A stretch of 64,000 nucleotides of DNA from Alphaproteobacteria bacterium (GTDB lineage Bacteria > Pseudomonadota > Alphaproteobacteria > TMED109). The position numbers and the translations under genes were made by a program. The stretch's first letter is position 1. Each line of letters opens with the position of its first letter. Under the pieces are notes generated by a model. The model ran no database searches and was not told where the DNA came from. It saw only the letters and a list, made by a program, of their open reading frames with translations. Location: NCBI GenBank assembly GCA_022824395.1, contig JAJDZX010000030.1, positions 124,001-188,000 on the forward strand. The letters are read 5' to 3'. Shown piece by piece: positions 1 to 64,000 of the stretch.

Positions 1-1
1 G

Positions 2-346
2 TCACTCGGCGCAGGCGTACGTGTTCGCCAAATCGAAAATCACGGTGTTCTCGGCCCGCGCCGTCTCGCAGATCGACACACAGTCGCCGGAGACCGCGTG
101 TTCGCCTGCCAGGAAATAGCGGGTGCCCGCGGTCACCAGGTCCGCGGCAAAGCAACCGGTCTCCCCCTGCTTGACACGCACTGACGGCCCCTCACAGCGA
201 TACTCGTCCTGATTCGCGTAGAAATAGATTCCGGGATGCACCCACGCGACCTCGAAGGTGTTGGTCACGCATACCGCCTCGGCCGCGGCCATGCCCGGCA
301 CGAGGCCTGCGGCGCCGATCAGTACGCTGGCAAACAAGCGCGTCAT
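2..346 (-). CDS. Small secreted six-cysteine protein, unknown function
   Basis: I do not recognise a family. The 114-residue product opens with a clear signal peptide (hydrophobic residues 5-20, cut expected after the AAA at 20-22), so the mature part of about 92 residues is probably periplasmic or secreted. It holds six cysteines, enough for three disulfides, and several aromatic residues. The gene starts inside the last codons of acs (4-nt ATGA overlap), so it is probably translated by coupling from acs. It is complete; its stop is at the extreme left edge of the window. Confidence 0.6.
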
Positions 347-2280
347 CGATTGAGCCTATTCTGAACGAGATCGTCCACGGCCGCAGGGTCAGCGAGCGTC
401 GATGTATCTCCGAGTTCGCCGTGTTCGTTGGCTGCGATTTTCCGCAGAATGCGCCGCATGATCTTACCCGACCGCGTCTTGGGCAGCGCCGGCGCCCACT
501 GCAGAAGGTCCGGCCTCGCGATCGGGCCGATTTCGCTTCGCACCCACGCACCGAGCTCGCCACGAAGATCGTCCGTGGCTTCAACCCCGGCAACCAGCGT
601 CACGTAGGCGTAGATCCCCTGACCCTTGATCTCGTGGGGATAACCGACCACGGCAGCTTCGGCCACGGCCCCGTGCGCGACCAGGGCGCTCTCGATCTCG
701 GCGGTTCCCATCCGATGTCCGGACACGTTGATCACGTCGTCAACACGACCCGTGATCCAGTAGTACCCGTCCTCGTCCCGCCGGGCACCATCTCCCGTGA
801 AGTACATGCCCGGGAACATCGCGAAGTAGGTATCAACAAATCGCTGGTGATCGCCGTATACCGTCCGCATCTGCCCGGGCCAGCTGTCCAGCAACACCAA
901 TTTTCCGGAAGCGGGCCCTTCGACGAGGGTCCCTTCGTCGTCGACGATGGCCGGACGAACCCCGAAGAACGGCAGCGTGGCCGAGCCGGGTTTCAGTGGC
1001 GTAGCACCCGGGAGCGGCGCGATCAGGATTCCACCCGTTTCGGTCTGCCACCACGTATCCACAACGCGGCAGCGGCCTTCCCCGACAACCCGGTGGTACC
1101 AGAGCCAGGCTTCGGGATTGATGGGTTCGCCAACCGAGCCAAGGATGCGAAGCGATGAACGACTGGTCTTGCGCACCGGCTCTTCGCCGTCCCGCATCAG
1201 CGCCCGGATGGCCGTCGGGGCCGTGTAGAAGATGTTGACCTGGTGCTGGTCGCAGATTTGCCAGAAGCGGGCAGAGTCCGGCCAATTGGGCACCCCTTCG
1301 AACATCAGCGTTGTCGCCCCGTTGGCGAGCGGGCCATAGACGATGTAGCTGTGTCCGGTCACCCACCCGACATCCGCGGTGCACCAGTAGACATCCCCGT
1401 CGCGATAGTCGAAGACGTAGCGGTGGGTCATGGACGCGTAGACGATGTACCCGCCTGACGTATGCAACACGCCCTTGGGACGCCCGGTGGAGCCCGACGT
1501 GTAAAGGATGAAGAGCGGATCTTCTGCAGCCATCTCCGCCGGCGGGCAGCTTGCATCCGCTGCAGAGCGCGTGGTGGACCAGGACACGTCCCGGCCTTCC
1601 TGCATGGCAACATCGCCACCGGTGCGTTCGACGACCAACACTGTGTGGACGTCGGGACAACGACGGAGCGCGCGGTCCGTGTTCTCCTTGAGCGGGACCA
1701 GCTTGCCCGCTCGCGGTCCCTCATCGGCCGTGATCACGCAGGTGGATCCGCAGTCCAGAATCCTCTCGGCCAACGACTCCGGCGAAAACCCGCCAAACAC
1801 TACCGAGTGAACCGCGCCAATCCGCGCACAGGCCAGGAGGGCGTATGCCGCCTCCGGAATCATCGGCATGTAGATCGTGACCCGATCACCCCGCCGAACG
1901 CCGCGCTTCAGCAGGACGTTGGCCATCCGGCAAACCTCTTCGTGGAGCTCGCCGTAGCTAATCGTGCGAGTGTCCCCGGGACGATCTCCCTCCCACACGA
2001 TAGCCGCCTGATCGCGGCGAGTTTCGAGGTGCCGATCGACACAATTCGCGCACACATTGAGAGTTCCGTCGTGGAACCACCGAATGTGGACATCGTCATG
2101 CGCGAAACTCACATCGCGTACTTGGGTGTAGGGACGAATCCAATCGACTGCTCGGCCGTGTTCGGACCAAAAGGCATCCGGATCAGCGGTCGAGGCGCGG
2201 TACATCTCCTCATACCGCTCTGAGTCGACGTGAGCGGTCGCAGCGGTTGCGTCCGGTACCGGGAATAGCGTGTCGTTCAT
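343..2280 (-). CDS. acs: Acetyl-CoA synthetase (AMP-forming)
   Basis: It activates acetate to acetyl-CoA through acetyl-AMP in the cytoplasm. The 645-residue length matches the usual 640-660 of Acs. The N-terminal ACAS domain carries the typical W-x-x-P-Y-T-x-V stretch. The adenylate-forming core has the P-loop-like [11 protein letters not shown] motif (about residues 265-275) and the WWQTETG motif. The C-terminal SGK motif ([10 protein letters not shown]) contains the lysine that protein acetyltransferases modify in this family. It could favour propionate, which cannot be settled by eye. It is followed by the small six-cysteine gene in a 4-nt overlap. Confidence 0.93.
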
Positions 2281-3090
2281 GAACCTCTCACCAACTTACT
2301 GATCCTCGAATCGCATTCGGGCCGTTTTTCTCGGATGGAAATACCTATCCGAACGGTCAACGGGACCGGCGGTCCACGCCGCATCGTAACCCGATCGGAC
2401 CGGAAGCCGATACTCCGTTCGGAAGCGCGCTCCGAATCGACGCGCATCCGCTCAGCCGGAAGGCGGAACGGCCAGGCTGCGGTTGCCACCGGCAATCGCG
2501 ATTCTCGTGGAAGGGTACGTGTATCAGGGAATACGACTTCTCATCCCAATCAGCCGGGCGATCGGACGACCCGCTTGTGCGCTCCGACCACACCGCCGGA
2601 CATCCGCGATAGCAAGGGCACTTGCGGGCCCAGACGCTGAAGTTAGTGCGTGGAACGACCGGATGTGGAGCCCGTGTCCAGCACCTGGCATCTTGGTGCG
2701 GCGCAACCGCGAAGCCCAACCGGCGTGGCCGTCCGTTGCGCTCGCTCCACGACACCAAGGGGGATACCCGCTGGTGCATTCACCCGCACGTTGGGGCCCA
2801 CGCCGCGCAGGTGGCGCAGCTATCGAGCCTCCGAAATGTCCCTGCGCCGAACGATTGACGGCAGCCCCCCGCAAACGCAGCGCACAATCGGGCACCAGGT
2901 AATCGTCTCGCGATGGTTGCCCGGCACCGCCCCGGCTCGAAATGCAATAGCCGCACGGCCATCACATCAGACATCGAGCATCAAACAGTCGGCGTGTTCC
3001 CTGACCGTTTCCCGGTGCCCCAACCGTGCAGGCAGCTCCACCTCGGACAGCGTCGGTGCGGCGCCTTGCCCCCGCGAAGCCGGGCGTCAC
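2281..3090. other. Gene-poor gap upstream of acs
   Basis: This 810-base stretch lies between acs and the STAS gene, both on the minus strand. All six frames contain open stretches, but none has a recognisable domain, a good ribosome site or protein-like composition; they look like random GC-rich open frames. The acs promoter must lie in its left part, but I could not pick convincing boxes. No repeat, tRNA or transposon end was seen. Confidence 0.5.
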
Positions 3091-3429
3091 CTACACGAAG
3101 TTAAGTTGGAGCGACGGGTGAAGTTTCCTCAGGTTCGGTAGCGACTTCGATTGCCAGGGAATTCGCGTTGAGCCCTTAACGAGAATTGCCATGCTCTTTT
3201 GCTTCCGCACTTCTATCGTAAAGCGTGCAAGCAAATTGATGCCTGAACTGTTCAGGAAGTCCAGGCCCACCAAGTCCAGTGTAATTTCCTCAGGTTCTGA
3301 ATTGAGAACATTGTGCATCAGCTCCATTATCGGCTGATAGGCCTCCGTTCCAGATAGTCGCATTGTTCCTTCGTAATGGATGACCGCATCCTCAACCCAT
3401 ATGCGGTATTCAGTCGTTTTGATTTCCAT
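3091..3429 (-). CDS. STAS-like anti-anti-sigma type protein (slr1659-like)
   Basis: A 112-residue single-domain STAS-like protein, the kind that a GHKL kinase phosphorylates and a PP2C phosphatase dephosphorylates in partner switching. The core reads L-D-L-x-x-L-x-F-L-N-S-S-G-I-N; Ser61 lines up with the phosphorylated serine of SpoIIAA/RsbV, although the usual preceding Asp is Asn. The E-G-T-M-R stretch near residue 20 and the W-x-x-K-S-L-x-N-L-R-K tail are shared with the N-terminal domain of the methyltransferase gene upstream (6448-7623). I start at the ATG at 3429; an upstream TTG at 3438 is possible. It is the last gene of the signalling operon, 73 bases after the GHKL gene. Confidence 0.75.
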   Translation of the reverse strand: MEIKTTEYRIWVEDAVIHYEGTMRLSGTEAYQPIMELMHNVLNSEPEEITLDLVGLDFLNSSGINLLARFTIEVRKQKSMAILVKGSTRIPWQSKSLPNLRKLHPSLQLNFV

Positions 3430-3502
3430 GTGGCACAATCACCCGTAGCTCATTTGGGAAGGGGATGCGTTTGAATACACGCGAGTACCAGCATATCGCA
3501 CT

Positions 3503-4054
3503 CTACGCCAACGACAAAACTGCATAGGTGCCTAGCTGGACCGGTCCGTTCTCCTCGGCCGGCTTCCGGAAGTCCCAGCCCAGTTGCACACCGTAATCAC
3601 TCATCAACGTGAGCAGGCCGAGCCCCGAACCCGTTTCCGTCGGATCGGCGGCGTTCCGCTCAATCCGTTCAATTAAGAGATCCGAGGGATCACGCCCCTG
3701 TAACCCGCTCAATACCTCCTGGAAACGAAGCGCGCCCTCTTCACTGATCAAGTTGGCAATGCGAAGCCGAAATCTCCCGTCCTCCACCAACGTATCGATC
3801 ACAATATCGCCTGGGGCCTTGAACTTCAGGGCATTTTCCAGGATTTCGTTGACGAGATAAGTCACATTGTGACGAATCTCGTTCGCTTCGATGGAACCCT
3901 GGGTCGAGAGAGCTGAATAAATGTCTCCCAGGAAATCCGACGTAATTCCGCAGTGCTTCCAGGCCAGGCCAAGCGGACCGTCGAAAAGTCGCAGACGGAG
4001 TGACCCGTCCCCAAACGTCCTGATGACATCAGTATTTCCAAATTGTTGGGGCAT
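3503..4054 (-). CDS. GHKL-type ATP-binding regulator (slr1658-like, possible STAS kinase)
   Basis: A 183-residue soluble protein with the GHKL ATPase hallmarks: an N-box N-E-I-L-E-N-A at residues 69-75 (Glu70, Asn74) and a lid/G-box G-S-G-L-G-L at 142-147. It resembles the slr1658 group, relatives of SiaB and anti-sigma kinases. In partner switching such a protein would phosphorylate the STAS partner encoded just downstream. It follows the phosphatase by 15 bases. The activity is inferred; binding an ATP-like ligand without kinase activity is also possible. Confidence 0.72.
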   Translation of the reverse strand: MPQQFGNTDVIRTFGDGSLRLRLFDGPLGLAWKHCGITSDFLGDIYSALSTQGSIEANEIRHNVTYLVNEILENALKFKAPGDIVIDTLVEDGRFRLRIANLISEEGALRFQEVLSGLQGRDPSDLLIERIERNAADPTETGSGLGLLTLMSDYGVQLGWDFRKPAEENGPVQLGTYAVLSLA

Positions 4055-4069
4055 CCCGCCGCAGTCCTG

Positions 4070-6451
4070 CTATCGATGCTTCATGACGACGAGCGTAATA
4101 TCGTCATGGATTTTCTGCACCCCGATGTGCGACTTCAGATCCATGACGATGCCGTTGACGGTGTCAACGGCTGAACCGTTGCTGTTTGCCTTCACACTGT
4201 CGCAGAGGCGATCGAGACCATACAGCTCACCTTCCGAATTCTCCGCCTCGGTCACACCGTCCGTGTGAAGAATGAGGATATCACCGCTATTGAATGTCAA
4301 CTTGCGGGTACCAATGAAGGGCGCGATGTCGAACTCGAGGCCGATCGGGAAGCCGAGGTCCATGGTATCGATGCGCTCCAGGGAGCCATCACTTCGGACC
4401 ATCAAGACTTCCTCGTGCTGCCCGGTCAACGTCACTTCGTTGTCATCGTAATCCACGAACGCCAGCGTCAGGTGCTTGTCGGACTCGGTACGCTCGATAT
4501 TCTTGAAGATTGCCCGGTTCACGATTTCGAGGAACCGCTCGTTGTCCTGGTCGCCTTTCTCATAGAGAGCTCGAGCCACTGACTGAACCATCAGCATCAG
4601 CACGCCGCTCTCAAGGCCATGCCCCGTTACATCGCCGATACCTACCTTGATGCGGGAGCCATCCTGCAGCACGTCGTAGTAGTCGCCGCCAACTTCATCA
4701 GCCGGTTCCATGTAACCGGCAATCTCCAGCTTCGGTATCTGGTCCAGTTCGCTGACCCGGGGCAGCACCATCTTTTGAATCCGGTGCGCCACGTCAAGCT
4801 CGGCACCGAGACGCAGATTCTCGCTTCGAAGCTGCTCGTTAAGGGAAACAATCTCCCGGTTAGCCTCTTCGAGATTCCGCGTTCGTTCTTCCACCAGGTT
4901 CTCAAGATTCTCCGTATGGTACTGGATCTCCTGCACCATGCTGTTGAATGCGACTCCTACCTTGCCAACCTCGTCGCGCGTGGGGATCCTGACGCGCACC
5001 GAGTAGTCCTTCTGCTCCAGCCTTCGGGCCGCGCCGGCAAGGGCGCTCAAGCCAGCCGTAATGCGCCCAGATATGGCGTAAACGGCGAAGAAAACGATCA
5101 GCAGGCTGACCAGCAAGACCCCGATCTGCAAGTTATAGATGCGCGAAGTTGCATCAGCGATCCCGCCTTCGACGGCCGTCAGCAGCTGATACAACTCCTC
5201 TTCCGATACCACAAAACCGACGGTCATGGTCTCCCTGACGATACCGTCCGGATTCCACAAGTTCGCCGGGAGCATCTGCTTCTGGATGACCAGGTAGTCG
5301 GTCCCCTCGCCGTTCTCATCAAGGGTCAAGTGCTGGATCGTGACATCGCTTCCAGTCGGCAACTGCATGTCCGCAATCGCCGGATGCATGCTGTTGCGGA
5401 TTGATCGATCGATTCCCGTCACACCCTGTCCGCCCACATCGCTGGCAACCAGCCCGATAGTCTTTTCGCCGGACTCATTGATGGCGATGACATTGCCGTT
5501 CGACATCAGCAAGTAACCGAAACCGGTATCGGCCAACGTGATGCTCTCAACCAGCGAAGTCAGCTGGTCGAGCGTAATGTCGACGGCAACCATTCCGGCG
5601 ACGTCGCTGCGATCGGGCGTCCAGAGCGGATGGAAGAAACTGACGATCAGGATGCCGGTAATCGCGTCGACATAGGGCTCGGTCATCACGATATTGGATT
5701 CGACCAGCCTGGTGCTCGGGTCGGCCAGCCAAGACTGCCAACCCTCGTACACGCCAGGGAAAAAGAAATCCCAGAAATTGGGGCCTTCATTGTGACCGGG
5801 GTACAGCTTGTCGAACGTCTGGGCCTGTTCCGAATACGGCGTGGCCCTCAAGATCGAGGCGTGCTTCGGCCCCACGTAGTAGACCTGCAGTTTGGGTGCG
5901 CCGGTGTTCATGAGTGCCGGCCCCATCAAGTCGAGAAACTTGCTATCACGAATTTCCTGCGCCGTGTCCGGCAGGGGCTGGCGATTCTCATCCAGCAGGT
6001 ACCCCCAGACGCTCACCGCGGAAGGCGCACCGGGTAGATTCTGCGACCATCCGCCTTCCGTGCTGTAAACCAGCGGACTCGTCAATTCAGGGTCGGCCGC
6101 GATCGCCGCTCCGAGATCGCCCTTCACATCGGGATGATCGATCAGGAACTGCATGCCGTTGGCCAGCATCGTGACCTCCGAATGCACCCGTTCCAGCAGC
6201 AGGTCACCCTGCGCCGTCGTCATTTCGATGGAAGTTTGCAGGAACTGCTCGGTGGACTGCGTCAGACCTTCACTGATCTCCTGCCTCGCACGCTCGGACA
6301 AACGCTGCATGTTCCATATTGACACCCCGCCGGACAGTGCCAGATCGAACACCACCGCGGCGCCAACCACCAGCACAAATTTGGCGCGAAAACTGCGGAG
6401 CGAAAAGCGCCCCAGTATTGATCTGCCGGTATCGTCCTGCGCCGAGTTCAT
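4070..6451 (-). CDS. Membrane sensor phosphatase: extracytoplasmic sensor, HAMP, PP2C/SpoIIE
   Basis: A 793-residue inner-membrane protein. A first membrane segment at about 23-45 is followed by a periplasmic region of about 395 residues, probably a double Cache sensor. A second segment lies at about 442-462, then HAMP (463-516), a coiled coil (510-560) and a SpoIIE/PP2C phosphatase domain (575-793). Metal-binding motifs are intact: GGDYYD at 589-594, GDVTGHG at 606-612, HTDGVTEA at 729-736 and a late DD at 783-784. The layout resembles SiaA of Pseudomonas and RsbU-like phosphatases. It should dephosphorylate a STAS-like partner when a ligand is sensed. It overlaps the methyltransferase gene by 4 nt (ATGA), so the two are translationally coupled. 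Confidence 0.88.
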   Translation of the reverse strand: MNSAQDDTGRSILGRFSLRSFRAKFVLVVGAAVVFDLALSGGVSIWNMQRLSERARQEISEGLTQSTEQFLQTSIEMTTAQGDLLLERVHSEVTMLANGMQFLIDHPDVKGDLGAAIAADPELTSPLVYSTEGGWSQNLPGAPSAVSVWGYLLDENRQPLPDTAQEIRDSKFLDLMGPALMNTGAPKLQVYYVGPKHASILRATPYSEQAQTFDKLYPGHNEGPNFWDFFFPGVYEGWQSWLADPSTRLVESNIVMTEPYVDAITGILIVSFFHPLWTPDRSDVAGMVAVDITLDQLTSLVESITLADTGFGYLLMSNGNVIAINESGEKTIGLVASDVGGQGVTGIDRSIRNSMHPAIADMQLPTGSDVTIQHLTLDENGEGTDYLVIQKQMLPANLWNPDGIVRETMTVGFVVSEEELYQLLTAVEGGIADATSRIYNLQIGVLLVSLLIVFFAVYAISGRITAGLSALAGAARRLEQKDYSVRVRIPTRDEVGKVGVAFNSMVQEIQYHTENLENLVEERTRNLEEANREIVSLNEQLRSENLRLGAELDVAHRIQKMVLPRVSELDQIPKLEIAGYMEPADEVGGDYYDVLQDGSRIKVGIGDVTGHGLESGVLMLMVQSVARALYEKGDQDNERFLEIVNRAIFKNIERTESDKHLTLAFVDYDDNEVTLTGQHEEVLMVRSDGSLERIDTMDLGFPIGLEFDIAPFIGTRKLTFNSGDILILHTDGVTEAENSEGELYGLDRLCDSVKANSNGSAVDTVNGIVMDLKSHIGVQKIHDDITLVVMKHR

Positions 6452-7623
6452 AGTGGTCTCCGTCCGGAAGCCACCCAGATCGGCCAGCCCGCGTAACCCT
6501 TCGGATGCAGCGCCGCGAAGATGTGGTCGTCGAAGCCCTTCTTGAATTTCCTTATGAATGCATCGTCGTCGCCACGCTCTTTGGCCATGCTGTCAGCGAA
6601 CATGTCCTTCCATGTCCGGACGACATCGGCAAATTCCTCCGGGTCCCCGTCAAGATTGGTCACCATGAAGGACTCCATGCGAATGTCCTCGAAACCGGCA
6701 TCCAGCAGGAGTCTCCTGCTCTTCGGGCCGATTTCGATGTCCATGTTGAAATACTTCCATAATTTGGCAACTTCGTTATACGTCCACTGAATCGAATCCG
6801 CACGCGGCTCACCCAGACAATGGGAGTTCTTTTCGTTCGAGACGTAGACGCGACCACCGGGCTTACAAATGCGGAACAGTTCCGACAAGATCCGTTCGGG
6901 ACGGTCAAAGACCTGAAGCGAATGCCGGCATGTCACGAAATCGAACTCGCCGTTCGGTAACAGCATTTCAGCGGCATCGCCGTACACGTACTCGACGCCG
7001 GTGACGTTGAACTCCCTCGCCATCTTGCGCGCATAATCGAGGCTGGCCTTCGCGTGATCCAGAGCCACGACGTACGTCGGATTGAATTCTCTGAACAGCA
7101 GAAGCGCGAAGTCGCCGATCCCGCAGCATATGTCGGCGATTTTCATGCCCTCGCCCATGCCGTGGCGAAGGAGAATGTGTTTCTCGTGTCGCCACGTCAT
7201 CGTTGTCTGTTTCCGTAGGACGGAGACGAACGAGCTGTCCTCGACAAACGACTGTCCGGGGTAGAAGTCCTTGTCGTATTCCACGACGTCAATGCGGGGA
7301 ATCTTGCGGCGCAGCGCATTGAATTTTCTCGGCGTCCAGCCCACTACGCTCGACATCGTAATCGTCACGTTGACGTCAGGCCTCTCCCGGCAAACCTGCA
7401 TCAGCACGGACGCCAGACCATTGAATGCCACATTGTTCGATTGCAGCAGCCGACGCACATTGACGTAGAACATCCCGCTCGCCTGCCGCGCACAAGCCCG
7501 CAGCGCGTCCAGACAGGCATCGATCTCGCTGACGTCCTTGGGGCGCATCGAGCCGGCCAAGGTAAAGACCTGATCGTTCTCGTCGTATCCGAATTCATAC
7601 GATGTAGAAACAGCGACCGCCAT
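6448..7623 (-). CDS. STAS-like domain fused to SAM-dependent methyltransferase
   Basis: A 391-residue fusion. Residues 1-118 form a STAS-like domain homologous, without gaps in the core, to the stand-alone STAS protein at 3091-3429: both have an [AE]-G-[ST]-M-R stretch and a W-x-x-[RK]-[KS]-x-x-x-L-R-[RK] tail. In the switch loop the N-S-S-G of the stand-alone protein is N63-N64-V65-A66 here, so the phosphorylatable serines are missing. Residues about 145-391 are a class I Rossmann methyltransferase with motif I I-A-D-I-C-C-G-I-G-D-F (162-172), an acidic motif II (VVALDHA) and a UbiE-like C-D-R-[PH] type motif IV. The substrate is unknown. Its start overlaps the upstream stop by one base, and its end overlaps the phosphatase start. 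Confidence 0.82.
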   Translation of the reverse strand: MAVAVSTSYEFGYDENDQVFTLAGSMRPKDVSEIDACLDALRACARQASGMFYVNVRRLLQSNNVAFNGLASVLMQVCRERPDVNVTITMSSVVGWTPRKFNALRRKIPRIDVVEYDKDFYPGQSFVEDSSFVSVLRKQTTMTWRHEKHILLRHGMGEGMKIADICCGIGDFALLLFREFNPTYVVALDHAKASLDYARKMAREFNVTGVEYVYGDAAEMLLPNGEFDFVTCRHSLQVFDRPERILSELFRICKPGGRVYVSNEKNSHCLGEPRADSIQWTYNEVAKLWKYFNMDIEIGPKSRRLLLDAGFEDIRMESFMVTNLDGDPEEFADVVRTWKDMFADSMAKERGDDDAFIRKFKKGFDDHIFAALHPKGYAGWPIWVASGRRPL

Positions 7624-8144
7624 CAGTCAGCCCCCTGCTCAATGACCAGGTCAACCGTCAAACACACCGCTTTGTCTTCAAGCGCAACTGCCGACATCTG
7701 AGCTTTGTATGAAATCGCAAGTTCAAACAATCCGATACGACGATCCAGTTCGTCGTCAGAAAACAGTAGCTCCAGGTATTTGTCCGAGGCGCCTGGGTCT
7801 CGGATTTCCTCGACGGTCTTCAAGTAGAACTGCTGTTCGTCCCGACCGCAGGGCACGACCATGGTAATTCGGTCGACCGATCCCTTCCGGAGCATGCGAA
7901 AACGAAATTGTCCTGCTTCCTTCCTGGTGCGATAAACAGTCTCGAACAACTCGTTCAGCGTGGCCGAAAGAAGATTCGAAAACATGAACGGATCAGCGCG
8001 ATTGTGACTGACCATGTTCGCAACGAATGACGACATAAAATCACAGTAGACCCACTGGTCATTCAGAACAGTTGTGTCCAAATCAAATTCAAGTAGAGGC
8101 CTGAAGCCGTCGTCAGGAAGGCTGTCCATCTGGAAATCGGTCAT
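7623..8144 (-). CDS. Degenerate GHKL-like regulator (slr1658/SiaB-like), first gene of the operon
   Basis: A 173-residue protein that resembles the slr1658-like GHKL protein at 3503-4054 in the N-box region: N-E-L-F-E-T (64-69) against N-E-I-L-E-N there. The N-box asparagine that contacts Mg-ATP is Thr69, and no G-x-G-L-G lid motif is present, so ATP binding looks lost or altered. It may act as a scaffold or a decoy partner for a STAS domain. I start at the ATG at 8144; the frame stays open to 8384, but those 80 residues look non-protein-like. It is coupled to the methyltransferase by a 1-nt stop/start overlap. Confidence 0.6.
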   Translation of the reverse strand: MTDFQMDSLPDDGFRPLLEFDLDTTVLNDQWVYCDFMSSFVANMVSHNRADPFMFSNLLSATLNELFETVYRTRKEAGQFRFRMLRKGSVDRITMVVPCGRDEQQFYLKTVEEIRDPGASDKYLELLFSDDELDRRIGLFELAISYKAQMSAVALEDKAVCLTVDLVIEQGAD

Positions 8145-8393
8145 GTCGGTATCAGCCCCGCGATCTTGCCGATGCAAAGAAGGGTCGAATGGACACCCAT
8201 CGTCGACGCAAGTCACCACCGAAGGGATCAAAAGTGGTGCGCAACCGGTCGCCCGCCATCGTGTAGAACTCTCGGACCGACTCGACTCTGCCCCGCAATC
8301 GCTACAGCAATCCTCTTCGCTCGGGAGGCTGTCAGAATTTCGCCGGCTGCTTGGCGGTGACCTATAGCACAGGTCACCAACCATGTACAGGCT

Positions 8394-8421
8394 ATCATAA
8401 ATTGTGCGAATACTATCTCAC
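8394..8421 (-). promoter_or_regulatory. Possible promoter of the signalling operon
   Basis: On the minus strand a GTGAGA box (8421-8416) is followed after 16 bases by TATGAT (8399-8394), a 5/6 match to the sigma-70 -10 box, in an AT-richer patch. It would give a leader of about 240 bases before the ATG at 8144. It is the best candidate in this gap, but the -35 box matches only 4 of 6. Confidence 0.3.
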
Positions 8422-9285
8422 TGACGCCTAGACCAGATGCAGCTCGGTCGCGACGCGAAATTGGGCGGGCGGTGGGCTACGGTCCAGGCAGCCGAAAATA
8501 CGCTTGCGAGGGGAACAAGAACGGTGGCGGCGAACCACTTCGTCAGCGGTGCCCAGGCCGGATCGCGGCATGCAGACCCGCGGCATTGGCGGCAGTGTCG
8601 GGACGTACCGAAGGCCATGTGTCAAGCCCCAAAAAGGCTTGGCGACGACAGCATGGCGGTTGACAGCCTAAAGAATCTCCTCGCCCGCCGACGCCCGCGC
8701 GAGCCGTCCGCACGGCACCTCGTTGGTTTCAGCTGACGAGCCGGGGCAGCGGGCTTGGTCGAACTCAATCGCCGCGACGCAACCTAACGCACATTCGAAA
8801 TGTCACCGAAAACTGAACGTCCCGCAGAGCTTTGACGTTGTTCGTTGTCCGGTGGCACCTTCGGCCAAGAAGCGCTCCTCGGTTTCGGATCCCGACATCC
8901 TGCCAGGCACACGATCCCCACGATCAGTCGATCAGTTGAGGAACCCAGGCCCGGCGGCCGCCCGCCGAAGCGTCAGACGCACTGCCCGGCTACCGTGGTT
9001 CGTCCATTGCACTCGCCGGCAGGCGGGCCTGGGGCCGCAAGCTCTCCAAACGGGCACGATCGAGGCTCCCCGGTTCCGCAGCTTCCTTGCAGTGCAGGGC
9101 TGGCGGGATGCATGCAACTGCCTCGCCTGCTCGAGCCGCCCTGCGCCCGCGCATCCTTCGGCAGATCACGGCAGCAGAGGCACCGTCGCGCCGAGCAGGC
9201 CCATCTCCTCCGTGCACTCCGCGCACTGATAGGAAAATCAGTAACTTGTTCGGAATTTCCCAGGCGACACACGGGGAGCCTTGAA

Positions 9286-9314
9286 TTGACACTTTCCTGT
9301 AAGCTCATCAGAAT
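9286..9314 (+). promoter_or_regulatory. Sigma-70-like promoter of the soluble phosphatase gene
   Basis: A perfect TTGACA (9286-9291) is followed after exactly 17 bases by CAGAAT (9309-9314, 4 of 6). Transcription would begin near 9321 and the ATG lies at 9358, a normal leader length. Confidence 0.45.
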
Positions 9315-9357
9315 CCCCGCAAGATCATCCCACCCCCACTGAGAACGAACCAGACCA

Positions 9358-10323
9358 ATGTCCACGATGGGTGCCGATGGCTTGACCGGTCAGGCCCAAG
9401 AGGAAGCCAAGCTGGCCCCCGCCCTGGCCGGCTTGCTCGCTGAGACCAAAGGCACGCTGGCCGAGCTGGAAGCCGAGCACGATGATCTCAAGTTGCTCTA
9501 CGAGGCGACGATCGCGCACGGAGAAGCAGTCGAGGACCAGCTCGCAGAGAGCAACATCCTGCTGCAGCGCACCCAGGCAAGGCTGGAAGAAGAGCTAAAC
9601 GAGGCCTCTCATTACGCGAGATCGATCTTGCCCGAGCCGCGCGATGAGTGGCCGAGCACGCAGTGGTATTTCGAGCCGTCCACAGAACTCGGCGGTGATT
9701 CCTTCGGCTATCACCACATCGACTCCGATCATTTTGCCATTTACTTGATTGACGTCTGCGGACACGGCGTCGGCGCTGCACTGTTGTCCGCGACCATCAT
9801 CAACGTCTTGCGGGCCCAAGCGATGTCGAGCGTCGACTTCCAGGATCCAAGCTCGGTTCTTGCGACGCTAAACGACACGTTTCCCATGGAAAATCAGAAC
9901 AACATGTTCTTCACGATCTGGTACGGCGTGCATGATCAGCGTACTGGAGAACTGCGGTACTCATCCGGAGGGCATCCGCCGGCGATCTTGCTCAGTCTCG
10001 ATCAGGAACGGTCTCCTGACGACCCTGCCGTTTCCGCAAAGCTGCTGGGCAATAAGGGCAACGTCGCGATCGGGACGTTCCCGGGTCTTCAATTCCCTGA
10101 AGCTACCACGACCATCAGGCCGGGCGATCAACTGCTGGTCTACAGTGACGGTGCCTATGAAATTCCCATTACGGATGACAAGATGCTGTCCCAGAAGGAC
10201 TTAGTCGATTTCGCCAGCACCGATGCCGGCCGGGGGCCCACGGAAATTTATCAGTGGGTGCAGGCGCATAATGGAGAAGGCCCGCTGCCGGACGACTTTT
10301 CGCTGGTGAAGGTCAACTTTTGA
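9358..10323 (+). CDS. Soluble PP2C/SpoIIE-family serine phosphatase with N-terminal coiled coil
   Basis: A 321-residue cytoplasmic phosphatase without membrane segments. Residues about 15-85 are a strongly charged, heptad-rich coiled coil and the rest is a SpoIIE/PP2C domain. Metal sites are present: ELGGDSFG, DVCGHGVGAALL (Cys in place of the usual Ser/Thr before GHG), YSDGAYE and a terminal D-D-F-S-L. It lacks its own sensor or receiver domain, so the coiled coil probably couples it to another protein. It is divergent from the STAS/GHKL operon and may be a second input that dephosphorylates the same STAS protein; this link rests on position only. Confidence 0.85.
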   Translation: MSTMGADGLTGQAQEEAKLAPALAGLLAETKGTLAELEAEHDDLKLLYEATIAHGEAVEDQLAESNILLQRTQARLEEELNEASHYARSILPEPRDEWPSTQWYFEPSTELGGDSFGYHHIDSDHFAIYLIDVCGHGVGAALLSATIINVLRAQAMSSVDFQDPSSVLATLNDTFPMENQNNMFFTIWYGVHDQRTGELRYSSGGHPPAILLSLDQERSPDDPAVSAKLLGNKGNVAIGTFPGLQFPEATTTIRPGDQLLVYSDGAYEIPITDDKMLSQKDLVDFASTDAGRGPTEIYQWVQAHNGEGPLPDDFSLVKVNF

Positions 10324-10814
10324 CGTCCTCCCGCCGTCGTCGAATTCGGGGATGATGGCCTAGCCCTCTCGGGGCGGAACGCGTCGGATTCGTGGACCCA
10401 GGCCAGTACGCGGCCTAATTCCGGCCACGCCACATACAGATGACGGACCGGCGAACCGCCGTTCCCCGGCAACCGCCAACCACCTTGATCCCCCGCTTTC
10501 CGAAGCGGCCCGGTTGCACGGACACCCGACAGGGCATGTCCGGCCGAGTATGGCCATCGCGACAGTGCGCGGGACAGGCGTCCATCGTTGGCGATGATAC
10601 CGCCCGAATCGCAGGCGTTCGCTCGAATGCGAGGCCCTGCCGGTCAGAGGCTGGTCAACGAACCGTACCCTTTCGCGGATGCTGTTCCCATCACTCGAAC
10701 ATCAAGGTCTGCATGGCTGGCTGCCACAAAACCGTACGTGTGTCCGTGATGCCCACCGCCCGGGTTGCAGGTACACTTGTTGAACAGCAAATCCGTTTGG
10801 GAATTCGCCTGCAC
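10324..10814. other. Intergenic region before the polyamine-type ABC operon
   Basis: About 490 bases with no supported gene. The frame of the ABC ATPase stays open upstream from 10440, but the extra 125 codons have no homology-like features and run through an internal ATG lacking any role. The operon promoter must lie here; I found no clear box pair. Confidence 0.5.
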
Positions 10815-12017
10815 ATGGGTTCCTCGCCGCATGTCGAGTTTCGGGGGGTCAGCAAGACCTACGACGGGCAGACGATGGTCGTTCAAGATCTTGACCTGTG
10901 CGTCAACGAAGGCGAATTCTTCACGCTGCTGGGCCCGTCCGGTTCGGGCAAGACGACGTGTTTGATGATGCTGGCAGGCTTCGAAGCGCCGTCCTCCGGG
11001 GAAATTCGGCTGTCAGGCCGTTCCGTCCAGCATCTGCCGCCGCGCAAACGCGGCATCGGGGTGGTATTTCAGAACTACGCCCTGTTTCCCCACATGACGG
11101 TCGGGCGAAATCTGGCGTTTCCGCTTGAGGTGCGAGGAATGTCTGCGGCGCGCCGAAGAGAGCGAATCCGGCAAGCGCTCGAGGTGGTCCGCCTGGACGG
11201 ATTCGAACACCGACGCCCCGGAGAGCTCTCCGGCGGCCAGCAGCAACGCGTCGCGATCGCCCGCGCGCTGGTGTTCAATCCGACTCTGGTGCTGATGGAC
11301 GAGCCGCTCGGCGCCCTGGACCGGCGTCTTCGCGAAGAGATGCAGTTCGAAATTCGCCGGATGCAACAGGATTTAGGCGTGACCGTCGTTTACGTCACGC
11401 ATGATCAACAGGAGGCGATGGCGATGTCGTCGCGCGTCGCGGTATTTCACCGGGGGTACATCCAGCAGGTCGCTCCGCCGGAGACCCTGTACGAGGAACC
11501 CGAGCGCGAGTTCGTGGCGAGCTTCATCGGTGACAACAACGTGCTGCGAGGGCGGGTGCTGACGGTGGAGCGCGACCACTGCGACGTCGAGACGCCGGAC
11601 GGCGTGGTCAGGGCGTTCCCCGTTCACCATTGTCGCCCCGGCGACCCGTCCGTTCTGGCAATCCGCCCGGAACGGGTGAGCCTGACCCGGCCGGGCGTCT
11701 ATACGAACGAGTTCGAGGCGGTCGTCGAGGACATTCTGTTCATCGGTGACCATCTCCGCTTGCGCCTCAATCTCTGCGGAAACCCGAATTTCGTTGTCAA
11801 GATTCAGAACGTCATCGGCCACAGTGCAGTCCTGGCAGGAGACCGTGTCAGGGTCGGCTGGAGCGTGATGGACTGCCGCGCGCTGCCCGACGAAGAGGGT
11901 GCAGGCTCCGCTCTACTGACCAGACCGGTTGCACCACGCCGTTCGCCGCCCGGTGATGCCACTGCGGCGCCCGGCTCCGATCAAGCGGAAGTTCCGCGGT
12001 CAACCCAGCCTGTTTAG
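10815..12017 (+). CDS. Spermidine/putrescine-type ABC transporter, ATP-binding subunit (PotA-like)
   Basis: A 400-residue cytoplasmic ATPase that powers the importer encoded by the next three genes. Walker A is GPSGSGKTT, the signature is LSGGQQQRVAIARAL, Walker B is LVLMDEPLGALD and the H-loop is YVTHDQ. The C-terminal 120 residues form a TOBE regulatory domain. I chose the ATG at 10815, where homology begins (V-E-F-R-G-V-S-K-x-Y). The gene is 12 bases ahead of the binding protein. The last 40 residues are a Pro/Ala/Ser-rich tail beyond the usual family end. Confidence 0.9.
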   Translation: MGSSPHVEFRGVSKTYDGQTMVVQDLDLCVNEGEFFTLLGPSGSGKTTCLMMLAGFEAPSSGEIRLSGRSVQHLPPRKRGIGVVFQNYALFPHMTVGRNLAFPLEVRGMSAARRRERIRQALEVVRLDGFEHRRPGELSGGQQQRVAIARALVFNPTLVLMDEPLGALDRRLREEMQFEIRRMQQDLGVTVVYVTHDQQEAMAMSSRVAVFHRGYIQQVAPPETLYEEPEREFVASFIGDNNVLRGRVLTVERDHCDVETPDGVVRAFPVHHCRPGDPSVLAIRPERVSLTRPGVYTNEFEAVVEDILFIGDHLRLRLNLCGNPNFVVKIQNVIGHSAVLAGDRVRVGWSVMDCRALPDEEGAGSALLTRPVAPRRSPPGDATAAPGSDQAEVPRSTQPV

Positions 12018-12029
12018 GAGGATGGACGT

Positions 12030-13142
12030 ATGCGCCCACAATCTCGCTTCAAGCTTCAGGGCCCCGCCCGGAGCCTCATCGCCGCCCTGGCACTGATCGG
12101 CGTCGCCGGCGCCCCGGCGGCGGCCAACGACTCGGTGACCGTGGTGTCGTGGGGCGGTTCGTACGCGGAAGCTTGCAAGAAGGCGGTGCTGGATCCGTTC
12201 GCCGACGAGTCGGGCGTCGAGGTTCGGCTGGAAAGCTACAACGGGGGCCTCGCGCAAATCCGCGCTCAGGTAGAAACCGGCAACGTTCACTGGGATGTCG
12301 TGGATCTCGAGTTCGCGGACCTGGCACGTGGATGCGACGAGGGTCTGTTCGAACTCGTCGACATCGATGAGCTGCCGCCGGCGCCCGACGGTACGCCTGC
12401 GCGCGACGACTACTTCGAGGGAACGTTCTCGGAATGCGGCGGTGGCGGTATCTTCTATTCCACCGTCTACGCCTACAACAACGAGAGCTTCACCGGACAG
12501 CGGCCCGCCACCATCGAGGACTTCTTCGACCTCGAGAAGTTCCCCGGACGTCGTGGCATGCGCCGGACAGCCGGTGCGAACCTCGAGTTCGCGTTGCTGG
12601 CGGATGGAGTTCCACCGGAAGAGATCTATGCCGTCCTGAACACCCCGGAAGGCGTAAACCGGGCCTTCGGCAAGCTGGATACGATCAAGGAACAGATCGT
12701 CTGGTGGGAGGCCGGCGCTCAGCCGCCGCAGATGCTGGCCGACCAGGAAGTGGTCATGAGCACCGCGTACAACGGCCGCATCTTCAACGCCCAGGTTCTG
12801 GAACAGCAGCCCTTCACCATCGTGTGGGACGGCCAGGTTCTGGACTACGGGCAGTTCGCGATTGTGGCCGGAACACCCAACCTGAAGGCTGCCAGAAACT
12901 ACCTGTTGTTTGCTTCCCGGGTGGAAAACATGGCGGCCATCGGCCACTACATCGCCTACAGCCCGACCCGCCGTTCCGGCATCGACCTGATCTCCACCCA
13001 CCGCGAGACCGGTGTGGAGATGCGGCCGCACATGCCCAGTGCTCCCGAGAACATGGGTCGAGTGGTACGGAACGACTGGGAGTGGTGGGCCGATCACGGC
13101 GAGGAAATGAACGAACGCTTTAGCGCGTGGCTCTCTCGCTAG
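12030..13142 (+). CDS. Periplasmic substrate-binding protein of polyamine-type ABC transporter (PotD-like)
   Basis: A 370-residue solute-binding protein. The signal peptide spans about 1-32 (cleavage near AAA-ND), and the mature part begins with V-T-V-V-S-W-G-G-S-Y, the typical opening of the PotD/PotF group. A good AGGAGG ribosome site sits 8 bases before the ATG. The substrate may be spermidine or putrescine, but this family also binds other small cations and amino-acid-like compounds. It overlaps the permease gene by 16 bases. Confidence 0.88.
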   Translation: MRPQSRFKLQGPARSLIAALALIGVAGAPAAANDSVTVVSWGGSYAEACKKAVLDPFADESGVEVRLESYNGGLAQIRAQVETGNVHWDVVDLEFADLARGCDEGLFELVDIDELPPAPDGTPARDDYFEGTFSECGGGGIFYSTVYAYNNESFTGQRPATIEDFFDLEKFPGRRGMRRTAGANLEFALLADGVPPEEIYAVLNTPEGVNRAFGKLDTIKEQIVWWEAGAQPPQMLADQEVVMSTAYNGRIFNAQVLEQQPFTIVWDGQVLDYGQFAIVAGTPNLKAARNYLLFASRVENMAAIGHYIAYSPTRRSGIDLISTHRETGVEMRPHMPSAPENMGRVVRNDWEWWADHGEEMNERFSAWLSR

Positions 13143-14323
13143 CAGCCGCACGGGTTCGAGCGGCGGCATTGACGCTGCCGCTCGTCGCCTTCATCGGTGT
13201 GACGTTTCTCGCACCGCTGGGGCTAATGCTGGCTCGGAGCGTCCACGAACCGCTGGTCGCCGACTCCCTCCCCGACACCCTTGCAATGCTCGAGGACTGG
13301 GACGGCATGTCGCTTCCCGGAGAAGACGTATTTCAGGCGTTGGGACGGGAACTCCTGACGCTGCACCAGCAACGTTCACTCGGTGGCGTCGCCACACGCG
13401 TCAACCGCCTCGAATCCGGCATGCGCAGCGCGATCGTCCGCACGGCCCGCCAACTCCGCGATGCCGACCCTAGGTCTTGGCGCGAAGCCATAATCGCCGC
13501 CGCCCCCGTCTGGGATGAGCCGAAGGCGTGGCGCGCGCTTCAGCGCTCGGGGGAACGGTACACGCTTCGGCACTTCCTGCACGCGCTCGACCTGGAGCGG
13601 GACGCCGAAGGCAACGTGGTTGCCCAGCCTCCGGATCAGCGCATCTACCTGTCGTTGCTGGGACGCACCTTGATGGTCAGCATCGTGATCACCGTGATTT
13701 GCCTGATCCTCGGCTATCCGGTGGCCTATCTGATCGCCAACAGTCCTCCCTCCCGATCAAATCTGCTGTTGCTACTTGTGCTGGTGCCCTTCTGGACGTC
13801 GTTGCTGGTCCGTACCACCTCCTGGATCGTCCTTCTTCAAAACCAGGGGGTAATCAACGATCTCCTGGTCGCTATCGGGCTGACCACCGAAGAAGGCCGC
13901 ATCCCGATGATCTACAACATGACCGGCACCCTGGTCGCGATGACCCAAATCCTCCTGCCCTTCATGGTCCTGCCGCTCTACGCCGTCATGCGAACCATTG
14001 CGCCGTCCCAAATGCGCGCGGCGGCCGCGCTCGGCGCGTCCTTCGGACAGGCGTTTGTCCGCGTGTACTGGCCGCAGACCGTCCCAGGAGTCGCTGCCGG
14101 ATCGCTGCTCGTCTTCATCCTGTCGATCGGCTACTACATTACGCCCGCCCTGGTTGGCGGGCGCACGGGCCAGCTGATCTCCAACCTGATCGCCTATCAC
14201 ATGCAGCAGTCCCTCAACTGGGGTCTTGCCGCTGCACTGGGGGCGATCCTGCTGGTCTGCGTGGTGCTCCTGTTCTTCCTGTTCAACCGGCTGGTGGGCG
14301 TCGAGCGGATGCGCTTCACCTGA
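13127..14323 (+). CDS. ABC transporter permease (PotB-like)
   Basis: A 398-residue inner-membrane permease. After a first membrane segment (about 12-32) comes a hydrophilic periplasmic loop of about 140 residues, longer than in Escherichia coli PotB. Then follow the usual five segments with the binding-protein-dependent transport motif (A-A-A-L-G-A-S-x-x-Q-A-F) for docking to the ATPase. Translation starts at GTG 13127 inside the end of the binding-protein gene, and its stop overlaps the next ATG (TGATG), so the permeases are coupled. Confidence 0.88.
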   Translation: MALSLAAARVRAAALTLPLVAFIGVTFLAPLGLMLARSVHEPLVADSLPDTLAMLEDWDGMSLPGEDVFQALGRELLTLHQQRSLGGVATRVNRLESGMRSAIVRTARQLRDADPRSWREAIIAAAPVWDEPKAWRALQRSGERYTLRHFLHALDLERDAEGNVVAQPPDQRIYLSLLGRTLMVSIVITVICLILGYPVAYLIANSPPSRSNLLLLLVLVPFWTSLLVRTTSWIVLLQNQGVINDLLVAIGLTTEEGRIPMIYNMTGTLVAMTQILLPFMVLPLYAVMRTIAPSQMRAAAALGASFGQAFVRVYWPQTVPGVAAGSLLVFILSIGYYITPALVGGRTGQLISNLIAYHMQQSLNWGLAAALGAILLVCVVLLFFLFNRLVGVERMRFT

Positions 14324-15174
14324 TGACATCGAAGACGGCAACGTTCGGCCTGGGCGACCGCCTGGCGCGGTGGCTGCACCTCGCATTCTGTGCTGCGGTC
14401 TTCGTCTTCCTGATTGCACCAATGCTGGTGGTGATCCCGCTCAGTTTCAACGCAGAACCGTATTTCACGTTCAGCGAAGGCATGCTGGCTCTTGACGCTG
14501 ACGCATACTCGTTGCGCTGGTACCGAAACATCGTCGAGGACGAGGAGTGGCGCCTCGCATTGGCCAACAGCCTGTTCATCGGCCTCGCTGCGGCGGCCAT
14601 CGCCACCGTCCTCGGGGTCCTGGCCGCGCTGGGATTGGCCAGCCCGGCGATGCCAGGCCGTGCACTCGTCACAGGCTTGCTGATATCGCCGATGATTACG
14701 CCGATCATCATCTCGGCGGCCGGCATGTTCTTCTTCTATTCGAGCCTGGGCCTTTCGCAAACCCATCTCAGCCTGGTCCTCGCCCATGCGGCCCTCGGCA
14801 CGCCCTTCGTGGTCATTACAGTGACCGCCACGCTCGCCGGTTTCGACCGCAACCTGACGCGGGCCGCCGCGAGCCTGGGCGCCGGTCCGCTCGCGGTTTT
14901 TCGCCGCGTCCAGTTGCCGTTGATCGCTCCCGGCGTCATCGCCGGCGCTTTGTTCGCATTTGCAGCGTCATTTGATGAGGTCGTCACGGTGCTGTTCCTG
15001 GGCGGCCTGGAGCAACGCACGATCCCGAGACAGATGTGGGCCGGAATCCGGGAGCAGATCAGTCCCGAGATCCTTGCGGTGGCGACCTTCCTCGTCGCAT
15101 TCGTCCTCGTGCTCATGGGCGTGGTCGAATGGCTTCGGCGACGACATGGCCAAGAGGGCGAGCCCGCGCGCTAG
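14323..15174 (+). CDS. ABC transporter permease (PotC-like)
   Basis: A 283-residue inner-membrane permease, the second half of the transmembrane channel. It has six hydrophobic segments and the EAA-like loop R-A-A-A-S-L-G-A-x-P-L-x-x-F-R-R-V-x-L-P. The frame extends far upstream through the previous gene, but the ATG at 14323 overlaps the potB-like stop by one base and gives the normal family length. It is the last gene of the operon. Confidence 0.9.
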   Translation: MTSKTATFGLGDRLARWLHLAFCAAVFVFLIAPMLVVIPLSFNAEPYFTFSEGMLALDADAYSLRWYRNIVEDEEWRLALANSLFIGLAAAAIATVLGVLAALGLASPAMPGRALVTGLLISPMITPIIISAAGMFFFYSSLGLSQTHLSLVLAHAALGTPFVVITVTATLAGFDRNLTRAAASLGAGPLAVFRRVQLPLIAPGVIAGALFAFAASFDEVVTVLFLGGLEQRTIPRQMWAGIREQISPEILAVATFLVAFVLVLMGVVEWLRRRHGQEGEPAR

Positions 15175-15273
15175 GAAGGACCGGCCCAACTCCTATCCGT
15201 GGACCAGCCTGCCCGCCGCTCCGGGCCCACGGTGCCGGAGCTGGGGATCGTTCCACCGACGGGGCTGGTCGGC

Positions 15274-15300
15274 CATGCCGGGCCCCGCGAACCCGGCATG
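15274..15300. terminator. Hairpin between converging genes
   Basis: CATGCCGGG (15274-15282) pairs with CCCGGCATG (15292-15300) over a 9-base loop. It lies between the ends of the ABC operon (plus) and the glutathione transferase gene (minus), where a shared terminator is expected. No T-run follows on either strand, so termination is uncertain. Confidence 0.35.
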
Positions 15301-15311
15301 CCGGCGAGCGT

Positions 15312-15950
15312 TCAGGCGCTCGCCGAAGGACGTTCCGAGAATTCGCCATGCCAGCGATGGACGCTCGGATACCGGTCTGCAACGCCCATCTCGAAGCGGT
15401 TCGCCATGTTGATCACGAAGAAGCCGGTGATGTCGGCGATGCTGACGTCATCCCCTGCGATGAACCGGCTACGGGCCAGCTGGGGTTCCAGACGCTGCAG
15501 GAAAATGTGGAGCATCTCCTGGCCACGCTCCACCATCGCCGGCAGCTGCGGCAAATCCGTTCGCGTCCCCGGCACGACACGGCCCGCGAACAGCGGCACA
15601 TGATTCCGCGTCGCATGCAGGATCGGCATGAATCCGTCGAGCTCCACTCGGCGATTCCACATGTCGACGACCGCCCGCTCCGCCGCGGTGCGGCCGAACA
15701 GTGACGGCTCCGGCTGCAGTTCCTCCAGATACCGGCAGACGGAGATCGATTCCGCAATCACCGTGCCGTCATCGAGTTCAAGAAAGGGCACACAGTGAAA
15801 CGGATTCATCGAGGTGTAGGGTTCCTTGAACTGCTCGTCATCCCGCACATTCAACTGGACGATCAGCACCTCCATGTCCTTTTCCGCCAGGAACATGCGC
15901 ACACGTTTGGAATTGGCCGCCGGGCCGAAATCGTAGAGCTTCAAGACCAT
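15312..15950 (-). CDS. Glutathione S-transferase family protein
   Basis: A 212-residue cytosolic protein of normal GST length. The thioredoxin-like N-terminal domain (1-80) opens with L-K-L-Y-D-F-G-P-A-A-N-S-K-R-V-R, includes the cis-proline stretch H-C-V-P-F-L and the glutathione-binding E-S motif (I-A-E-S-I-S-V-C-R-Y-L-E). The helical C-terminal domain has the N-capping motif S-I-A-D-I-T. It presumably conjugates or reduces small molecules; the substrate is unknown. The start at the ATG 15950 is set by the domain; the open frame continues upstream without meaning. Confidence 0.9.
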   Translation of the reverse strand: MVLKLYDFGPAANSKRVRMFLAEKDMEVLIVQLNVRDDEQFKEPYTSMNPFHCVPFLELDDGTVIAESISVCRYLEELQPEPSLFGRTAAERAVVDMWNRRVELDGFMPILHATRNHVPLFAGRVVPGTRTDLPQLPAMVERGQEMLHIFLQRLEPQLARSRFIAGDDVSIADITGFFVINMANRFEMGVADRYPSVHRWHGEFSERPSASA

Positions 15951-16520
15951 TGACTCCCTGGAGGAGCTCACGCTCCGCTGTCGCCCGTGGCGGGATCGCT
16001 GATCGCTGCCGACTATCGTGCGATCGAAGGCACGGGCTCGACACGGGACCGCGAGGTGCAGGGACAGAAGGCTGAAACCTGGCTCGCGCTGCGCGGGGGT
16101 TATACACAAAGCCGGACCGCCAAGTCGGCTCCGCCAGCTTCCCCGACGGTGGGTAACCTGGCCGCCTGGTCGGCGACCGTGGGCGATGCACCACCGGCAG
16201 CCCGCCACATTGATGAGGTGGTGTTCTTGTCGGCGGTCATTGGACCGCCGCCCGTCCTCCACGACACGCAGGCTGGCAGCCTGATTTCCCAGTACCGATA
16301 TCACATGGAGCGCTGCGGACGCCCGGCAGTGGCCGGCCGTTGGGGCACCGGTGGCCGCCCGCGAACGTCACGTTGTCTCAGCAACTTGACAAACATATAT
16401 CTCGAATATGCCTTTTGGACGGGCCCGCCGCGCACGGCGGGGATGTCCAATACTTGCGAGACCGTCGGCTGACGTTCTCCGGCACCGCAATCGCTCAAAA
16501 TCCTCTAAGGAACTGAAGAC
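15951..16520. other. Intergenic region between GST and the bufferin operon
   Basis: This 570-base divergent gap has no recognisable gene. Its right end carries an AT-rich block with a TTGACA box that probably starts the bufferin operon. Nothing else stands out. Confidence 0.5.
16386..16412 (+). promoter_or_regulatory. Possible promoter of the bufferin operon
   Basis: A perfect TTGACA at 16386-16391 is followed by an unusually AT-rich stretch and TATGCC at 16407-16412 (15-base spacing, shorter than ideal). The AT-rich block is conspicuous in this GC-rich DNA and lies 110 bases upstream of bufA. A copper-responsive or ECF-type promoter could also sit here. Confidence 0.35.
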
Positions 16521-16790
16521 ATGGCTGCTCACAAACGTACTTCCGCTGCCGTCGTAGCTGGGGCGCTGACCGCTCTTCTCGTCGCCGCGCCGGCCTCGAC
16601 CGCGCTCGCCGCCGATGGCGACATGGAAAAATGCTACGGCGTTGCCAAGGCGGGCCAGAATGACTGCGCGGCTGGCGAGGGCACGACCTGTCAAGGCACG
16701 TCGACCGTCGATGGCCAGAAGAACGCCTGGATCTACCTCCCGGCGGGCCTCTGCGAGAAATTGGTCGGCGGCAGCCTTGAGGAAGCCTGA
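16521..16790 (+). CDS. bufA: Bufferin precursor (DUF2282 family)
   Basis: An 89-residue precursor of the DUF2282 family, now known as bufferins: ribosomally made, modified peptides that bind copper in the periplasm. A long signal-like leader (1-30, ending ALA) precedes a mature part with four cysteines: [16 protein letters not shown] and G-L-C-E-K. These match the family's conserved K-C-[YF]-G and four-Cys pattern. The MNIO enzyme encoded next is expected to convert cysteines to modified forms. A Shine-Dalgarno AAGGAA lies upstream. Confidence 0.88.
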
Positions 16791-16842
16791 TCCGTTGATC
16801 TGATTCGCTGAAGCCCAGCCTTCCGGACCGGGGCAGTCGCCC

Positions 16843-17787
16843 GTGCCTGACGCGCCAGCCGTCCGGGCATCAGCTCCTGCCTCGGACCGGCCTTTGCCGG
16901 AAAGTGCCGGAATCGGCCTCAAGGCCCAGTTCTACCAGGAGGTGCTGGACACCTCCCCGCCATTGGACTGGTTCGAGGTTCATCCCGAGAACTACATGGT
17001 CGAGGGCGGGCCCCCGCTTCGGTACCTCGAGGCCATTCGCGGCAAGTACCCCCTGTCCCTGCACGGGGTCGGCATGTCGCTCGGGTCTGTCGAACCCCCC
17101 GCACGCGATCACCTTGAACATCTGTCCGGCCTGATCGATCGGTTCGAGCCCTTCGTCGTGTCCGAACACCTGTCGTGGAGCCGGACCGAAGACGCATTCC
17201 TCGCTGATCTTCTCCCGCTTCCGATGACCCGCGAGACGCTGGCAACCGTTTCGGCCAACGTGTGCCGGGCGCAGGACCACCTCGGCCGGGCTCTCCTCGT
17301 GGAGAATCCCTCGGCCTACCTCCAATTCCGCGATCAGGACCTTCCGGAACCCGAGTTTCTGAGCGAGCTGGCCCGACGGACTGGATGCGGTCTGCTGCTG
17401 GACGTGAACAACCTGTTCGTGTCGGCGTGCAACCAAGGCTTCGACCCGATCACCTGGCTGGATGCCTTCCATCTGGAAGCTGTCGAGGAGATCCACCTCG
17501 CCGGGCATGCCGTCGACCAGGCGAACGGACATAGCATCCGCGTCGACGATCACGGATCACCGGTGCCAACGGGCGTCTGGGATCTCTTCCGCACCGTCAT
17601 TCGGCGCCGCGGGCCGACACCGACGCTGATCGAGCGGGACGCCAACCTCCCGCCGCTTGCGGATCTGGTTGCCGAGGCCCGGACGGCCGTTAGCGTCATG
17701 CGCGGGACGGTCGCCGACACCGGCGACGATCGATCCCGGCCGGTCGGGGCAGGTGCCGGACCGGCCTCCTCGATCACGGCACCCTAG
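16843..17787 (+). CDS. bufB: MNIO (DUF692) iron oxygenase, bufferin-modifying enzyme
   Basis: A 314-residue TIM-barrel enzyme of the multinuclear non-heme iron-dependent oxidase family (DUF692). The characteristic motifs occur in order: F-E-V-H-P-E-N-Y, L-H-G-V-G-M-S-L-G-S, V-S-E-H-L-S-W, V-E-N-P-S-A-Y-L, L-L-D-V-N-N-L-F-V-S-A, E-I-H-L-A-G-H, D-D-H-G-S-P-V and L-I-E-R-D-A-N-L-P. They supply the His, Asp and Glu ligands. It should modify cysteines of the upstream precursor. It starts with GTG 52 bases after bufA. The last 35 residues are a disordered-looking extension. Confidence 0.92.
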   Translation: MPDAPAVRASAPASDRPLPESAGIGLKAQFYQEVLDTSPPLDWFEVHPENYMVEGGPPLRYLEAIRGKYPLSLHGVGMSLGSVEPPARDHLEHLSGLIDRFEPFVVSEHLSWSRTEDAFLADLLPLPMTRETLATVSANVCRAQDHLGRALLVENPSAYLQFRDQDLPEPEFLSELARRTGCGLLLDVNNLFVSACNQGFDPITWLDAFHLEAVEEIHLAGHAVDQANGHSIRVDDHGSPVPTGVWDLFRTVIRRRGPTPTLIERDANLPPLADLVAEARTAVSVMRGTVADTGDDRSRPVGAGAGPASSITAP

Positions 17788-17795
17788 CTTCGCTG

Positions 17796-18614
17796 TTGTC
17801 CTCCCTTCTCGCCGAAACTCAGTCGGCCTTTCGCACCGCCATGGAACAAGGGGGTGACGAGGGAATAACGAGACTGCTCGCGCAGCCCTCCTCCGGCCCT
17901 GACATCACGACGCGGCTCGACATCTATCGGAACAACATCGCCTATGCGCTGGTGAGGGCACTGGAAGCGCTCTATCCCTCTCTTCGCCGGCTCATGGGAC
18001 AGGCGTTCTTTGAACAGATCGCCTGGGACTTCGCCAGAACCCATCCCCCACCCCATGGTCGTCTGGTCGAGTACGGGTTCGAGTTTCCGGGCTTTGTATC
18101 CGGTTTTGAGGCAGCATCCGGCTACCCTTGGTTTGCCGACGTGGCCCGGCTGGAAGTGGCCTGGCATCGCGCCTATGTCGCCGCGGAGGCACCATGCCTC
18201 CCCATCAGCAAACTTGGAGCCATTCCGCCAGATCGCATGAGCATGATCGAGCTGGTCCTGCATCCGACTTGCCGATGGATGCATTCGCGTTATCCGGTGT
18301 CCAAGCTCTGGCAGCTTGGCCGCGACGAAGCCGAACCCGACGGCCCCATCGAAGTTGAGGGCGGGCCTGAATGGCTTATGGTCATACGGCCCGAAGCGGA
18401 GGTCGAGGTACGGACGCTCTCGGAAGCCGGCTACCGGTTCGGGCAGGCGTTGAGCAAGGGACTGGTATTGGGGGCGGCCTGGGAGGCCGCCTGCAGTGTG
18501 GACCCGGACTTTGATCTCCAGGGGCACCTTGCAGGATTGTTTGCGGGCGGGACGTTTACCGACTATCGGCTCGCCTCAGTGACATCTCATTCCCACGATG
18601 GAGACCGACCATGA
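17796..18614 (+). CDS. bufC: DUF2063 family MNIO partner protein
   Basis: A 272-residue protein of the DUF2063 family, the usual partner that recruits the precursor peptide to the MNIO enzyme. The conserved N-terminal helical domain is present (R-L-x-I-Y-R-N-N-I, A-L-x-x-L-Y-P-S-L-R-R-L-M-G, F-F-x-x-x-A-W-D-F-A). The most natural start is a TTG at 17796, 8 bases after bufB; an ATG at 17841 would trim conserved sequence. Its stop overlaps the DoxX start by 4 nt. Confidence 0.88.
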   Translation: MSSLLAETQSAFRTAMEQGGDEGITRLLAQPSSGPDITTRLDIYRNNIAYALVRALEALYPSLRRLMGQAFFEQIAWDFARTHPPPHGRLVEYGFEFPGFVSGFEAASGYPWFADVARLEVAWHRAYVAAEAPCLPISKLGAIPPDRMSMIELVLHPTCRWMHSRYPVSKLWQLGRDEAEPDGPIEVEGGPEWLMVIRPEAEVEVRTLSEAGYRFGQALSKGLVLGAAWEAACSVDPDFDLQGHLAGLFAGGTFTDYRLASVTSHSHDGDRP

Positions 18615-19078
18615 GTGCACAAGCGAATGGCCTGAGGCGGATCGGAACGATCGTGAACTGCACGAACGCCGTGATGTCGCGCGTTCCGGACGGGTTGCTG
18701 CAGCTTCTCGCGCGGGTGGCAATCGCGCCAACCTTCTTTCGGTCGGGACAGGCGAAGATCAGCGGCTTCTCGGTCAACGACAGCACGGTCTTTTTGTTCG
18801 AGCACGAGTTCGGGATGCCGTTTCCCGTTCTTTCGGCTCACCTCGCGGCGCTTGCGGAGAACATTCTTCCGGTCCTGCTGGTGGTCGGGTTCGCCACCAG
18901 GCTGTCAGCGCTGGCGCTGTTCGTCATGACCATCGTCATCCAGATCGTGGCGCCCCAGGGCTTCTGGACTTTCCACATTCTCTGGTTCGCAGTGCTGCTC
19001 TACGTGGTGGCGAGGGGACCCGGACCGGTGTCGGTTGATTACCTGATCGAACGGGCCTATCGGAACCGGACTGCGTAA
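18611..19078 (+). CDS. DoxX family membrane protein
   Basis: A 155-residue inner-membrane protein with about four hydrophobic segments and the DoxX-type start R-V-A-I-A-P-T-F-F-R-S-G-Q-A-K. DoxX proteins commonly close bufferin operons and are thought to take part in redox or membrane steps; the exact role is unknown. The ATGA overlap with bufC and the lack of a gap place it in the same operon. Confidence 0.85.
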   Translation: MSAQANGLRRIGTIVNCTNAVMSRVPDGLLQLLARVAIAPTFFRSGQAKISGFSVNDSTVFLFEHEFGMPFPVLSAHLAALAENILPVLLVVGFATRLSALALFVMTIVIQIVAPQGFWTFHILWFAVLLYVVARGPGPVSVDYLIERAYRNRTA

Positions 19079-19257
19079 TTGGCCCTGCAACAGCGTCCTC
19101 AGTCGGGCTGACCGAGCCCATCCGCACAGGTCCCAACGGCGGCGGAGCGCCGGGCGGGACACGCCGCCTCCGGCCGGGCGCGGGCGGGTGGGCAAACCGG
19201 CACGTCTGTTCCCGGATTGCGGGCGCCCGTCCCGGTACCTGGCCAGCCGGTCGATGA

Positions 19258-20649
19258 CTACAGGGGGCCACCCCGGGCCTTGAGCAACGCGGCGAATTCG
19301 CGCCGCGTCTTCGGGCCAAACGTCAGGAAATGAGGGTCAGGGGCGGACCGATACTGGGCGCGCTGTTTGCCGACGCGGTCACGGCCTGCCCTCTGCCGCA
19401 CTTCCTCTGCATCGATTCCGTAAACCCTGGCCGCGTTGAGACCAAAGATCCGTGCCCGCAAGGCGTCGGTCATCGGGGCGTAGCCGTGCGCCTCCTGCAG
19501 GGCCTCGGATATCTGGAACGTGCGGAAGGCCTGGATCTGGTCCTGCGGTGAGCCGTACCAGATGCAGTCGGAGCCGTAGAGCACGTTTTCCTCGCCGATA
19601 TGCTTCACGAGCTTGCCGACCACGTGAGCGGCGCCATCAGGGTCCCGCATCAGGAACCGCCAGGTGCTGCCGAGTTCCGCGTACACGTTGGCGTTCCGGC
19701 CGATCCCGCTTTCCTCGATCGAGCGAATCAACTCGTCGACGCCCTCGCCACGGTCCGGATCATACGGCCCCTCGGACTGGCCGCTGATGAACCCTGAGTG
19801 ATAGACGAGGAAATTCACGTCGGGGAACATCCTGGCGGCCGGCCCGATATCAGTGCACAAACTGTGCTGGTAGGACCGACGGCCAAACGGCAAGCCCTTG
19901 TGCACGCAAATGTTCTTGACTCTGAGTGCGCGTGCCTTCTCGATCAGCGCGAGGCCCGGCCCGGGCTCGTGCAGGAAGAACCCCGGCGCGCCGTCGGGGC
20001 CCCATTGCGTGTACGTCTTCCAGGCGGACACCCCCCAGCGCTCGGCCAGTTCGTCCATGCCATCCAGGTCACCGTCCTGGTTGGGATTGACGCGGCCGTG
20101 AATCAGCAGGCGATGGCTTCCTTCCATGGCCTCGATGATGCGGCGGGTTTCGTCTGCCTCCTCGATCGTCAAGAGCTCCCGTTCACGATTCGACGGAATG
20201 AAGGACAGCACCATCATGTCGGTGTCGGAATCCAGGAAGATGTCCTTGATGAACGCTTCCGATCCACCAAGCCCAACCTGCCCGAGCCCGTTCTGGCCCA
20301 CGAAATGCCCCTGGACATCGAATACGAACTCGCGGCCTTCGAGGCTTTCCGCCGCCGCTTCCACGTCGAGAGCAGCGACTTGCGGAACATCGAAGAAACC
20401 GCCCGTGTGTCCCGCATCGGCATTCGCGCGGTTGAACGCGAGCAGCGCCGTCGCCGCACCGGCTGAGGACACCAGGAATGCGCGCCGGGACGATCCAAGA
20501 CGCCGGGCATGCTCGTTCACCCATTGGTGCGCCAGACGATTGGCACTGCGATTTATTGAGTCCAGCGGTACCGGAACAAACTCACCATTCGAGGTGGAAT
20601 CGACTTTGATCGGCAGTCTCGTGCCGTCCGGGTCGTTCCGAAATTTCAC
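19258..20649 (-). CDS. Tat-exported amidohydrolase family protein
   Basis: A 463-residue protein of the amidohydrolase 2 type (TIM-barrel metal hydrolase or decarboxylase). A twin-arginine signal (S-S-R-R-A-F-L followed by a hydrophobic A/L stretch, about residues 54-75) sits unusually far in, after a 50-residue N-terminal region. The first metal motif, normally D-x-H-x-H, reads D-V-Q-G-H here. The later ligands look present: I-C-V-H-K-G, V-Y-H-S-G and G-S-D-C-I-W. The reaction is not predictable. An internal start near the twin-arginine motif is possible. Confidence 0.8.
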   Translation of the reverse strand: MKFRNDPDGTRLPIKVDSTSNGEFVPVPLDSINRSANRLAHQWVNEHARRLGSSRRAFLVSSAGAATALLAFNRANADAGHTGGFFDVPQVAALDVEAAAESLEGREFVFDVQGHFVGQNGLGQVGLGGSEAFIKDIFLDSDTDMMVLSFIPSNRERELLTIEEADETRRIIEAMEGSHRLLIHGRVNPNQDGDLDGMDELAERWGVSAWKTYTQWGPDGAPGFFLHEPGPGLALIEKARALRVKNICVHKGLPFGRRSYQHSLCTDIGPAARMFPDVNFLVYHSGFISGQSEGPYDPDRGEGVDELIRSIEESGIGRNANVYAELGSTWRFLMRDPDGAAHVVGKLVKHIGEENVLYGSDCIWYGSPQDQIQAFRTFQISEALQEAHGYAPMTDALRARIFGLNAARVYGIDAEEVRQRAGRDRVGKQRAQYRSAPDPHFLTFGPKTRREFAALLKARGGPL

Positions 20650-21053
20650 GAAGACCTCCCATAACCAAGCATGTCGCCACTCACCTTACGCACGCTGCCA
20701 AACTGTGGCCACCTGATCTCGTTATCGCCCTTGCAAATGCTCTCCCGGCTAAAGAATGCCTACCGGCATGCCTCCGCAGCTCCGCTCGCCCAGCGGCGGA
20801 TGCACCGACATCAACCGAAGCCTGCCACGATCGTCGAACCGCCTGTTAAACGGTGGCGGCCGGTACCGGCCGCCACCCAAGAACTTCCTGATTACTGCAA
20901 CGAGAGAATCACCTCTCCCCCTGCGCGTGTTGGGTCTCGAGCCCCGTTCCCTGCCGGCAGCACTCAGCTACAGTCGACGGGCCTCCAAACGAAGCCCGCC
21001 AGCAGCTTCAGCAGGCCGGTCCGGGGATTTGCTGACTGCGTGCGCGACGGCCG
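20650..21053. other. Intergenic region with large palindrome
   Basis: Four hundred bases between the porin and the amidohydrolase genes. They contain the 26-bp perfect palindrome at 20852-20877 and presumably the amidohydrolase promoter. Open frames here show no domain. Confidence 0.5.
20852..20877 (-). terminator. Perfect 26-bp palindrome, probable porin terminator
   Basis: The half-site GGTGGCGGCCGGT meets its exact reverse complement with no loop bases, giving a 26-bp perfect inverted repeat. It lies 176 bases beyond the porin stop; on the minus strand it is followed by GTTTAAC, a short T-rich run, so an intrinsic terminator is plausible. A protein-binding site is the alternative. Confidence 0.5.
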
Positions 21054-21761
21054 TCAGAAGCCCCGGGAAATTGATATCCCGGCAATCTCGTCCCCCGGAC
21101 TGGATGTCACCGAATCGCCGCATTTTGGATCGCGGTCACCCCGGCCCGAATAGAACGCGCTCAGCCCGAAGCCCTGGAACGAAGTGTCCACAGAGAAATG
21201 GTACCAGTCGTAGTCGTCGCAACCTCTCCGCTTGTTGTCCTGGCCGAACGTGGCCGAGACGCTGACAGGGGAATCGCCGAAGGGGACGGTGATTCCGACC
21301 TGTGGACGATTGTGCCCGCTGGTGTTCCCTGCTCCCTCGTTATCACCCCATTTGGGAAGACCAAGTCTTGCCCAGGCGCTGGCCATACCAAGATCCGCAC
21401 TCAACTTGAGGCGAAGTTCCACCAGGTTGTTTCCGTGGGTCGCGCCCGGGTACGTCAGGTAAAGGAAGTCGACGTTCCACCCAACGTTCCCCATCAGCGA
21501 ACCGCCGCAGCCGGTCTCGTAATCGATCTCGGTACCCTTATACTCGTCACCGGTACCCGACGCCCAGAAACCCACGTAACAGTTTGCGAAGTTGTAGTAC
21601 ATGCTGCCCTGCAGCACAGGACGCTCATTCGACTCGGAACCACCCTGCCAAGCGTAGTGGGAAGCCAGCTTGAGGCCGCCAGAAAACTCTGCATTTGCTG
21701 CCCCGTGCAGCGAGACACTGAGGAAGGCGGCAAGAATTCCGATACCAAGCGACTGTTTCAT
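21054..21761 (-). CDS. TorF-family putative outer-membrane porin
   Basis: A 235-residue outer-membrane beta-barrel protein. The signal peptide covers about 1-24 (AANA-EF). The mature start F-S-G-G-L-K-L-A-S-H-Y-A-W-Q-G and the alternating aromatic strands fit the TorF family, and the chain ends in G-I-S-I-S-R-G-F with the C-terminal Phe needed by the BAM machinery. Four cysteines are unusual for a porin. A strong AGGGGGA ribosome site lies 7 bases before the ATG. A minus-strand TTGACA at 21894-21899 could be its -35 box, although no good -10 follows. Confidence 0.82.
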   Translation of the reverse strand: MKQSLGIGILAAFLSVSLHGAANAEFSGGLKLASHYAWQGGSESNERPVLQGSMYYNFANCYVGFWASGTGDEYKGTEIDYETGCGGSLMGNVGWNVDFLYLTYPGATHGNNLVELRLKLSADLGMASAWARLGLPKWGDNEGAGNTSGHNRPQVGITVPFGDSPVSVSATFGQDNKRRGCDDYDWYHFSVDTSFQGFGLSAFYSGRGDRDPKCGDSVTSSPGDEIAGISISRGF

Positions 21762-22066
21762 GATCTGTTCCCCCTATGAACGGCGCCTTGGCCCGGGAAA
21801 GTACCATCCGTCACGCGCTGAACCAGCTGGACAGAAGCGGTCGCCTCTTCCGGTGCACTTCGGCTGAGATTCCCTACTATCCTAGTGCCGTTTTGTCAAG
21901 TAATGCGATAGGTTAAGCCGCGCTCCCCCCACTGTCGCACCAAGAAGGTGCGCCCCCGCCTAGCGCGAAAAGCCGGTCGGCTACGCGGGTAATGCGCAAG
22001 AACAGGCGGGATTCGACCGGGCAGGAGATCAAGTACAGCCGGGACGAAAAAACTACGTGCCCATGC
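21762..22066. other. Intergenic region upstream of the porin
   Basis: About 305 bases holding the porin leader and a minus-strand TTGACA (21894-21899). Open stretches extending from the DUF1499 region have no protein character. Confidence 0.5.
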
Positions 22067-22843
22067 TCAGAGCGACTCTTCCAGAGCATCAAGATATGCG
22101 TGGATACGCGCTGCGTTGATCCCGACGTCGCTGCGGCCGACCCGGCTGAGGGAGCGCACGTCCACCCGAGACCCCGCGTCGCCGTCGGCCGCAAGTACCC
22201 GGACCACGATGTCGTCCTTGAAGCCGTACCAGGTCGACGTGTCCGTCGCCTCGATCCGGCCCAGCGCGCGGTCTGCCGCCACGATCTCCCATTCCATGCT
22301 TTCGGCGACCTCGAGGGCGCGGTCATACGCCGTCGGGGGGGCCGCCTCCACGAGCAGTGACGTGAGGTCGGGATACCCGCATTCCTGCTGACGGGCGACC
22401 GGTTCGCCGGCGTAGTCGTGGGGATTGGCGCCCTCCGCCTCGCGCGTCGCAACCACCGCGATGAAAGCGGGCGGATTGACGGTGTCCGTCGTGATGTCAT
22501 GGATGAACGGTACGCTCTTCACGGTCACCCACTGCTGGTAAATCGTGTGGCAGCTGTAGCCACCGGCGACTATCCCGATCACCGACAGCACCATGCCCGG
22601 CACGCTGCCTGGAAGGCTTCGACCAAGGCCGATCAGCGAGATCGCGCCGCCGGCAAACGCGGCGTAGGCGGCATATTCCGTGAGCGTCAGCAACGCGAAC
22701 CCAACCGACCACAGCCCGAGACGGTAGCCGAGCGCGGCTCCCATCATCGCGACCGCTGCCAGCATCGCCACTCCAAACCCAAGAAGGGCAATTCGCGAAA
22801 TCGGTGCACGGGCGCTCGAATTGGTTTCGCGTTGTTCGCTCAT
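22067..22843 (-). CDS. DUF1499 membrane protein
   Basis: A 258-residue inner-membrane protein. Three hydrophobic segments lie between about residues 18 and 105. A soluble C-terminal DUF1499 domain follows (from about 125), with the typical N-P-P-A-F-I, T-W-Y-G-F-K-D-D-I-V-V-R and D-V-R-S-L-S-R-V-G-R-S-D-x-G-x-N-A-x-R-I motifs. The function of DUF1499 is unknown. It stands alone on the minus strand, with no close partner. Confidence 0.88.
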   Translation of the reverse strand: MSEQRETNSSARAPISRIALLGFGVAMLAAVAMMGAALGYRLGLWSVGFALLTLTEYAAYAAFAGGAISLIGLGRSLPGSVPGMVLSVIGIVAGGYSCHTIYQQWVTVKSVPFIHDITTDTVNPPAFIAVVATREAEGANPHDYAGEPVARQQECGYPDLTSLLVEAAPPTAYDRALEVAESMEWEIVAADRALGRIEATDTSTWYGFKDDIVVRVLAADGDAGSRVDVRSLSRVGRSDVGINAARIHAYLDALEESL

Positions 22844-23076
22844 GGTCCTCTCCCCATCGCTATCGCCGCCCTACCCCGAGGGCCAACGGCACAGCGGATG
22901 CCGCTGCACGGCAACGAGCATACCGCTCACCTCCTCGACGTCCCCCTGCACCTGTTCTGGCACCGTGGACGTCAAGTCCGCCGCGCTTTGGCCCGGGCGC
23001 GCAACGGGTGGTTCGCTGTGGGCCGGGATGGAGACCGGAGGCCGGAACCTGCTCGGCGGCAACGGGCACCCGCTTG

Positions 23077-23865
23077 TCATGAATGCCCGGCAGCTTCGCC
23101 GGTGCAGGTGGCCCTGATGGACGCAGCTCCATCACGGAAAGCCTGTTGCAGCAGCCAGGCGTCTCCCGAATAACAAAGGAAATCCACGCCAGCGTTGAAC
23201 AAGGCCGGTGCCGCCGAAGGATCCATGATCAGACGACCCAGCGACTTGTTGTGCCGACGCGCAGCTGCTTCGGTACGTGCGACCGCATCCTTGAACTGAG
23301 GATGATCAAACTCGCCCGGTATCCCCAGGCTGACACTCAGGTCGAAGTGCCCGATCCAGAGCAGGTCGATGTCCGGGAGTGCCGCGATGGCGTCGATATC
23401 TTCGGCCGCCCCCTTGGTCTCGACCAGCACCGCCAGCACCGTCCGGTCATTGGCCGCCGAGAACTTGCCGGCCACCGGCCCTGCCGTGAAGCGGTCGTGC
23501 TGAATGCTGAGGGCTACTCCCCGTTCTCCCTCCGGCGGGTACTTGGACACCTGGATGAGCGCCTGCACATCGGCCAGCGATTCCGCCTTCGGCACCATGA
23601 CGCCTTCGGCGCCGGCGTCGAGCGCCCGGTTGACGTGGTGCCCCTCGCCGGACGGGACCCGTACCAGCGTGGGCAACCCGGCCGCCTCCATGTAACGGAG
23701 CGCGGCCTTCAGCGCATCCATGCCGAAACCGCTGTGCTCGGTATCGAGGAAGGCAAAATCGCAACCGGCTGCCTTCAGCACATGGCCGATGCCGGGCGAG
23801 TTGAACTCGATCACGAACGTCCCGGTCTTCAACGACCGGGACCGGGTCATCTCTTTGAGGGTCAT
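23077..23865 (-). CDS. HpcH/HpaI aldolase family protein
   Basis: A 262-residue class II (metal-dependent) aldolase that would split a 2-keto-3-deoxy or 4-hydroxy-2-oxo acid into pyruvate and an aldehyde. The motifs are present: F-L-D-T-E-H-S-G-F-G near 35-44, G-A-x-G-V-M-V-P-K-A, the metal Glu in L-V-E-T-K-G-A and the metal Asp in W-I-G-H-F-D-L-S. The true start is the ATG at 23865, where homology begins; the longer open frame upstream is not coding. The sugar acid or aromatic pathway it serves is not shown by its neighbours. Confidence 0.88.
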   Translation of the reverse strand: MTLKEMTRSRSLKTGTFVIEFNSPGIGHVLKAAGCDFAFLDTEHSGFGMDALKAALRYMEAAGLPTLVRVPSGEGHHVNRALDAGAEGVMVPKAESLADVQALIQVSKYPPEGERGVALSIQHDRFTAGPVAGKFSAANDRTVLAVLVETKGAAEDIDAIAALPDIDLLWIGHFDLSVSLGIPGEFDHPQFKDAVARTEAAARRHNKSLGRLIMDPSAAPALFNAGVDFLCYSGDAWLLQQAFRDGAASIRATCTGEAAGHS

Positions 23866-24301
23866 GGTGATTCCCTTTCGCCTGCGCGGTGCATCTGGGG
23901 TTAGGTGAAGCGTTCCCGTATCTGCAAGCCTGCAAGGATCCGATCTCAAGCCTCGGCGGTCGAGACCAGTACCGGAACCTGACAGGATGAACCTGCAGTC
24001 GACGTGGGCGCGGCCAGAAAGGGAAGAATAATGCCCTTCCCGGAACACGGGATCGTGTGACGGCGTCCGCCGCCCGGGCCTGATTCGCGCAGGCCACACG
24101 AAGCGCCGCCGGACGCGTGATCTACTCTGACCGCGAACGCCTGGCCCCGGCAGGGCCGGGCGGCCTCGCAATGGCGACTCGGGCAAATTACGATGATGCC
24201 GACTCAGCCAGCGGCGGCCGTTGGGTCCGTCGGCAGGACCGCCATCGTGGCAGGGCGGTTTTGGCCGTGCTCTATGCCCGACCGTGGCGACGCCGGGCGG
24301 C
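23866..24301. other. Intergenic region upstream of the aldolase
   Basis: About 436 bases without a supported gene. It must hold the aldolase promoter; no clear boxes, repeats or RNA structure were seen. Confidence 0.45.
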
Positions 24302-25324
24302 TCACGCGCCCAGCGGGCGCGCCACTCCGGTGTTGTCCACGACGCGGGCACGCACGTTCGGCAGACCGGCTGCGACCTCCGCAGCCGCCGGTTCCGGCAT
24401 GACCGCAAATGCGGTTGCCAGCGCGTCTGCCTCGGTGGCAGTCCCGGCAATTACGGAGACGCTGCGGTGGCGATGGGCAGACCGTGCCGTGGCCGGATCG
24501 AAGATGTGATGCCACTCCCCTTTCGCGTCGAACCGCGTGCCGTAGCCGCCGGACGTGGCGATGGCCTCGTCGCTGAGCGGCAGCGTCTCAACCAGGGCCT
24601 CGCCGCCGGGGTCGGGGATCCCGATCCGCCACGGACGGCCCTCCGGGTGCTCCCCGAGCGCACGTGTCTCGCCCAGCTCCACCAGCACGTGCTGGAGGCC
24701 ACCTTGCCGGAGACGGTCGGCCACGCGGTCCGTGATGAAGCCCTGGGCGATTCCGTTCAGCGTCATGGCCATGCCGGAGCGCACAAACCGGATGGCCCGG
24801 GCCGAGGCATCCACCCCCCGCCAGTCCACGAGCGTACGGATTCGGTCCAGCGACGGCGGCGGCGGCGGCGTTCCCGCGGTGCGGAAACTCTCGGCCATGA
24901 CGTCCCAGATCGGCTGGACCGTCGGGTCGAAGGCGCCGCCGCTGAGCGCCGATACCCGGACAGATTCGTCAAGAAGCTGCACGAAGGCCTGATCGGGGCT
25001 GTCAAGACGGCCCGTGCGGTTCAGCCGCGAGATCGCCGATCCCGACCGGTGCAGGCTGAACTGGTCCTCGAAGAAATGGATGTCGTCGGCCACCCGTGCG
25101 AGCAGCCCCCGTGCATGTGCGGGATCCTCGTCGTAGAGCACGATCCGCGCCGGTGAACCCAGGGCGAGCCCGCTCCATTCCACGGGCTTGAGTTCGCGCG
25201 AACCGCCCAACAGCAGCGCACCCCCTCCCAGCGTAAGCCCGCCGGCGGTGGCCCCGAGGATGGTGATCGCGCGGCGACGGCTGACCCCGTTGGCGGCGCG
25301 CGGTGAAATACGTGGGGAAGGCAT
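24302..25324 (-). CDS. apbE: FAD:protein FMN transferase (ApbE)
   Basis: A 340-residue periplasmic enzyme that attaches FMN to Thr or Ser of target proteins. A twin-arginine signal is visible at residues 16-40 (S-R-R-R-A-I-T-I-L-G-A). ApbE motifs occur in order: F-S-L-H-R-x-G-S-x-I-S-R-L-N, G-G-A-F-D-P-T-V, N-G-I-A-Q-G-F-x-x-D, V-E-L-G-E-T, and H-H-I-F-D-P-x-T. The metal-binding late motif (I-A-G-T-A-T-E-A-D-A-L-A-T-A) is intact. It follows the RND pump gene by 6 bases, so it is probably cotranscribed with it. No flavin-acceptor protein is evident nearby. Confidence 0.93.
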   Translation of the reverse strand: MPSPRISPRAANGVSRRRAITILGATAGGLTLGGGALLLGGSRELKPVEWSGLALGSPARIVLYDEDPAHARGLLARVADDIHFFEDQFSLHRSGSAISRLNRTGRLDSPDQAFVQLLDESVRVSALSGGAFDPTVQPIWDVMAESFRTAGTPPPPPSLDRIRTLVDWRGVDASARAIRFVRSGMAMTLNGIAQGFITDRVADRLRQGGLQHVLVELGETRALGEHPEGRPWRIGIPDPGGEALVETLPLSDEAIATSGGYGTRFDAKGEWHHIFDPATARSAHRHRSVSVIAGTATEADALATAFAVMPEPAAAEVAAGLPNVRARVVDNTGVARPLGA

Positions 25325-25330
25325 GAAGTC

Positions 25331-28300
25331 CTAGACCTCCGACGGCTGGGGCGCGTGGACCGGCGGCAGCACGTCGGGTTTCGGCCCCGCGGCACGCGGC
25401 TCCGCGGCCCTGCTCATTTCACCAGAGACAAAGATCCGCAGCATGGGCGGCACAATAATCAAAGTGATCACAGCTGACAGCGTCAGGCCTCCGACCACGA
25501 CCGAACCTAACCCGCGATAGAGCTCCGATCCCGCCCCCGGGAAGAGGACCAGGGGCATCATCCCGGCGACCGTGGTCAGCGTGGACATGAAAATCGGGCG
25601 CACCCGGTTCCGGGTCGCCTCGACAATCGCCGCGCGCGGTTGCAGGCCCTCTTCGCGGATGTGCAGCAACGACTGGTGCACGAGCAGGATGGCATTGTTC
25701 ACCACGATGCCGATCAGGATGACGAATCCCAACATGGTCAGCATGTCGAGTGGCTGCACCGTGTAGAAGTTCAGAACCCACAGGCCGATGACTCCGCCCG
25801 CCGTCGCCGGAGGCACGGACAGCATGATCACGAACGGATAGAGGAAGCTGGAGAACAGGACCGCCATCAGCAGATAGACGATCGCCACCGCCACAATGAG
25901 ATTGCCCACCATCGCGTTCCACGTCTGGGTGAGCTCGTCCGCGGTTCCGGATATCTCGATCTTGACGCCCGGCGGCAGCCCCTGCGCCTCAAGCGGGGCG
26001 ACAACCTCGGCGGCAACCGTCTCGATTGCCGCCTCGAGCGGGATCTGGTCAGAGGGCCGCAGCTGGAGCGTAATCGTGCGTTCCCGCTCGATGTGCCGGA
26101 TTTCCGTGGGGCCGGACGTCACCAGGACATCCGCCACCGATCTCACCGGGAGGATCTCGCCGCTCTGGGTCACGACCGGAAGGGTCTCGATGCCCTGCGT
26201 GTGGTCGATGTCGTCCTGAGTACCCTGCAGCGTCAGGTCAAGCCGTTCGGAGTTGACCGTGACTTCCGCGACCCGGAGCCCGGAATTGAAGGCGTCCACA
26301 CTCATGGCGAGTTCGCGTGCCGTCACACCGTTGTCGGACAGGCGCACCCGGTCCGGACGAACCTGCACCTCGGGCGACCCGAGGTCGAGACCGGGGATGG
26401 GACGCATCTGATTCCCCTGGTCGCGCGGGAATGCCCGGCCGATCAGGCCGGCGGTCTGCTGCGCAACGGCCACCACGTCTTCGAGCGTCGGCCCCCCGAT
26501 ATCGATGTCGATCGCTCGACCGCCCCCGAAACCACGCTGAAACAGGCTTGGCTGGGTAAAGAAGCCGAACGTGCCCGGTTCGCCGAACAACGAGCGCGTC
26601 AGCACCGGAATGAGCTCGCGCACCCGCGTTTCCTGAATCGCGCTCGCGCCGAAGAAGGTCCGGCCGTCACGGATGGCCACGAAGAAGTAATTCCTAATCT
26701 TGGGCGGCTGGCCCGGCTCAGCCTCGGGACCCGTTTCACTGGCCCAGAGGGGCCGGACCGGCACCTCCACCCGCTCGGCAATCTCGGTCAGGGTCTCGAG
26801 GTTGTAGCCTGGCGGCGGGAGCATGACGCCAAAGATCAGGTTCCGGTTGCCTTCGGGCAGGTACTCCAGCTTCGGCAGCAGCTGCCAGCTCACGAACAAC
26901 GCCACCGTCGCGACGCTCAGCGCGATGGCAGCCGACGCGATCCGCGAACGGAGCACGAAGCCCACGTACCCGGTGAAAAAGCGGGCGATGAGCCGGGGAA
27001 TCCAGTCGATGGGGCCGAGGCTCACGCGACGGTACCCTCGGCCCGGGCCAAGCAGCCAGGTGGCGAGGGCCGGAATCACCGTCACCGAAACGAGCAGGGA
27101 CATCAGGACGGCCACCGAGATCGCCACGGCAATATCGCGGAACAACTGGCCCGCCTCGAGTTCCATGATCAGGATCGGGATGAAGACCAGCACCGTGGTG
27201 AGGGCGGACACCATCACGGCCGACCAAACCTGGCGGGTGCCGTCGTACGCCGCCTCGGCACCCGTTCGGCCGCCCTCCCGGAGCCGGTAGATGTTCTCCA
27301 GCACGACGATGGCCGCGTCGACCACCATGCCGACGGCAAACGCGATCCCGGCCAAGGAGATCACGTTGAGAGACCGGCCCAACGCGGCCATTGCCACGAA
27401 GGACGCCACCACCGAGACGGGGATCGCCAGCCCAATAATCACCGTCGCGCGCCAGGAGCGAAGGAACAGCAACAGCACCACCACGGCGAGCAGGCCGCCG
27501 ATCCAGATGTTCTGTCGGACCAGCTCGATCGCCGAATCGATGTAGATGGTTTCGTCGTAGACCTGCTCCATAAGGAGGCCCACGCTGGGCAACGCGAATT
27601 CGTTGAGCTCGGTGATCGCTTCCCGCACCCCGTGCATCGTGTCGATGATGTTCGCGCCGCTCTGGCGCAATGCGTTCACAGCCAGGGCCGACTCGCCGAG
27701 AAACCGGATGTCGGCCCGCGGGGTCTTGTAGCCAAAGCCCACGGTCGCGATGTCGCCGACCCGGGTGCGCCCGATCCGACCGGATTCGGTTTCATCGGTC
27801 ACAAGCACGACATCCCGGACTTGTTCCGGGGTCTGGAGCTCGCCCTCGGCCCGCACCACGTACCGGCGCTTGCCCTCGTCGACATCCCCGGCGGACACCG
27901 AGGCGTTGGCCAGCCGCAGCGAATCCACCACCGCCGGGACTGTGAGACGGTGCGTGGCCAGCTGCTCCGGCCGCACGGTGACCTGCAGCTCGCGCTCCGT
28001 GCCGCCATACAGATTGGTCCGGGCAACGCCGGGCACCCGTTCCAGACGGTCCTGGATCACGTCCTTGACGAAGTCGCCGTAGGTCGAGATGGGGCGCTCG
28101 TTGCCCTGGGTGCGCGTGAGAACGAACCAAGCGACCGGATTATCGTCGAGGCCGGCGGTATCGAGCTGCGGTTCGCCGGCATCATCCGGGTAGTCATCGA
28201 TCTGGTTGAGGCGGTTGGAGACAAGGAGCAGCGCCCGGTCCATGTTGATGCCGACGTTGAACTCCAAGCGCACCTCGGCCTGCCCGTCGCGCGAGGTGCT

Positions 28301-28543
28301 CTCCATGCGTTCGAGCCCCTCCAGCCCCCGCAGCACTTCCTCCTGACGATTGACGATCTCGCGCTCGATTTCGTAAGGGCTGGCGCCGTACCACCAGGTG
28401 GTCACCGAAATCACCGGCGTAAACACGTCGGGGGCCAGCTGGATCGGGATGCGGGTGAGGGCCAGAAAGCCCAGCACCACGATCATGATGACGAGCGCGA
28501 GAACCGCGATCGGCTTCTCGATCGAGAGGCGGATGAGGTTCAT
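25331..28543 (-). CDS. RND efflux transporter, inner-membrane pump (HAE1-like)
   Basis: A 1070-residue proton-driven efflux pump. It has the 12-segment RND plan with an N-terminal segment after N-L-I-R-L-S-I-E-K-P, two large periplasmic porter/docking regions, and the G-x-x-V-D-A-A-I-V-V-L-E-N motif in the fourth membrane segment with the usual Asp. The sequence resembles the divergent HAE1/AcrB-type pumps of proteobacteria. Its substrate range is unknown. It shares a 4-nt ATGA overlap with the membrane-fusion gene; an outer-membrane channel gene is not present here. Confidence 0.92.
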   Translation of the reverse strand: MNLIRLSIEKPIAVLALVIMIVVLGFLALTRIPIQLAPDVFTPVISVTTWWYGASPYEIEREIVNRQEEVLRGLEGLERMESTSRDGQAEVRLEFNVGINMDRALLLVSNRLNQIDDYPDDAGEPQLDTAGLDDNPVAWFVLTRTQGNERPISTYGDFVKDVIQDRLERVPGVARTNLYGGTERELQVTVRPEQLATHRLTVPAVVDSLRLANASVSAGDVDEGKRRYVVRAEGELQTPEQVRDVVLVTDETESGRIGRTRVGDIATVGFGYKTPRADIRFLGESALAVNALRQSGANIIDTMHGVREAITELNEFALPSVGLLMEQVYDETIYIDSAIELVRQNIWIGGLLAVVVLLLFLRSWRATVIIGLAIPVSVVASFVAMAALGRSLNVISLAGIAFAVGMVVDAAIVVLENIYRLREGGRTGAEAAYDGTRQVWSAVMVSALTTVLVFIPILIMELEAGQLFRDIAVAISVAVLMSLLVSVTVIPALATWLLGPGRGYRRVSLGPIDWIPRLIARFFTGYVGFVLRSRIASAAIALSVATVALFVSWQLLPKLEYLPEGNRNLIFGVMLPPPGYNLETLTEIAERVEVPVRPLWASETGPEAEPGQPPKIRNYFFVAIRDGRTFFGASAIQETRVRELIPVLTRSLFGEPGTFGFFTQPSLFQRGFGGGRAIDIDIGGPTLEDVVAVAQQTAGLIGRAFPRDQGNQMRPIPGLDLGSPEVQVRPDRVRLSDNGVTARELAMSVDAFNSGLRVAEVTVNSERLDLTLQGTQDDIDHTQGIETLPVVTQSGEILPVRSVADVLVTSGPTEIRHIERERTITLQLRPSDQIPLEAAIETVAAEVVAPLEAQGLPPGVKIEISGTADELTQTWNAMVGNLIVAVAIVYLLMAVLFSSFLYPFVIMLSVPPATAGGVIGLWVLNFYTVQPLDMLTMLGFVILIGIVVNNAILLVHQSLLHIREEGLQPRAAIVEATRNRVRPIFMSTLTTVAGMMPLVLFPGAGSELYRGLGSVVVGGLTLSAVITLIIVPPMLRIFVSGEMSRAAEPRAAGPKPDVLPPVHAPQPSEV

Positions 28544-29736
28544 TGGGTGGTTTCTTGCGCGCCGTCCGACGGCGCGTCGGCCTTCGCGACCGCATCGGAG
28601 TCTCCGCCCTCCCCGCCGTCGGCGGGCGGCGGCGCCACAGCGACCTCCTGACCCGGCAGCAGGCGCTCGTTTCCGCGCACGACCGCAACGTCGCCGGGCT
28701 GCACGCCAGCCAGCACCACGAACCGGTTGCCCACCGCTTCGCCCAACTGGACTGGGCGTACCTCTGCCTTGCCGTCGACGACGACGTACACCACCGAGAT
28801 GCCCCGCCGCTGCAGGATGGCATCCTTATGGACCGTCGGCAGCACAGCGGTGTCGCTGATGGGAACGTGCACCGTAACACCCTCGCCGATCGGCGGGATG
28901 CTCGTCAGCTCGCCGAGTTCCGGAACCAGTCGCACCCGCCGCGTGCGGGTCCGCGGATTCTCGACCGTACCGACCGCGCGCACCGTCGTCCCGATCGAAT
29001 CGCCGGACGCGCGCGTCACCTCGATCAGGCTACCCGGGCTCAGCGCCGCGACCCGTAGCGACGGGACGTCCGCCTCGACCTCGAGGGCCTTCTCGCTGAC
29101 CAGCGTGACCACCGGCCCACCGGGCTGCACGGCCTCGCCGAGATCCGCATGGCGTTCCTCGACCACTCCGTCGAACGGTGCCACAACGGTGCCGCGCGAG
29201 AAGTCATCCTCTGCGGTATCCAGCCGTGCATTGGCCTCTTCGAGCGCTGCCAGGGCCACCTGAACCTGCGCCGCGGCAATGTCCGCTTCGCCCCGTGCGT
29301 CGTCTCGCTGCGCCTGACTGAACGCCGTGGATTCACGCAGGCCCTCGGCCCGCTCCAACCGCCGCTGGGCCAGGTCCGAGCGGGCTCGCGCCACGGCCAG
29401 CCCCGCCTCGCTCTGCGCGACGCTGGCCTTGGCCTGCTGCACCTGCCAGCGCAGTCGTTCGATATCGAGCACGGCGATGACGTCGCCCTCGGCCAGCCGG
29501 TCGCCGATGTTGACAGGAATCTCGGTCACGTGGCTCGCGAGCAGCGCCGGTACGACAGCCTCGAACAGGGTCACGAAGCGGCCGATGGTCGGAGCGGTCT
29601 GGTCGACCGCTTCCGCGGTCACTTTGTCGGTTCCCACGACTGCCGGCTGCTGCGCCAAGGCCGGCGCCACCACCCACACCAACGCCGCGGCCGCGAGCCA
29701 GCAGCGACCGGTTCCTGCGACACACCGAATCCACAT
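28540..29736 (-). CDS. RND efflux membrane-fusion (periplasmic adaptor) protein
   Basis: A 398-residue adaptor that links the pump to an outer-membrane channel. After a signal peptide (cleavage near A-L-A-Q-Q) comes a lipoyl half-motif (I-P-V-N-I-G-D-R-L-A-E-G-D-V-I-A), a long alpha-hairpin rich in Ala, Gln and Arg (about 105-185), a second lipoyl half (V-A-P-F-D-G-V-V) and beta-barrel and membrane-proximal domains. I chose the ATG at 29736; GTG and TTG codons just upstream are alternatives. The tail is Ala/Asp-rich. Confidence 0.9.
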   Translation of the reverse strand: MWIRCVAGTGRCWLAAAALVWVVAPALAQQPAVVGTDKVTAEAVDQTAPTIGRFVTLFEAVVPALLASHVTEIPVNIGDRLAEGDVIAVLDIERLRWQVQQAKASVAQSEAGLAVARARSDLAQRRLERAEGLRESTAFSQAQRDDARGEADIAAAQVQVALAALEEANARLDTAEDDFSRGTVVAPFDGVVEERHADLGEAVQPGGPVVTLVSEKALEVEADVPSLRVAALSPGSLIEVTRASGDSIGTTVRAVGTVENPRTRTRRVRLVPELGELTSIPPIGEGVTVHVPISDTAVLPTVHKDAILQRRGISVVYVVVDGKAEVRPVQLGEAVGNRFVVLAGVQPGDVAVVRGNERLLPGQEVAVAPPPADGGEGGDSDAVAKADAPSDGAQETTQ

Positions 29737-29809
29737 CACGAGCAAACCCCTACTTCACGACACGCGCGGGAGCGAAGACGTCGCGCCCGGATCCGCCACG
29801 TGCCCATCG

Positions 29810-30448
29810 TCAGTAGGCTACCGGAACCGGATCCAAGTGGCGCCAAAGATGCCATGTAGCGCAGGAGCGCCATGGTTCCCACTGCGCGCCGAACTCCGCC
29901 GCCGCCGAGCGCTCACCTTTCGCACTACCATACAGCTCACCGAGCGCCCGTAGAAGCCCGAGATCGTCCACGGGAAAGACATCGGGCCGCAGCAGACAGA
30001 AAATCAGGAACATCTCCGCCGTCCAGCGCCCGATGCCCCGGCGCTCGGTGAGGATGGCGATGACCTCCGCATCGGTAAGCTCCGGCCAGTGGATGCGGCG
30101 CCCGGGGCCGGAGGCGAACCAGGCCGCCAGCTCCATCAGGTATTCGGCCTTCCGGGCCGACAGCCCGGCGCTTCGCAGCATCGCGAGGTCCGAGGCCGAC
30201 ACCTGACGGTGCGACACCCGCCCCAGGCTCGCCTCCAGGCGCCCCCACACGGCGTGCGCCGCCTTGACCGAGATCTGCTGGCCGACGATCGATCGGGCCA
30301 GGGACTGGAAGGCATTGCCCCGGGACCTGAGCGCCAGGCCACGGGAATTCCGAATCACCCGCCGCAGCACCGGGTCGCGCCGGGCCAGCGAGCGGGTCGC
30401 CTGGTCCCACCAGTCGGGTACCGTCCCGCGGGCGGGAACCTTGCGCAC
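29810..30448 (-). CDS. DNA-3-methyladenine glycosylase (AlkA-type, HhH-GPD)
   Basis: A 212-residue base-excision repair enzyme that removes alkylated purines. It contains S-I-V-G-Q-Q-I-S-V-K-A-A, the helix-hairpin-helix L-T-E-R-R-G-I-G-R-W-T-A-E-M, and F-P-V-D-D-L-G-L with the catalytic Asp. It is the short form without the AlkA N-terminal domain. The GTG start at 30448 lies 2 bases after the stop of the previous operon gene, which supports that start over the longer open frame. Confidence 0.88.
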   Translation of the reverse strand: MRKVPARGTVPDWWDQATRSLARRDPVLRRVIRNSRGLALRSRGNAFQSLARSIVGQQISVKAAHAVWGRLEASLGRVSHRQVSASDLAMLRSAGLSARKAEYLMELAAWFASGPGRRIHWPELTDAEVIAILTERRGIGRWTAEMFLIFCLLRPDVFPVDDLGLLRALGELYGSAKGERSAAAEFGAQWEPWRSCATWHLWRHLDPVPVAY

Positions 30449-30450
30449 GG

Positions 30451-32496
30451 CTACTGCGCTTCCCGGTGCCACGCGAGAAACAGCGCCCCGACCGCCAGCG
30501 CCAAGAGGACCGGCCAGGGCAGCAGCGGCGACTGCGCGAGCCCAGTCACCGTGTGGCGACCGTGGCGCCGCAGGCCAAGCCAGTTGTCGCCCGCCGCCGC
30601 CTGCCCGGCCGTCACCGGGCGGAACGGCGGCGGCCCGTCGTGGTCCACCAGCCAGAACGCCCCGCCGCCCGTGGCGGCCGTGAGGGCTGCCAGCGGACCG
30701 GGGTCCGCCCGCATCTCGGTCAGCTCCAGCGCGTCGGCCGCCCCGACCAGCGCGGTCGCCGTCAGACTTCCACCCTGCAGCGTCCACAGCCCCGGTTCGT
30801 CGGCCTCGAACGAAGCCGTTGCGGTCCCCGCCTCCGGCGGGCCGAGCGGCACCGCCCGGGCGGCACCGGTCGGGCTCACGGCGGTGATTTCCTGGAGCGG
30901 GGTATCCACGCTCCGGTACACGACGTCAACGCGCTGCTCGCGCACGGTCGCCCGCAGCAGATGCTCCTCGAGGTCCGGCTCCTTCATCAGCCAGTGCACG
31001 ACGCGGCGGAGCAGCTCCGCCCGCGGGCCACCGCCGGGCCCCGGCCGGGTCCAGACCCAGGATTGATCCGAGAGCAGCTGCGCCACCCTGCCCTCGCCCA
31101 CGCGGCTTAGCTGCAGGAGCGGCCAGCCGTCGGCGCCGCGCATGAGGGACTCGCCCTTCACGGGCATGCCCCGGACCATCCGGTACCACGGCCCCCACTC
31201 CGCGGCGCCGGCGGCGAGCCCGGCCGTCACCGGGTGGTTGCGCCCGGCTTCCGAGAGCTCCGGGACGAAGGGGCGCTCCATGACCTCTCCGGCCGGCAGC
31301 GTGGGGAGGATCTCCCGCAGGGGCGTGTGGACGAGGCTGAAACGGCCGGCGTAGCTCGGCCCGGCAATGTCGAGGAGCGCGCCGCCGCGGACCACGTACT
31401 CGGCGATGTTCGCCAGGTACTGCGGCGGCAGGATGCCGCGCAGGTGATAGCGGTCGAAGATGACGAGATGAAAGTCGTCGAGGTTGGCGTCGAACAGCTC
31501 CCGGGCCGGGAACGGGATCAGGGACAGCTCCTGGACCGGGGTGGCGTCCTGCTTGGTCGGCGGCCGGAGGATCGTAAAGTGGACGAGGTCGACCGCGGGG
31601 TCCGCCTGAAGCAGGTTGCGCCAGTGGCGCAGCCCCATGCTCGGCGCGCCCGAGACCAGCATGACGCGGAGCCGGTCGCGGACCGCATTCACGTGGACGA
31701 CCACCCGGTTGTTGTCGGGCGTGAGCTCACCGGGGACGGGCGCCACCTCCAGGGCGACGGCCACCACGCCCGCCCGCTCCAGCGGCAGTTCGAACTCGGT
31801 GGGCGTCCCGACCTGCAGCACCCGTTCGGCAGCATGCCCGCCGGGCACGGTAATGCGGACCGGTTCCGCCTGGCCCACGGCCGCTTCATCCAGGAGCGTG
31901 ACCCGGAACTTCGCGGCTTCGCCGACGATGCCGTAGCGGGGCGCCCCCTCGACGACCAGGCGGCGGTCCCGCTCGCCGGGCGCGCCGGTCAGCAGGGCGT
32001 GGACGGGGGCGTCAAATCCCAGCGCCGACGGGTCCTCAGGCACGTCGTGCACCTGTCCATCGGTGACCAGCACGATGGCGGCGACGCCGTCCGAGGGCAC
32101 GTCCGCCACGGCCGCGCGCACGGCGGCGAACAACTTCGTCCCGGGGCCCCCGCCGCTCACCGTCACGGCCCGCACTTCCAGCCCCTCGTCGTCGGCCAGG
32201 TCTTCCTGCAGCGCCCGCACCGCGGATGACGTCGCGGCGGCCCGGTCCCCCAGCTGCTGGCTGGGACTGGCGTCCGCCACCACCAGCACCACGTCGGCCA
32301 GTTCCGCCCGCTGCTCGGCGGTCACGGTCGGGCGCGCGACCGCGAGCAGCAGCGCCACGGCCGCCACCGTGCGAAAACCGATTCCGGACGACCGCTTGCG
32401 CAGGCCGAGACCCAGCACGACCGCGGTGGCGGCGGCCAGGACCGCGCACAGGCTCCATGGCAGGAGCGGTGCGAACGTCAGCGTGAAACCCTCCAT
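30451..32496 (-). CDS. Large membrane protein of the MoxR/Bat-type cluster
   Basis: A 681-residue protein with two hydrophobic segments at the N-terminus (about 10-55) and one at the very C-terminus (about 655-675), leaving a large extracytoplasmic or cytoplasmic middle. The middle has a von Willebrand-like first domain (D-V-V-L-V-V-A-D-A-S-P-S near 68-80) and a class I glutamine-amidotransferase-like region (about 330-470) as in related cluster proteins. The exact role is unknown; in the family context it may form a complex assembled by the MoxR ATPase. It is separated from its neighbours by 2 and 6 bases. Confidence 0.8.
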   Translation of the reverse strand: MEGFTLTFAPLLPWSLCAVLAAATAVVLGLGLRKRSSGIGFRTVAAVALLLAVARPTVTAEQRAELADVVLVVADASPSQQLGDRAAATSSAVRALQEDLADDEGLEVRAVTVSGGGPGTKLFAAVRAAVADVPSDGVAAIVLVTDGQVHDVPEDPSALGFDAPVHALLTGAPGERDRRLVVEGAPRYGIVGEAAKFRVTLLDEAAVGQAEPVRITVPGGHAAERVLQVGTPTEFELPLERAGVVAVALEVAPVPGELTPDNNRVVVHVNAVRDRLRVMLVSGAPSMGLRHWRNLLQADPAVDLVHFTILRPPTKQDATPVQELSLIPFPARELFDANLDDFHLVIFDRYHLRGILPPQYLANIAEYVVRGGALLDIAGPSYAGRFSLVHTPLREILPTLPAGEVMERPFVPELSEAGRNHPVTAGLAAGAAEWGPWYRMVRGMPVKGESLMRGADGWPLLQLSRVGEGRVAQLLSDQSWVWTRPGPGGGPRAELLRRVVHWLMKEPDLEEHLLRATVREQRVDVVYRSVDTPLQEITAVSPTGAARAVPLGPPEAGTATASFEADEPGLWTLQGGSLTATALVGAADALELTEMRADPGPLAALTAATGGGAFWLVDHDGPPPFRPVTAGQAAAGDNWLGLRRHGRHTVTGLAQSPLLPWPVLLALAVGALFLAWHREAQ

Positions 32497-32502
32497 CGCC
32501 GT

Positions 32503-35217
32503 TCAGCGCCGCTCCGCCGCGCGCCGCAACCGTTGCAGGATCGCCCGGGTGTGGGCCTGATCCGACTTGTAGTTCCCGGTCATCGCGTACATCGCCAGGT
32601 TCACGCCGAACCGGTAGGCCAGCTCGCGCTGCCGCTGGCCGCCAGGGGTCACCGGAAACAGGGGCCGGCCGGCCGGGTCGGTCGCCCACGCCGCCGCCCA
32701 GCCGGCCGCGCCCACCAGCACGCCGGCCACCTCGTCGCGGGACCGGTCGGCCGTACTCTCGATCCAGACCTGATTGCCGGCCCAGCGTCCGGGGAAGCTA
32801 CCCAGCAGATAGAAGGACCGGCCCAGCACATGGCCGCCGGACACGGGCACCAGCGGCGGCAGATCGAGGGCGCCCAGCACCTTCGAGAGGCGCGGGTCGG
32901 CGCGACGTGACGCGTCAAGCTGAGCCACCGGCGACCCGTCGCGCGTGTCGAACACGATCAGACCACCGGTCTGGAGATAGGCCTCGATGCGCTCCACCGC
33001 CGCTTCCGAGACCGCCGCCTGCAAATCCGTCATCGGCCAGTACACGAACGGATGAAACACCAGCGGATCCCGTTCGATGTCGATCGGCTGCGGCGGCGCC
33101 GGGACGACCGAGGTCCGTGCCGCCAGGACGCGGCCCAGTGCCGTCAGTCCGAGCGCGCTGGTCCGGTCCACCTCCGCGTCACCCGTCACCACGTAGCCGA
33201 ACTGGATCGCCAATGCCCCCACGGGCACGGCTTCCTCGGCGCGTGCATCCGCAATGCCGAGCACGGCAAACGCGACGAGCGCCGACACCCAGCCCTGCCC
33301 GCCGATCAGCCCGCGCAGCGCCAGGCCCGCCACGATGTCCACCAGGAGCAGGGCGAGCGCCAGGGCGAACAGCCAGGCCGACAGGTCGACGGTCTTCGTC
33401 CCGAACCGCTGGACGGCGTCCACGCCGTCCGGCAGCGGTCCGCGGTACGCCTGCACATCCGCCACGCCGCCGCCAAGGTTGAGGGCCCGGCGGAACAGCT
33501 CGTGGCCGTAGTAACCGGGCGGGTGGCCGGGCCCGGGAACCCCTTCCAGCAGCCGTTCCGCACCGACCGGCACCGCGTCCGGCGGCGGCGCCATTTCGCG
33601 GCCGAAACCGTCGAGGACCGCCAGCGGCGGCAGCACCTCCGACCCCAGCAGCCCGTCACCGCCTTCGGCCCGCTCGACCAGCCGCTGCAGCATGCTGACG
33701 AACAGCCCAGACAACGGCAGGTTGGACCAGTCCGTGTTCGCCGTCACGTGGAAAAACACCAGTTCCCCGCGCCCGCTCTGCGCCGCCGTGACCAGGGGCG
33801 TCCCGTCGGCCAGCCGGGCCAGGGTTCGATCGTCCAGCATCGCCGACGGCTCGGCGATCATCTGGCGCCGGATCAGGATGTCGTCCGGCACGTCTAGGCC
33901 AGCGAAGGGCGATTCCGAGGGGAACGGCCCGAGCGAGAACGGCTGCTCCCAGCTGAAGGCACCGCCCAGCGCCCGCATCTCGCCTTCGCGCAGCTTCACC
34001 GGCAGGAGCGGGCTCTCGGCATCGACCAGACGCTCGCCGGCGAAACGCACGAGGGTGCCGCCGGAATCCAGCCACGCGGCGAGGGCCTCGCGCCCTTCGG
34101 GACGGAGCTGGCCGACGTCGGCCAGCACGATCACCGACGGCGGATCCTCCAGCAGCGCCGCCAGCGGACCCTGGCGGACTTCCGCGAATGGTTCGAGGGC
34201 GCGCCGCAGGTAGTAGGTGGGGGCCAGCAGCGGACGGGCGGCGTAGTCATCGCCCTGGGTCACCAGCCCGACCGTGCGGCGCTGCCAGCGGTCGTCCACG
34301 AGCACGACCGCACCGGCATGGCGCTGGCCCTCGATCTCGATCCGGGTGACATCGCGGCGCAGCTCGCGCGGCAATCCGAGCGGTACCGTGGCGGTGCGTT
34401 CACCGTCCGCCAGCGCGGCCGCCACCCGCGTGAGCACTCGCCCTTCCAGGCTCATGGCCCGCACCCACACTTCCTGGTTGCCGGAACCGTGCGTGCGGCG
34501 CAGCTCCGGCGTCATGCCGTCGGCGCCGTCCGGCGCCGGCACCAGCAGCAGGGGGGCCTCATTCTCGGGCCCGCCCATCAGAGTCAGGGGACCGATCCGG
34601 GAGAGCTGCCGCGCGAGCAGCGCCGTCGCTTCGGGATCGCCGCCGTCCGTGCCGTCCCAGTACCACAAGATCTCCCCGGCGCCCGCCAGTTCGGCGCCGA
34701 CGAGCGATTCGAGAAATGCCCGGCGGTCGACCCCCCAGGGCTGCGGCGCCAGCACGCGGGCCAGGCGGGCGGCTTCCTCCGCCGCGACGGCAGCCTGCGA
34801 GCGGAACCAGTCCGTGCCGGGCGCCGTCCCGGCCAGCACCACTGAACGGCCGCGGACCTGGGCAGCATCGATCACCTGCAGCAGCGAGCGACGGGCGCTC
34901 TCCCAGCCCCGGGCACTCGCCCATCCGTCGTCGACGACGATGACGAGCATGCCGTCGCCGTCCAGCGCGGGCTCGCTGTCCCAGCGGGGCCCGGCAACGG
35001 CCAGAACCACCAGCGTGAACAGGGTCATCCGCAGAATCAGCAGCCACCAAGGCGTGGTGTGCGGCGGCTCCTCGCGATCGTCGAGGCCGAAGAGCAGCCG
35101 AATGGCGGGAAACCGAAGCCGGCGGGGCGCCGGCGGCCGGATCCGGAGCAGCCACCACACGGCAACCAGGCCTGCCAGGCCGGCCAACGCCCAGGGCGCA
35201 GCGAACGAGAGCGGCAC
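32503..35217 (-). CDS. BatA-like/DUF4159 membrane protein
   Basis: A 904-residue protein. The N-terminus has the BatA-type start (two membrane segments at about 5-23 and 56-75 around P-R-R-L-R-F-P-A-I-R-L-L). A long middle follows, then a membrane segment near 615-640 and a C-terminal DUF4159 domain (about 655-904) with V-F-H-P-F-V-Y-W-P and Y-R-F-G-V-N-L-A-M-Y-A-M-T-G-N-Y-K-S-D-Q. The combination is typical of alphaproteobacterial MoxR clusters. Function is not known; envelope assembly or stress roles have been suggested for such loci. Confidence 0.87.
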   Translation of the reverse strand: MPLSFAAPWALAGLAGLVAVWWLLRIRPPAPRRLRFPAIRLLFGLDDREEPPHTTPWWLLILRMTLFTLVVLAVAGPRWDSEPALDGDGMLVIVVDDGWASARGWESARRSLLQVIDAAQVRGRSVVLAGTAPGTDWFRSQAAVAAEEAARLARVLAPQPWGVDRRAFLESLVGAELAGAGEILWYWDGTDGGDPEATALLARQLSRIGPLTLMGGPENEAPLLLVPAPDGADGMTPELRRTHGSGNQEVWVRAMSLEGRVLTRVAAALADGERTATVPLGLPRELRRDVTRIEIEGQRHAGAVVLVDDRWQRRTVGLVTQGDDYAARPLLAPTYYLRRALEPFAEVRQGPLAALLEDPPSVIVLADVGQLRPEGREALAAWLDSGGTLVRFAGERLVDAESPLLPVKLREGEMRALGGAFSWEQPFSLGPFPSESPFAGLDVPDDILIRRQMIAEPSAMLDDRTLARLADGTPLVTAAQSGRGELVFFHVTANTDWSNLPLSGLFVSMLQRLVERAEGGDGLLGSEVLPPLAVLDGFGREMAPPPDAVPVGAERLLEGVPGPGHPPGYYGHELFRRALNLGGGVADVQAYRGPLPDGVDAVQRFGTKTVDLSAWLFALALALLLVDIVAGLALRGLIGGQGWVSALVAFAVLGIADARAEEAVPVGALAIQFGYVVTGDAEVDRTSALGLTALGRVLAARTSVVPAPPQPIDIERDPLVFHPFVYWPMTDLQAAVSEAAVERIEAYLQTGGLIVFDTRDGSPVAQLDASRRADPRLSKVLGALDLPPLVPVSGGHVLGRSFYLLGSFPGRWAGNQVWIESTADRSRDEVAGVLVGAAGWAAAWATDPAGRPLFPVTPGGQRQRELAYRFGVNLAMYAMTGNYKSDQAHTRAILQRLRRAAERR

Positions 35218-35220
35218 GGC

Positions 35221-36105
35221 TCAGAACCGGTCGAAGGCGCCGGAGAGCGCCTGGTGCAGGGCCAGCAGCGTCGGCTCCGGCCCCCGGTCCGTGCGGTGCG
35301 TCAGGAAGCCCCAGCCATGCTTCCGCGCGATGGCCGCAAGTCCTTCCCGGTGCTCCTCCACCCGGCGGACGTAGCGACGGCTCACCGTCTCCACCCGGCC
35401 GATCAGGAGATCCCCTTCCTCCTCCGCACCGACGAACCGGATGCGGCCGCGGAAAGGCAGCAGTTCCTCCGCAGGGTCCAGCACCTGCACGAGGTGTCCC
35501 GCCACCTCCTGATTGGCGAGACCCCGGACGCGGGCGGCAATCGTCTCCAGCGGTTCGAGGAAGTCGCCGACCAGCACCGTCTGTGCGTGGCGCTCCACCC
35601 GGATGGCGGCCGGCATGCCCGTGCCGGGCGGAGCGTCGACACCGAGATGTTCGGCGATCCGTCCCAGCATGGCCCGGCCCCGGCCGGTGCGCGGGGTCGA
35701 ACCAAGTAGGCCCACGGTCTCGCCGCCCTGCAGCAGCATGGCCGCCAGCGCCAGGGTGATCAGGGCGGCCCGGGTGCGTTTCGATTCGAGTTCCGGCGAC
35801 GACGCGTACTCCATCGACGGCGAGCGGTCACACCAAAGCCAGACCTGCTGCGCCACCTCCCACTCCCGCTCGCGGACGAAGATGTCCTGCGAGGCCGCCG
35901 TGCGGCGCCAGTCGATGGCGGACACCGCGTCGCCCGGCTGGAACTGCCGAAACTGCCAGAAGCTCTCCCCGCGGCCGCGGCGGCGGCGGCCGTGGATCCC
36001 GCTGATCACCCCGGCGGCGACCCGGAGGGCACGAATGGTGAACGAGGGAAGGCCGGCGGCGAGACGCTCGGCACGGTCCCGGGGAGCGGGATCAGACGTC
36101 GGCAC
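35221..36105 (-). CDS. DUF58 domain protein
   Basis: A 294-residue protein of the DUF58 family, which pairs with MoxR ATPases. The signature F-Q-P-G-D-A-V-S-A-I-D-W-R-R-T-A-A-S is complete, and a VWA-like fold follows (V-W-L-W-C-D-R-S-P-S-M). It lies 8 bases after moxR and 3 bases before the DUF4159 gene, so all are in one operon. It probably is a client or adaptor of the ATPase. Confidence 0.92.
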   Translation of the reverse strand: MPTSDPAPRDRAERLAAGLPSFTIRALRVAAGVISGIHGRRRRGRGESFWQFRQFQPGDAVSAIDWRRTAASQDIFVREREWEVAQQVWLWCDRSPSMEYASSPELESKRTRAALITLALAAMLLQGGETVGLLGSTPRTGRGRAMLGRIAEHLGVDAPPGTGMPAAIRVERHAQTVLVGDFLEPLETIAARVRGLANQEVAGHLVQVLDPAEELLPFRGRIRFVGAEEEGDLLIGRVETVSRRYVRRVEEHREGLAAIARKHGWGFLTHRTDRGPEPTLLALHQALSGAFDRF

Positions 36106-36113
36106 CGAGTGGC

Positions 36114-37133
36114 TCAGGTGATGGATTCGGTCAGGCGGTCAATCACATCCAGGACACTCAGGCCGTCCGCCCGCGCGGCGAACGTCACGTCCATCCGGTG
36201 CCGGAGCACCGGTCGGGCCAGCGCCACGACATCGTCGACCGACGGGGCGAGTCGTCCATCGAGCACGGCGCGGGCCCGGGCCGACAGCATCAGCGCCTGG
36301 CTGGCGCGGGGGCCCGGGCCCCACGAGACGTGCTCGCGCACCATCTCGATCTCCGAGAGATCGGGGCGGCCCCGGCGTACGAGCGTCAGGATGGCCTCCA
36401 CCACGCTGTCTCCCACCGGGATCGAGCGCACCAGCTCCTGCATGTCCAGGAGCTCCTGTGCCGAGATGATCTGTCTGGGCTCGGTCTCCTTGGGCCCGGT
36501 CGTCGCGATCAGCATCGTGCGTTCGGAGTCGCGGTCCGGGTAGTCGATGTCGATCCGCATGAGGAACCGGTCAAGCTGGGCCTCCGGCAGCGGATAGGTC
36601 CCTTCCTGCTCGATCGGGTTCTGCGTCGACAGGACGTGGAACGGCGCCGGGAGCGGATGTGCCCGCCCGGCCACGGTGACCTCGTTTTCCTGCATCGCCT
36701 GCAGCAGCGCCGACTGGGTGCGGGGCGAAGCCCGGTTGATCTCGTCAGCGAGGAGGAGCTGGCAGAACACGGGGCCCTCGATGAAGCGAAACGCCCGCTG
36801 GCCGCCGTCGCCTTCCTCGAGCACCTCGGAGCCGACGATATCGGACGGCATCAGGTCCGGCGTGAACTGGATCCGCTTGTCGATCAGCCCGAAGACGATG
36901 CCGAGCGAGCGGGCCAGCCGGGTCTTGGCCAGCCCCGGCAGACCGATGACCAGGGCATGGCCACCGGCCAACAGCGTGATGATCGCGTGGTCCACCACGT
37001 GCGGCTGACCGAACACGAGCTCGGCCATGTGGGCGCGGGCGCGGGCGACGGCGTCGTTCGCCGTCTCGATCCGGGCGACAAACTCGTCGGTCTGGGAGAC
37101 CGCCGCCAGGGGCGAGGGTTGGGCTGGGGGCAT
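36114..37133 (-). CDS. MoxR family AAA+ ATPase
   Basis: A 339-residue AAA+ chaperone-like ATPase. Walker A is G-L-P-G-L-A-K-T-R, Walker B is L-L-L-A-D-E-I-N-R-A, sensor 1 lies in S-T-Q-N-P and an R-F-L-M-R-I arginine finger region follows. MoxR proteins are thought to insert cofactors or mature protein complexes together with DUF58/VWA partners. I chose the ATG at 37133; the longer reading would need a TTG at 37196. It is the first gene of the operon that runs on to the glycosylase. Confidence 0.93.
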   Translation of the reverse strand: MPPAQPSPLAAVSQTDEFVARIETANDAVARARAHMAELVFGQPHVVDHAIITLLAGGHALVIGLPGLAKTRLARSLGIVFGLIDKRIQFTPDLMPSDIVGSEVLEEGDGGQRAFRFIEGPVFCQLLLADEINRASPRTQSALLQAMQENEVTVAGRAHPLPAPFHVLSTQNPIEQEGTYPLPEAQLDRFLMRIDIDYPDRDSERTMLIATTGPKETEPRQIISAQELLDMQELVRSIPVGDSVVEAILTLVRRGRPDLSEIEMVREHVSWGPGPRASQALMLSARARAVLDGRLAPSVDDVVALARPVLRHRMDVTFAARADGLSVLDVIDRLTESIT

Positions 37134-37330
37134 GAGCTTGGTGTACTTCCGCGCAAGCCTGACCCTCGACCTATGGCAGTCGTCCGGGGTGAGCAACTGG
37201 CGGGGACAGGAACAATAAAGTGCAGGTGCAGCCTAACACGTGTGTCGTAGTGCCTGCAACGCGATCCGGCCGGTCGGAGCGATCCCGGGCAGGCACCGCC
37301 GGCGCGCCGGGCGCGCGGGCGACGCCTCCG

Positions 37331-38212
37331 CTAGCGGGCCGCGCCGGACGCCCACGCGTACCGGACGCCGAGCAGCACCGAGCCCTGCCGGATGCCGGTG
37401 ACCGCTTCGTGGAACGCGAGGCCGGGGAACTCGTGCCGGCGGTAGGTGTGCCGGTCAGCGAGGTCGCCCATGGCGCGATACGCGAACTTCAGATCCAGCG
37501 CCAGCCGGTCGCTCAGGCGAAACCCGACCCCGGCAAAGAGGTGGGCGGCCGGGACCACGTCCCTGAGGTCGGCGACCTTCACGGTGTCAAAGCGATCCGC
37601 GGGCGGCTCGCATGTCCGGTCCGGGCGGCACGAGTAGTCGCTGTGGAAGTACAGTCGGGACACCTCGATGATGGCGATCCCCAGGCCCGCGCCCAGGTAC
37701 GGGGTCGCCCGGGCGCCGGACGGCGGCAGGTCACGGTAGACATTCAACGAGAGCGTGCGCGTCGTCAGGTCCCCCACCGTGTTCGTCGAGCGCGACGTGT
37801 ACGGGCTGTCGGCGATGCGCGGCGCCCGGTCGGAGCCGTCCAGGTACGTGATGCCGATGGTCTCCAGCGCGGCCGCGTGGGTCTGCTGCGTGGCCGAAAG
37901 CTCGACCCGCAGGCGGCCGATCCGGCGGCCGGCCGTGACCTCGAACGTGCGGCCCGCGGCGGGCGCCAGGTCCTGGAACCAGCGGAAACCCTCCACGACG
38001 CGGCCCCCGCAATCGCGGTTCGGGCTGCACGTCGTGTCTCGGTTGTGCCCTGCCTTGTCCATGGCGGCGCTCCAGCCCGGCCCGCCGCCGGCGCCCACGT
38101 ACCACGCCACCGGCGCCGGCTCCGCGGCAAGGCCCCGTTCTGGCGCCCCGAGCAGGGCCAGCACGCCCAGCAACCCGCTGGCCGCGCGGCACCACCTCGA
38201 TGCACCCGTCAT
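37331..38212 (-). CDS. Outer-membrane beta-barrel protein
   Basis: A 293-residue exported protein. A signal peptide (1-30, ending L-A-A) precedes alternating, glycine- and aromatic-rich strands typical of OmpA-like or OmpW-like barrels (W-Y-V-G-A-G-G-G, P-Y-L-G-A-G-L-G-I-A, F-A-G-V-G-F-R-L-S-D-R). The C-terminus G-V-R-Y-A-W-A-S-G-A-A-R lacks the usual terminal Phe. Four cysteines occur as two pairs (C-S-P-N-R-D-C and C-R-P-D-R-T-C), which could make surface disulfides. Start at the ATG 38212, set by the signal peptide. It stands downstream of the LysR gene on the same strand. Confidence 0.7.
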   Translation of the reverse strand: MTGASRWCRAASGLLGVLALLGAPERGLAAEPAPVAWYVGAGGGPGWSAAMDKAGHNRDTTCSPNRDCGGRVVEGFRWFQDLAPAAGRTFEVTAGRRIGRLRVELSATQQTHAAALETIGITYLDGSDRAPRIADSPYTSRSTNTVGDLTTRTLSLNVYRDLPPSGARATPYLGAGLGIAIIEVSRLYFHSDYSCRPDRTCEPPADRFDTVKVADLRDVVPAAHLFAGVGFRLSDRLALDLKFAYRAMGDLADRHTYRRHEFPGLAFHEAVTGIRQGSVLLGVRYAWASGAAR

Positions 38213-38307
38213 GTCCTTGCCCGCCCCGGCCAATGCTCGGCAGCCCAAACGGGCCCCCGCATCGATTGCCCTGCCGGACGCGGGCCGGCGTCCCTGGGCC
38301 GGGGCAT

Positions 38308-39294
38308 TCAGGCGGCGGACTGGTTCCGGCGCCGAGGGCGCCGGCCGAGAAACGGTGCTTCCAGGATCGCGGGCAGTTCGAGCGCCTGCCCGGCCGCGGC
38401 CAGCGCGGCGACAAATGTCCGGTGCGGATCGATCCTGAGGTACTGGTCGGGCACCATGGCGGCCATCCGCCGGTCGGCCAGCTGCGTGCGGTAGAGGTCC
38501 ACCTGGAAACCGTGGCCAGACCCGATCTCGGCGGCGAGCGCCGGCACGACCGCAACGCCGAGCCCGGCCTGGACCATCGACAGCGCGACCTCGTACGTCC
38601 GCGTGGTCGCCTCGGCCCGTGCCTTCGGCAGCACCCCGTTGTACCACTCGTCGATCCGGCGCTTGTGCTGGTTACCGTACTCGAACCGGATGGTGCGGTT
38701 CAGTACCTTGGCGGCGGCCGGCTCCACATCCTCCACCGGGTCCTGCACCGCCTCGAGCCCCAGTCCCCTGGGGACCGCGAGCACGTAGGGATCCACGAAG
38801 AGTTCCGTCTGGGCGAACGGAAGATTGCTCGACGCAATCGAGTCCGAGGCCATCACGCCGACCGAGATGCGGCGTGCGTACAGGAGGTCGATCGTCTCGG
38901 CCGGCGGCACCTCGAGGACATCGATTTCGACGTTTGGAAACGAGACCGCGAAGTTGCGCATCGCCTCCGGCAGCAGGTTGCGGGCGACCGAGCTCAGGAT
39001 GCCCAACTTGAGCATGCCCCGCGTGCCCGCCGTGAACTGTCCGATCCCGTCCAGCGCCTCGTCGTAGTCGCTGAGGATCCGTTCCACCCGCCGCATGAGG
39101 AACCGGCCCGCGTCGGTGATGTCGATGTTGCCGCCGTGCCGGCGCAGCACCTGCGTCCCCAGCTCGTCTTCCAGCCTGGAGATGTGCTGCGAGATCGTGG
39201 CCTGCGCCACCCCGAGCTGCTTGCTGGCACGCGTGAACGAACGGGCATGGGCCACGGCCCAGAATGCACGCAGATGAGTGAGCGATACCGCCAT
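38308..39294 (-). CDS. LysR family transcriptional regulator
   Basis: A 328-residue regulator. The N-terminal winged helix-turn-helix (about 3-62) contains L-R-A-F-W-A-V-A, S-F-T-R-A-S-K-Q-L-G-V-A-Q-A-T-I-S-Q-H-I-S-R-L-E-D-E-L-G. A periplasmic-binding-like effector domain follows. A good AGGAAACG ribosome site precedes the ATG at 39294. LysR regulators often control an adjacent gene; the only close neighbour is the outer-membrane protein downstream on the same strand. The effector is unknown. Confidence 0.93.
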   Translation of the reverse strand: MAVSLTHLRAFWAVAHARSFTRASKQLGVAQATISQHISRLEDELGTQVLRRHGGNIDITDAGRFLMRRVERILSDYDEALDGIGQFTAGTRGMLKLGILSSVARNLLPEAMRNFAVSFPNVEIDVLEVPPAETIDLLYARRISVGVMASDSIASSNLPFAQTELFVDPYVLAVPRGLGLEAVQDPVEDVEPAAAKVLNRTIRFEYGNQHKRRIDEWYNGVLPKARAEATTRTYEVALSMVQAGLGVAVVPALAAEIGSGHGFQVDLYRTQLADRRMAAMVPDQYLRIDPHRTFVAALAAAGQALELPAILEAPFLGRRPRRRNQSAA

Positions 39295-39452
39295 CGTTTC
39301 CTCCCCCGTACCCCGAGCCTGACCGGTCGGACCATGACAGGTCAAGTACCCGCCGCAACGTCCGCGCGGGCGCGATGTGAATTAGGGCCCCGCTTCGACA
39401 CTCGGAAACAATGCGGTAGCCGGTCGAGCGGCGGCGGGGCCGGGCCACGGGA

Positions 39453-42227
<2,775 letters not shown>

Positions 42228-42260
42228 CGCTCGGGGGTCGGGCGCGGCCGCACGTTGCGG

Positions 42261-42416
42261 TCAGTCAGGGCGTCGCACGAAGCGCCGCCCGCAGTACGGA
42301 CACACGGTGCTGCCCCCGGCACGGAGCGAGAGGAACACGCGGGGGTGGCCGTCCGCACCGCCGCCGTCGCAGGCGACCCGGTCCCCATCGACCTCAACGG
42401 TTTCCGGAGGCGCCAT
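42261..42416 (-). CDS. Zinc-finger mini-protein (zf-CHCC type)
   Basis: A 51-residue gene that length cut-offs would miss. The protein has the zf-CHCC pattern: A-C-D-G-G (Cys16), G-H-P-R-V-F-L (His24), C-P-Y-C-G-R-R-F (Cys39, Cys42). The same fold is found in the NDUFS6 subunit of complex I, but the small bacterial versions are mostly uncharacterised. It starts at the ATG 42416, 78 bases from the divergent ABC ATPase gene, and precedes polA by 33 bases, so the two are probably cotranscribed. Confidence 0.85.
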   Translation of the reverse strand: MAPPETVEVDGDRVACDGGGADGHPRVFLSLRAGGSTVCPYCGRRFVRRPD

Positions 42417-42494
42417 CGCACGCGGCCCCTGAGCGCGGTGCGGCCCAAGTCGTTGCCACGCGCGGGGCTTGATGATAAGGAAAGGGCAACGGCC

Positions 42495-43487
42495 ATGCTA
42501 GACGAACCCGGTTCTCCTTCCGTGCCCGGCGCGTCGGCGGCGGCTGCCATCCGCATCCGCGGCCTCGAGAAGGTGTACCGCGCCCAGGCGGGCCAGCCGC
42601 CCATGCGGGCGCTCCGGGGCGTCAGCCTGGAGATCCCGCAGGGATCTATTTTCGGGCTGCTGGGCCCGAACGGCGCCGGCAAGTCGACGCTGATCAACAT
42701 CCTCGCCGGGCTGGTTATCAAGAGCGGCGGCGAGGTCGAAATCAACGGCCACGATCTCGACTCCGCCTGGCGGCAGGCACGCCTCTCGATCGGCGTCATG
42801 CCGCAGGAACTGGTCCTCGATCCGTTCTTCACGCCCCGCCAGACCCTGGAACTGCAGGCCGGCCTCTACGGGGTCCCGCCCCGCCGGCGCCAGACCGAGG
42901 CGCTGCTGGAAATGGTCGGCCTAGCCGACAAGGCCGACGTCTACTCGCGCACCCTCTCGGGCGGCATGCGCCGCCGCCTCATGATGGCCAAGGCGCTGGT
43001 GCACCGCCCGCCGATCGTGATCCTCGACGAACCGACGGCAGGGGTCGACATCGAGCTGCGCGAGCTCCTGTGGAACGAGGTCCGGTACATCAACGAGGCC
43101 GGGGCGACCATCCTGCTGACGACGCACCACTTCGAGGAAGTCGAGGCCATCTGCGACCGGATCGCCATCATCAACCGGGGCTCCGTGACGCTGAACGGCC
43201 CCATGGACGAGATGCTGGCCAAGCTGGACCGCAAGGAACTGGTGGTCCAGCTGGCGGAGCCATGCAGCGAGTTGCCGGCCGCGCTGGCCGACCTCGACGC
43301 CCGTCTACAGGGCGACCGTACGGTCGTGATCGGCTATCAGCCGACCCGGACCCGGACCGTCGACCTCCTGGGGCGGATCCGCGATTCGGAGCTTCAGGTC
43401 GCGGACCTGTCGACGCGGGAGCCCAACCTGGAAGACCTCTTCCGGACCCTCACGCGCGAGCCCGTCCTCGACTCGGCGCACCCGTGA
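42495..43487 (+). CDS. ABC-2 type exporter, ATP-binding subunit
   Basis: A 330-residue ATPase of the DrrA/NodI-like group. Walker A is G-P-N-G-A-G-K-S-T, the signature L-S-G-G-M-R-R-R-L-M-M-A-K-A-L, Walker B I-V-I-L-D-E-P-T-A-G-V-D and the H-loop L-T-T-H-H. The start ATG 42495 was chosen because homology begins there; the frame is open far upstream over polA. Its stop overlaps the lysS start (GTGA). No permease is adjacent; the nearest ABC-2 permease is at 50617-51447. Confidence 0.92.
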   Translation: MLDEPGSPSVPGASAAAAIRIRGLEKVYRAQAGQPPMRALRGVSLEIPQGSIFGLLGPNGAGKSTLINILAGLVIKSGGEVEINGHDLDSAWRQARLSIGVMPQELVLDPFFTPRQTLELQAGLYGVPPRRRQTEALLEMVGLADKADVYSRTLSGGMRRRLMMAKALVHRPPIVILDEPTAGVDIELRELLWNEVRYINEAGATILLTTHHFEEVEAICDRIAIINRGSVTLNGPMDEMLAKLDRKELVVQLAEPCSELPAALADLDARLQGDRTVVIGYQPTRTRTVDLLGRIRDSELQVADLSTREPNLEDLFRTLTREPVLDSAHP

Positions 43488-45103
43488 CCGCGCTCCGGGC
43501 CGCGGCCGAGCAGGCCCGCGCCTGGCCATTCGCCGAAGCGCGCCGGCTGGCGGCGCGTCTCGGCAACCAGCTGCCCGAGAAGGGCTACGTGCTGTTCGAG
43601 ACGGGGTTCGGGCCGTCCGGCCTGCCGCATATCGGCACGTTCGGCGAGGTCGCCCGCACGACCATGGTGCGCCGCGCCTTCGAAACCCTGACCGGGATGC
43701 CGACCCGGCTGATCGCGTTCTCCGACGACATGGACGGCCTGCGAAGCGTGCCGACCAACGTTCCCGGGCAGCCCATGCTGGCCGAGCACCTCGGCCGTCC
43801 GCTGAGCGACATCCCCGATCCATTCGGCGAGCACGACAGCTTCGCCGACCACAACAATGCCCAGCTCTGCGCCTTCCTTGACCGGTTCGGGTTCGACTAC
43901 GAGTTCCGCAGCTCGACGCAGTGCTACCGCAGCGGCGCCTTCGACGAGACGCTGCTGCGGGTGCTGCGGCAGTACGACGACATCACCGAGATCATCCTGC
44001 CCACGCTGGGGCGCGAGCGGCGCGCGACCTACAGTCCGTTCCTGCCGGTCTGCCCGAAAACGGGCCGGGTCCTGCAGGTTCCCGTGCTCGCCCGGAATCC
44101 CGAGGCCGGCACGATCACCTACCGCGACGACGACGGGACCGAGATCGAGACCCCGGTGACCGGGGGACACTGCAAGCTGCAGTGGAAGCCCGACTGGGCG
44201 ATGCGCTGGGTGGCGCTGGACGTCGACTACGAGATGAACGGCAAGGACCTCATCTCGTCGTACGAGCTCGGGGCCCGGATCGCCCGGGTACTCGGTGCGA
44301 GGCCGCCGGCGAACATGACGTACGAGCTCTTTCTCGACGAACGCGGGGAGAAGATCTCGAAGAAGATCGGCAACGGCCTGACGCTCGAGGAATGGCTGGC
44401 CTACGGCACCGAGGACAGCCTGTCGCTCTTCATGTACCACCAACCGGGCCGGGCCAAGCGGCTGCACTTCGACGTGATCCCCCGGCACGTGGACGACTAC
44501 GAACGCCACCTCAAGCAATTTGCGGACGGAGACCCGGACGCCGACGTGGCCAAGCTGCTGGAAAACCCCGTGTGGCACATCCACGGCGGCCGGCCGGCGC
44601 GCACCGAGCCGGTGCCGCTGACCTTCGGGATGCTCCTCAACCTCGCGAGCGCCTGCAACGCCGAGGACGCATCGGTGCTCTGGGGGTTCATCGCCCGCTA
44701 CCTGCCAGGCGCGGCCCCCGCAACGGAACCTGCGCTCGACCAGCTGGTCGGGCTCGCCGTCCGCTACTACCAGGACCGGGTGCGGCCCCACAAGCACTAC
44801 CGGCCGGCCACCGCGCCCGAACGCACCGCGCTGCTGGCGCTGGCCGCGGCCCTCCGCGCCCTCCCTCCCGACGCGGACAGCGAAACGCTGCAGGGCACCA
44901 TCTTCGAGGTCGGGAGGGCCAACGGGTTCGACGAGCCGAAAATCTGGTTCAGGGCGCTCTACGAAACCCTGCTCGGCCAGAGTCGCGGCCCCCGGATGGG
45001 TTCCTTCATCGCGCTCTACGGCATGGCCGAGACGGTCACGCTGATCGAAGCGGTCACCGCCGGCCGACGTCCGGCTGACGCGGCCGCAACGCCCGCTTCC
45101 TAG
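43484..45103 (+). CDS. lysS: Lysine--tRNA ligase, class I
   Basis: A 539-residue class I aminoacyl-tRNA synthetase (archaeal-type LysRS, also used by many alphaproteobacteria). The HIGH-like motif is G-L-P-H-I-G-T-F, and the KMSKS-like motif is E-K-I-S-K-K-I-G-N-G. The GTG start at 43484 overlaps the ABC ATPase stop by 4 nt, so translation is coupled. Length and C-terminal alpha-helical anticodon-binding region are normal for the family. Confidence 0.94.
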   Translation: MTALRAAAEQARAWPFAEARRLAARLGNQLPEKGYVLFETGFGPSGLPHIGTFGEVARTTMVRRAFETLTGMPTRLIAFSDDMDGLRSVPTNVPGQPMLAEHLGRPLSDIPDPFGEHDSFADHNNAQLCAFLDRFGFDYEFRSSTQCYRSGAFDETLLRVLRQYDDITEIILPTLGRERRATYSPFLPVCPKTGRVLQVPVLARNPEAGTITYRDDDGTEIETPVTGGHCKLQWKPDWAMRWVALDVDYEMNGKDLISSYELGARIARVLGARPPANMTYELFLDERGEKISKKIGNGLTLEEWLAYGTEDSLSLFMYHQPGRAKRLHFDVIPRHVDDYERHLKQFADGDPDADVAKLLENPVWHIHGGRPARTEPVPLTFGMLLNLASACNAEDASVLWGFIARYLPGAAPATEPALDQLVGLAVRYYQDRVRPHKHYRPATAPERTALLALAAALRALPPDADSETLQGTIFEVGRANGFDEPKIWFRALYETLLGQSRGPRMGSFIALYGMAETVTLIEAVTAGRRPADAAATPAS

Positions 45104-45221
45104 CCCCGGCTGCTGCGGCTTGGGGACGGCTCCCTCCGGAGCGATAACCGGCGGCACCACCGTCGGCAACCCGTTGCCTGCCCAGGACGAATCCGGCTCA
45201 ACCTTGAACCGGCCAATCAAT

Positions 45222-45242
45222 TAGACTAGTTGTAGACTAGTT
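45222..45242 (+). promoter_or_regulatory. Tandem repeat, likely operator of the toxin-antitoxin operon
   Basis: TAGACTAGTT occurs twice, at 45222-45231 and 45233-45242, spaced by one base and so 11 bases apart, about one DNA turn. Each copy contains the palindrome ACTAGT. It lies just upstream of the antitoxin start and overlaps a possible promoter (TTAGAC at 45221, TATATG at 45243). Such sites are where Phd-type antitoxins repress their own operons. Confidence 0.55.
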
Positions 45243-45269
45243 TATATGATCCTGCCCGGAGGTCACGCT

Positions 45270-45512
45270 ATGCCCACGATTGGCGCATTCGAGGCCAAGA
45301 CCCACCTTCCCAAGCTGTTGCGGCGCGTGGAAAACGGCGAACGGTTCGTCATCACCAAACACGATCGTGCAGTCGCCGAGCTGATCCCGTTCCAGCCTCA
45401 TGATTCCGACAAGGTGCGGGCGGCCGTTTCCGGTCTCAAGGCATTTCAGGACACGCACAGTCTTGGTGGCTTGTCCGTTCGCGCGCTGATCGAAGAAGGC
45501 CGCAGGTACTGA
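45270..45512 (+). CDS. Antitoxin, Phd/YefM family
   Basis: An 80-residue DNA-binding antitoxin that would neutralise the PIN toxin encoded next. The N-terminal Phd fold is visible: I-G-A-F-E-A-K-T-H-L-P-K-L-L-R-R-V-E-N-G-E-R-F-V-I-T-K, and the C-terminal tail (L-R-A-L-I-E-E-G type) is the toxin-binding part. I start at the ATG 45270, preceded by GGAGGT at 7 bases, and not the ATG at 45246. It is followed by the toxin gene after 4 bases. Confidence 0.87.
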   Translation: MPTIGAFEAKTHLPKLLRRVENGERFVITKHDRAVAELIPFQPHDSDKVRAAVSGLKAFQDTHSLGGLSVRALIEEGRRY

Positions 45513-45516
45513 TCCC

Positions 45517-45930
45517 GTGTTCGTCCTCGACTGTTCGGTCACCATGGCGTGGGCGTTCCCCGACGAAGCCACCGAAGCCACGGCCGGACTACGAGACCAA
45601 CTGGAGAACGAACGGGCGGTCGTCCCGTCGCTATGGGCGATCGAGGTGGGCAGTGTCCTGCTCGCCGCAACCAAGAGGAAGCGCATCGGCGTGGAGAGTT
45701 GGCGGGAGTTATGCGGTTACCTCGAAGCCCTGCCCATCGAGATTGACCCTTTCTCGGTTTCGCGCGTGTGGGGGGCCGCACTTCGCCTTGCCCACGCCTA
45801 CGACCTGTCCGCCTATGACGCGGTCTATCTCGAACTGGCGCTACGCCGACAGCTGCCGCTCGCCACGCTGGATCAAGCACTTGGTACGGCCGCCCGGGCC
45901 GCGGGTCTGGACACGCCCGCCGATCGCTAG
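45517..45930 (+). CDS. PIN-domain toxin (VapC-like RNase)
   Basis: A 137-residue PIN-domain ribonuclease. The acidic catalytic set is present: Asp5 in F-V-L-D-C-S, the Glu in W-A-I-E-V, an Asp in S-A-Y-D-A-V-Y-L-E-L and an Asp in L-A-T-L-D-Q-A. It starts with GTG. Paired with the Phd-type antitoxin just upstream it forms a type II toxin-antitoxin module; the tRNA or rRNA target cannot be told. Confidence 0.88.
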   Translation: MFVLDCSVTMAWAFPDEATEATAGLRDQLENERAVVPSLWAIEVGSVLLAATKRKRIGVESWRELCGYLEALPIEIDPFSVSRVWGAALRLAHAYDLSAYDAVYLELALRRQLPLATLDQALGTAARAAGLDTPADR

Positions 45931-46216
45931 CACGGCATACCCTGGCCCAGCGCGTTGGCAGGAACGTCGCCTCCATACCCGCGTGAGCATTGACCCTGCT
46001 CGTTCCATTCGTGCTCGCATCCGGTATTGCTGGCGCCGTCCCCGGCGTCGGCCGGTTCTGGCTGCACAAAGGGACTGCGCATTGCAGCGATCACACGCAC
46101 GGGGCTGGTACTGCGGCAGGCTGCACGGGGATTCCCTTCGCGGCGGAAGGCTGCACAATCGCTGACCTTCCGGGCTTTCCCCGTTGACCCCAATTACGCA
46201 TATCGGAAACGGCACC

Positions 46217-47131
46217 ATGACTGAACTTCTTGCTGGAAAAGTGGCCCTGGTGACGGGGGCGGGGCGCGGAATCGGTGCCGAAATCGCCAAGCTGATGGCC
46301 TCGCACGGCGCAAACGTCATCGTGAACGATCCGGGCAGCGCCACGTCGGGCGAAGGCCAGGACCAGGCGCACGCTCTCGCAACGGTCGAGGCGATCCGCT
46401 CGTCAGGAGGCTCCGCGGAAGCCAATTTTGACAGCGTCACTGAATTTGCTGCCGCGGAGGGCATGGTCGCGCAGGCGATCGACCGTTATGGCCGGATCGA
46501 CATCGTCGTGAACAACGCGGGAATCCTTCGGGACGCCATCTTCCACAAGATGACCGAGGACGACTGGGACGCGGTGATCAATGTGCACCTCAAGGGGAGC
46601 TTCAACGTGTCGCGGGCGGCCGCGACGCGGTTCCGGGCGCAGGAATCCGGATGCTTCGTCCACATGACCTCGACGTCGGGCCTGATCGGGAACGTCGGAC
46701 AAGCGAACTACGCGGCGGCCAAGCTCGGCATCGCAGGCCTCTCGAAGTCACTCGCGCTCGACATGGCGCGGTTCAACGTGCGGTCGAACTGCATCGCCCC
46801 GTTCGCCTGGAGCCGGATGATCGGGACCATCCCGGCAGCGGACGACACCGCCCGCGCGCGCATCGAGAAGCTCAAGCAGATGACCCCTGACAAGATCGCG
46901 CCGGTCGCGGTCGCGCTCTGCTCCGACCGGGCGGCGCACGTGACCGGCCAGATCTTCGGCGTCCGCAGCAACGAGATCTTCCTGCTAAGCCAATCGCGGC
47001 CCCTGCGCGGCATCCACGAAGGATCGGGGTGGACCCCGGAAACCGTGGTCGAGCATGCCTTCCCGGCGCTGCAGCCCGACTTCTATCCGCTCGACCGGAC
47101 CGCCGACATCTTCAGCTGGGACCCCGTGTAG
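46217..47131 (+). CDS. Short-chain dehydrogenase/reductase
   Basis: A 304-residue NAD(P)-dependent oxidoreductase. The Rossmann motif is T-G-A-G-R-G-I-G, the structural motif N-N-A-G-I-L, and the catalytic Ser-Tyr-Lys lies in T-S-T-S-G ... Q-A-N-Y-A-A-A-K. It resembles the SDR part of multifunctional beta-oxidation enzymes more than FabG, and carries a 45-residue C-terminal extension past the usual end. The ATG at 46217 was chosen over one at 46184 for the family start. The substrate is unknown. Confidence 0.88.
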   Translation: MTELLAGKVALVTGAGRGIGAEIAKLMASHGANVIVNDPGSATSGEGQDQAHALATVEAIRSSGGSAEANFDSVTEFAAAEGMVAQAIDRYGRIDIVVNNAGILRDAIFHKMTEDDWDAVINVHLKGSFNVSRAAATRFRAQESGCFVHMTSTSGLIGNVGQANYAAAKLGIAGLSKSLALDMARFNVRSNCIAPFAWSRMIGTIPAADDTARARIEKLKQMTPDKIAPVAVALCSDRAAHVTGQIFGVRSNEIFLLSQSRPLRGIHEGSGWTPETVVEHAFPALQPDFYPLDRTADIFSWDPV

Positions 47132-47182
47132 CCGGTGCAATCCGGCCAGACCGCCGGTCCGTGCGCCGCCCGAGGCGCCCGG

Positions 47183-47392
47183 CCTGGGTTGCTGCTGATT
47201 CGGGATGAAGTCGGCAGCAACGGACTGCTGCAGCAGGAAAATGCCGTCCTCGGGTCCGACGCAGGCGTCGCCGGGCATCTCGCCGCCTGGCTGGAATGCG
47301 TATGAGCCCGGCGGCAATGCGCGCTCCTCGCCGGCCTCCTCGAACCAGTGTTCCCAGATCCCCGTCAGGACCACGCCGCGATCGTCACCGTT
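47183..47392 (-). pseudogene. Cupin-domain remnant
   Basis: On the minus strand about 70 codons read like the core of a cupin protein (DUF4437-like): a G-x-W-E-H-W-F-E-E stretch, L-P-P-G-S-Y-A-F-Q-P-G-G-E-M-x-G-D, and a hydrophobic end V-A-A-D-F-I-P. The frame has no matching N-terminal half and runs on into unrelated sequence, with no plausible start or stop for an intact protein. It looks like a decayed fragment between the SDR and nitroreductase genes. Confidence 0.5.
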
Positions 47393-47571
47393 GCTGACAG
47401 ACTGACCGGGCGCCGGCGGTGCGGCAGTATGCCGCGCGGGTCGAAGCCCCACGAGACGGCCCTGTGCCTCGGCGACCGACGTACTACCTGCGCAGACTCG
47501 CCCATTCCGCTGCCGGCCGGACCGGCCCGGACTGGCACAAGGAATCGGATTCCAGACGGACGGGTGACAAA

Positions 47572-48243
47572 ATGGACGAGAGGCCCTTTGTCCCGCTGCT
47601 CGACTATCGGGAGTACCCCGAAGCCGAAATGTTGCGGCGGGCGCGACAGTTCCATGCAGAGCTGAAGAGAAGACGCACGGTGCGGCATTTTTCGAGCCGT
47701 CCCGTCCCGCGAGCGGTGGTCGAGAGTTGCCTGGACGCCGCGACGACAGCGCCGAGCGGCGCCAACCTCCAACCGTGGCACTTCGTCGTCGTCAGCGACG
47801 CGGAGACGAAATGGCGGATACGGCAGGCCGCCGAGGCGGAAGAGCGCCACTTCTACCGGCACCGCGCACCGCGGGAATGGCTGGACGCCCTGGCCCCGCT
47901 CGGCACCGACGAACACAAGCCGTTCCTTGAGCAAGCGCCCTACCTGATTGCGATCTTCGCCCAGAAGTACGGTCATCTGTCCGACGGCCGCAAGGTCAAG
48001 CACTACTATCCGACGGAATCGGTCGGGCTCGCGACCGGCATGCTGATCGCAGCGCTGCACATCGCCGGCCTGGCGACGCTGACCCACACCCCGAGCCCCA
48101 TGAAGTTCCTGAACGAGATACTGGGGCGGCCGGCATCGACGGAGCGGCCTTTCCTGTTGCTGGTGGCGGGCTACCCGGACAAGAACGCAACGGTACCCGA
48201 CATCGCTCGGAAGCCGCTCGAGAAGGTCGTGACCTACATCTGA
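47572..48243 (+). CDS. Nitroreductase family protein (iodotyrosine deiodinase-like)
   Basis: A 223-residue flavoenzyme expected to bind FMN. The N-terminal R-R-T-V-R-H-F-S motif, the [12 protein letters not shown] flavin/dimer motif and the T-P-S-P-M-K-F-L ... [12 protein letters not shown] stretch fit the iodotyrosine deiodinase-like branch of nitroreductases. It could reduce or dehalogenate small aromatics. The start ATG 47572 is chosen from the family start; the frame is open upstream. Confidence 0.88.
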
Positions 48244-48419
48244 TCGCAACGGGGCCCGACCTCTCCGCAAGACCCGAAGGCGCTCGGCAATCGGCCGGCG
48301 GTCGGGTTGCGGCCGGCGAAGCCGCCCGGGCCGCGTCGCGTCCGCTCGCCAGCCGGGTGTCCACGTATGTTTCGAGCGGGGCGTCCCCGATTTGACGGCC
48401 CGGTGATCAGATCGTCACT

Positions 48420-49349
48420 TCAACGATCGGCCAGACACCACTCGAGGATGGCCTTCTGTGCGTGCAGGCGGTTTTCCGCTTCATCCCAGACCGCCGAGTG
48501 CGGCCCGTCGATGACTTCCGCGGTGACCTCCTCCCCGCGATACGCCGGCAGACAGTGCATGAAGATGGCCTCCGGAGCGGCCACGTCCATCAGCGACCGG
48601 TTGACCTGATAGGGGAGGAACATCTCGCGCCAGTCCGCCGTCCCGTCCACCGCCTGCTCGGCCGCCATCGACTTCCACGTATCGGTCAGCACCGCGGACG
48701 CACCCCGCGCGGCCGCGGCCGCATCGTCGACCATGCGGACGTGGCCGGACGCGACCGCCCGGCCCATCAGGTCCGCCGGCGGATGCCGCGATGGCGGACA
48801 GGCGATTCGCAGCTGAATGCCAAGCTGCATGGCGGCGTGGATCCAGGAGTTGGCAACGTTGTTGCCGTCGCCGATCCAGGCCACGTGCCGGCCATCCAGC
48901 GAACCGAACCGGTCCAGGAGCGTGAGCAGGTCCGCCATGACCTGGCAGGGGTGACTCCGATCGGTGAGCCCGTTGATCACCGGAATCCCCGCATGCCCGG
49001 CAAACTCCTCGAGCTGGACGTGCGAACCGGTCCGCAGCAGCGCCACGTCGGCGTAGCGCGACAGCACGCGAGCGGTATCGGCCAGGCTCTCGCCGCGCCC
49101 CATCTGGGTGCCCTGTCGATCCAGCGTGAGTGCCCGCCCGCCGAGCTCGCTCATCGCCACCTCGAACGACACCCGTGTCCGGGTCGACGGCTTCTCGAAG
49201 AGCATCGCGAGCGTCCGTCCGTGCCCGGCGCCCGGCGTGGCCCGCAGCGCCGCCCGGTCCCGCTTGTGGGCAGCGGCCCGCTCCAGCAACTGCCCGAGCA
49301 GGTCACCACCGAGACGGTCGAGGTCGAGGAAATGTTTTGGTTGGTTCAT
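48420..49349 (-). CDS. argF: Ornithine carbamoyltransferase
   Basis: A 309-residue enzyme that makes citrulline from ornithine and carbamoyl phosphate in arginine biosynthesis. The carbamoyl phosphate motif S-T-R-T-R, the H-P-C-Q motif and the H-C-L-P-A-Y-R-G-E-E-V motif are complete. It follows argD by 19 bases in the same operon. Confidence 0.96.
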   Translation of the reverse strand: MNQPKHFLDLDRLGGDLLGQLLERAAAHKRDRAALRATPGAGHGRTLAMLFEKPSTRTRVSFEVAMSELGGRALTLDRQGTQMGRGESLADTARVLSRYADVALLRTGSHVQLEEFAGHAGIPVINGLTDRSHPCQVMADLLTLLDRFGSLDGRHVAWIGDGNNVANSWIHAAMQLGIQLRIACPPSRHPPADLMGRAVASGHVRMVDDAAAAARGASAVLTDTWKSMAAEQAVDGTADWREMFLPYQVNRSLMDVAAPEAIFMHCLPAYRGEEVTAEVIDGPHSAVWDEAENRLHAQKAILEWCLADR

Positions 49350-49368
49350 CGGACCGGCCTGCCGCCGC

Positions 49369-50535
49369 TCACTGAAATGTGCGAAATACTGCTTCCGTTA
49401 CGCTCAGGGCCTCGTCCACGTGGGCAGGCTCGATGTTGAGCGGCGGCAACATCCGCACCGTGTCTCCCCCGGCCGGAACCGTGAGCAGCCGGTGCTCGCG
49501 GAACCGGGCATAGAGATCCGCCGCCGGCACCGCCGCCGTCATGCCCAGCATCAGGCCCCGGCCCCGCACCTCGGAGATCACCCCGGGGATTTGCTTGCGC
49601 AGCCGTTCCAGCCCCTCGCGCAGGCGCGCGCCCGAGCGCTCGACACCGGCGAGGAAGCCCGGCGCCACGATCTCCTCGACGACCGCATCCGCGACCGCGC
49701 TCGCCAGGAAGTTGCCGCCGAACGTCGAGCCGTGCGTGCCGGGGACCATGCCCACGGCCGCGCGCTCCGTCGCGAGGACGGCCCCGATCGGAAAGCCGCT
49801 TCCCAGGCCCTTCGCCAGCCCGGCGACGTCAGGGGACACGTCCTCCCATTCGCAGGCCAGGAACCGGCCGGTCCGACCGACCCCGGTCTGGACTTCGTCG
49901 AGGGCGAGCAGGATGCCCTGCTCGTCGCACAGGCCGCGCAGCCCGGCGAGGTACCCCTGCGGAGCCGTGACGATGCCGGATTCCCCCTGGAGCGGTTCGA
50001 CGAACACCGCCGCGGTCCGGTCCGTGACGGCGGCGCGCGTGGCATCTAGGTCGCCATAGGGCACCCGCACGAAGCCGGGCGCGAGCGGCGTGAACCCGGC
50101 CCGGTGCGCCTCGTTGCCGCCGGCCGCCAGACCCGTCAGCGTGCGCCCGTGAAAGGCGCCCTCGGTCACGACCACCTCGACCCGCTCGGGATTTCCGTGG
50201 TGATAGTGAAACCGCCGAACCGTCTTGATCACCCCTTCCGATGCCTCGGCGCCCGAATTGCAGAAGAAGACGCGCTCGGCGAACGAGTGCTCGACCAGCC
50301 GCGCGGCGAGGCGCTCCTGCGGGCCGATTCGGTACAGGTTCGAGGTGTGCCAGAGCCGGCCGGCCTGCTCGGCCAAGACCGACACCAGCTTCGGGTGGGC
50401 GTGGCCAAGGGCGGTCACGGCGATGCCGGTGCCGAAGTCCAGGTACCGCGTGCCGTCGGTCGTGAAGAGGTACGGACCCTCGCCCCGCTCGAAGGCCAGA
50501 TCGAGCCGGGCGTAGGTGGGCATCAACGCGTCCAT
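49369..50535 (-). CDS. argD: Acetylornithine aminotransferase
   Basis: A 388-residue PLP-dependent aminotransferase of the arginine pathway, which also serves as a succinyldiaminopimelate aminotransferase in some bacteria. The PLP-binding region is seen as L-D-E-V-Q-T-G-V-G-R-T-G and A-L/G-L-A-K-G-L-G-S-G-F-P-I-G with the Schiff-base Lys. Genes argD and argF are consecutive, with the ABC-2 permease 81 bases upstream. Confidence 0.95.
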   Translation of the reverse strand: MDALMPTYARLDLAFERGEGPYLFTTDGTRYLDFGTGIAVTALGHAHPKLVSVLAEQAGRLWHTSNLYRIGPQERLAARLVEHSFAERVFFCNSGAEASEGVIKTVRRFHYHHGNPERVEVVVTEGAFHGRTLTGLAAGGNEAHRAGFTPLAPGFVRVPYGDLDATRAAVTDRTAAVFVEPLQGESGIVTAPQGYLAGLRGLCDEQGILLALDEVQTGVGRTGRFLACEWEDVSPDVAGLAKGLGSGFPIGAVLATERAAVGMVPGTHGSTFGGNFLASAVADAVVEEIVAPGFLAGVERSGARLREGLERLRKQIPGVISEVRGRGLMLGMTAAVPAADLYARFREHRLLTVPAGGDTVRMLPPLNIEPAHVDEALSVTEAVFRTFQ

Positions 50536-50616
50536 GAATGTGAAATCCGAAGCAGAAGCAGGATGGTCGAGGAAGACCGGGCAATGTAGCGCAGAACCGC
50601 CGGCAATGAGGCGGGT

Positions 50617-51447
50617 TCAGTGCCTGAGCCGGTACCCGGTCCTGAACATCCAAAGCGCCCACAGCAGCAGTCCGAAATTGATGACCGCGAGCACCGCCAT
50701 GCCCAGCACCAGCTTCGCGTCCGAATGCCCAATGAAGCTGTAGCGGAACCCATCGATGACGTAGAAGAAGGGGTTGAACTGGATGACGGTGTAGAAGGGT
50801 TCCGGCAGGCGCTCGATCGAATAGAAGGTGCCGGACAGGAAGGAGAGCGGCGTCACGACGAAGTTGGTGATCGTCGACATGTGGTCGAACTTCTCGGCCC
50901 AGATGCCGGTCATGACACCGAGCAGCGACATCAGCAGCGCCGCCGACACCCCGTAGTAACCCAGCACCGCCAGGTCGTGCAGCCGGATCGGCACGAAGAT
51001 CCACATCGCCATGCCGACCGCCAGCCCGACGCAGAGCCCGCGGGCGAGCCCGCCCACGAGGAAGCCCGTCAGCAGCTCGCCCGGGGCCAGCGGCGGCATC
51101 AGCAGGTCCACGATATTGCCGGTCATCTTCGCGCTCAGGAGCGAGGTCGACGAGTTAGCGAACGCGTTCTGCATCACCGCCATCACGATCAGGCCGGGCG
51201 CGAGGAACTCGAGAAACGGCCGCCCGCCCACTTCCCTGAACGTCCCGCCCAGCGCCAGCGCGAACACGGCGAGGAACAGCAGCGTGGTCACCATCGGGCC
51301 GGCGATGGTCTGCTGACCGATCTTCAGGAAGCGCAGCGTCTCGCGCCCGCAAAGGACCCACAACCCGGCCCAGTTGATCCGCCCCATGGCGGGCGCCGGC
51401 ATGGGAGCGGCCGGGCTGCGCGAAGCACGCTGCGGCATGCGGGTCAT
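50617..51447 (-). CDS. ABC-2 type transporter permease
   Basis: A 276-residue inner-membrane permease with about six hydrophobic segments and a typical ABC-2 end, N-P-F-F-Y-V-I-D-G-F-R-Y. It has no ATPase beside it; the probable partner is the ATPase at 42495-43487. Its start at the ATG 51447 overlaps the fmt stop by 4 nt (ATGA), so it is translationally coupled to fmt. The substrate is unknown. Confidence 0.87.
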   Translation of the reverse strand: MTRMPQRASRSPAAPMPAPAMGRINWAGLWVLCGRETLRFLKIGQQTIAGPMVTTLLFLAVFALALGGTFREVGGRPFLEFLAPGLIVMAVMQNAFANSSTSLLSAKMTGNIVDLLMPPLAPGELLTGFLVGGLARGLCVGLAVGMAMWIFVPIRLHDLAVLGYYGVSAALLMSLLGVMTGIWAEKFDHMSTITNFVVTPLSFLSGTFYSIERLPEPFYTVIQFNPFFYVIDGFRYSFIGHSDAKLVLGMAVLAVINFGLLLWALWMFRTGYRLRH

Positions 51448-52406
51448 CCATCTCTCCGAGCTGGTGCGGGCAGGACAGTTCCGGCGGGCACCGGGAGGCC
51501 CCGGAGAAAGGCTGCGGCGTCGAGCCGCCGGCCGCCGGGACGCTGTACCTCGAGCAGCTGCAGCGCGTCCGCGCCGCACGCCACCGTCAGCTGATCGTCG
51601 AGCACCGTTCCGGCCGGCGCCGGCGGGGCCTCGACCGGCCGGGCCCGCCACACCTTGACGGACTCGGAACGACCCTTCAACGGAAACTGGGTCCGCGCAC
51701 CCGGGACCGGGTCCAACGCGCGGACCTGCCGGTCGAGCTGCACGGCCGGTGCGCCCCAGTCGAGAATCCGGTCGGCCGGACCAAGCTTGCTCGCATACAC
51801 CGCCTCCTCAGGCTGCGCGACGGGAACCAGGGTTCCCGCCGCCAGTCTGCGCAACGCGCCCGGCAGCCGGTCGCCGCCGCAGGCCGCCAGCACTGCGCGC
51901 AGCTTGCCGCCCGTCATGTCCGGTCCGATCGGCACCTCGCAACGTTCCAGCACCGGGCCGGTATCCAGCCCCTCGTCCATCAGCATCAGCGAGATGCCGC
52001 TCACCGCGTCACCGGCCATGATGGCACGCTCGACCGGTGCGGCTCCGCGCCAGCGGGGCAGCAGCGAGGCGTGCACATTCACGCACCCGAGCCGGAATGC
52101 CCGCAGCACGTCGCCTGGCAGCAGCAGTCCGTAAGCCGCCACGACCCCCACGTCAAGCCGCAACGACCGCAGATGCGCACATTCCGTCGGGGCACGCAGG
52201 GTACCGGGGGTCCGCACCGGGAGACCCAGAGCGCCGGCCCGTTCGGCCACGGGGCTGTCCCGCAGGCGGCGGCCCCGGCCGGCCGGGCGCGGCGGCTGCG
52301 TGTAGACCGCTTCGATGCGGTGGCCGCTGGCGTGGAGCGCGTCCAGCGCCGGCAGGGCAAACTCCGGCGTGCCGAAGAACGCCGCGCGCAGCGGCGCCCC
52401 CTCCAT
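51444..52406 (-). CDS. fmt: Methionyl-tRNA formyltransferase
   Basis: A 320-residue enzyme that formylates initiator Met-tRNA. The G-T-P-E-F-A-L-P opening, the catalytic region H-A-S-L-L-P-R-W-R-G-A-A-P and a C-terminal OB-like domain are all present. It lies 8 bases after def, the classic def-fmt pair. Confidence 0.95.
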   Translation of the reverse strand: MEGAPLRAAFFGTPEFALPALDALHASGHRIEAVYTQPPRPAGRGRRLRDSPVAERAGALGLPVRTPGTLRAPTECAHLRSLRLDVGVVAAYGLLLPGDVLRAFRLGCVNVHASLLPRWRGAAPVERAIMAGDAVSGISLMLMDEGLDTGPVLERCEVPIGPDMTGGKLRAVLAACGGDRLPGALRRLAAGTLVPVAQPEEAVYASKLGPADRILDWGAPAVQLDRQVRALDPVPGARTQFPLKGRSESVKVWRARPVEAPPAPAGTVLDDQLTVACGADALQLLEVQRPGGRRLDAAAFLRGLPVPAGTVLPAPARRDG

Positions 52407-52414
52407 GCCGCCCT

Positions 52415-52960
52415 TCAGGCGGCCGGACGGACGGCCCGGTCGCGTGCCCGCCGCGCCAGCCGCTTCTCCTTGACCAGCCGCTGGATGATCCGGTCGCGCT
52501 TCAGCCGGTTCAAATGGTCGACGAACAGCACCCCGTCCAGATGGTCAATCTCGTGCTGCCAGCAGACCGCTTCCAGGCCCGTGCACTCCCGCGTGTGGGT
52601 GACGCCGGCGAGATCCTGATAGCGGACCGTGACCCGGGCCGGGCGCTCGACCTCCTCGTAGGCTTCGGGCACCGATAGGCAGCCCTCGCTCATCGTGGCG
52701 GTTTCCGCGCCCGCTTGCAGGACCTCCGGATTGACCAGGATCTGCGGAGCGGGCGGCTCGTCTTCCTGGTGCAGGTCCATCACCACCACCCGCTGGTGCA
52801 CGTCCACCTGGGGAGCGGCCAGCCCGATCCCGTTGGCGGCGTACATTGTCTCCAGCATGTTCTCGGCCAGCTCCGCGAGTGCCCGGTCGAACCGTTCGAC
52901 GGGGCGGCTCATCTTGGTAAGCCGCGGATGAGGCGCTGTCAGGATGGGCAGGATGGCCAA
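52415..52960 (-). CDS. def: Peptide deformylase
   Basis: A 181-residue metalloenzyme that removes the formyl group from new proteins. All three motifs are present: G-I-G-L-A-A-P-Q, E-G-C-L-S-V-P and Q-H-E-I-D-H-L-D-G, with Cys and two His ligands for the metal. It is the conventional copy, paired with fmt. A second deformylase is encoded at 60290-60838. Confidence 0.95.
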   Translation of the reverse strand: MAILPILTAPHPRLTKMSRPVERFDRALAELAENMLETMYAANGIGLAAPQVDVHQRVVVMDLHQEDEPPAPQILVNPEVLQAGAETATMSEGCLSVPEAYEEVERPARVTVRYQDLAGVTHTRECTGLEAVCWQHEIDHLDGVLFVDHLNRLKRDRIIQRLVKEKRLARRARDRAVRPAA

Positions 52961-53092
52961 GGGAATCTCTCTCCAGAGCCGCGTACGTTCCGACCGCGGC
53001 GGGGTGGTGGACGGTGCGGCGTCCGGTACAAGTATGGCAAAAAGAGCCGGGGCACGGAATCCGCCCCCGCCGTCCGGACGCCCTCCGAGCGC

Positions 53093-54010
53093 TCAGCCGG
53101 ACGGCCCCACGATGACCTGGAGCGGCAGGTCCGCGTGGCGCGACCACTCGGCGAGCGAACCGTCGTACAGGCGCGTGCCGGTGCGCCCCAGGAGCTCGTG
53201 CAGAACGAACCAGCCGAGGGCACTCTCCAGCCCGGCGTTGCAAAATACCACCGGGGCGGCGTCGGGCGGCAGGCCGGCGTACGCCAGCGCCGCCCGCACC
53301 GTCGCGGGCGAATGAAAGAACAGCGTGCCGTCCACCAGGAACCAGGCGAGCGGCACGTTCCGGGCGCCGGGCAGAGTCCCGTGCCGCAGCACCGTCTCGT
53401 TGCGGTTCAGGCCGAGGTACTGGTCGCTGGTCCGCAGGTCCACAACCGGACGGTTCGAGGCGATCGCCTCCCGCACCGCCGCCTGGTCGGCAAGGATCGG
53501 CGGAGCCGGGCTCGGCTGGTAGGCGCTCGGGGCCGGCGGCCGGTACCCGGTGTCGACGTCGTTCTCCCAGTGCGTGGTCCAGGCGGCGAGACCGCCGTCG
53601 AGGATGGACACGTCGGCGTGGCCGACGCTCCGCAGGGACACAAAGATCGCGGCCGCCTCCGCCGCGTCATAGCGCCCGGACCCCGGGGCCACGATCACGA
53701 CGTGATCGTGCGGGCTGATCCCGAGACGCCCCAGCAGCGCGGCGGTGCGGGTAGGCGGGGGCAGCCGCAACGGCACCTCGGCCCGCGTTTCCCGCCAGCC
53801 ATCCTCGTAGAAGTTCGTGAACGTGGCGCACGGCACGTGGCCGATCTCGTGGTCGGTCCGGGAGCGCCGCACGTCCAGCACGGCGAGCCCGTCGGTACAG
53901 GTCCGCTCGGCCAGCCACGCGACATCGACCAGCGGCGGCGCCGCCGCGGCGGGCTGCGCCAGGACGGCGCATGCCGGGGTCACGAGAAGGAGGAACCAGC
54001 GCCGGGCCAT
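53093..54010 (-). CDS. Exported two-domain rhodanese (sulfurtransferase)
   Basis: A 305-residue tandem rhodanese with a signal peptide (residues 1-20, ending A-A-A-A), so it acts in the periplasm. The first domain has no catalytic Cys (V-I-V-A-P-G-S-G-R), while the second has V-V-F-C-N-A-G-L-E-S with the active Cys. The fold motifs L-D-V-R, D-H-E-I-G-H-V and L-D-G-G-L-A-A-W are clear. It is the first gene of the def-fmt-arg operon on the minus strand (132 bases before def), and it is divergent from pqqA. The start at ATG 54010 gives the signal peptide. Confidence 0.87.
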   Translation of the reverse strand: MARRWFLLLVTPACAVLAQPAAAAPPLVDVAWLAERTCTDGLAVLDVRRSRTDHEIGHVPCATFTNFYEDGWRETRAEVPLRLPPPTRTAALLGRLGISPHDHVVIVAPGSGRYDAAEAAAIFVSLRSVGHADVSILDGGLAAWTTHWENDVDTGYRPPAPSAYQPSPAPPILADQAAVREAIASNRPVVDLRTSDQYLGLNRNETVLRHGTLPGARNVPLAWFLVDGTLFFHSPATVRAALAYAGLPPDAAPVVFCNAGLESALGWFVLHELLGRTGTRLYDGSLAEWSRHADLPLQVIVGPSG

Positions 54011-54161
54011 GCTGGCCGGAGCATAAGGCGCGGCGACAGTGAGCAATAGGCAGTTCCTATGCAACGTATAGATGGACCCGCGGGCCGTGCAGCCTATCTT
54101 GCCCTCACTGATGGGCGCACGTAATTGCGTCTACCGTGGAACCTTGAGTGGAGAGTTACCT

Positions 54162-54236
54162 ATGTGGAAAGCTCCTATGGTTCGTGAGGTGGCGGTCGGT
54201 CTTGAGATCAACTGCTACGCTTGCGCGGAGGTCTGA
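54162..54236 (+). CDS. pqqA: PQQ precursor peptide PqqA
   Basis: A 24-residue peptide, the backbone from which PQQ is cut. It has the required pair Glu15 and Tyr19 in E-I-N-C-Y, spaced by three residues, which PqqE links. Cysteines lie at 18 and 21, flanking the tyrosine (C-Y-A-C). A GGAGAG ribosome site lies upstream and pqqB starts 64 bases later. It is far too short for usual gene-calling limits. Confidence 0.9.
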   Translation: MWKAPMVREVAVGLEINCYACAEV

Positions 54237-54300
54237 TCCGAGTCTGGATCTGACTTTGACCCCCGCCGCACGGAAACTCCCGGGGCAACGGTGATGTCTT

Positions 54301-55236
54301 ATGCAAATCCGTGTTCTGGGAGCAGCCGCCGGCGGGGGGTTTCCCCAGTGGAATTGTAATCATCCGAACAGTCGCCGGGCTCGATCCGGCGATTTTGCTA
54401 CGCCCTCCCGCACACAGTCTTCCATCGCCGTCAGCAACGACGGCGCACGCTGGTTCCTGTTCAACGCCTCCCCGGACCTGCGCCAGCAGATAGCCGAAAA
54501 CCCGGTTCTCCAGCCCTCGCCCGAGGCACCCCTTCGCTACAGTCCGATCGCCGGCGCGGTGCTGACCAATGCCGATGTCGATCACGTCGCCGGCCTGCTG
54601 AACCTGCGCGAGTCGCAACCGCTGAGCCTCTACGCCACCCCCCGCGTGCTCGGCGTACTCGAGGCCAACACCATCTTCAACGTCCTGAACCCCGAGTTCG
54701 TCAAGCGGCGCACCCTCGTCCTCGACGAGGCGGTGCAGCTCGTGGACACGGACGGAGGGGCGGCCGGCCTAGAGATCACGCCGTTCGCGGTACCGGGGAA
54801 GGTGGCGCTCTGGCTCGAGGACGAAGCCAAGGGACCGGATTTCGGCTCGGTGGCAGAAGACACGATCGCGCTGCACGTCCGTTCGACGTCGAGCGACGCC
54901 TCGTTTCACTACATGCCGGCCTGTGCGGCCATCACGGACGCCGTGCGCGAGCGCGTCCGCGGCACTCCCCTGATCTTCTTCGACGGAACGCTGTGGGTCG
55001 ACGACGAAATGGTGCGTGACGGGGTCGGCGTGAAGACCGGCAAGCGCATGGGACACACCAGCATCTCCGGCGAAGGCGGCTCGCTCCACGGCCTCGACGG
55101 GCTCGGCATCGGGCGCCGGGTCTTCATCCATCTCAACACGACCAACCCGGTGCTCTCCGCCGACACCCCGGAGCGCCAGGCCGTCGAGGACGCCGGGTGG
55201 GAAGTCTCCCACGACGGGATGGAGATCGAGCTGTGA
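54301..55236 (+). CDS. pqqB: PQQ biosynthesis protein PqqB
   Basis: A 311-residue metallo-beta-lactamase-fold hydroxylase that acts on the cross-linked Glu-Tyr during PQQ synthesis. It begins L-G-A-A-A-G-G-G-F-P-Q-W-N-C-N as in the family. The structural zinc motif, usually C-x-C-x-x-C, is C19-N-H21-P-N-S24 here, so two of the three cysteines are replaced. The rest (T-N-A-D-V-D-H-V, H-T-S-I-S-G-E-G-G-S) is normal. A 4-nt overlap joins it to pqqC. Confidence 0.95.
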   Translation: MQIRVLGAAAGGGFPQWNCNHPNSRRARSGDFATPSRTQSSIAVSNDGARWFLFNASPDLRQQIAENPVLQPSPEAPLRYSPIAGAVLTNADVDHVAGLLNLRESQPLSLYATPRVLGVLEANTIFNVLNPEFVKRRTLVLDEAVQLVDTDGGAAGLEITPFAVPGKVALWLEDEAKGPDFGSVAEDTIALHVRSTSSDASFHYMPACAAITDAVRERVRGTPLIFFDGTLWVDDEMVRDGVGVKTGKRMGHTSISGEGGSLHGLDGLGIGRRVFIHLNTTNPVLSADTPERQAVEDAGWEVSHDGMEIEL

Positions 55237-56030
55237 TCGCGCCGGCGCCGCTGGTGCCCGGCGCCCTCGGTACCGCCATCGAGCCGCCCCGCTCCGAGGC
55301 GGAGATGCTGGAGGCGCTGGCCCGGATCGGCGAGGAGCGCTACCACAGCCTGCATCCGTTCCACCGGCTGCTGCACGACGGCAAGCTCGGGCACGGACAG
55401 GTCCAGGCCTGGGCCCTAAATCGCTACTACTACCAGTGCTCCATTCCCCGGAAGGATCTCACCCTGATGGCGCGGATCGCCGATGTGGACCTCCGGCTGG
55501 AATGGCGCTCCCGGGTGATCGACCACGAAGGCGACATGGACGGATCGGGCGGGCTGGCGCGCTATCTCCAGCTCTGCGAGCGCCTCGGTCTCGACCTGGA
55601 CTACGTCCGCTCGTGCGCCGGCCTGCTGCCCGGCACCCGCTTCGCGGTCGACGCCTACATTGCGTTCGTGCGCGAACGCTCGGTGCTGGAGGCGATCGCC
55701 TCCTCGCTGACCGAGCTGTACGCGCCGGCCATCCACCAGGAGCGTATCGCGGGCCTCTCCCGCCACTACGCCTGGGCCGACGACTACGCCCTCGCCTACT
55801 TCAAGAAACGGATCAACCAAGCCCGTCGCGACGTGGACTTCGGCCGCACCTGGGTGCTCCGCAACGCGCGGACCCGGGCCGAGCAGGATTCCGTGCTCGA
55901 CGCGGTGCGCTTCAAGACCGACGTGCTCTGGGCCCAGCTCGATGCATTGCATTCGGCCTACGTCGAGCCGGGACGGATCCCGCCGGGCTGCTTCGAGCCC
56001 GACGCGTCGGACCAAGCGGATGCGGCATGA
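55233..56030 (+). CDS. pqqC: Pyrroloquinoline-quinone synthase PqqC
   Basis: A 265-residue oxidase that catalyses the last step of PQQ formation, ring closure and eight-electron oxidation. The F-H-R-L-L-H-D-G-K-L, N-R-Y-Y-Y-Q, I-D-H-E-G and H-Y-A-W stretches match the family's active-site helices. Translation begins at GTG 55233 overlapping the pqqB stop, and its end overlaps pqqD by 4 nt. Confidence 0.96.
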   Translation: MIAPAPLVPGALGTAIEPPRSEAEMLEALARIGEERYHSLHPFHRLLHDGKLGHGQVQAWALNRYYYQCSIPRKDLTLMARIADVDLRLEWRSRVIDHEGDMDGSGGLARYLQLCERLGLDLDYVRSCAGLLPGTRFAVDAYIAFVRERSVLEAIASSLTELYAPAIHQERIAGLSRHYAWADDYALAYFKKRINQARRDVDFGRTWVLRNARTRAEQDSVLDAVRFKTDVLWAQLDALHSAYVEPGRIPPGCFEPDASDQADAA

Positions 56031-56317
56031 GCGAGCGCCTCATCCTGGATGCCGCCTCGGTGCCGCGGCTGCCACGCCACGCGAAGCTGCGGTTCGACCG
56101 GGCCCGCGACTGCTGGATCATCAATGCGCCGGAACGCGTGTTCGAACTGGATTCCATCGCGGGCGAAGTCATCCAGCTCGTGGACGGCACGCGAACGCTG
56201 GCAACGGTGGTCGACGAACTGGCCGCCAAGTACGACCAGGCACCCCGAGCGGACATTGAACGCGATGTCACCACCATGCTCCAGAACCTGGCCGACAAGG
56301 GATTTGTGATCGCATGA
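56027..56317 (+). CDS. pqqD: PQQ biosynthesis chaperone PqqD
   Basis: A 96-residue protein that binds PqqA and presents it to PqqE. The P-R-L-P-R-H-A-K-L-R-F-D, L-D-S-I-A-G-E-V-I-Q-L-V-D-G and L-A-D-K-G-F-V stretches are typical. The ATG at 56027 overlaps the pqqC stop and its own stop overlaps the pqqE start, so all four genes are coupled. Confidence 0.95.
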   Translation: MSERLILDAASVPRLPRHAKLRFDRARDCWIINAPERVFELDSIAGEVIQLVDGTRTLATVVDELAAKYDQAPRADIERDVTTMLQNLADKGFVIA

Positions 56318-57462
56318 CTGACCAAGCCGACGTTTCCGTGAGCGCCCCGACCGAAGCCGCTGCCGCCCCCTCCAGCTCCCGCAGCCGCCTGATCCCCTAC
56401 GCGGTCCTGTGCGAACTGACCCATCGTTGCCCGCTGCAGTGTCCGTACTGCTCCAACCCGCTCGAACTGGAGCGCGCGTCGCGCGAGATCGACACCGACA
56501 CGTGGAAGAGCGTCCTCTCGCAGGCCGTGGACATGGGGATTCTGCAGGCGCACTTCTCTGGGGGCGAGCCGACCGTCCGGAAGGATCTGGAAACGTTGGT
56601 CGAACACGCTGCCAAGGCCGGCCTCTACACCAATCTCATTACCTCCGGCGTGCTGCTCACCCGGACCCGTCTGGATCGCCTGCGGGACGCAGGCCTCGAC
56701 CACGTCCAGGTGTCGTTCCAGGACACGGAGGCCGGGAACGCGGACCGGATCGCCGGCTTCCGGGGACACGCGAAGAAACAGGAAACCGCGCGCATGGTGC
56801 GGGCGGCGGACCTACCGCTCACCGTTAACGCCGTGATGCACCGTCAGAACCTGCATCATCTCGAGGCCATGATCGCGATGGCCGTGGAACTCGACGCCGA
56901 GCGCCTCGAGGTCGCCCAGGTGCAGTACTACGGCTGGGCACTCAAGAACCGGCAGGCGTTCCTGCCGACGCGTGAACAGCTCGACGAGGCGACCCGGATC
57001 GTCGAGGAGGCCAGGGTCCGGCTCAAGGGCATCCTGGCCATCGACTACGTGGTGCCGGACTACTACGCGCGCCGGCCGAAGTCCTGCATGGGCGGCTGGG
57101 GCCGCCAGTTCCTCAACATCACGCCGGCCGGCAAGGTGCTGCCCTGCCACGCGGCGGAATCGCTGGACTTCCTCGAGTTCGAGAATGTGACCGAACGCCC
57201 GCTCGCCTGGATCTGGGAGCACTCGAGCGCGTTCAACCGGTTCCGCGGCACCGACTGGATGCCCGAGCCGTGCCGCAGCTGTGACCGCCGGGAGATCGAC
57301 TGGGGCGGTTGCCGTTGCCAGGCGTTCGCCCTGACCGGGGATCCCGACACGACCGATCCGGCCTGCGAATTCGCGCCACATCGGCAAGTGCTGGAAATGC
57401 CCGTAGGTGAAGCCGGGGGCGAGATTCCGGAGTTCGTGTACCGACGCATCGGGAACGGCTGA
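56314..57462 (+). CDS. pqqE: Radical SAM PqqA cross-linking enzyme PqqE
   Basis: A 382-residue radical SAM/SPASM enzyme that joins Glu and Tyr of PqqA. The radical SAM site is C-P-L-Q-C-P-Y-C (CxxxCxxC). The SPASM region has C-M-G-G-W-G, V-L-P-C-H-A-A-E and C-R-S-C-D-R-R-E-I-D-W-G-G-C-R-C-Q for two further iron-sulfur clusters. It is the last gene of the pqq operon; no pqqF-like protease is in the window. Confidence 0.96.
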   Translation: MTDQADVSVSAPTEAAAAPSSSRSRLIPYAVLCELTHRCPLQCPYCSNPLELERASREIDTDTWKSVLSQAVDMGILQAHFSGGEPTVRKDLETLVEHAAKAGLYTNLITSGVLLTRTRLDRLRDAGLDHVQVSFQDTEAGNADRIAGFRGHAKKQETARMVRAADLPLTVNAVMHRQNLHHLEAMIAMAVELDAERLEVAQVQYYGWALKNRQAFLPTREQLDEATRIVEEARVRLKGILAIDYVVPDYYARRPKSCMGGWGRQFLNITPAGKVLPCHAAESLDFLEFENVTERPLAWIWEHSSAFNRFRGTDWMPEPCRSCDRREIDWGGCRCQAFALTGDPDTTDPACEFAPHRQVLEMPVGEAGGEIPEFVYRRIGNG

Positions 57463-57613
57463 GCGGGCATCGCACCCCTGCGGGACCGGACCTTGCAGTT
57501 CACCACTGGCAGCGTGACGCGCTCGGTCGCCTCGGCGACCCGCTATCCTGCCTCCCACTGTCCGCGCAGCCGGACCTCCCTTCCGTGATGGGTTTCCAAT
57601 CACGCAACCGCTG

Positions 57614-58006
57614 ATGACAACCGTGCAACCTTCCTCCAAGACCATGCAGTCGATGCTGGCTGCAGCCCAGGCCAAAGTCCCGCAGATCGATATCGTCGAG
57701 GCCCGTGCGCGGCACGGGCGTGCCCTGTTCGTTGACGTGCGCGACCAGCACGAAGTGGCGGCGGGGCACATTCCCGGCGCGCTCCACGTTCCGCGCGGCC
57801 ACCTCGAGTTCATCGCCGACCCGGCCTCACCGAGCCACCCCTCACAGCTCGCCTCCGACGCCGAACTGGTGATCTACTGTGCCGCCGGCGGACGCTCCGC
57901 GCTCGCGGCGGCCACCCTGCAGGAGATGGGCTATGCCAACGTCTCGAACCTGGTGGGCGGTTACGCAGCCTGGGTCAACACAGGCGGGCCGACCGAAGGC
58001 GATTGA
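57614..58006 (+). CDS. Single-domain rhodanese protein
   Basis: A 130-residue cytoplasmic sulfurtransferase. It has the CDC25-like loop motif F-V-D-V-R-D, G-H-I-P-G-A and the active-site C-A-A-G-G-R-S. It follows pqqE by 151 bases on the same strand and may or may not belong to that unit. The sulfur acceptor is unknown. Confidence 0.9.
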   Translation: MTTVQPSSKTMQSMLAAAQAKVPQIDIVEARARHGRALFVDVRDQHEVAAGHIPGALHVPRGHLEFIADPASPSHPSQLASDAELVIYCAAGGRSALAAATLQEMGYANVSNLVGGYAAWVNTGGPTEGD

Positions 58007-58059
58007 GCCGGTCCCGAACGGTCGGCGCGTGCCGGCTAGTATGGTCGTCGCCCAGATCC

Positions 58060-58136
<77 letters not shown>

Positions 58137-58565
58137 AGCCTAAACAGACGTTTAGCCCAATCCTCCCCCAGGGGACGAGGGAGGTCAGCGGCTCGACGGC
58201 GACATTCACTTGCGCCGGTCGGGGCTCTCGTTCCCGGTGCGTGCGGGCCGAGAGCCTGTTGGTCTTCAGGTGTTCCGAGGCAACGGTATTCGGCTGTGCA
58301 TGAAGAGGCGGTCTACGAACGGAAAGTTCCTCGGGCCAGCGGTCACGCACCTCGATTGCGTCGTACTTGTCGCTCCTGAGGTCCAAGTCGAGGTCTCCGG
58401 GGGGCAGTGTTGGGCGGGCTGCGGAGGTAAGCGGACCTTGTGCCAAACCGCATGACCGCTGCGCGGACAGCCTCCAAGTCTTCATGAACCCGGGTTATTG
58501 TGCCGAGCGACGGCATATTGGATCACCGACGAAGCCTCCACCTCATCGCCCATCGGAGAGGACCT
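58137..58565. other. Intergenic region after tRNA-Arg
   Basis: About 430 bases. A small hairpin CTAAAC-AGAC-GTTTAG sits at its start and may end the tRNA transcript. No integrase, attachment-site repeat or gene was recognised, although tRNA genes are common integration sites. Confidence 0.45.
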
Positions 58566-59069
58566 GTGCGGACGAAATGGATAGTCGGGACCACGGTCAC
58601 GCTTGCACTGGCCCTCGTGATCCTGTTCCTTCTTGGTCGCAAGACGTTTCACGCAGAGATCACGATAGACGCCACGCCTGCGGAGGTTTGGTCGGTGCTG
58701 ACCGATGTCTCCGGCTATGCGGATTGGAACCCCCTGCTAGTCCCGATCAGCGGCGAGATCCTCGAAGGCGCCGAGGTTGTGTACCGAATGACCCAGCCGA
58801 ACGGCACGCAGTCGACCATGACATCCAGAATCGGAAAAGTGATCGCTCTGGAGGAACTCCATCAGCACGCCGGCATACCGGGCATACTGACGGCCCACCA
58901 CAGCTATCGGCTGGAGCCCACGCAGGGCGGAACACGTCTGATACAGCATGAAGTCGACAACGGCATCGCCATGCTGTTCTGGGATTCAAGCTGGGTCCAG
59001 CCGACCTACGAAAAGGTCAACCAGGCGCTCAAGCTCCGTGTCGAAGGACTGAGAGAGTCCCAGCAATAG
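58566..59069 (+). CDS. SRPBCC family protein with N-terminal membrane anchor
   Basis: A 167-residue protein. Residues about 5-23 form a hydrophobic anchor (T-V-T-L-A-L-A-L-V-I-L-F-L-L), then a START/SRPBCC fold follows: I-T-I-D-A-T-P-A-E-V-W-S-V-L-T-D-V, Y-A-D-W-N-P and a late F-W-D-S-S-W. Such folds bind hydrophobic ligands in a cavity. The GTG start at 58566 follows a GAGAGGA ribosome site; an upstream ATG at 58500 is less likely. The ligand is unknown. Confidence 0.82.
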   Translation: MRTKWIVGTTVTLALALVILFLLGRKTFHAEITIDATPAEVWSVLTDVSGYADWNPLLVPISGEILEGAEVVYRMTQPNGTQSTMTSRIGKVIALEELHQHAGIPGILTAHHSYRLEPTQGGTRLIQHEVDNGIAMLFWDSSWVQPTYEKVNQALKLRVEGLRESQQ

Positions 59070-59301
59070 TCGATCTTCAGCCGACGAGCACCAGCGCTTC
59101 ATCGCGACCGCGGCGAGGGTTGCACTGCCCGCCGACTAGAGGACCGTGCCCACGCTGGCGCATACCGACGCTCGAATCTGTGAGGTCGTGACACTCCGGG
59201 CGCGCGACGTGGACGGCTTCGTGACCTCTTCCCCGGTGGGTCCACGAAAAGCCCATCCGAGAGTTTTCTCGTCATTGGTGGCCCAGCTTGCCGGGAGCAG
59301 G

Positions 59302-60033
59302 TCAAAGACCAGTGCGGCCGTCTTTGATGATCGTGCCGCCGATGTGATAGGCCTCGGGCATCTCGCGGAGTTGTACGCAGCCGGTCAGGTCGAGGTCGCC
59401 GTCCACGCGCAGTCCGCGCGGAAGCGCCGTCAGTCCGGAACACCCGGTCAGATCCAGGCCGTGCTGCACATGGAGACCATCGGGGAGTTCAGCCAGTCTC
59501 CTGCAGTTGTTCAGATACAGGCCACGACCCACCGAAAGGGTCGCCGGCAGCGACCGGAGGCTCGTGCAGTGGGTGAGATCCAGGTAGCCACCGACGACCA
59601 GGCCAGCGGGGAGGAACTCGAGCCCTGTGCAGCGGGTCAGGTTGAGATGGCGCTCGGTCCGCAGCCCGGCCGGAAGCTCGGCGAGCTGGGAACAGTGAGC
59701 CATGCTGAGGCTGCGCTTGACCTGGAAAGCGGCAGGAAGCGAAGCCAGCCCCGAGCAATACGACACATTGATATTCCCGCCGACGTTCAGGTCCTGCGGC
59801 AGGCCCGTCAATCCGGTGCAGCCCGTCAGGTCCAGGTAGACGCCCACCTGCAGGCCGGCCGGTAACTCCAAGAGCCCGGCACAGCTGTTCAGGTGCAGGC
59901 TTCCCGCGACGTCGAGGTTGGCCGGGAGCGACACCAGGCCCACACAACCCACCAGGTTGAGGTTTCCATCGACACGCAAACCGGGTGGAGCGGTGCCCTC
60001 CAGTATGGCCGCCCGGGCGGCGTTCGAATTCAT
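59302..60033 (-). CDS. Leucine-rich repeat protein with cysteine ladder
   Basis: A 243-residue protein made almost wholly of ten 21-residue repeats (residues 25-234) of the pattern L-x-L-x-x-C-x-x-L-x-x-L-P-x-x-L-x-V-x-x-x, with a half repeat before and nine residues after. Every repeat has Cys at position 6. This builds a leucine-rich-type solenoid, likely a binding surface. No signal peptide, membrane segment or catalytic domain is seen. Start at ATG 60033: 24 residues + 10 x 21 + 9 residues give exactly 243. Its partner is unknown. Confidence 0.75.
   Translation of the reverse strand: MNSNAARAAILEGTAPPGLRVDGNLNLVGCVGLVSLPANLDVAGSLHLNSCAGLLELPAGLQVGVYLDLTGCTGLTGLPQDLNVGGNINVSYCSGLASLPAAFQVKRSLSMAHCSQLAELPAGLRTERHLNLTRCTGLEFLPAGLVVGGYLDLTHCTSLRSLPATLSVGRGLYLNNCRRLAELPDGLHVQHGLDLTGCSGLTALPRGLRVDGDLDLTGCVQLREMPEAYHIGGTIIKDGRTGL
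59332..59961 (-). repeat. Ten diverged 63-bp tandem repeats
   Basis: The stretch coding residues 25-234 of the leucine-rich protein consists of ten consecutive 63-base units. They have diverged in sequence but keep the codon register, with a cysteine codon at the same place in each. Such arrays can gain or lose units by slippage or recombination. Confidence 0.75.
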
Positions 60034-60289
60034 GCAGCTGCTCTTCCTGAACGTGGTACGCGTTACCGGCCCCGCCTCTGGATCATCGCGCCCGCAAGAG
60101 TCCCCCGGGCGGTTCAGGGAGGCATGGTGACGGTTTCGGCACCAGTCCTGTCCCAACCCCATTTGGCATGGGTAGCACCGACATGCGGGTAATTGATTTT
60201 AGAAGTGCCGGCAACAATTACACTGCAATTGGCGACGGGGCGACGTGTCGCCAGGAGAGCGCAAACCAGGCGTTACGAAAGGATCGGCG

Positions 60290-60838
60290 ATGGCGGTACG
60301 GGATGTCCTTCGGATGGGTGATCCGCGGTTGCGGCGAATGTCCGAATCCGTGGGGGAGGTGAACGACTCAGGGCTCGGCGACCTGGTTGCCGACCTGCTC
60401 GACACCATGCGGGCCTGCGATGGCGCGGGGATCGCCGCGCCGCAAATCGGCGTGCCCCTCCGCGTCGTGATCTTCGGCGTCGAAACCAACCCCAGGTACC
60501 CGGATGCACCTGCCGTGCCGCTCACGGTCCTGATCAACCCCGTCATCGCGCCGGTCGGCCAAGATCTCGACGAGGACTGGGAGGGCTGTCTCAGCGTGCC
60601 GGGCATGCGCGGCCTGGTGCCGCGCCATACGCGCATTCGCTATCGCGGTCACGATGCGGAAGGCGGGTTCATCGACCGGACGGCCGACGGGTTTCACGCC
60701 CGCGTCGTGCAGCACGAGTGCGACCACCTTGACGGGGTCCTGTATCCCGACCGCATCGAGAAGAGGGAGATGTTCGGCTTCATTCCCGAGCTGCTGGAAG
60801 CCGGCCTCCTGGGTCCCGTGGACCTGCCGGCCGAATAG
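60290..60838 (+). CDS. def: Peptide deformylase, second copy
   Basis: A 182-residue deformylase with all motifs: G-A-G-I-A-A-P-Q-I-G, E-G-C-L-S-V-P-G-M-R-G and Q-H-E-C-D-H-L-D-G. It differs from the fmt-linked copy in the E-G-C-L-S-V-P-G-M-R extension typical of the second paralogue group. The start ATG 60290 follows a GAAAGGA ribosome site; the frame stays open back to 60245. It stands alone. Confidence 0.92.
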   Translation: MAVRDVLRMGDPRLRRMSESVGEVNDSGLGDLVADLLDTMRACDGAGIAAPQIGVPLRVVIFGVETNPRYPDAPAVPLTVLINPVIAPVGQDLDEDWEGCLSVPGMRGLVPRHTRIRYRGHDAEGGFIDRTADGFHARVVQHECDHLDGVLYPDRIEKREMFGFIPELLEAGLLGPVDLPAE

Positions 60839-60921
60839 CCGAGGCCCGCCTGCCACGGTTGGCAGGCGCTTCCGCACCTGCTTAGGCAGCCGCCCGAACC
60901 CGACGCGAAGTGACCCGGATC

Positions 60922-62883
60922 ATGGATCTACGGAAGGCACGGACAGTCGGCGCGGGCGTGCTGGCGGCCCTGTACGCCGTCGCCGCATTCCCGGCCGAGG
61001 CAAAGGACACGAGCTACGTGGGCTCGGTCCAGGTCATCCGTGACGGCGGCGGCCGGCAGGTCGTGCGCGGGACTGCATTTCTCGACCGGAACCGCAACTC
61101 CGAACTCGACGCCGGTGAAGCCGGCATTCCCGGCGTGATGGTGTCGAACGGCCGGGAGGTGGTACGCACCGACGCGGCCGGCGCCTATGCGCTGCCGGCG
61201 TACGACGACATGAATGTGTTCATCACGAAACCGGCGGGTTACGCCGTCCCGGTGAACGCAGACTTGGTTCCGCAGTTCCACTACGTCCACAAGACCGCAG
61301 GATCGCCCAATCTCCGGTTCGGCGGCATCGCGCCCACCGGGCCCCTGCCCGGGACAATCAATTTTCCGTTGATCGAGGATCCCGTCGGCGATCGTTTCGA
61401 ATGTCTGGTCTTCGGTGACACCCAGTCCTACACGAACCGGGAAGTCTCCTACGTCCGCGACACCGTCGGGACGATGCTGGTCGAGCGCGACAACGCCGCG
61501 ACCGAATGCCTGATCTTCGAGGGCGACGTCATGGGCGACGACCTCTCCCTGTTCGGCCGGTTCAAGCGCATCATCGCTCGAGGCCAGGTTCCCCAGTACT
61601 ACGTTGCCGGCAACCATGATCTCGACTTTGACGCCGCCAGCGACGCGCATTCGTTCGACACGTTCCGGCGCGAATGGGGCCCGGAGTACTACTCGTTCGA
61701 CATCGGGAAGGTGCACTTCGTCGTGCTTGACGACGTCCGCTATCCGTGCAACGGCGTCGACGACCACCCCTTCTGCGCACCGGACGCCGCCCCCACCTAC
61801 AACGGCGTGATCCACGACCGGCAGCTGACCTGGCTGCGCAACGACCTCGCCCACGTGCCCGGGGACCGGCTGCTCGTGCTCAACACGCACATTCCGTTCG
61901 TGAGCTACTCGGACGCAACGACCCGGAAGCACCAGATCGATAACCTGGCCGCACTCCACGCCATCATCGGCGACCGGCCGGCACTGGGCCTGTCTGGACA
62001 CACCCACACGACCGAACAGATCCTGCCGGGCGAGCATTTTGCCGGCTGGCGCGAGGCGACGGGCACGGGAACGGCGCCGTTTCACCAGATCGTCACCGGG
62101 GCCGTCTCGGGATCGTGGTGGGCCGGCGACCTCGATGACCACGGCATCCCGCATGCAACCCAGCGCCTGGGGGCGCCGCGCGGCTACTACGTCCTCTCGT
62201 TCGACGGCGCGAGCTACATCGATACGTACCAAGCGTTCGGGCAGGAGCCCGGCGAGCAGTTCCACGCCGCATTCAACACGCCGCGGTTTCGCCGGTGGGC
62301 GGAAACCCTGTTCACCTTTGCCGACAGCCACCGGACACCCTCGGACGCGATCCCGCCGGTCACGGTCTCCGACCTCGGGGACCCCAACATGGTGACCCTG
62401 ACAGACCTGGAAGGCGGGACGTGGCTGGCGATCAACGTCTGGAACGGGTCGCGGGACAGCCGCGTAACGGTGTCGATCAACGGCGGGGCTCCCATCGAGG
62501 CGACGCGAACGCAACCCGGCGCCGGTGAGCAGGCGAAAACCGGGCCCGCGTTCACGGATCCGTGGGCGCTCGCGAAACAGGCGACCCAGGGCCGGATCAC
62601 CTTTCGCAGCACCGAAGGCGGCGATGCGGCCGCCGGGTTCACGACCTGGCGCGGAGTGTCCTGGCAAGGCGCCGCCGGGCCGTTCCAGCCCTGGATGCTG
62701 ACGCGCCGGTCCAATCACCTATGGCGCGCCGATCTCCCGCGGTCGTTGCCGCTCGGCGTCCATACCGCAGAAATCGTGACGACCGATCGGTACGGGCGGA
62801 CCTATTCCAGCACCAGGCCCTTCGAGGTCGTGGACCCGCTCCCCGACATGGGCTGGCCTTGGAAAACCGGCTCGTTCGAATAG
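60922..62883 (+). CDS. Exported calcineurin-like metallophosphoesterase
   Basis: A 653-residue exported protein. A signal peptide (cut near A-E-A-K) is followed by an N-terminal beta-sandwich domain (about 30-135) like that of MetallophosN proteins ([18 protein letters not shown]), a calcineurin-like domain with metal motifs G-D-T-Q, G-D-V-M-G-D-D, G-N-H-D, and G-H-T-H, and a C-terminal beta domain (about 480-653). A GTG at 60910 could add four residues. The substrate is unknown, possibly a lipid, nucleotide or cell-wall phosphate. Confidence 0.87.
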
Positions 62884-63006
62884 CATCGGCGCGCGCCCGC
62901 GGCGTGAATGCGCCTGATCGCTGTGGCAGCGCGAACAGGCGCGACGGTTCTCACGAGATCGAGGACGTTCGACCGGTAGGCCCCGCACCAGCAAGGAGGA
63001 TCGCAC

Positions 63007-63774
63007 GTGACCCAGAAGGAATTCGCCGGACGGACGGCGCTCGTAACGGGAGGATCGCGCGGCATCGGCCGGGCGATCTGCGTGCGCCTGGCGCGCGCCG
63101 GCGCATGGGTGGCGGTCAACTATGCGGCCAACCCTGACGCCGCTGCGGAAACGCTCGAACTGATAACCGCCGAAGGCGGCAGCGGCGGCCTGTTTCAGGC
63201 GGACGTCTCGTCGTTCGAAGCGACCGGCGCCATGTACGACGCGATCGAAGCCGAGCGCGGTACCGTCGATCTCCTGGTGACAAATGCGGGCATCGCATCC
63301 TTCGACGACAACGCGGACATGAATGCAGACGTGTGGCGGCAGATTCTCTCGGTCAACCTGGACGGGACGTTCCACAGCGTGTGGCGCGCCAAGGAGCGCA
63401 TGCTGGCCCAGGAGTACGGGCGAATCGTTTGCATCTCATCCATCAACGGCATTGCTCCGAGCCGCATCCGCCGCGACCGGCTGATCGCGTACGGCACGTC
63501 GAAGTCCGCCGTCATCAGCTTCGCGCGCAGCTGCGCCATGGCGCTGGGACCGGCCATTCGGGTGAACTGCGTCGCGCCGGGCCTGATCGATACCGACATG
63601 ACCAAGGACATGAGCGAAGAGATGCGCGAACGCATCATCGCGTCGACCCCGGCCGGGCGCACCGGGAAACCCGAAGACGTCGCTGAACTGACGTACTTCC
63701 TGCTCAGCGACGCGGCCGACTTCGTCACAGGACAGACGTACGTGACGTCCGGCGGTTTGGTCACGCTGCCGTGA
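63007..63774 (+). CDS. Short-chain dehydrogenase/reductase, FabG-like
   Basis: A 255-residue NAD(P)-dependent oxidoreductase. The T-G-G-S-R-G-I-G nucleotide motif, T-N-A-G and the P-G-L-I-D-T-D-M stretch are normal. Between the catalytic Ser (S-S-I-N-G) and Tyr (I-A-Y-G-T-S-K) there are about four extra residues with charged R-I-R-R-D-R. The GTG start follows a strong AAGGAGG site. Confidence 0.9.
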
Positions 63775-63912
63775 GCGGCTGTCCGAGGCGCGCGGCAGGC
63801 GCAGCCAACGAGCCCACTACCCGCGACTGACCCCGCGGGCGGCCCGTCCGCCCGGCCAGCAGCCCAGCCGGAGGGCCCGGTCGAACGGTTGCAAACGGTC
63901 CCGGCAGCTCCT

Positions 63913-63936
63913 ATATTCAACCGTATGGTTGAATAT
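63913..63936. promoter_or_regulatory. Perfect palindrome over the ArsR start codon, likely operator
   Basis: ATATTCAACC (63913-63922) and GGTTGAATAT (63927-63936) are exact reverse complements separated by GTAT. The start codon of the ArsR-family gene lies in the centre (63925). This size and position suit an autorepressor dimer of the ArsR family. Confidence 0.7.
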
Positions 63937-64000
63937 CATCTCGATCATGTCTTCCGGGCGCTCTCCGATCCCACTCGCCGGGCGATCCTCGGTCGCCTCG
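63925..64000 (+). CDS. ArsR family transcriptional regulator (partial)
   Basis: Only the first 25 codons are in the window. They read like the start of an ArsR winged-helix regulator: V-F-R-A-L-S-D-P-T-R-R-A-I-L-G-R-L. No metal-site residues can be seen yet. The ATG lies inside a perfect palindrome (63913-63936), so the protein may bind over its own start codon. The gene is cut by the right edge. Confidence 0.85.
   Translation, partial: MVEYHLDHVFRALSDPTRRAILGRL

Follow-up and report, generated by a model that had tools for sequence, protein, structure and literature searches.

Buf1 operons have been catalogued in thousands (PMC12452194), so the remark in the initial annotation of the present locus that few bufferins have been characterised is fair for their chemistry, but not for the operons themselves. 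In the Buf1 peptide that has been characterised, the modification is on the two central cysteines, and a disulphide bond joins the first to the last (PMC12452194); enzymes of the MNIO class convert cysteine to 5-thiooxazole with the loss of four hydrogens each (PMC12452194, PMC12668002). Characterised relatives have a partner protein with an RRE domain and a precursor that bears a Sec signal, and they sequester copper in the periplasm (PMC12452194, PMC12668002, PMC13419390).

The window analysed here is a stretch of 64,000 nucleotides from the genome of an uncultivated alphaproteobacterium, and positions 16521–19078 of its + strand hold bufA-bufB-bufC-bufD, a full bufferin operon of the Buf1 type. 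The initial annotation had proposed a complete bufferin operon here, and its coordinates, strand, gene order and content (precursor, MNIO enzyme, DUF2063 partner and DoxX protein) proved exact; the family models for all four genes, the iron ligands of the enzyme, the fold of the partner and synteny agree with that reading. The features are as follows:

16390–16412, + strand: 23-bp block CAAACATATATCTCGnnTATGCC, 108 bp upstream of bufA, from alignment of upstream regions
16521–16790, + strand: bufA, Buf1 (DUF2282) bufferin precursor, 89 aa (PF10048, 2.8e-26)
16843–17787, + strand: bufB, MNIO bufferin maturase, 314 aa, GTG start (PF05114, MbnB_TglH_ChrH, 4e-101; NF050167)
17796–18614, + strand: bufC, DUF2063 plus RRE-like partner (PME type 1), 272 aa, TTG start (PF09836, 1.3e-18)
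18611–19078, + strand: bufD, DoxX-family membrane protein, 155 aa (PF07681, 5.8e-18)

The curated Pfam cut-offs for DUF2282, MbnB_TglH_ChrH, DUF2063 and DoxX are exceeded by BufA, BufB, BufC and BufD alike, and the MNIO and DUF2282 families have one member each in the whole genome. The genes had been described as having coupled starts, which holds for bufC-bufD, where the two frames overlap by 4 nt (ATGA), but not for bufA-bufB or bufB-bufC, which are separated by 52 bp and 8 bp, respectively. The GTG start of bufB is supported by its relatives, which have ATG at the same position and a bufA-bufB gap that is also 52–53 bp.

Since MNIO enzymes of one superfamily make several kinds of product, the operon might belong to another class (methanobactin, pearlin, oxazolin or aminopyruvatide) and not be a Buf1 bufferin operon at all, and BufB does match the HvfB, ApyH, MbnB and ChrH models of NCBIfam weakly. 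The bufferin maturase model NF050167 (MNIO_BufB, “MNIO family bufferin maturase”) gives 369 bits against a cut-off of 310, and this cut-off is the only one of the set that BufB passes: the HvfB model gives 228.5 bits against 360, and the ApyH, MbnB and ChrH scores lie far under their respective cut-offs. The precursor is likewise a DUF2282 protein and not of the MbnA type; the EGKCG repeats that, with an HvfB-type enzyme, mark an oxazolin/HvfA operon are absent from BufA, and the partner is a DUF2063 protein with an RRE-like domain. On these NCBIfam cut-offs and the precursor type the other MNIO classes were rejected, and we regard such an assignment as very improbable.

Among solved structures, BufB is closest to the Histophilus MNIO protein 3BWW (4.9e-39). 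All nine iron ligands are kept in BufB as H74, H109, E154, D187, N190, H218, D235, H237 and E264, the positions having been matched by motif to TglH, HvfB and 3BWW (and by motif only for the pairing of H74 with His71); the corresponding TglH ligands are His71, His107, Glu151, Asp184, Asn187, His216, Asp229, His231 and Glu258 (PMC10880893). In HvfB, N175, D242 and H244 are essential for activity (PMC13419390), and BufB has the same residues at the equivalent positions.

A sequence search of solved structures gave no match for BufC, and its AlphaFold model (pLDDT 87.6) was compared with known folds. Two MNIO partner proteins, 3DEE (Z 14.2 over 193 residues) and TglI (Z 13.1 over 229 residues), stand well above the remaining structural matches. 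The C-terminal part of the model (about residues 151–259) aligns with the RRE proteins TbiB1, ThcOx and lasso B1 (5V1U, 5LQ4 and 6JX3) at Z 6–7, the value for TbiB1 being 7.0 over residues 153–257. From the model this domain appears to be RRE-like; Z values of 6–7 taken alone denote a weak likeness of fold, and here they agree with the family assignment. A DoxX gene is usual in Buf1 clusters without being required there. BufD has hydrophobic segments and gives 70.6 bits with NF050144 (HvfX family), under the cut-off of 80; both BufC and BufD score under the NCBIfam HvfC and HvfX cut-offs, respectively, which belong to models built on the oxazolin branch.

The precursor was said at the outset to have a signal-like leader and four cysteines. 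Its N-terminus, with a KR n-region, a hydrophobic stretch at residues 7–31 and an ALA-A site, fits a Sec-like signal of about residues 1–30, and the cysteines lie at residues 38, 49, 57 and 78 and are invariant across 20 BufA sequences. The K-C-Y-G motif and three further cysteines singled out in the initial annotation are present (K37-C38-Y39-G40), but the stress laid on the cysteine of this motif is probably misplaced because C38 is the first cysteine, predicted to form the disulphide, and by analogy with the characterised peptide it is probably not one of the modified ones. BufA has no sequence match among solved structures, and its AlphaFold model (pLDDT 50.5) is of too low confidence to judge the outer disulphide. 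With cleavage after residue 30 the computed mature mass is 5979.70 Da for the unmodified, reduced peptide, 5977.68 Da for one with the disulphide only and 5969.62 Da for one with two thiooxazoles and one disulphide.

The mechanism that we propose takes its chemistry, its modified cysteines, its export step, its copper binding and its function in copper stress from characterised homologues. BufA would be synthesised with its Sec signal sequence, and in the cytoplasm the RRE-like domain of BufC would present it to the O2-using iron enzyme BufB. BufB would take four hydrogens from each of C49 and C57 to form 5-thiooxazole rings. The modified peptide would then be exported by Sec and cleaved near residue 30, after which C38 and C78 would close as a disulphide, and in the periplasm it would bind copper and buffer its excess; BufD would act as a membrane accessory. 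The peptide had been called secreted; on the analogy of its relatives we expect it instead to be periplasmic and not released from the cell.

Twenty-seven relatives of BufB were found in genome contigs, with bufA, bufB, bufC and bufD together in almost all; bufA is placed after bufB in one locus (L023), and three others (L032, L034 and L037) are truncated or show no match for bufD. The four-gene set recurs in Brevundimonas, Hyphomonas, Novosphingobium and Candidatus Endobugula. Within the genus the flanks are retained as well, with genes for a PotC-like permease and a GST-like protein upstream and an amidohydrolase gene downstream, followed by a TorF-like porin gene where the locus reaches that far. 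The operon is present in all seven genus genomes, and bufB was found in none of the family's other 21 genomes, which are smaller and in many cases incomplete. Comparison with two relatives (dS 0.19–0.93) gave dN/dS values of about 0.04–0.23 for the four genes, all of which are thus under purifying selection. Chance open reading frames are ruled out by the family matches, by these dN/dS values and by the retention of the gene set in distant bacteria. That the operon is a decayed or unexpressed remnant could be entertained from one relative (L016) in which bufB seemed to be split, yet all four frames here are uninterrupted and show purifying selection, each of the seven genus genomes retains the operon, and the apparent split is a scaffold gap filled with N; we give this possibility practically no weight. 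The splits in L009, L010 and L016 were accordingly rejected as biological, the N-filled gap being flanked by a repeated contig end (in L016, from SB0662_bin_7, the N run between the duplicated contig ends is at 4533–4632).

Gene content, order, families, iron ligands, cysteines, partner fold and selection are thus established, and the reading as a bufferin operon is supported by family models, iron ligands, partner fold and synteny. Judged from its sequence, the operon is an ordinary, canonical Buf1 system of a kind already known. Taken as one explanation, a canonical Buf1 operon working by the proposed route of thiooxazole formation, export and copper buffering is in our estimation highly probable, and no finding speaks directly against it.

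Upstream of bufA, an alignment of six orthologous upstream regions shows the conserved block CAAACATATATCTCGnnTATGCC: 21 of its 23 columns are invariant, as against 28% of the other columns, and in 5,000 column shuffles the highest number of invariant columns was 18. It occurs once per genome, upstream of bufA, in all seven genus genomes (≤3 mismatches), its reversed control has no match in any of them, and its chance expectation within the window is 0.00. The block was not found upstream of bufA in Brevundimonas-type loci. The two ends of the block show partial self-complementarity, with CAAAC...GTTTG in most relatives, which would suit a promoter with an operator; on sequence grounds the block is a probable promoter or operator of the bufferin operon, possibly a dedicated one. 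Looser matches (CATAAATCTCGTTCATG, in 6/7 genomes) looked like regulon-forming second copies and were set aside because the copy in the organism’s own genome sits within an amidohydrolase-like coding sequence. An Rfam search of the leader gave no structured-RNA match.

NrsF (PF06532) was not detected in this genome (G000, 92.85% complete) by a search that detected the Caulobacter control, so regulation probably differs from that in Caulobacter. Only three sigma-70 region 2 proteins are encoded in the genome, and the operon holds no sigma-factor gene; control of the Caulobacter type (ECF sigma factor plus NrsF) is unlikely.

The genus setting bears on copper. The copper P-type ATPase model TIGR01511 matches in only two of the seven genus genomes and in all 14 control genomes, and the general P-type ATPase domain (PF00122) was found in 2/28 genomes of the family; incompleteness of the genus MAGs, which are 92–97% complete, does not readily account for the missing ATPases in five of them. 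Each of the seven genus genomes has one RND pump over the heavy-metal-efflux cut-off, and no copA-type multicopper oxidase was found at cut-off. This suggests that the bufferin and the RND pump may carry much of the copper defence of the genus.

A bufferin system could nonetheless serve mainly against another metal, such as gold, zinc or mercury, or against a stress such as oxidative stress: fusions with MerC and functions other than copper handling have been noted for bufferins (PMC12452194), GIG operons respond to gold as well as copper (PMC5413113), the genes next to the operon (GST-like, amidohydrolase, TorF-like porin and DUF1499) are not copper genes, and the regulatory route of Caulobacter would not hold in a genome that lacks NrsF. 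Against this, the characterised thiooxazole peptides in the cited literature all bind copper, and the core of the operon is shared with Buf1 systems of the tested kind, so that we consider a main role other than copper improbable and keep to copper buffering. A more specific proposal is that the genus bufferin is a core copper defence retained where P-type copper export was lost (7/7 versus 2/7 genomes) and is also governed, through the single genomic 23-bp site, by a dedicated regulator and not by SigF/NrsF; we advance this two-part proposal tentatively, as it is on balance doubtful.

Other features of the window were seen in passing. An AcrB-type RND pump, an HlyD/CusB-like membrane-fusion protein and an ApbE-like protein lie in a row at 24302–29745 (− strand), about 5 kb downstream of the operon, and this pump is under the heavy-metal-efflux cut-off. 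The neighbouring amidohydrolase-like gene (19258–20649, − strand) has a counterpart in the same genome (L045:2729–4756, − strand) with a similar N-terminal layout (Tat-like SRRAFL/SRRAFM), and both sit in genus-conserved places. SpoIIE-type phosphatase proteins, one of them with HAMP and Cache-like sensor domains, are encoded at 4070–6451 (− strand) and 9358–10323 (+ strand), in a part of the window with lower GC (57–60%, against about 65–73% elsewhere).

The analysis confirms Buf1 operons in an uncultivated alphaproteobacterial genus and adds a further clean set of sequences. The conserved upstream element, which is specific to the bufferin operon, might be a way to find a regulator not described before, and this genus, with its bufferins kept mostly without copper P-type ATPases, would be a useful natural setting in which to study what bufferins do by themselves.

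Among known systems, oxazolin (HvfABCX, Haemophilus) and fontiphorin, the captophorins (PMC12668002), likewise combine an MNIO enzyme, a DUF2063-RRE partner and a DoxX protein, and 5-thiooxazole is expected in them too; their precursors have EGKCG repeats, whereas the precursor here has a DUF2282 domain. The Buf1 operons of Brevundimonas, Hyphomonas, Novosphingobium and Endobugula (L017–L036) have the same four genes, with bufB 42–55% and bufC only 23–32% identical, and in them bufA and bufB often overlap or nearly touch, in contrast to the 52 bp between them here. Caulobacter vibrioides bufA1B1C1D1 (Leprevost et al. 2024 PNAS), as far as it is described in PMC12452194 and PMC13419390, has the same four-cysteine precursor family, enzyme family, DUF2063-RRE partner, DoxX protein and gene order; set against that description, the present operon differs in its genome, where NrsF was not detected, in having no sigma-factor gene, in its genus-specific 23-bp upstream block and in a BufB with short N- and C-terminal extensions.
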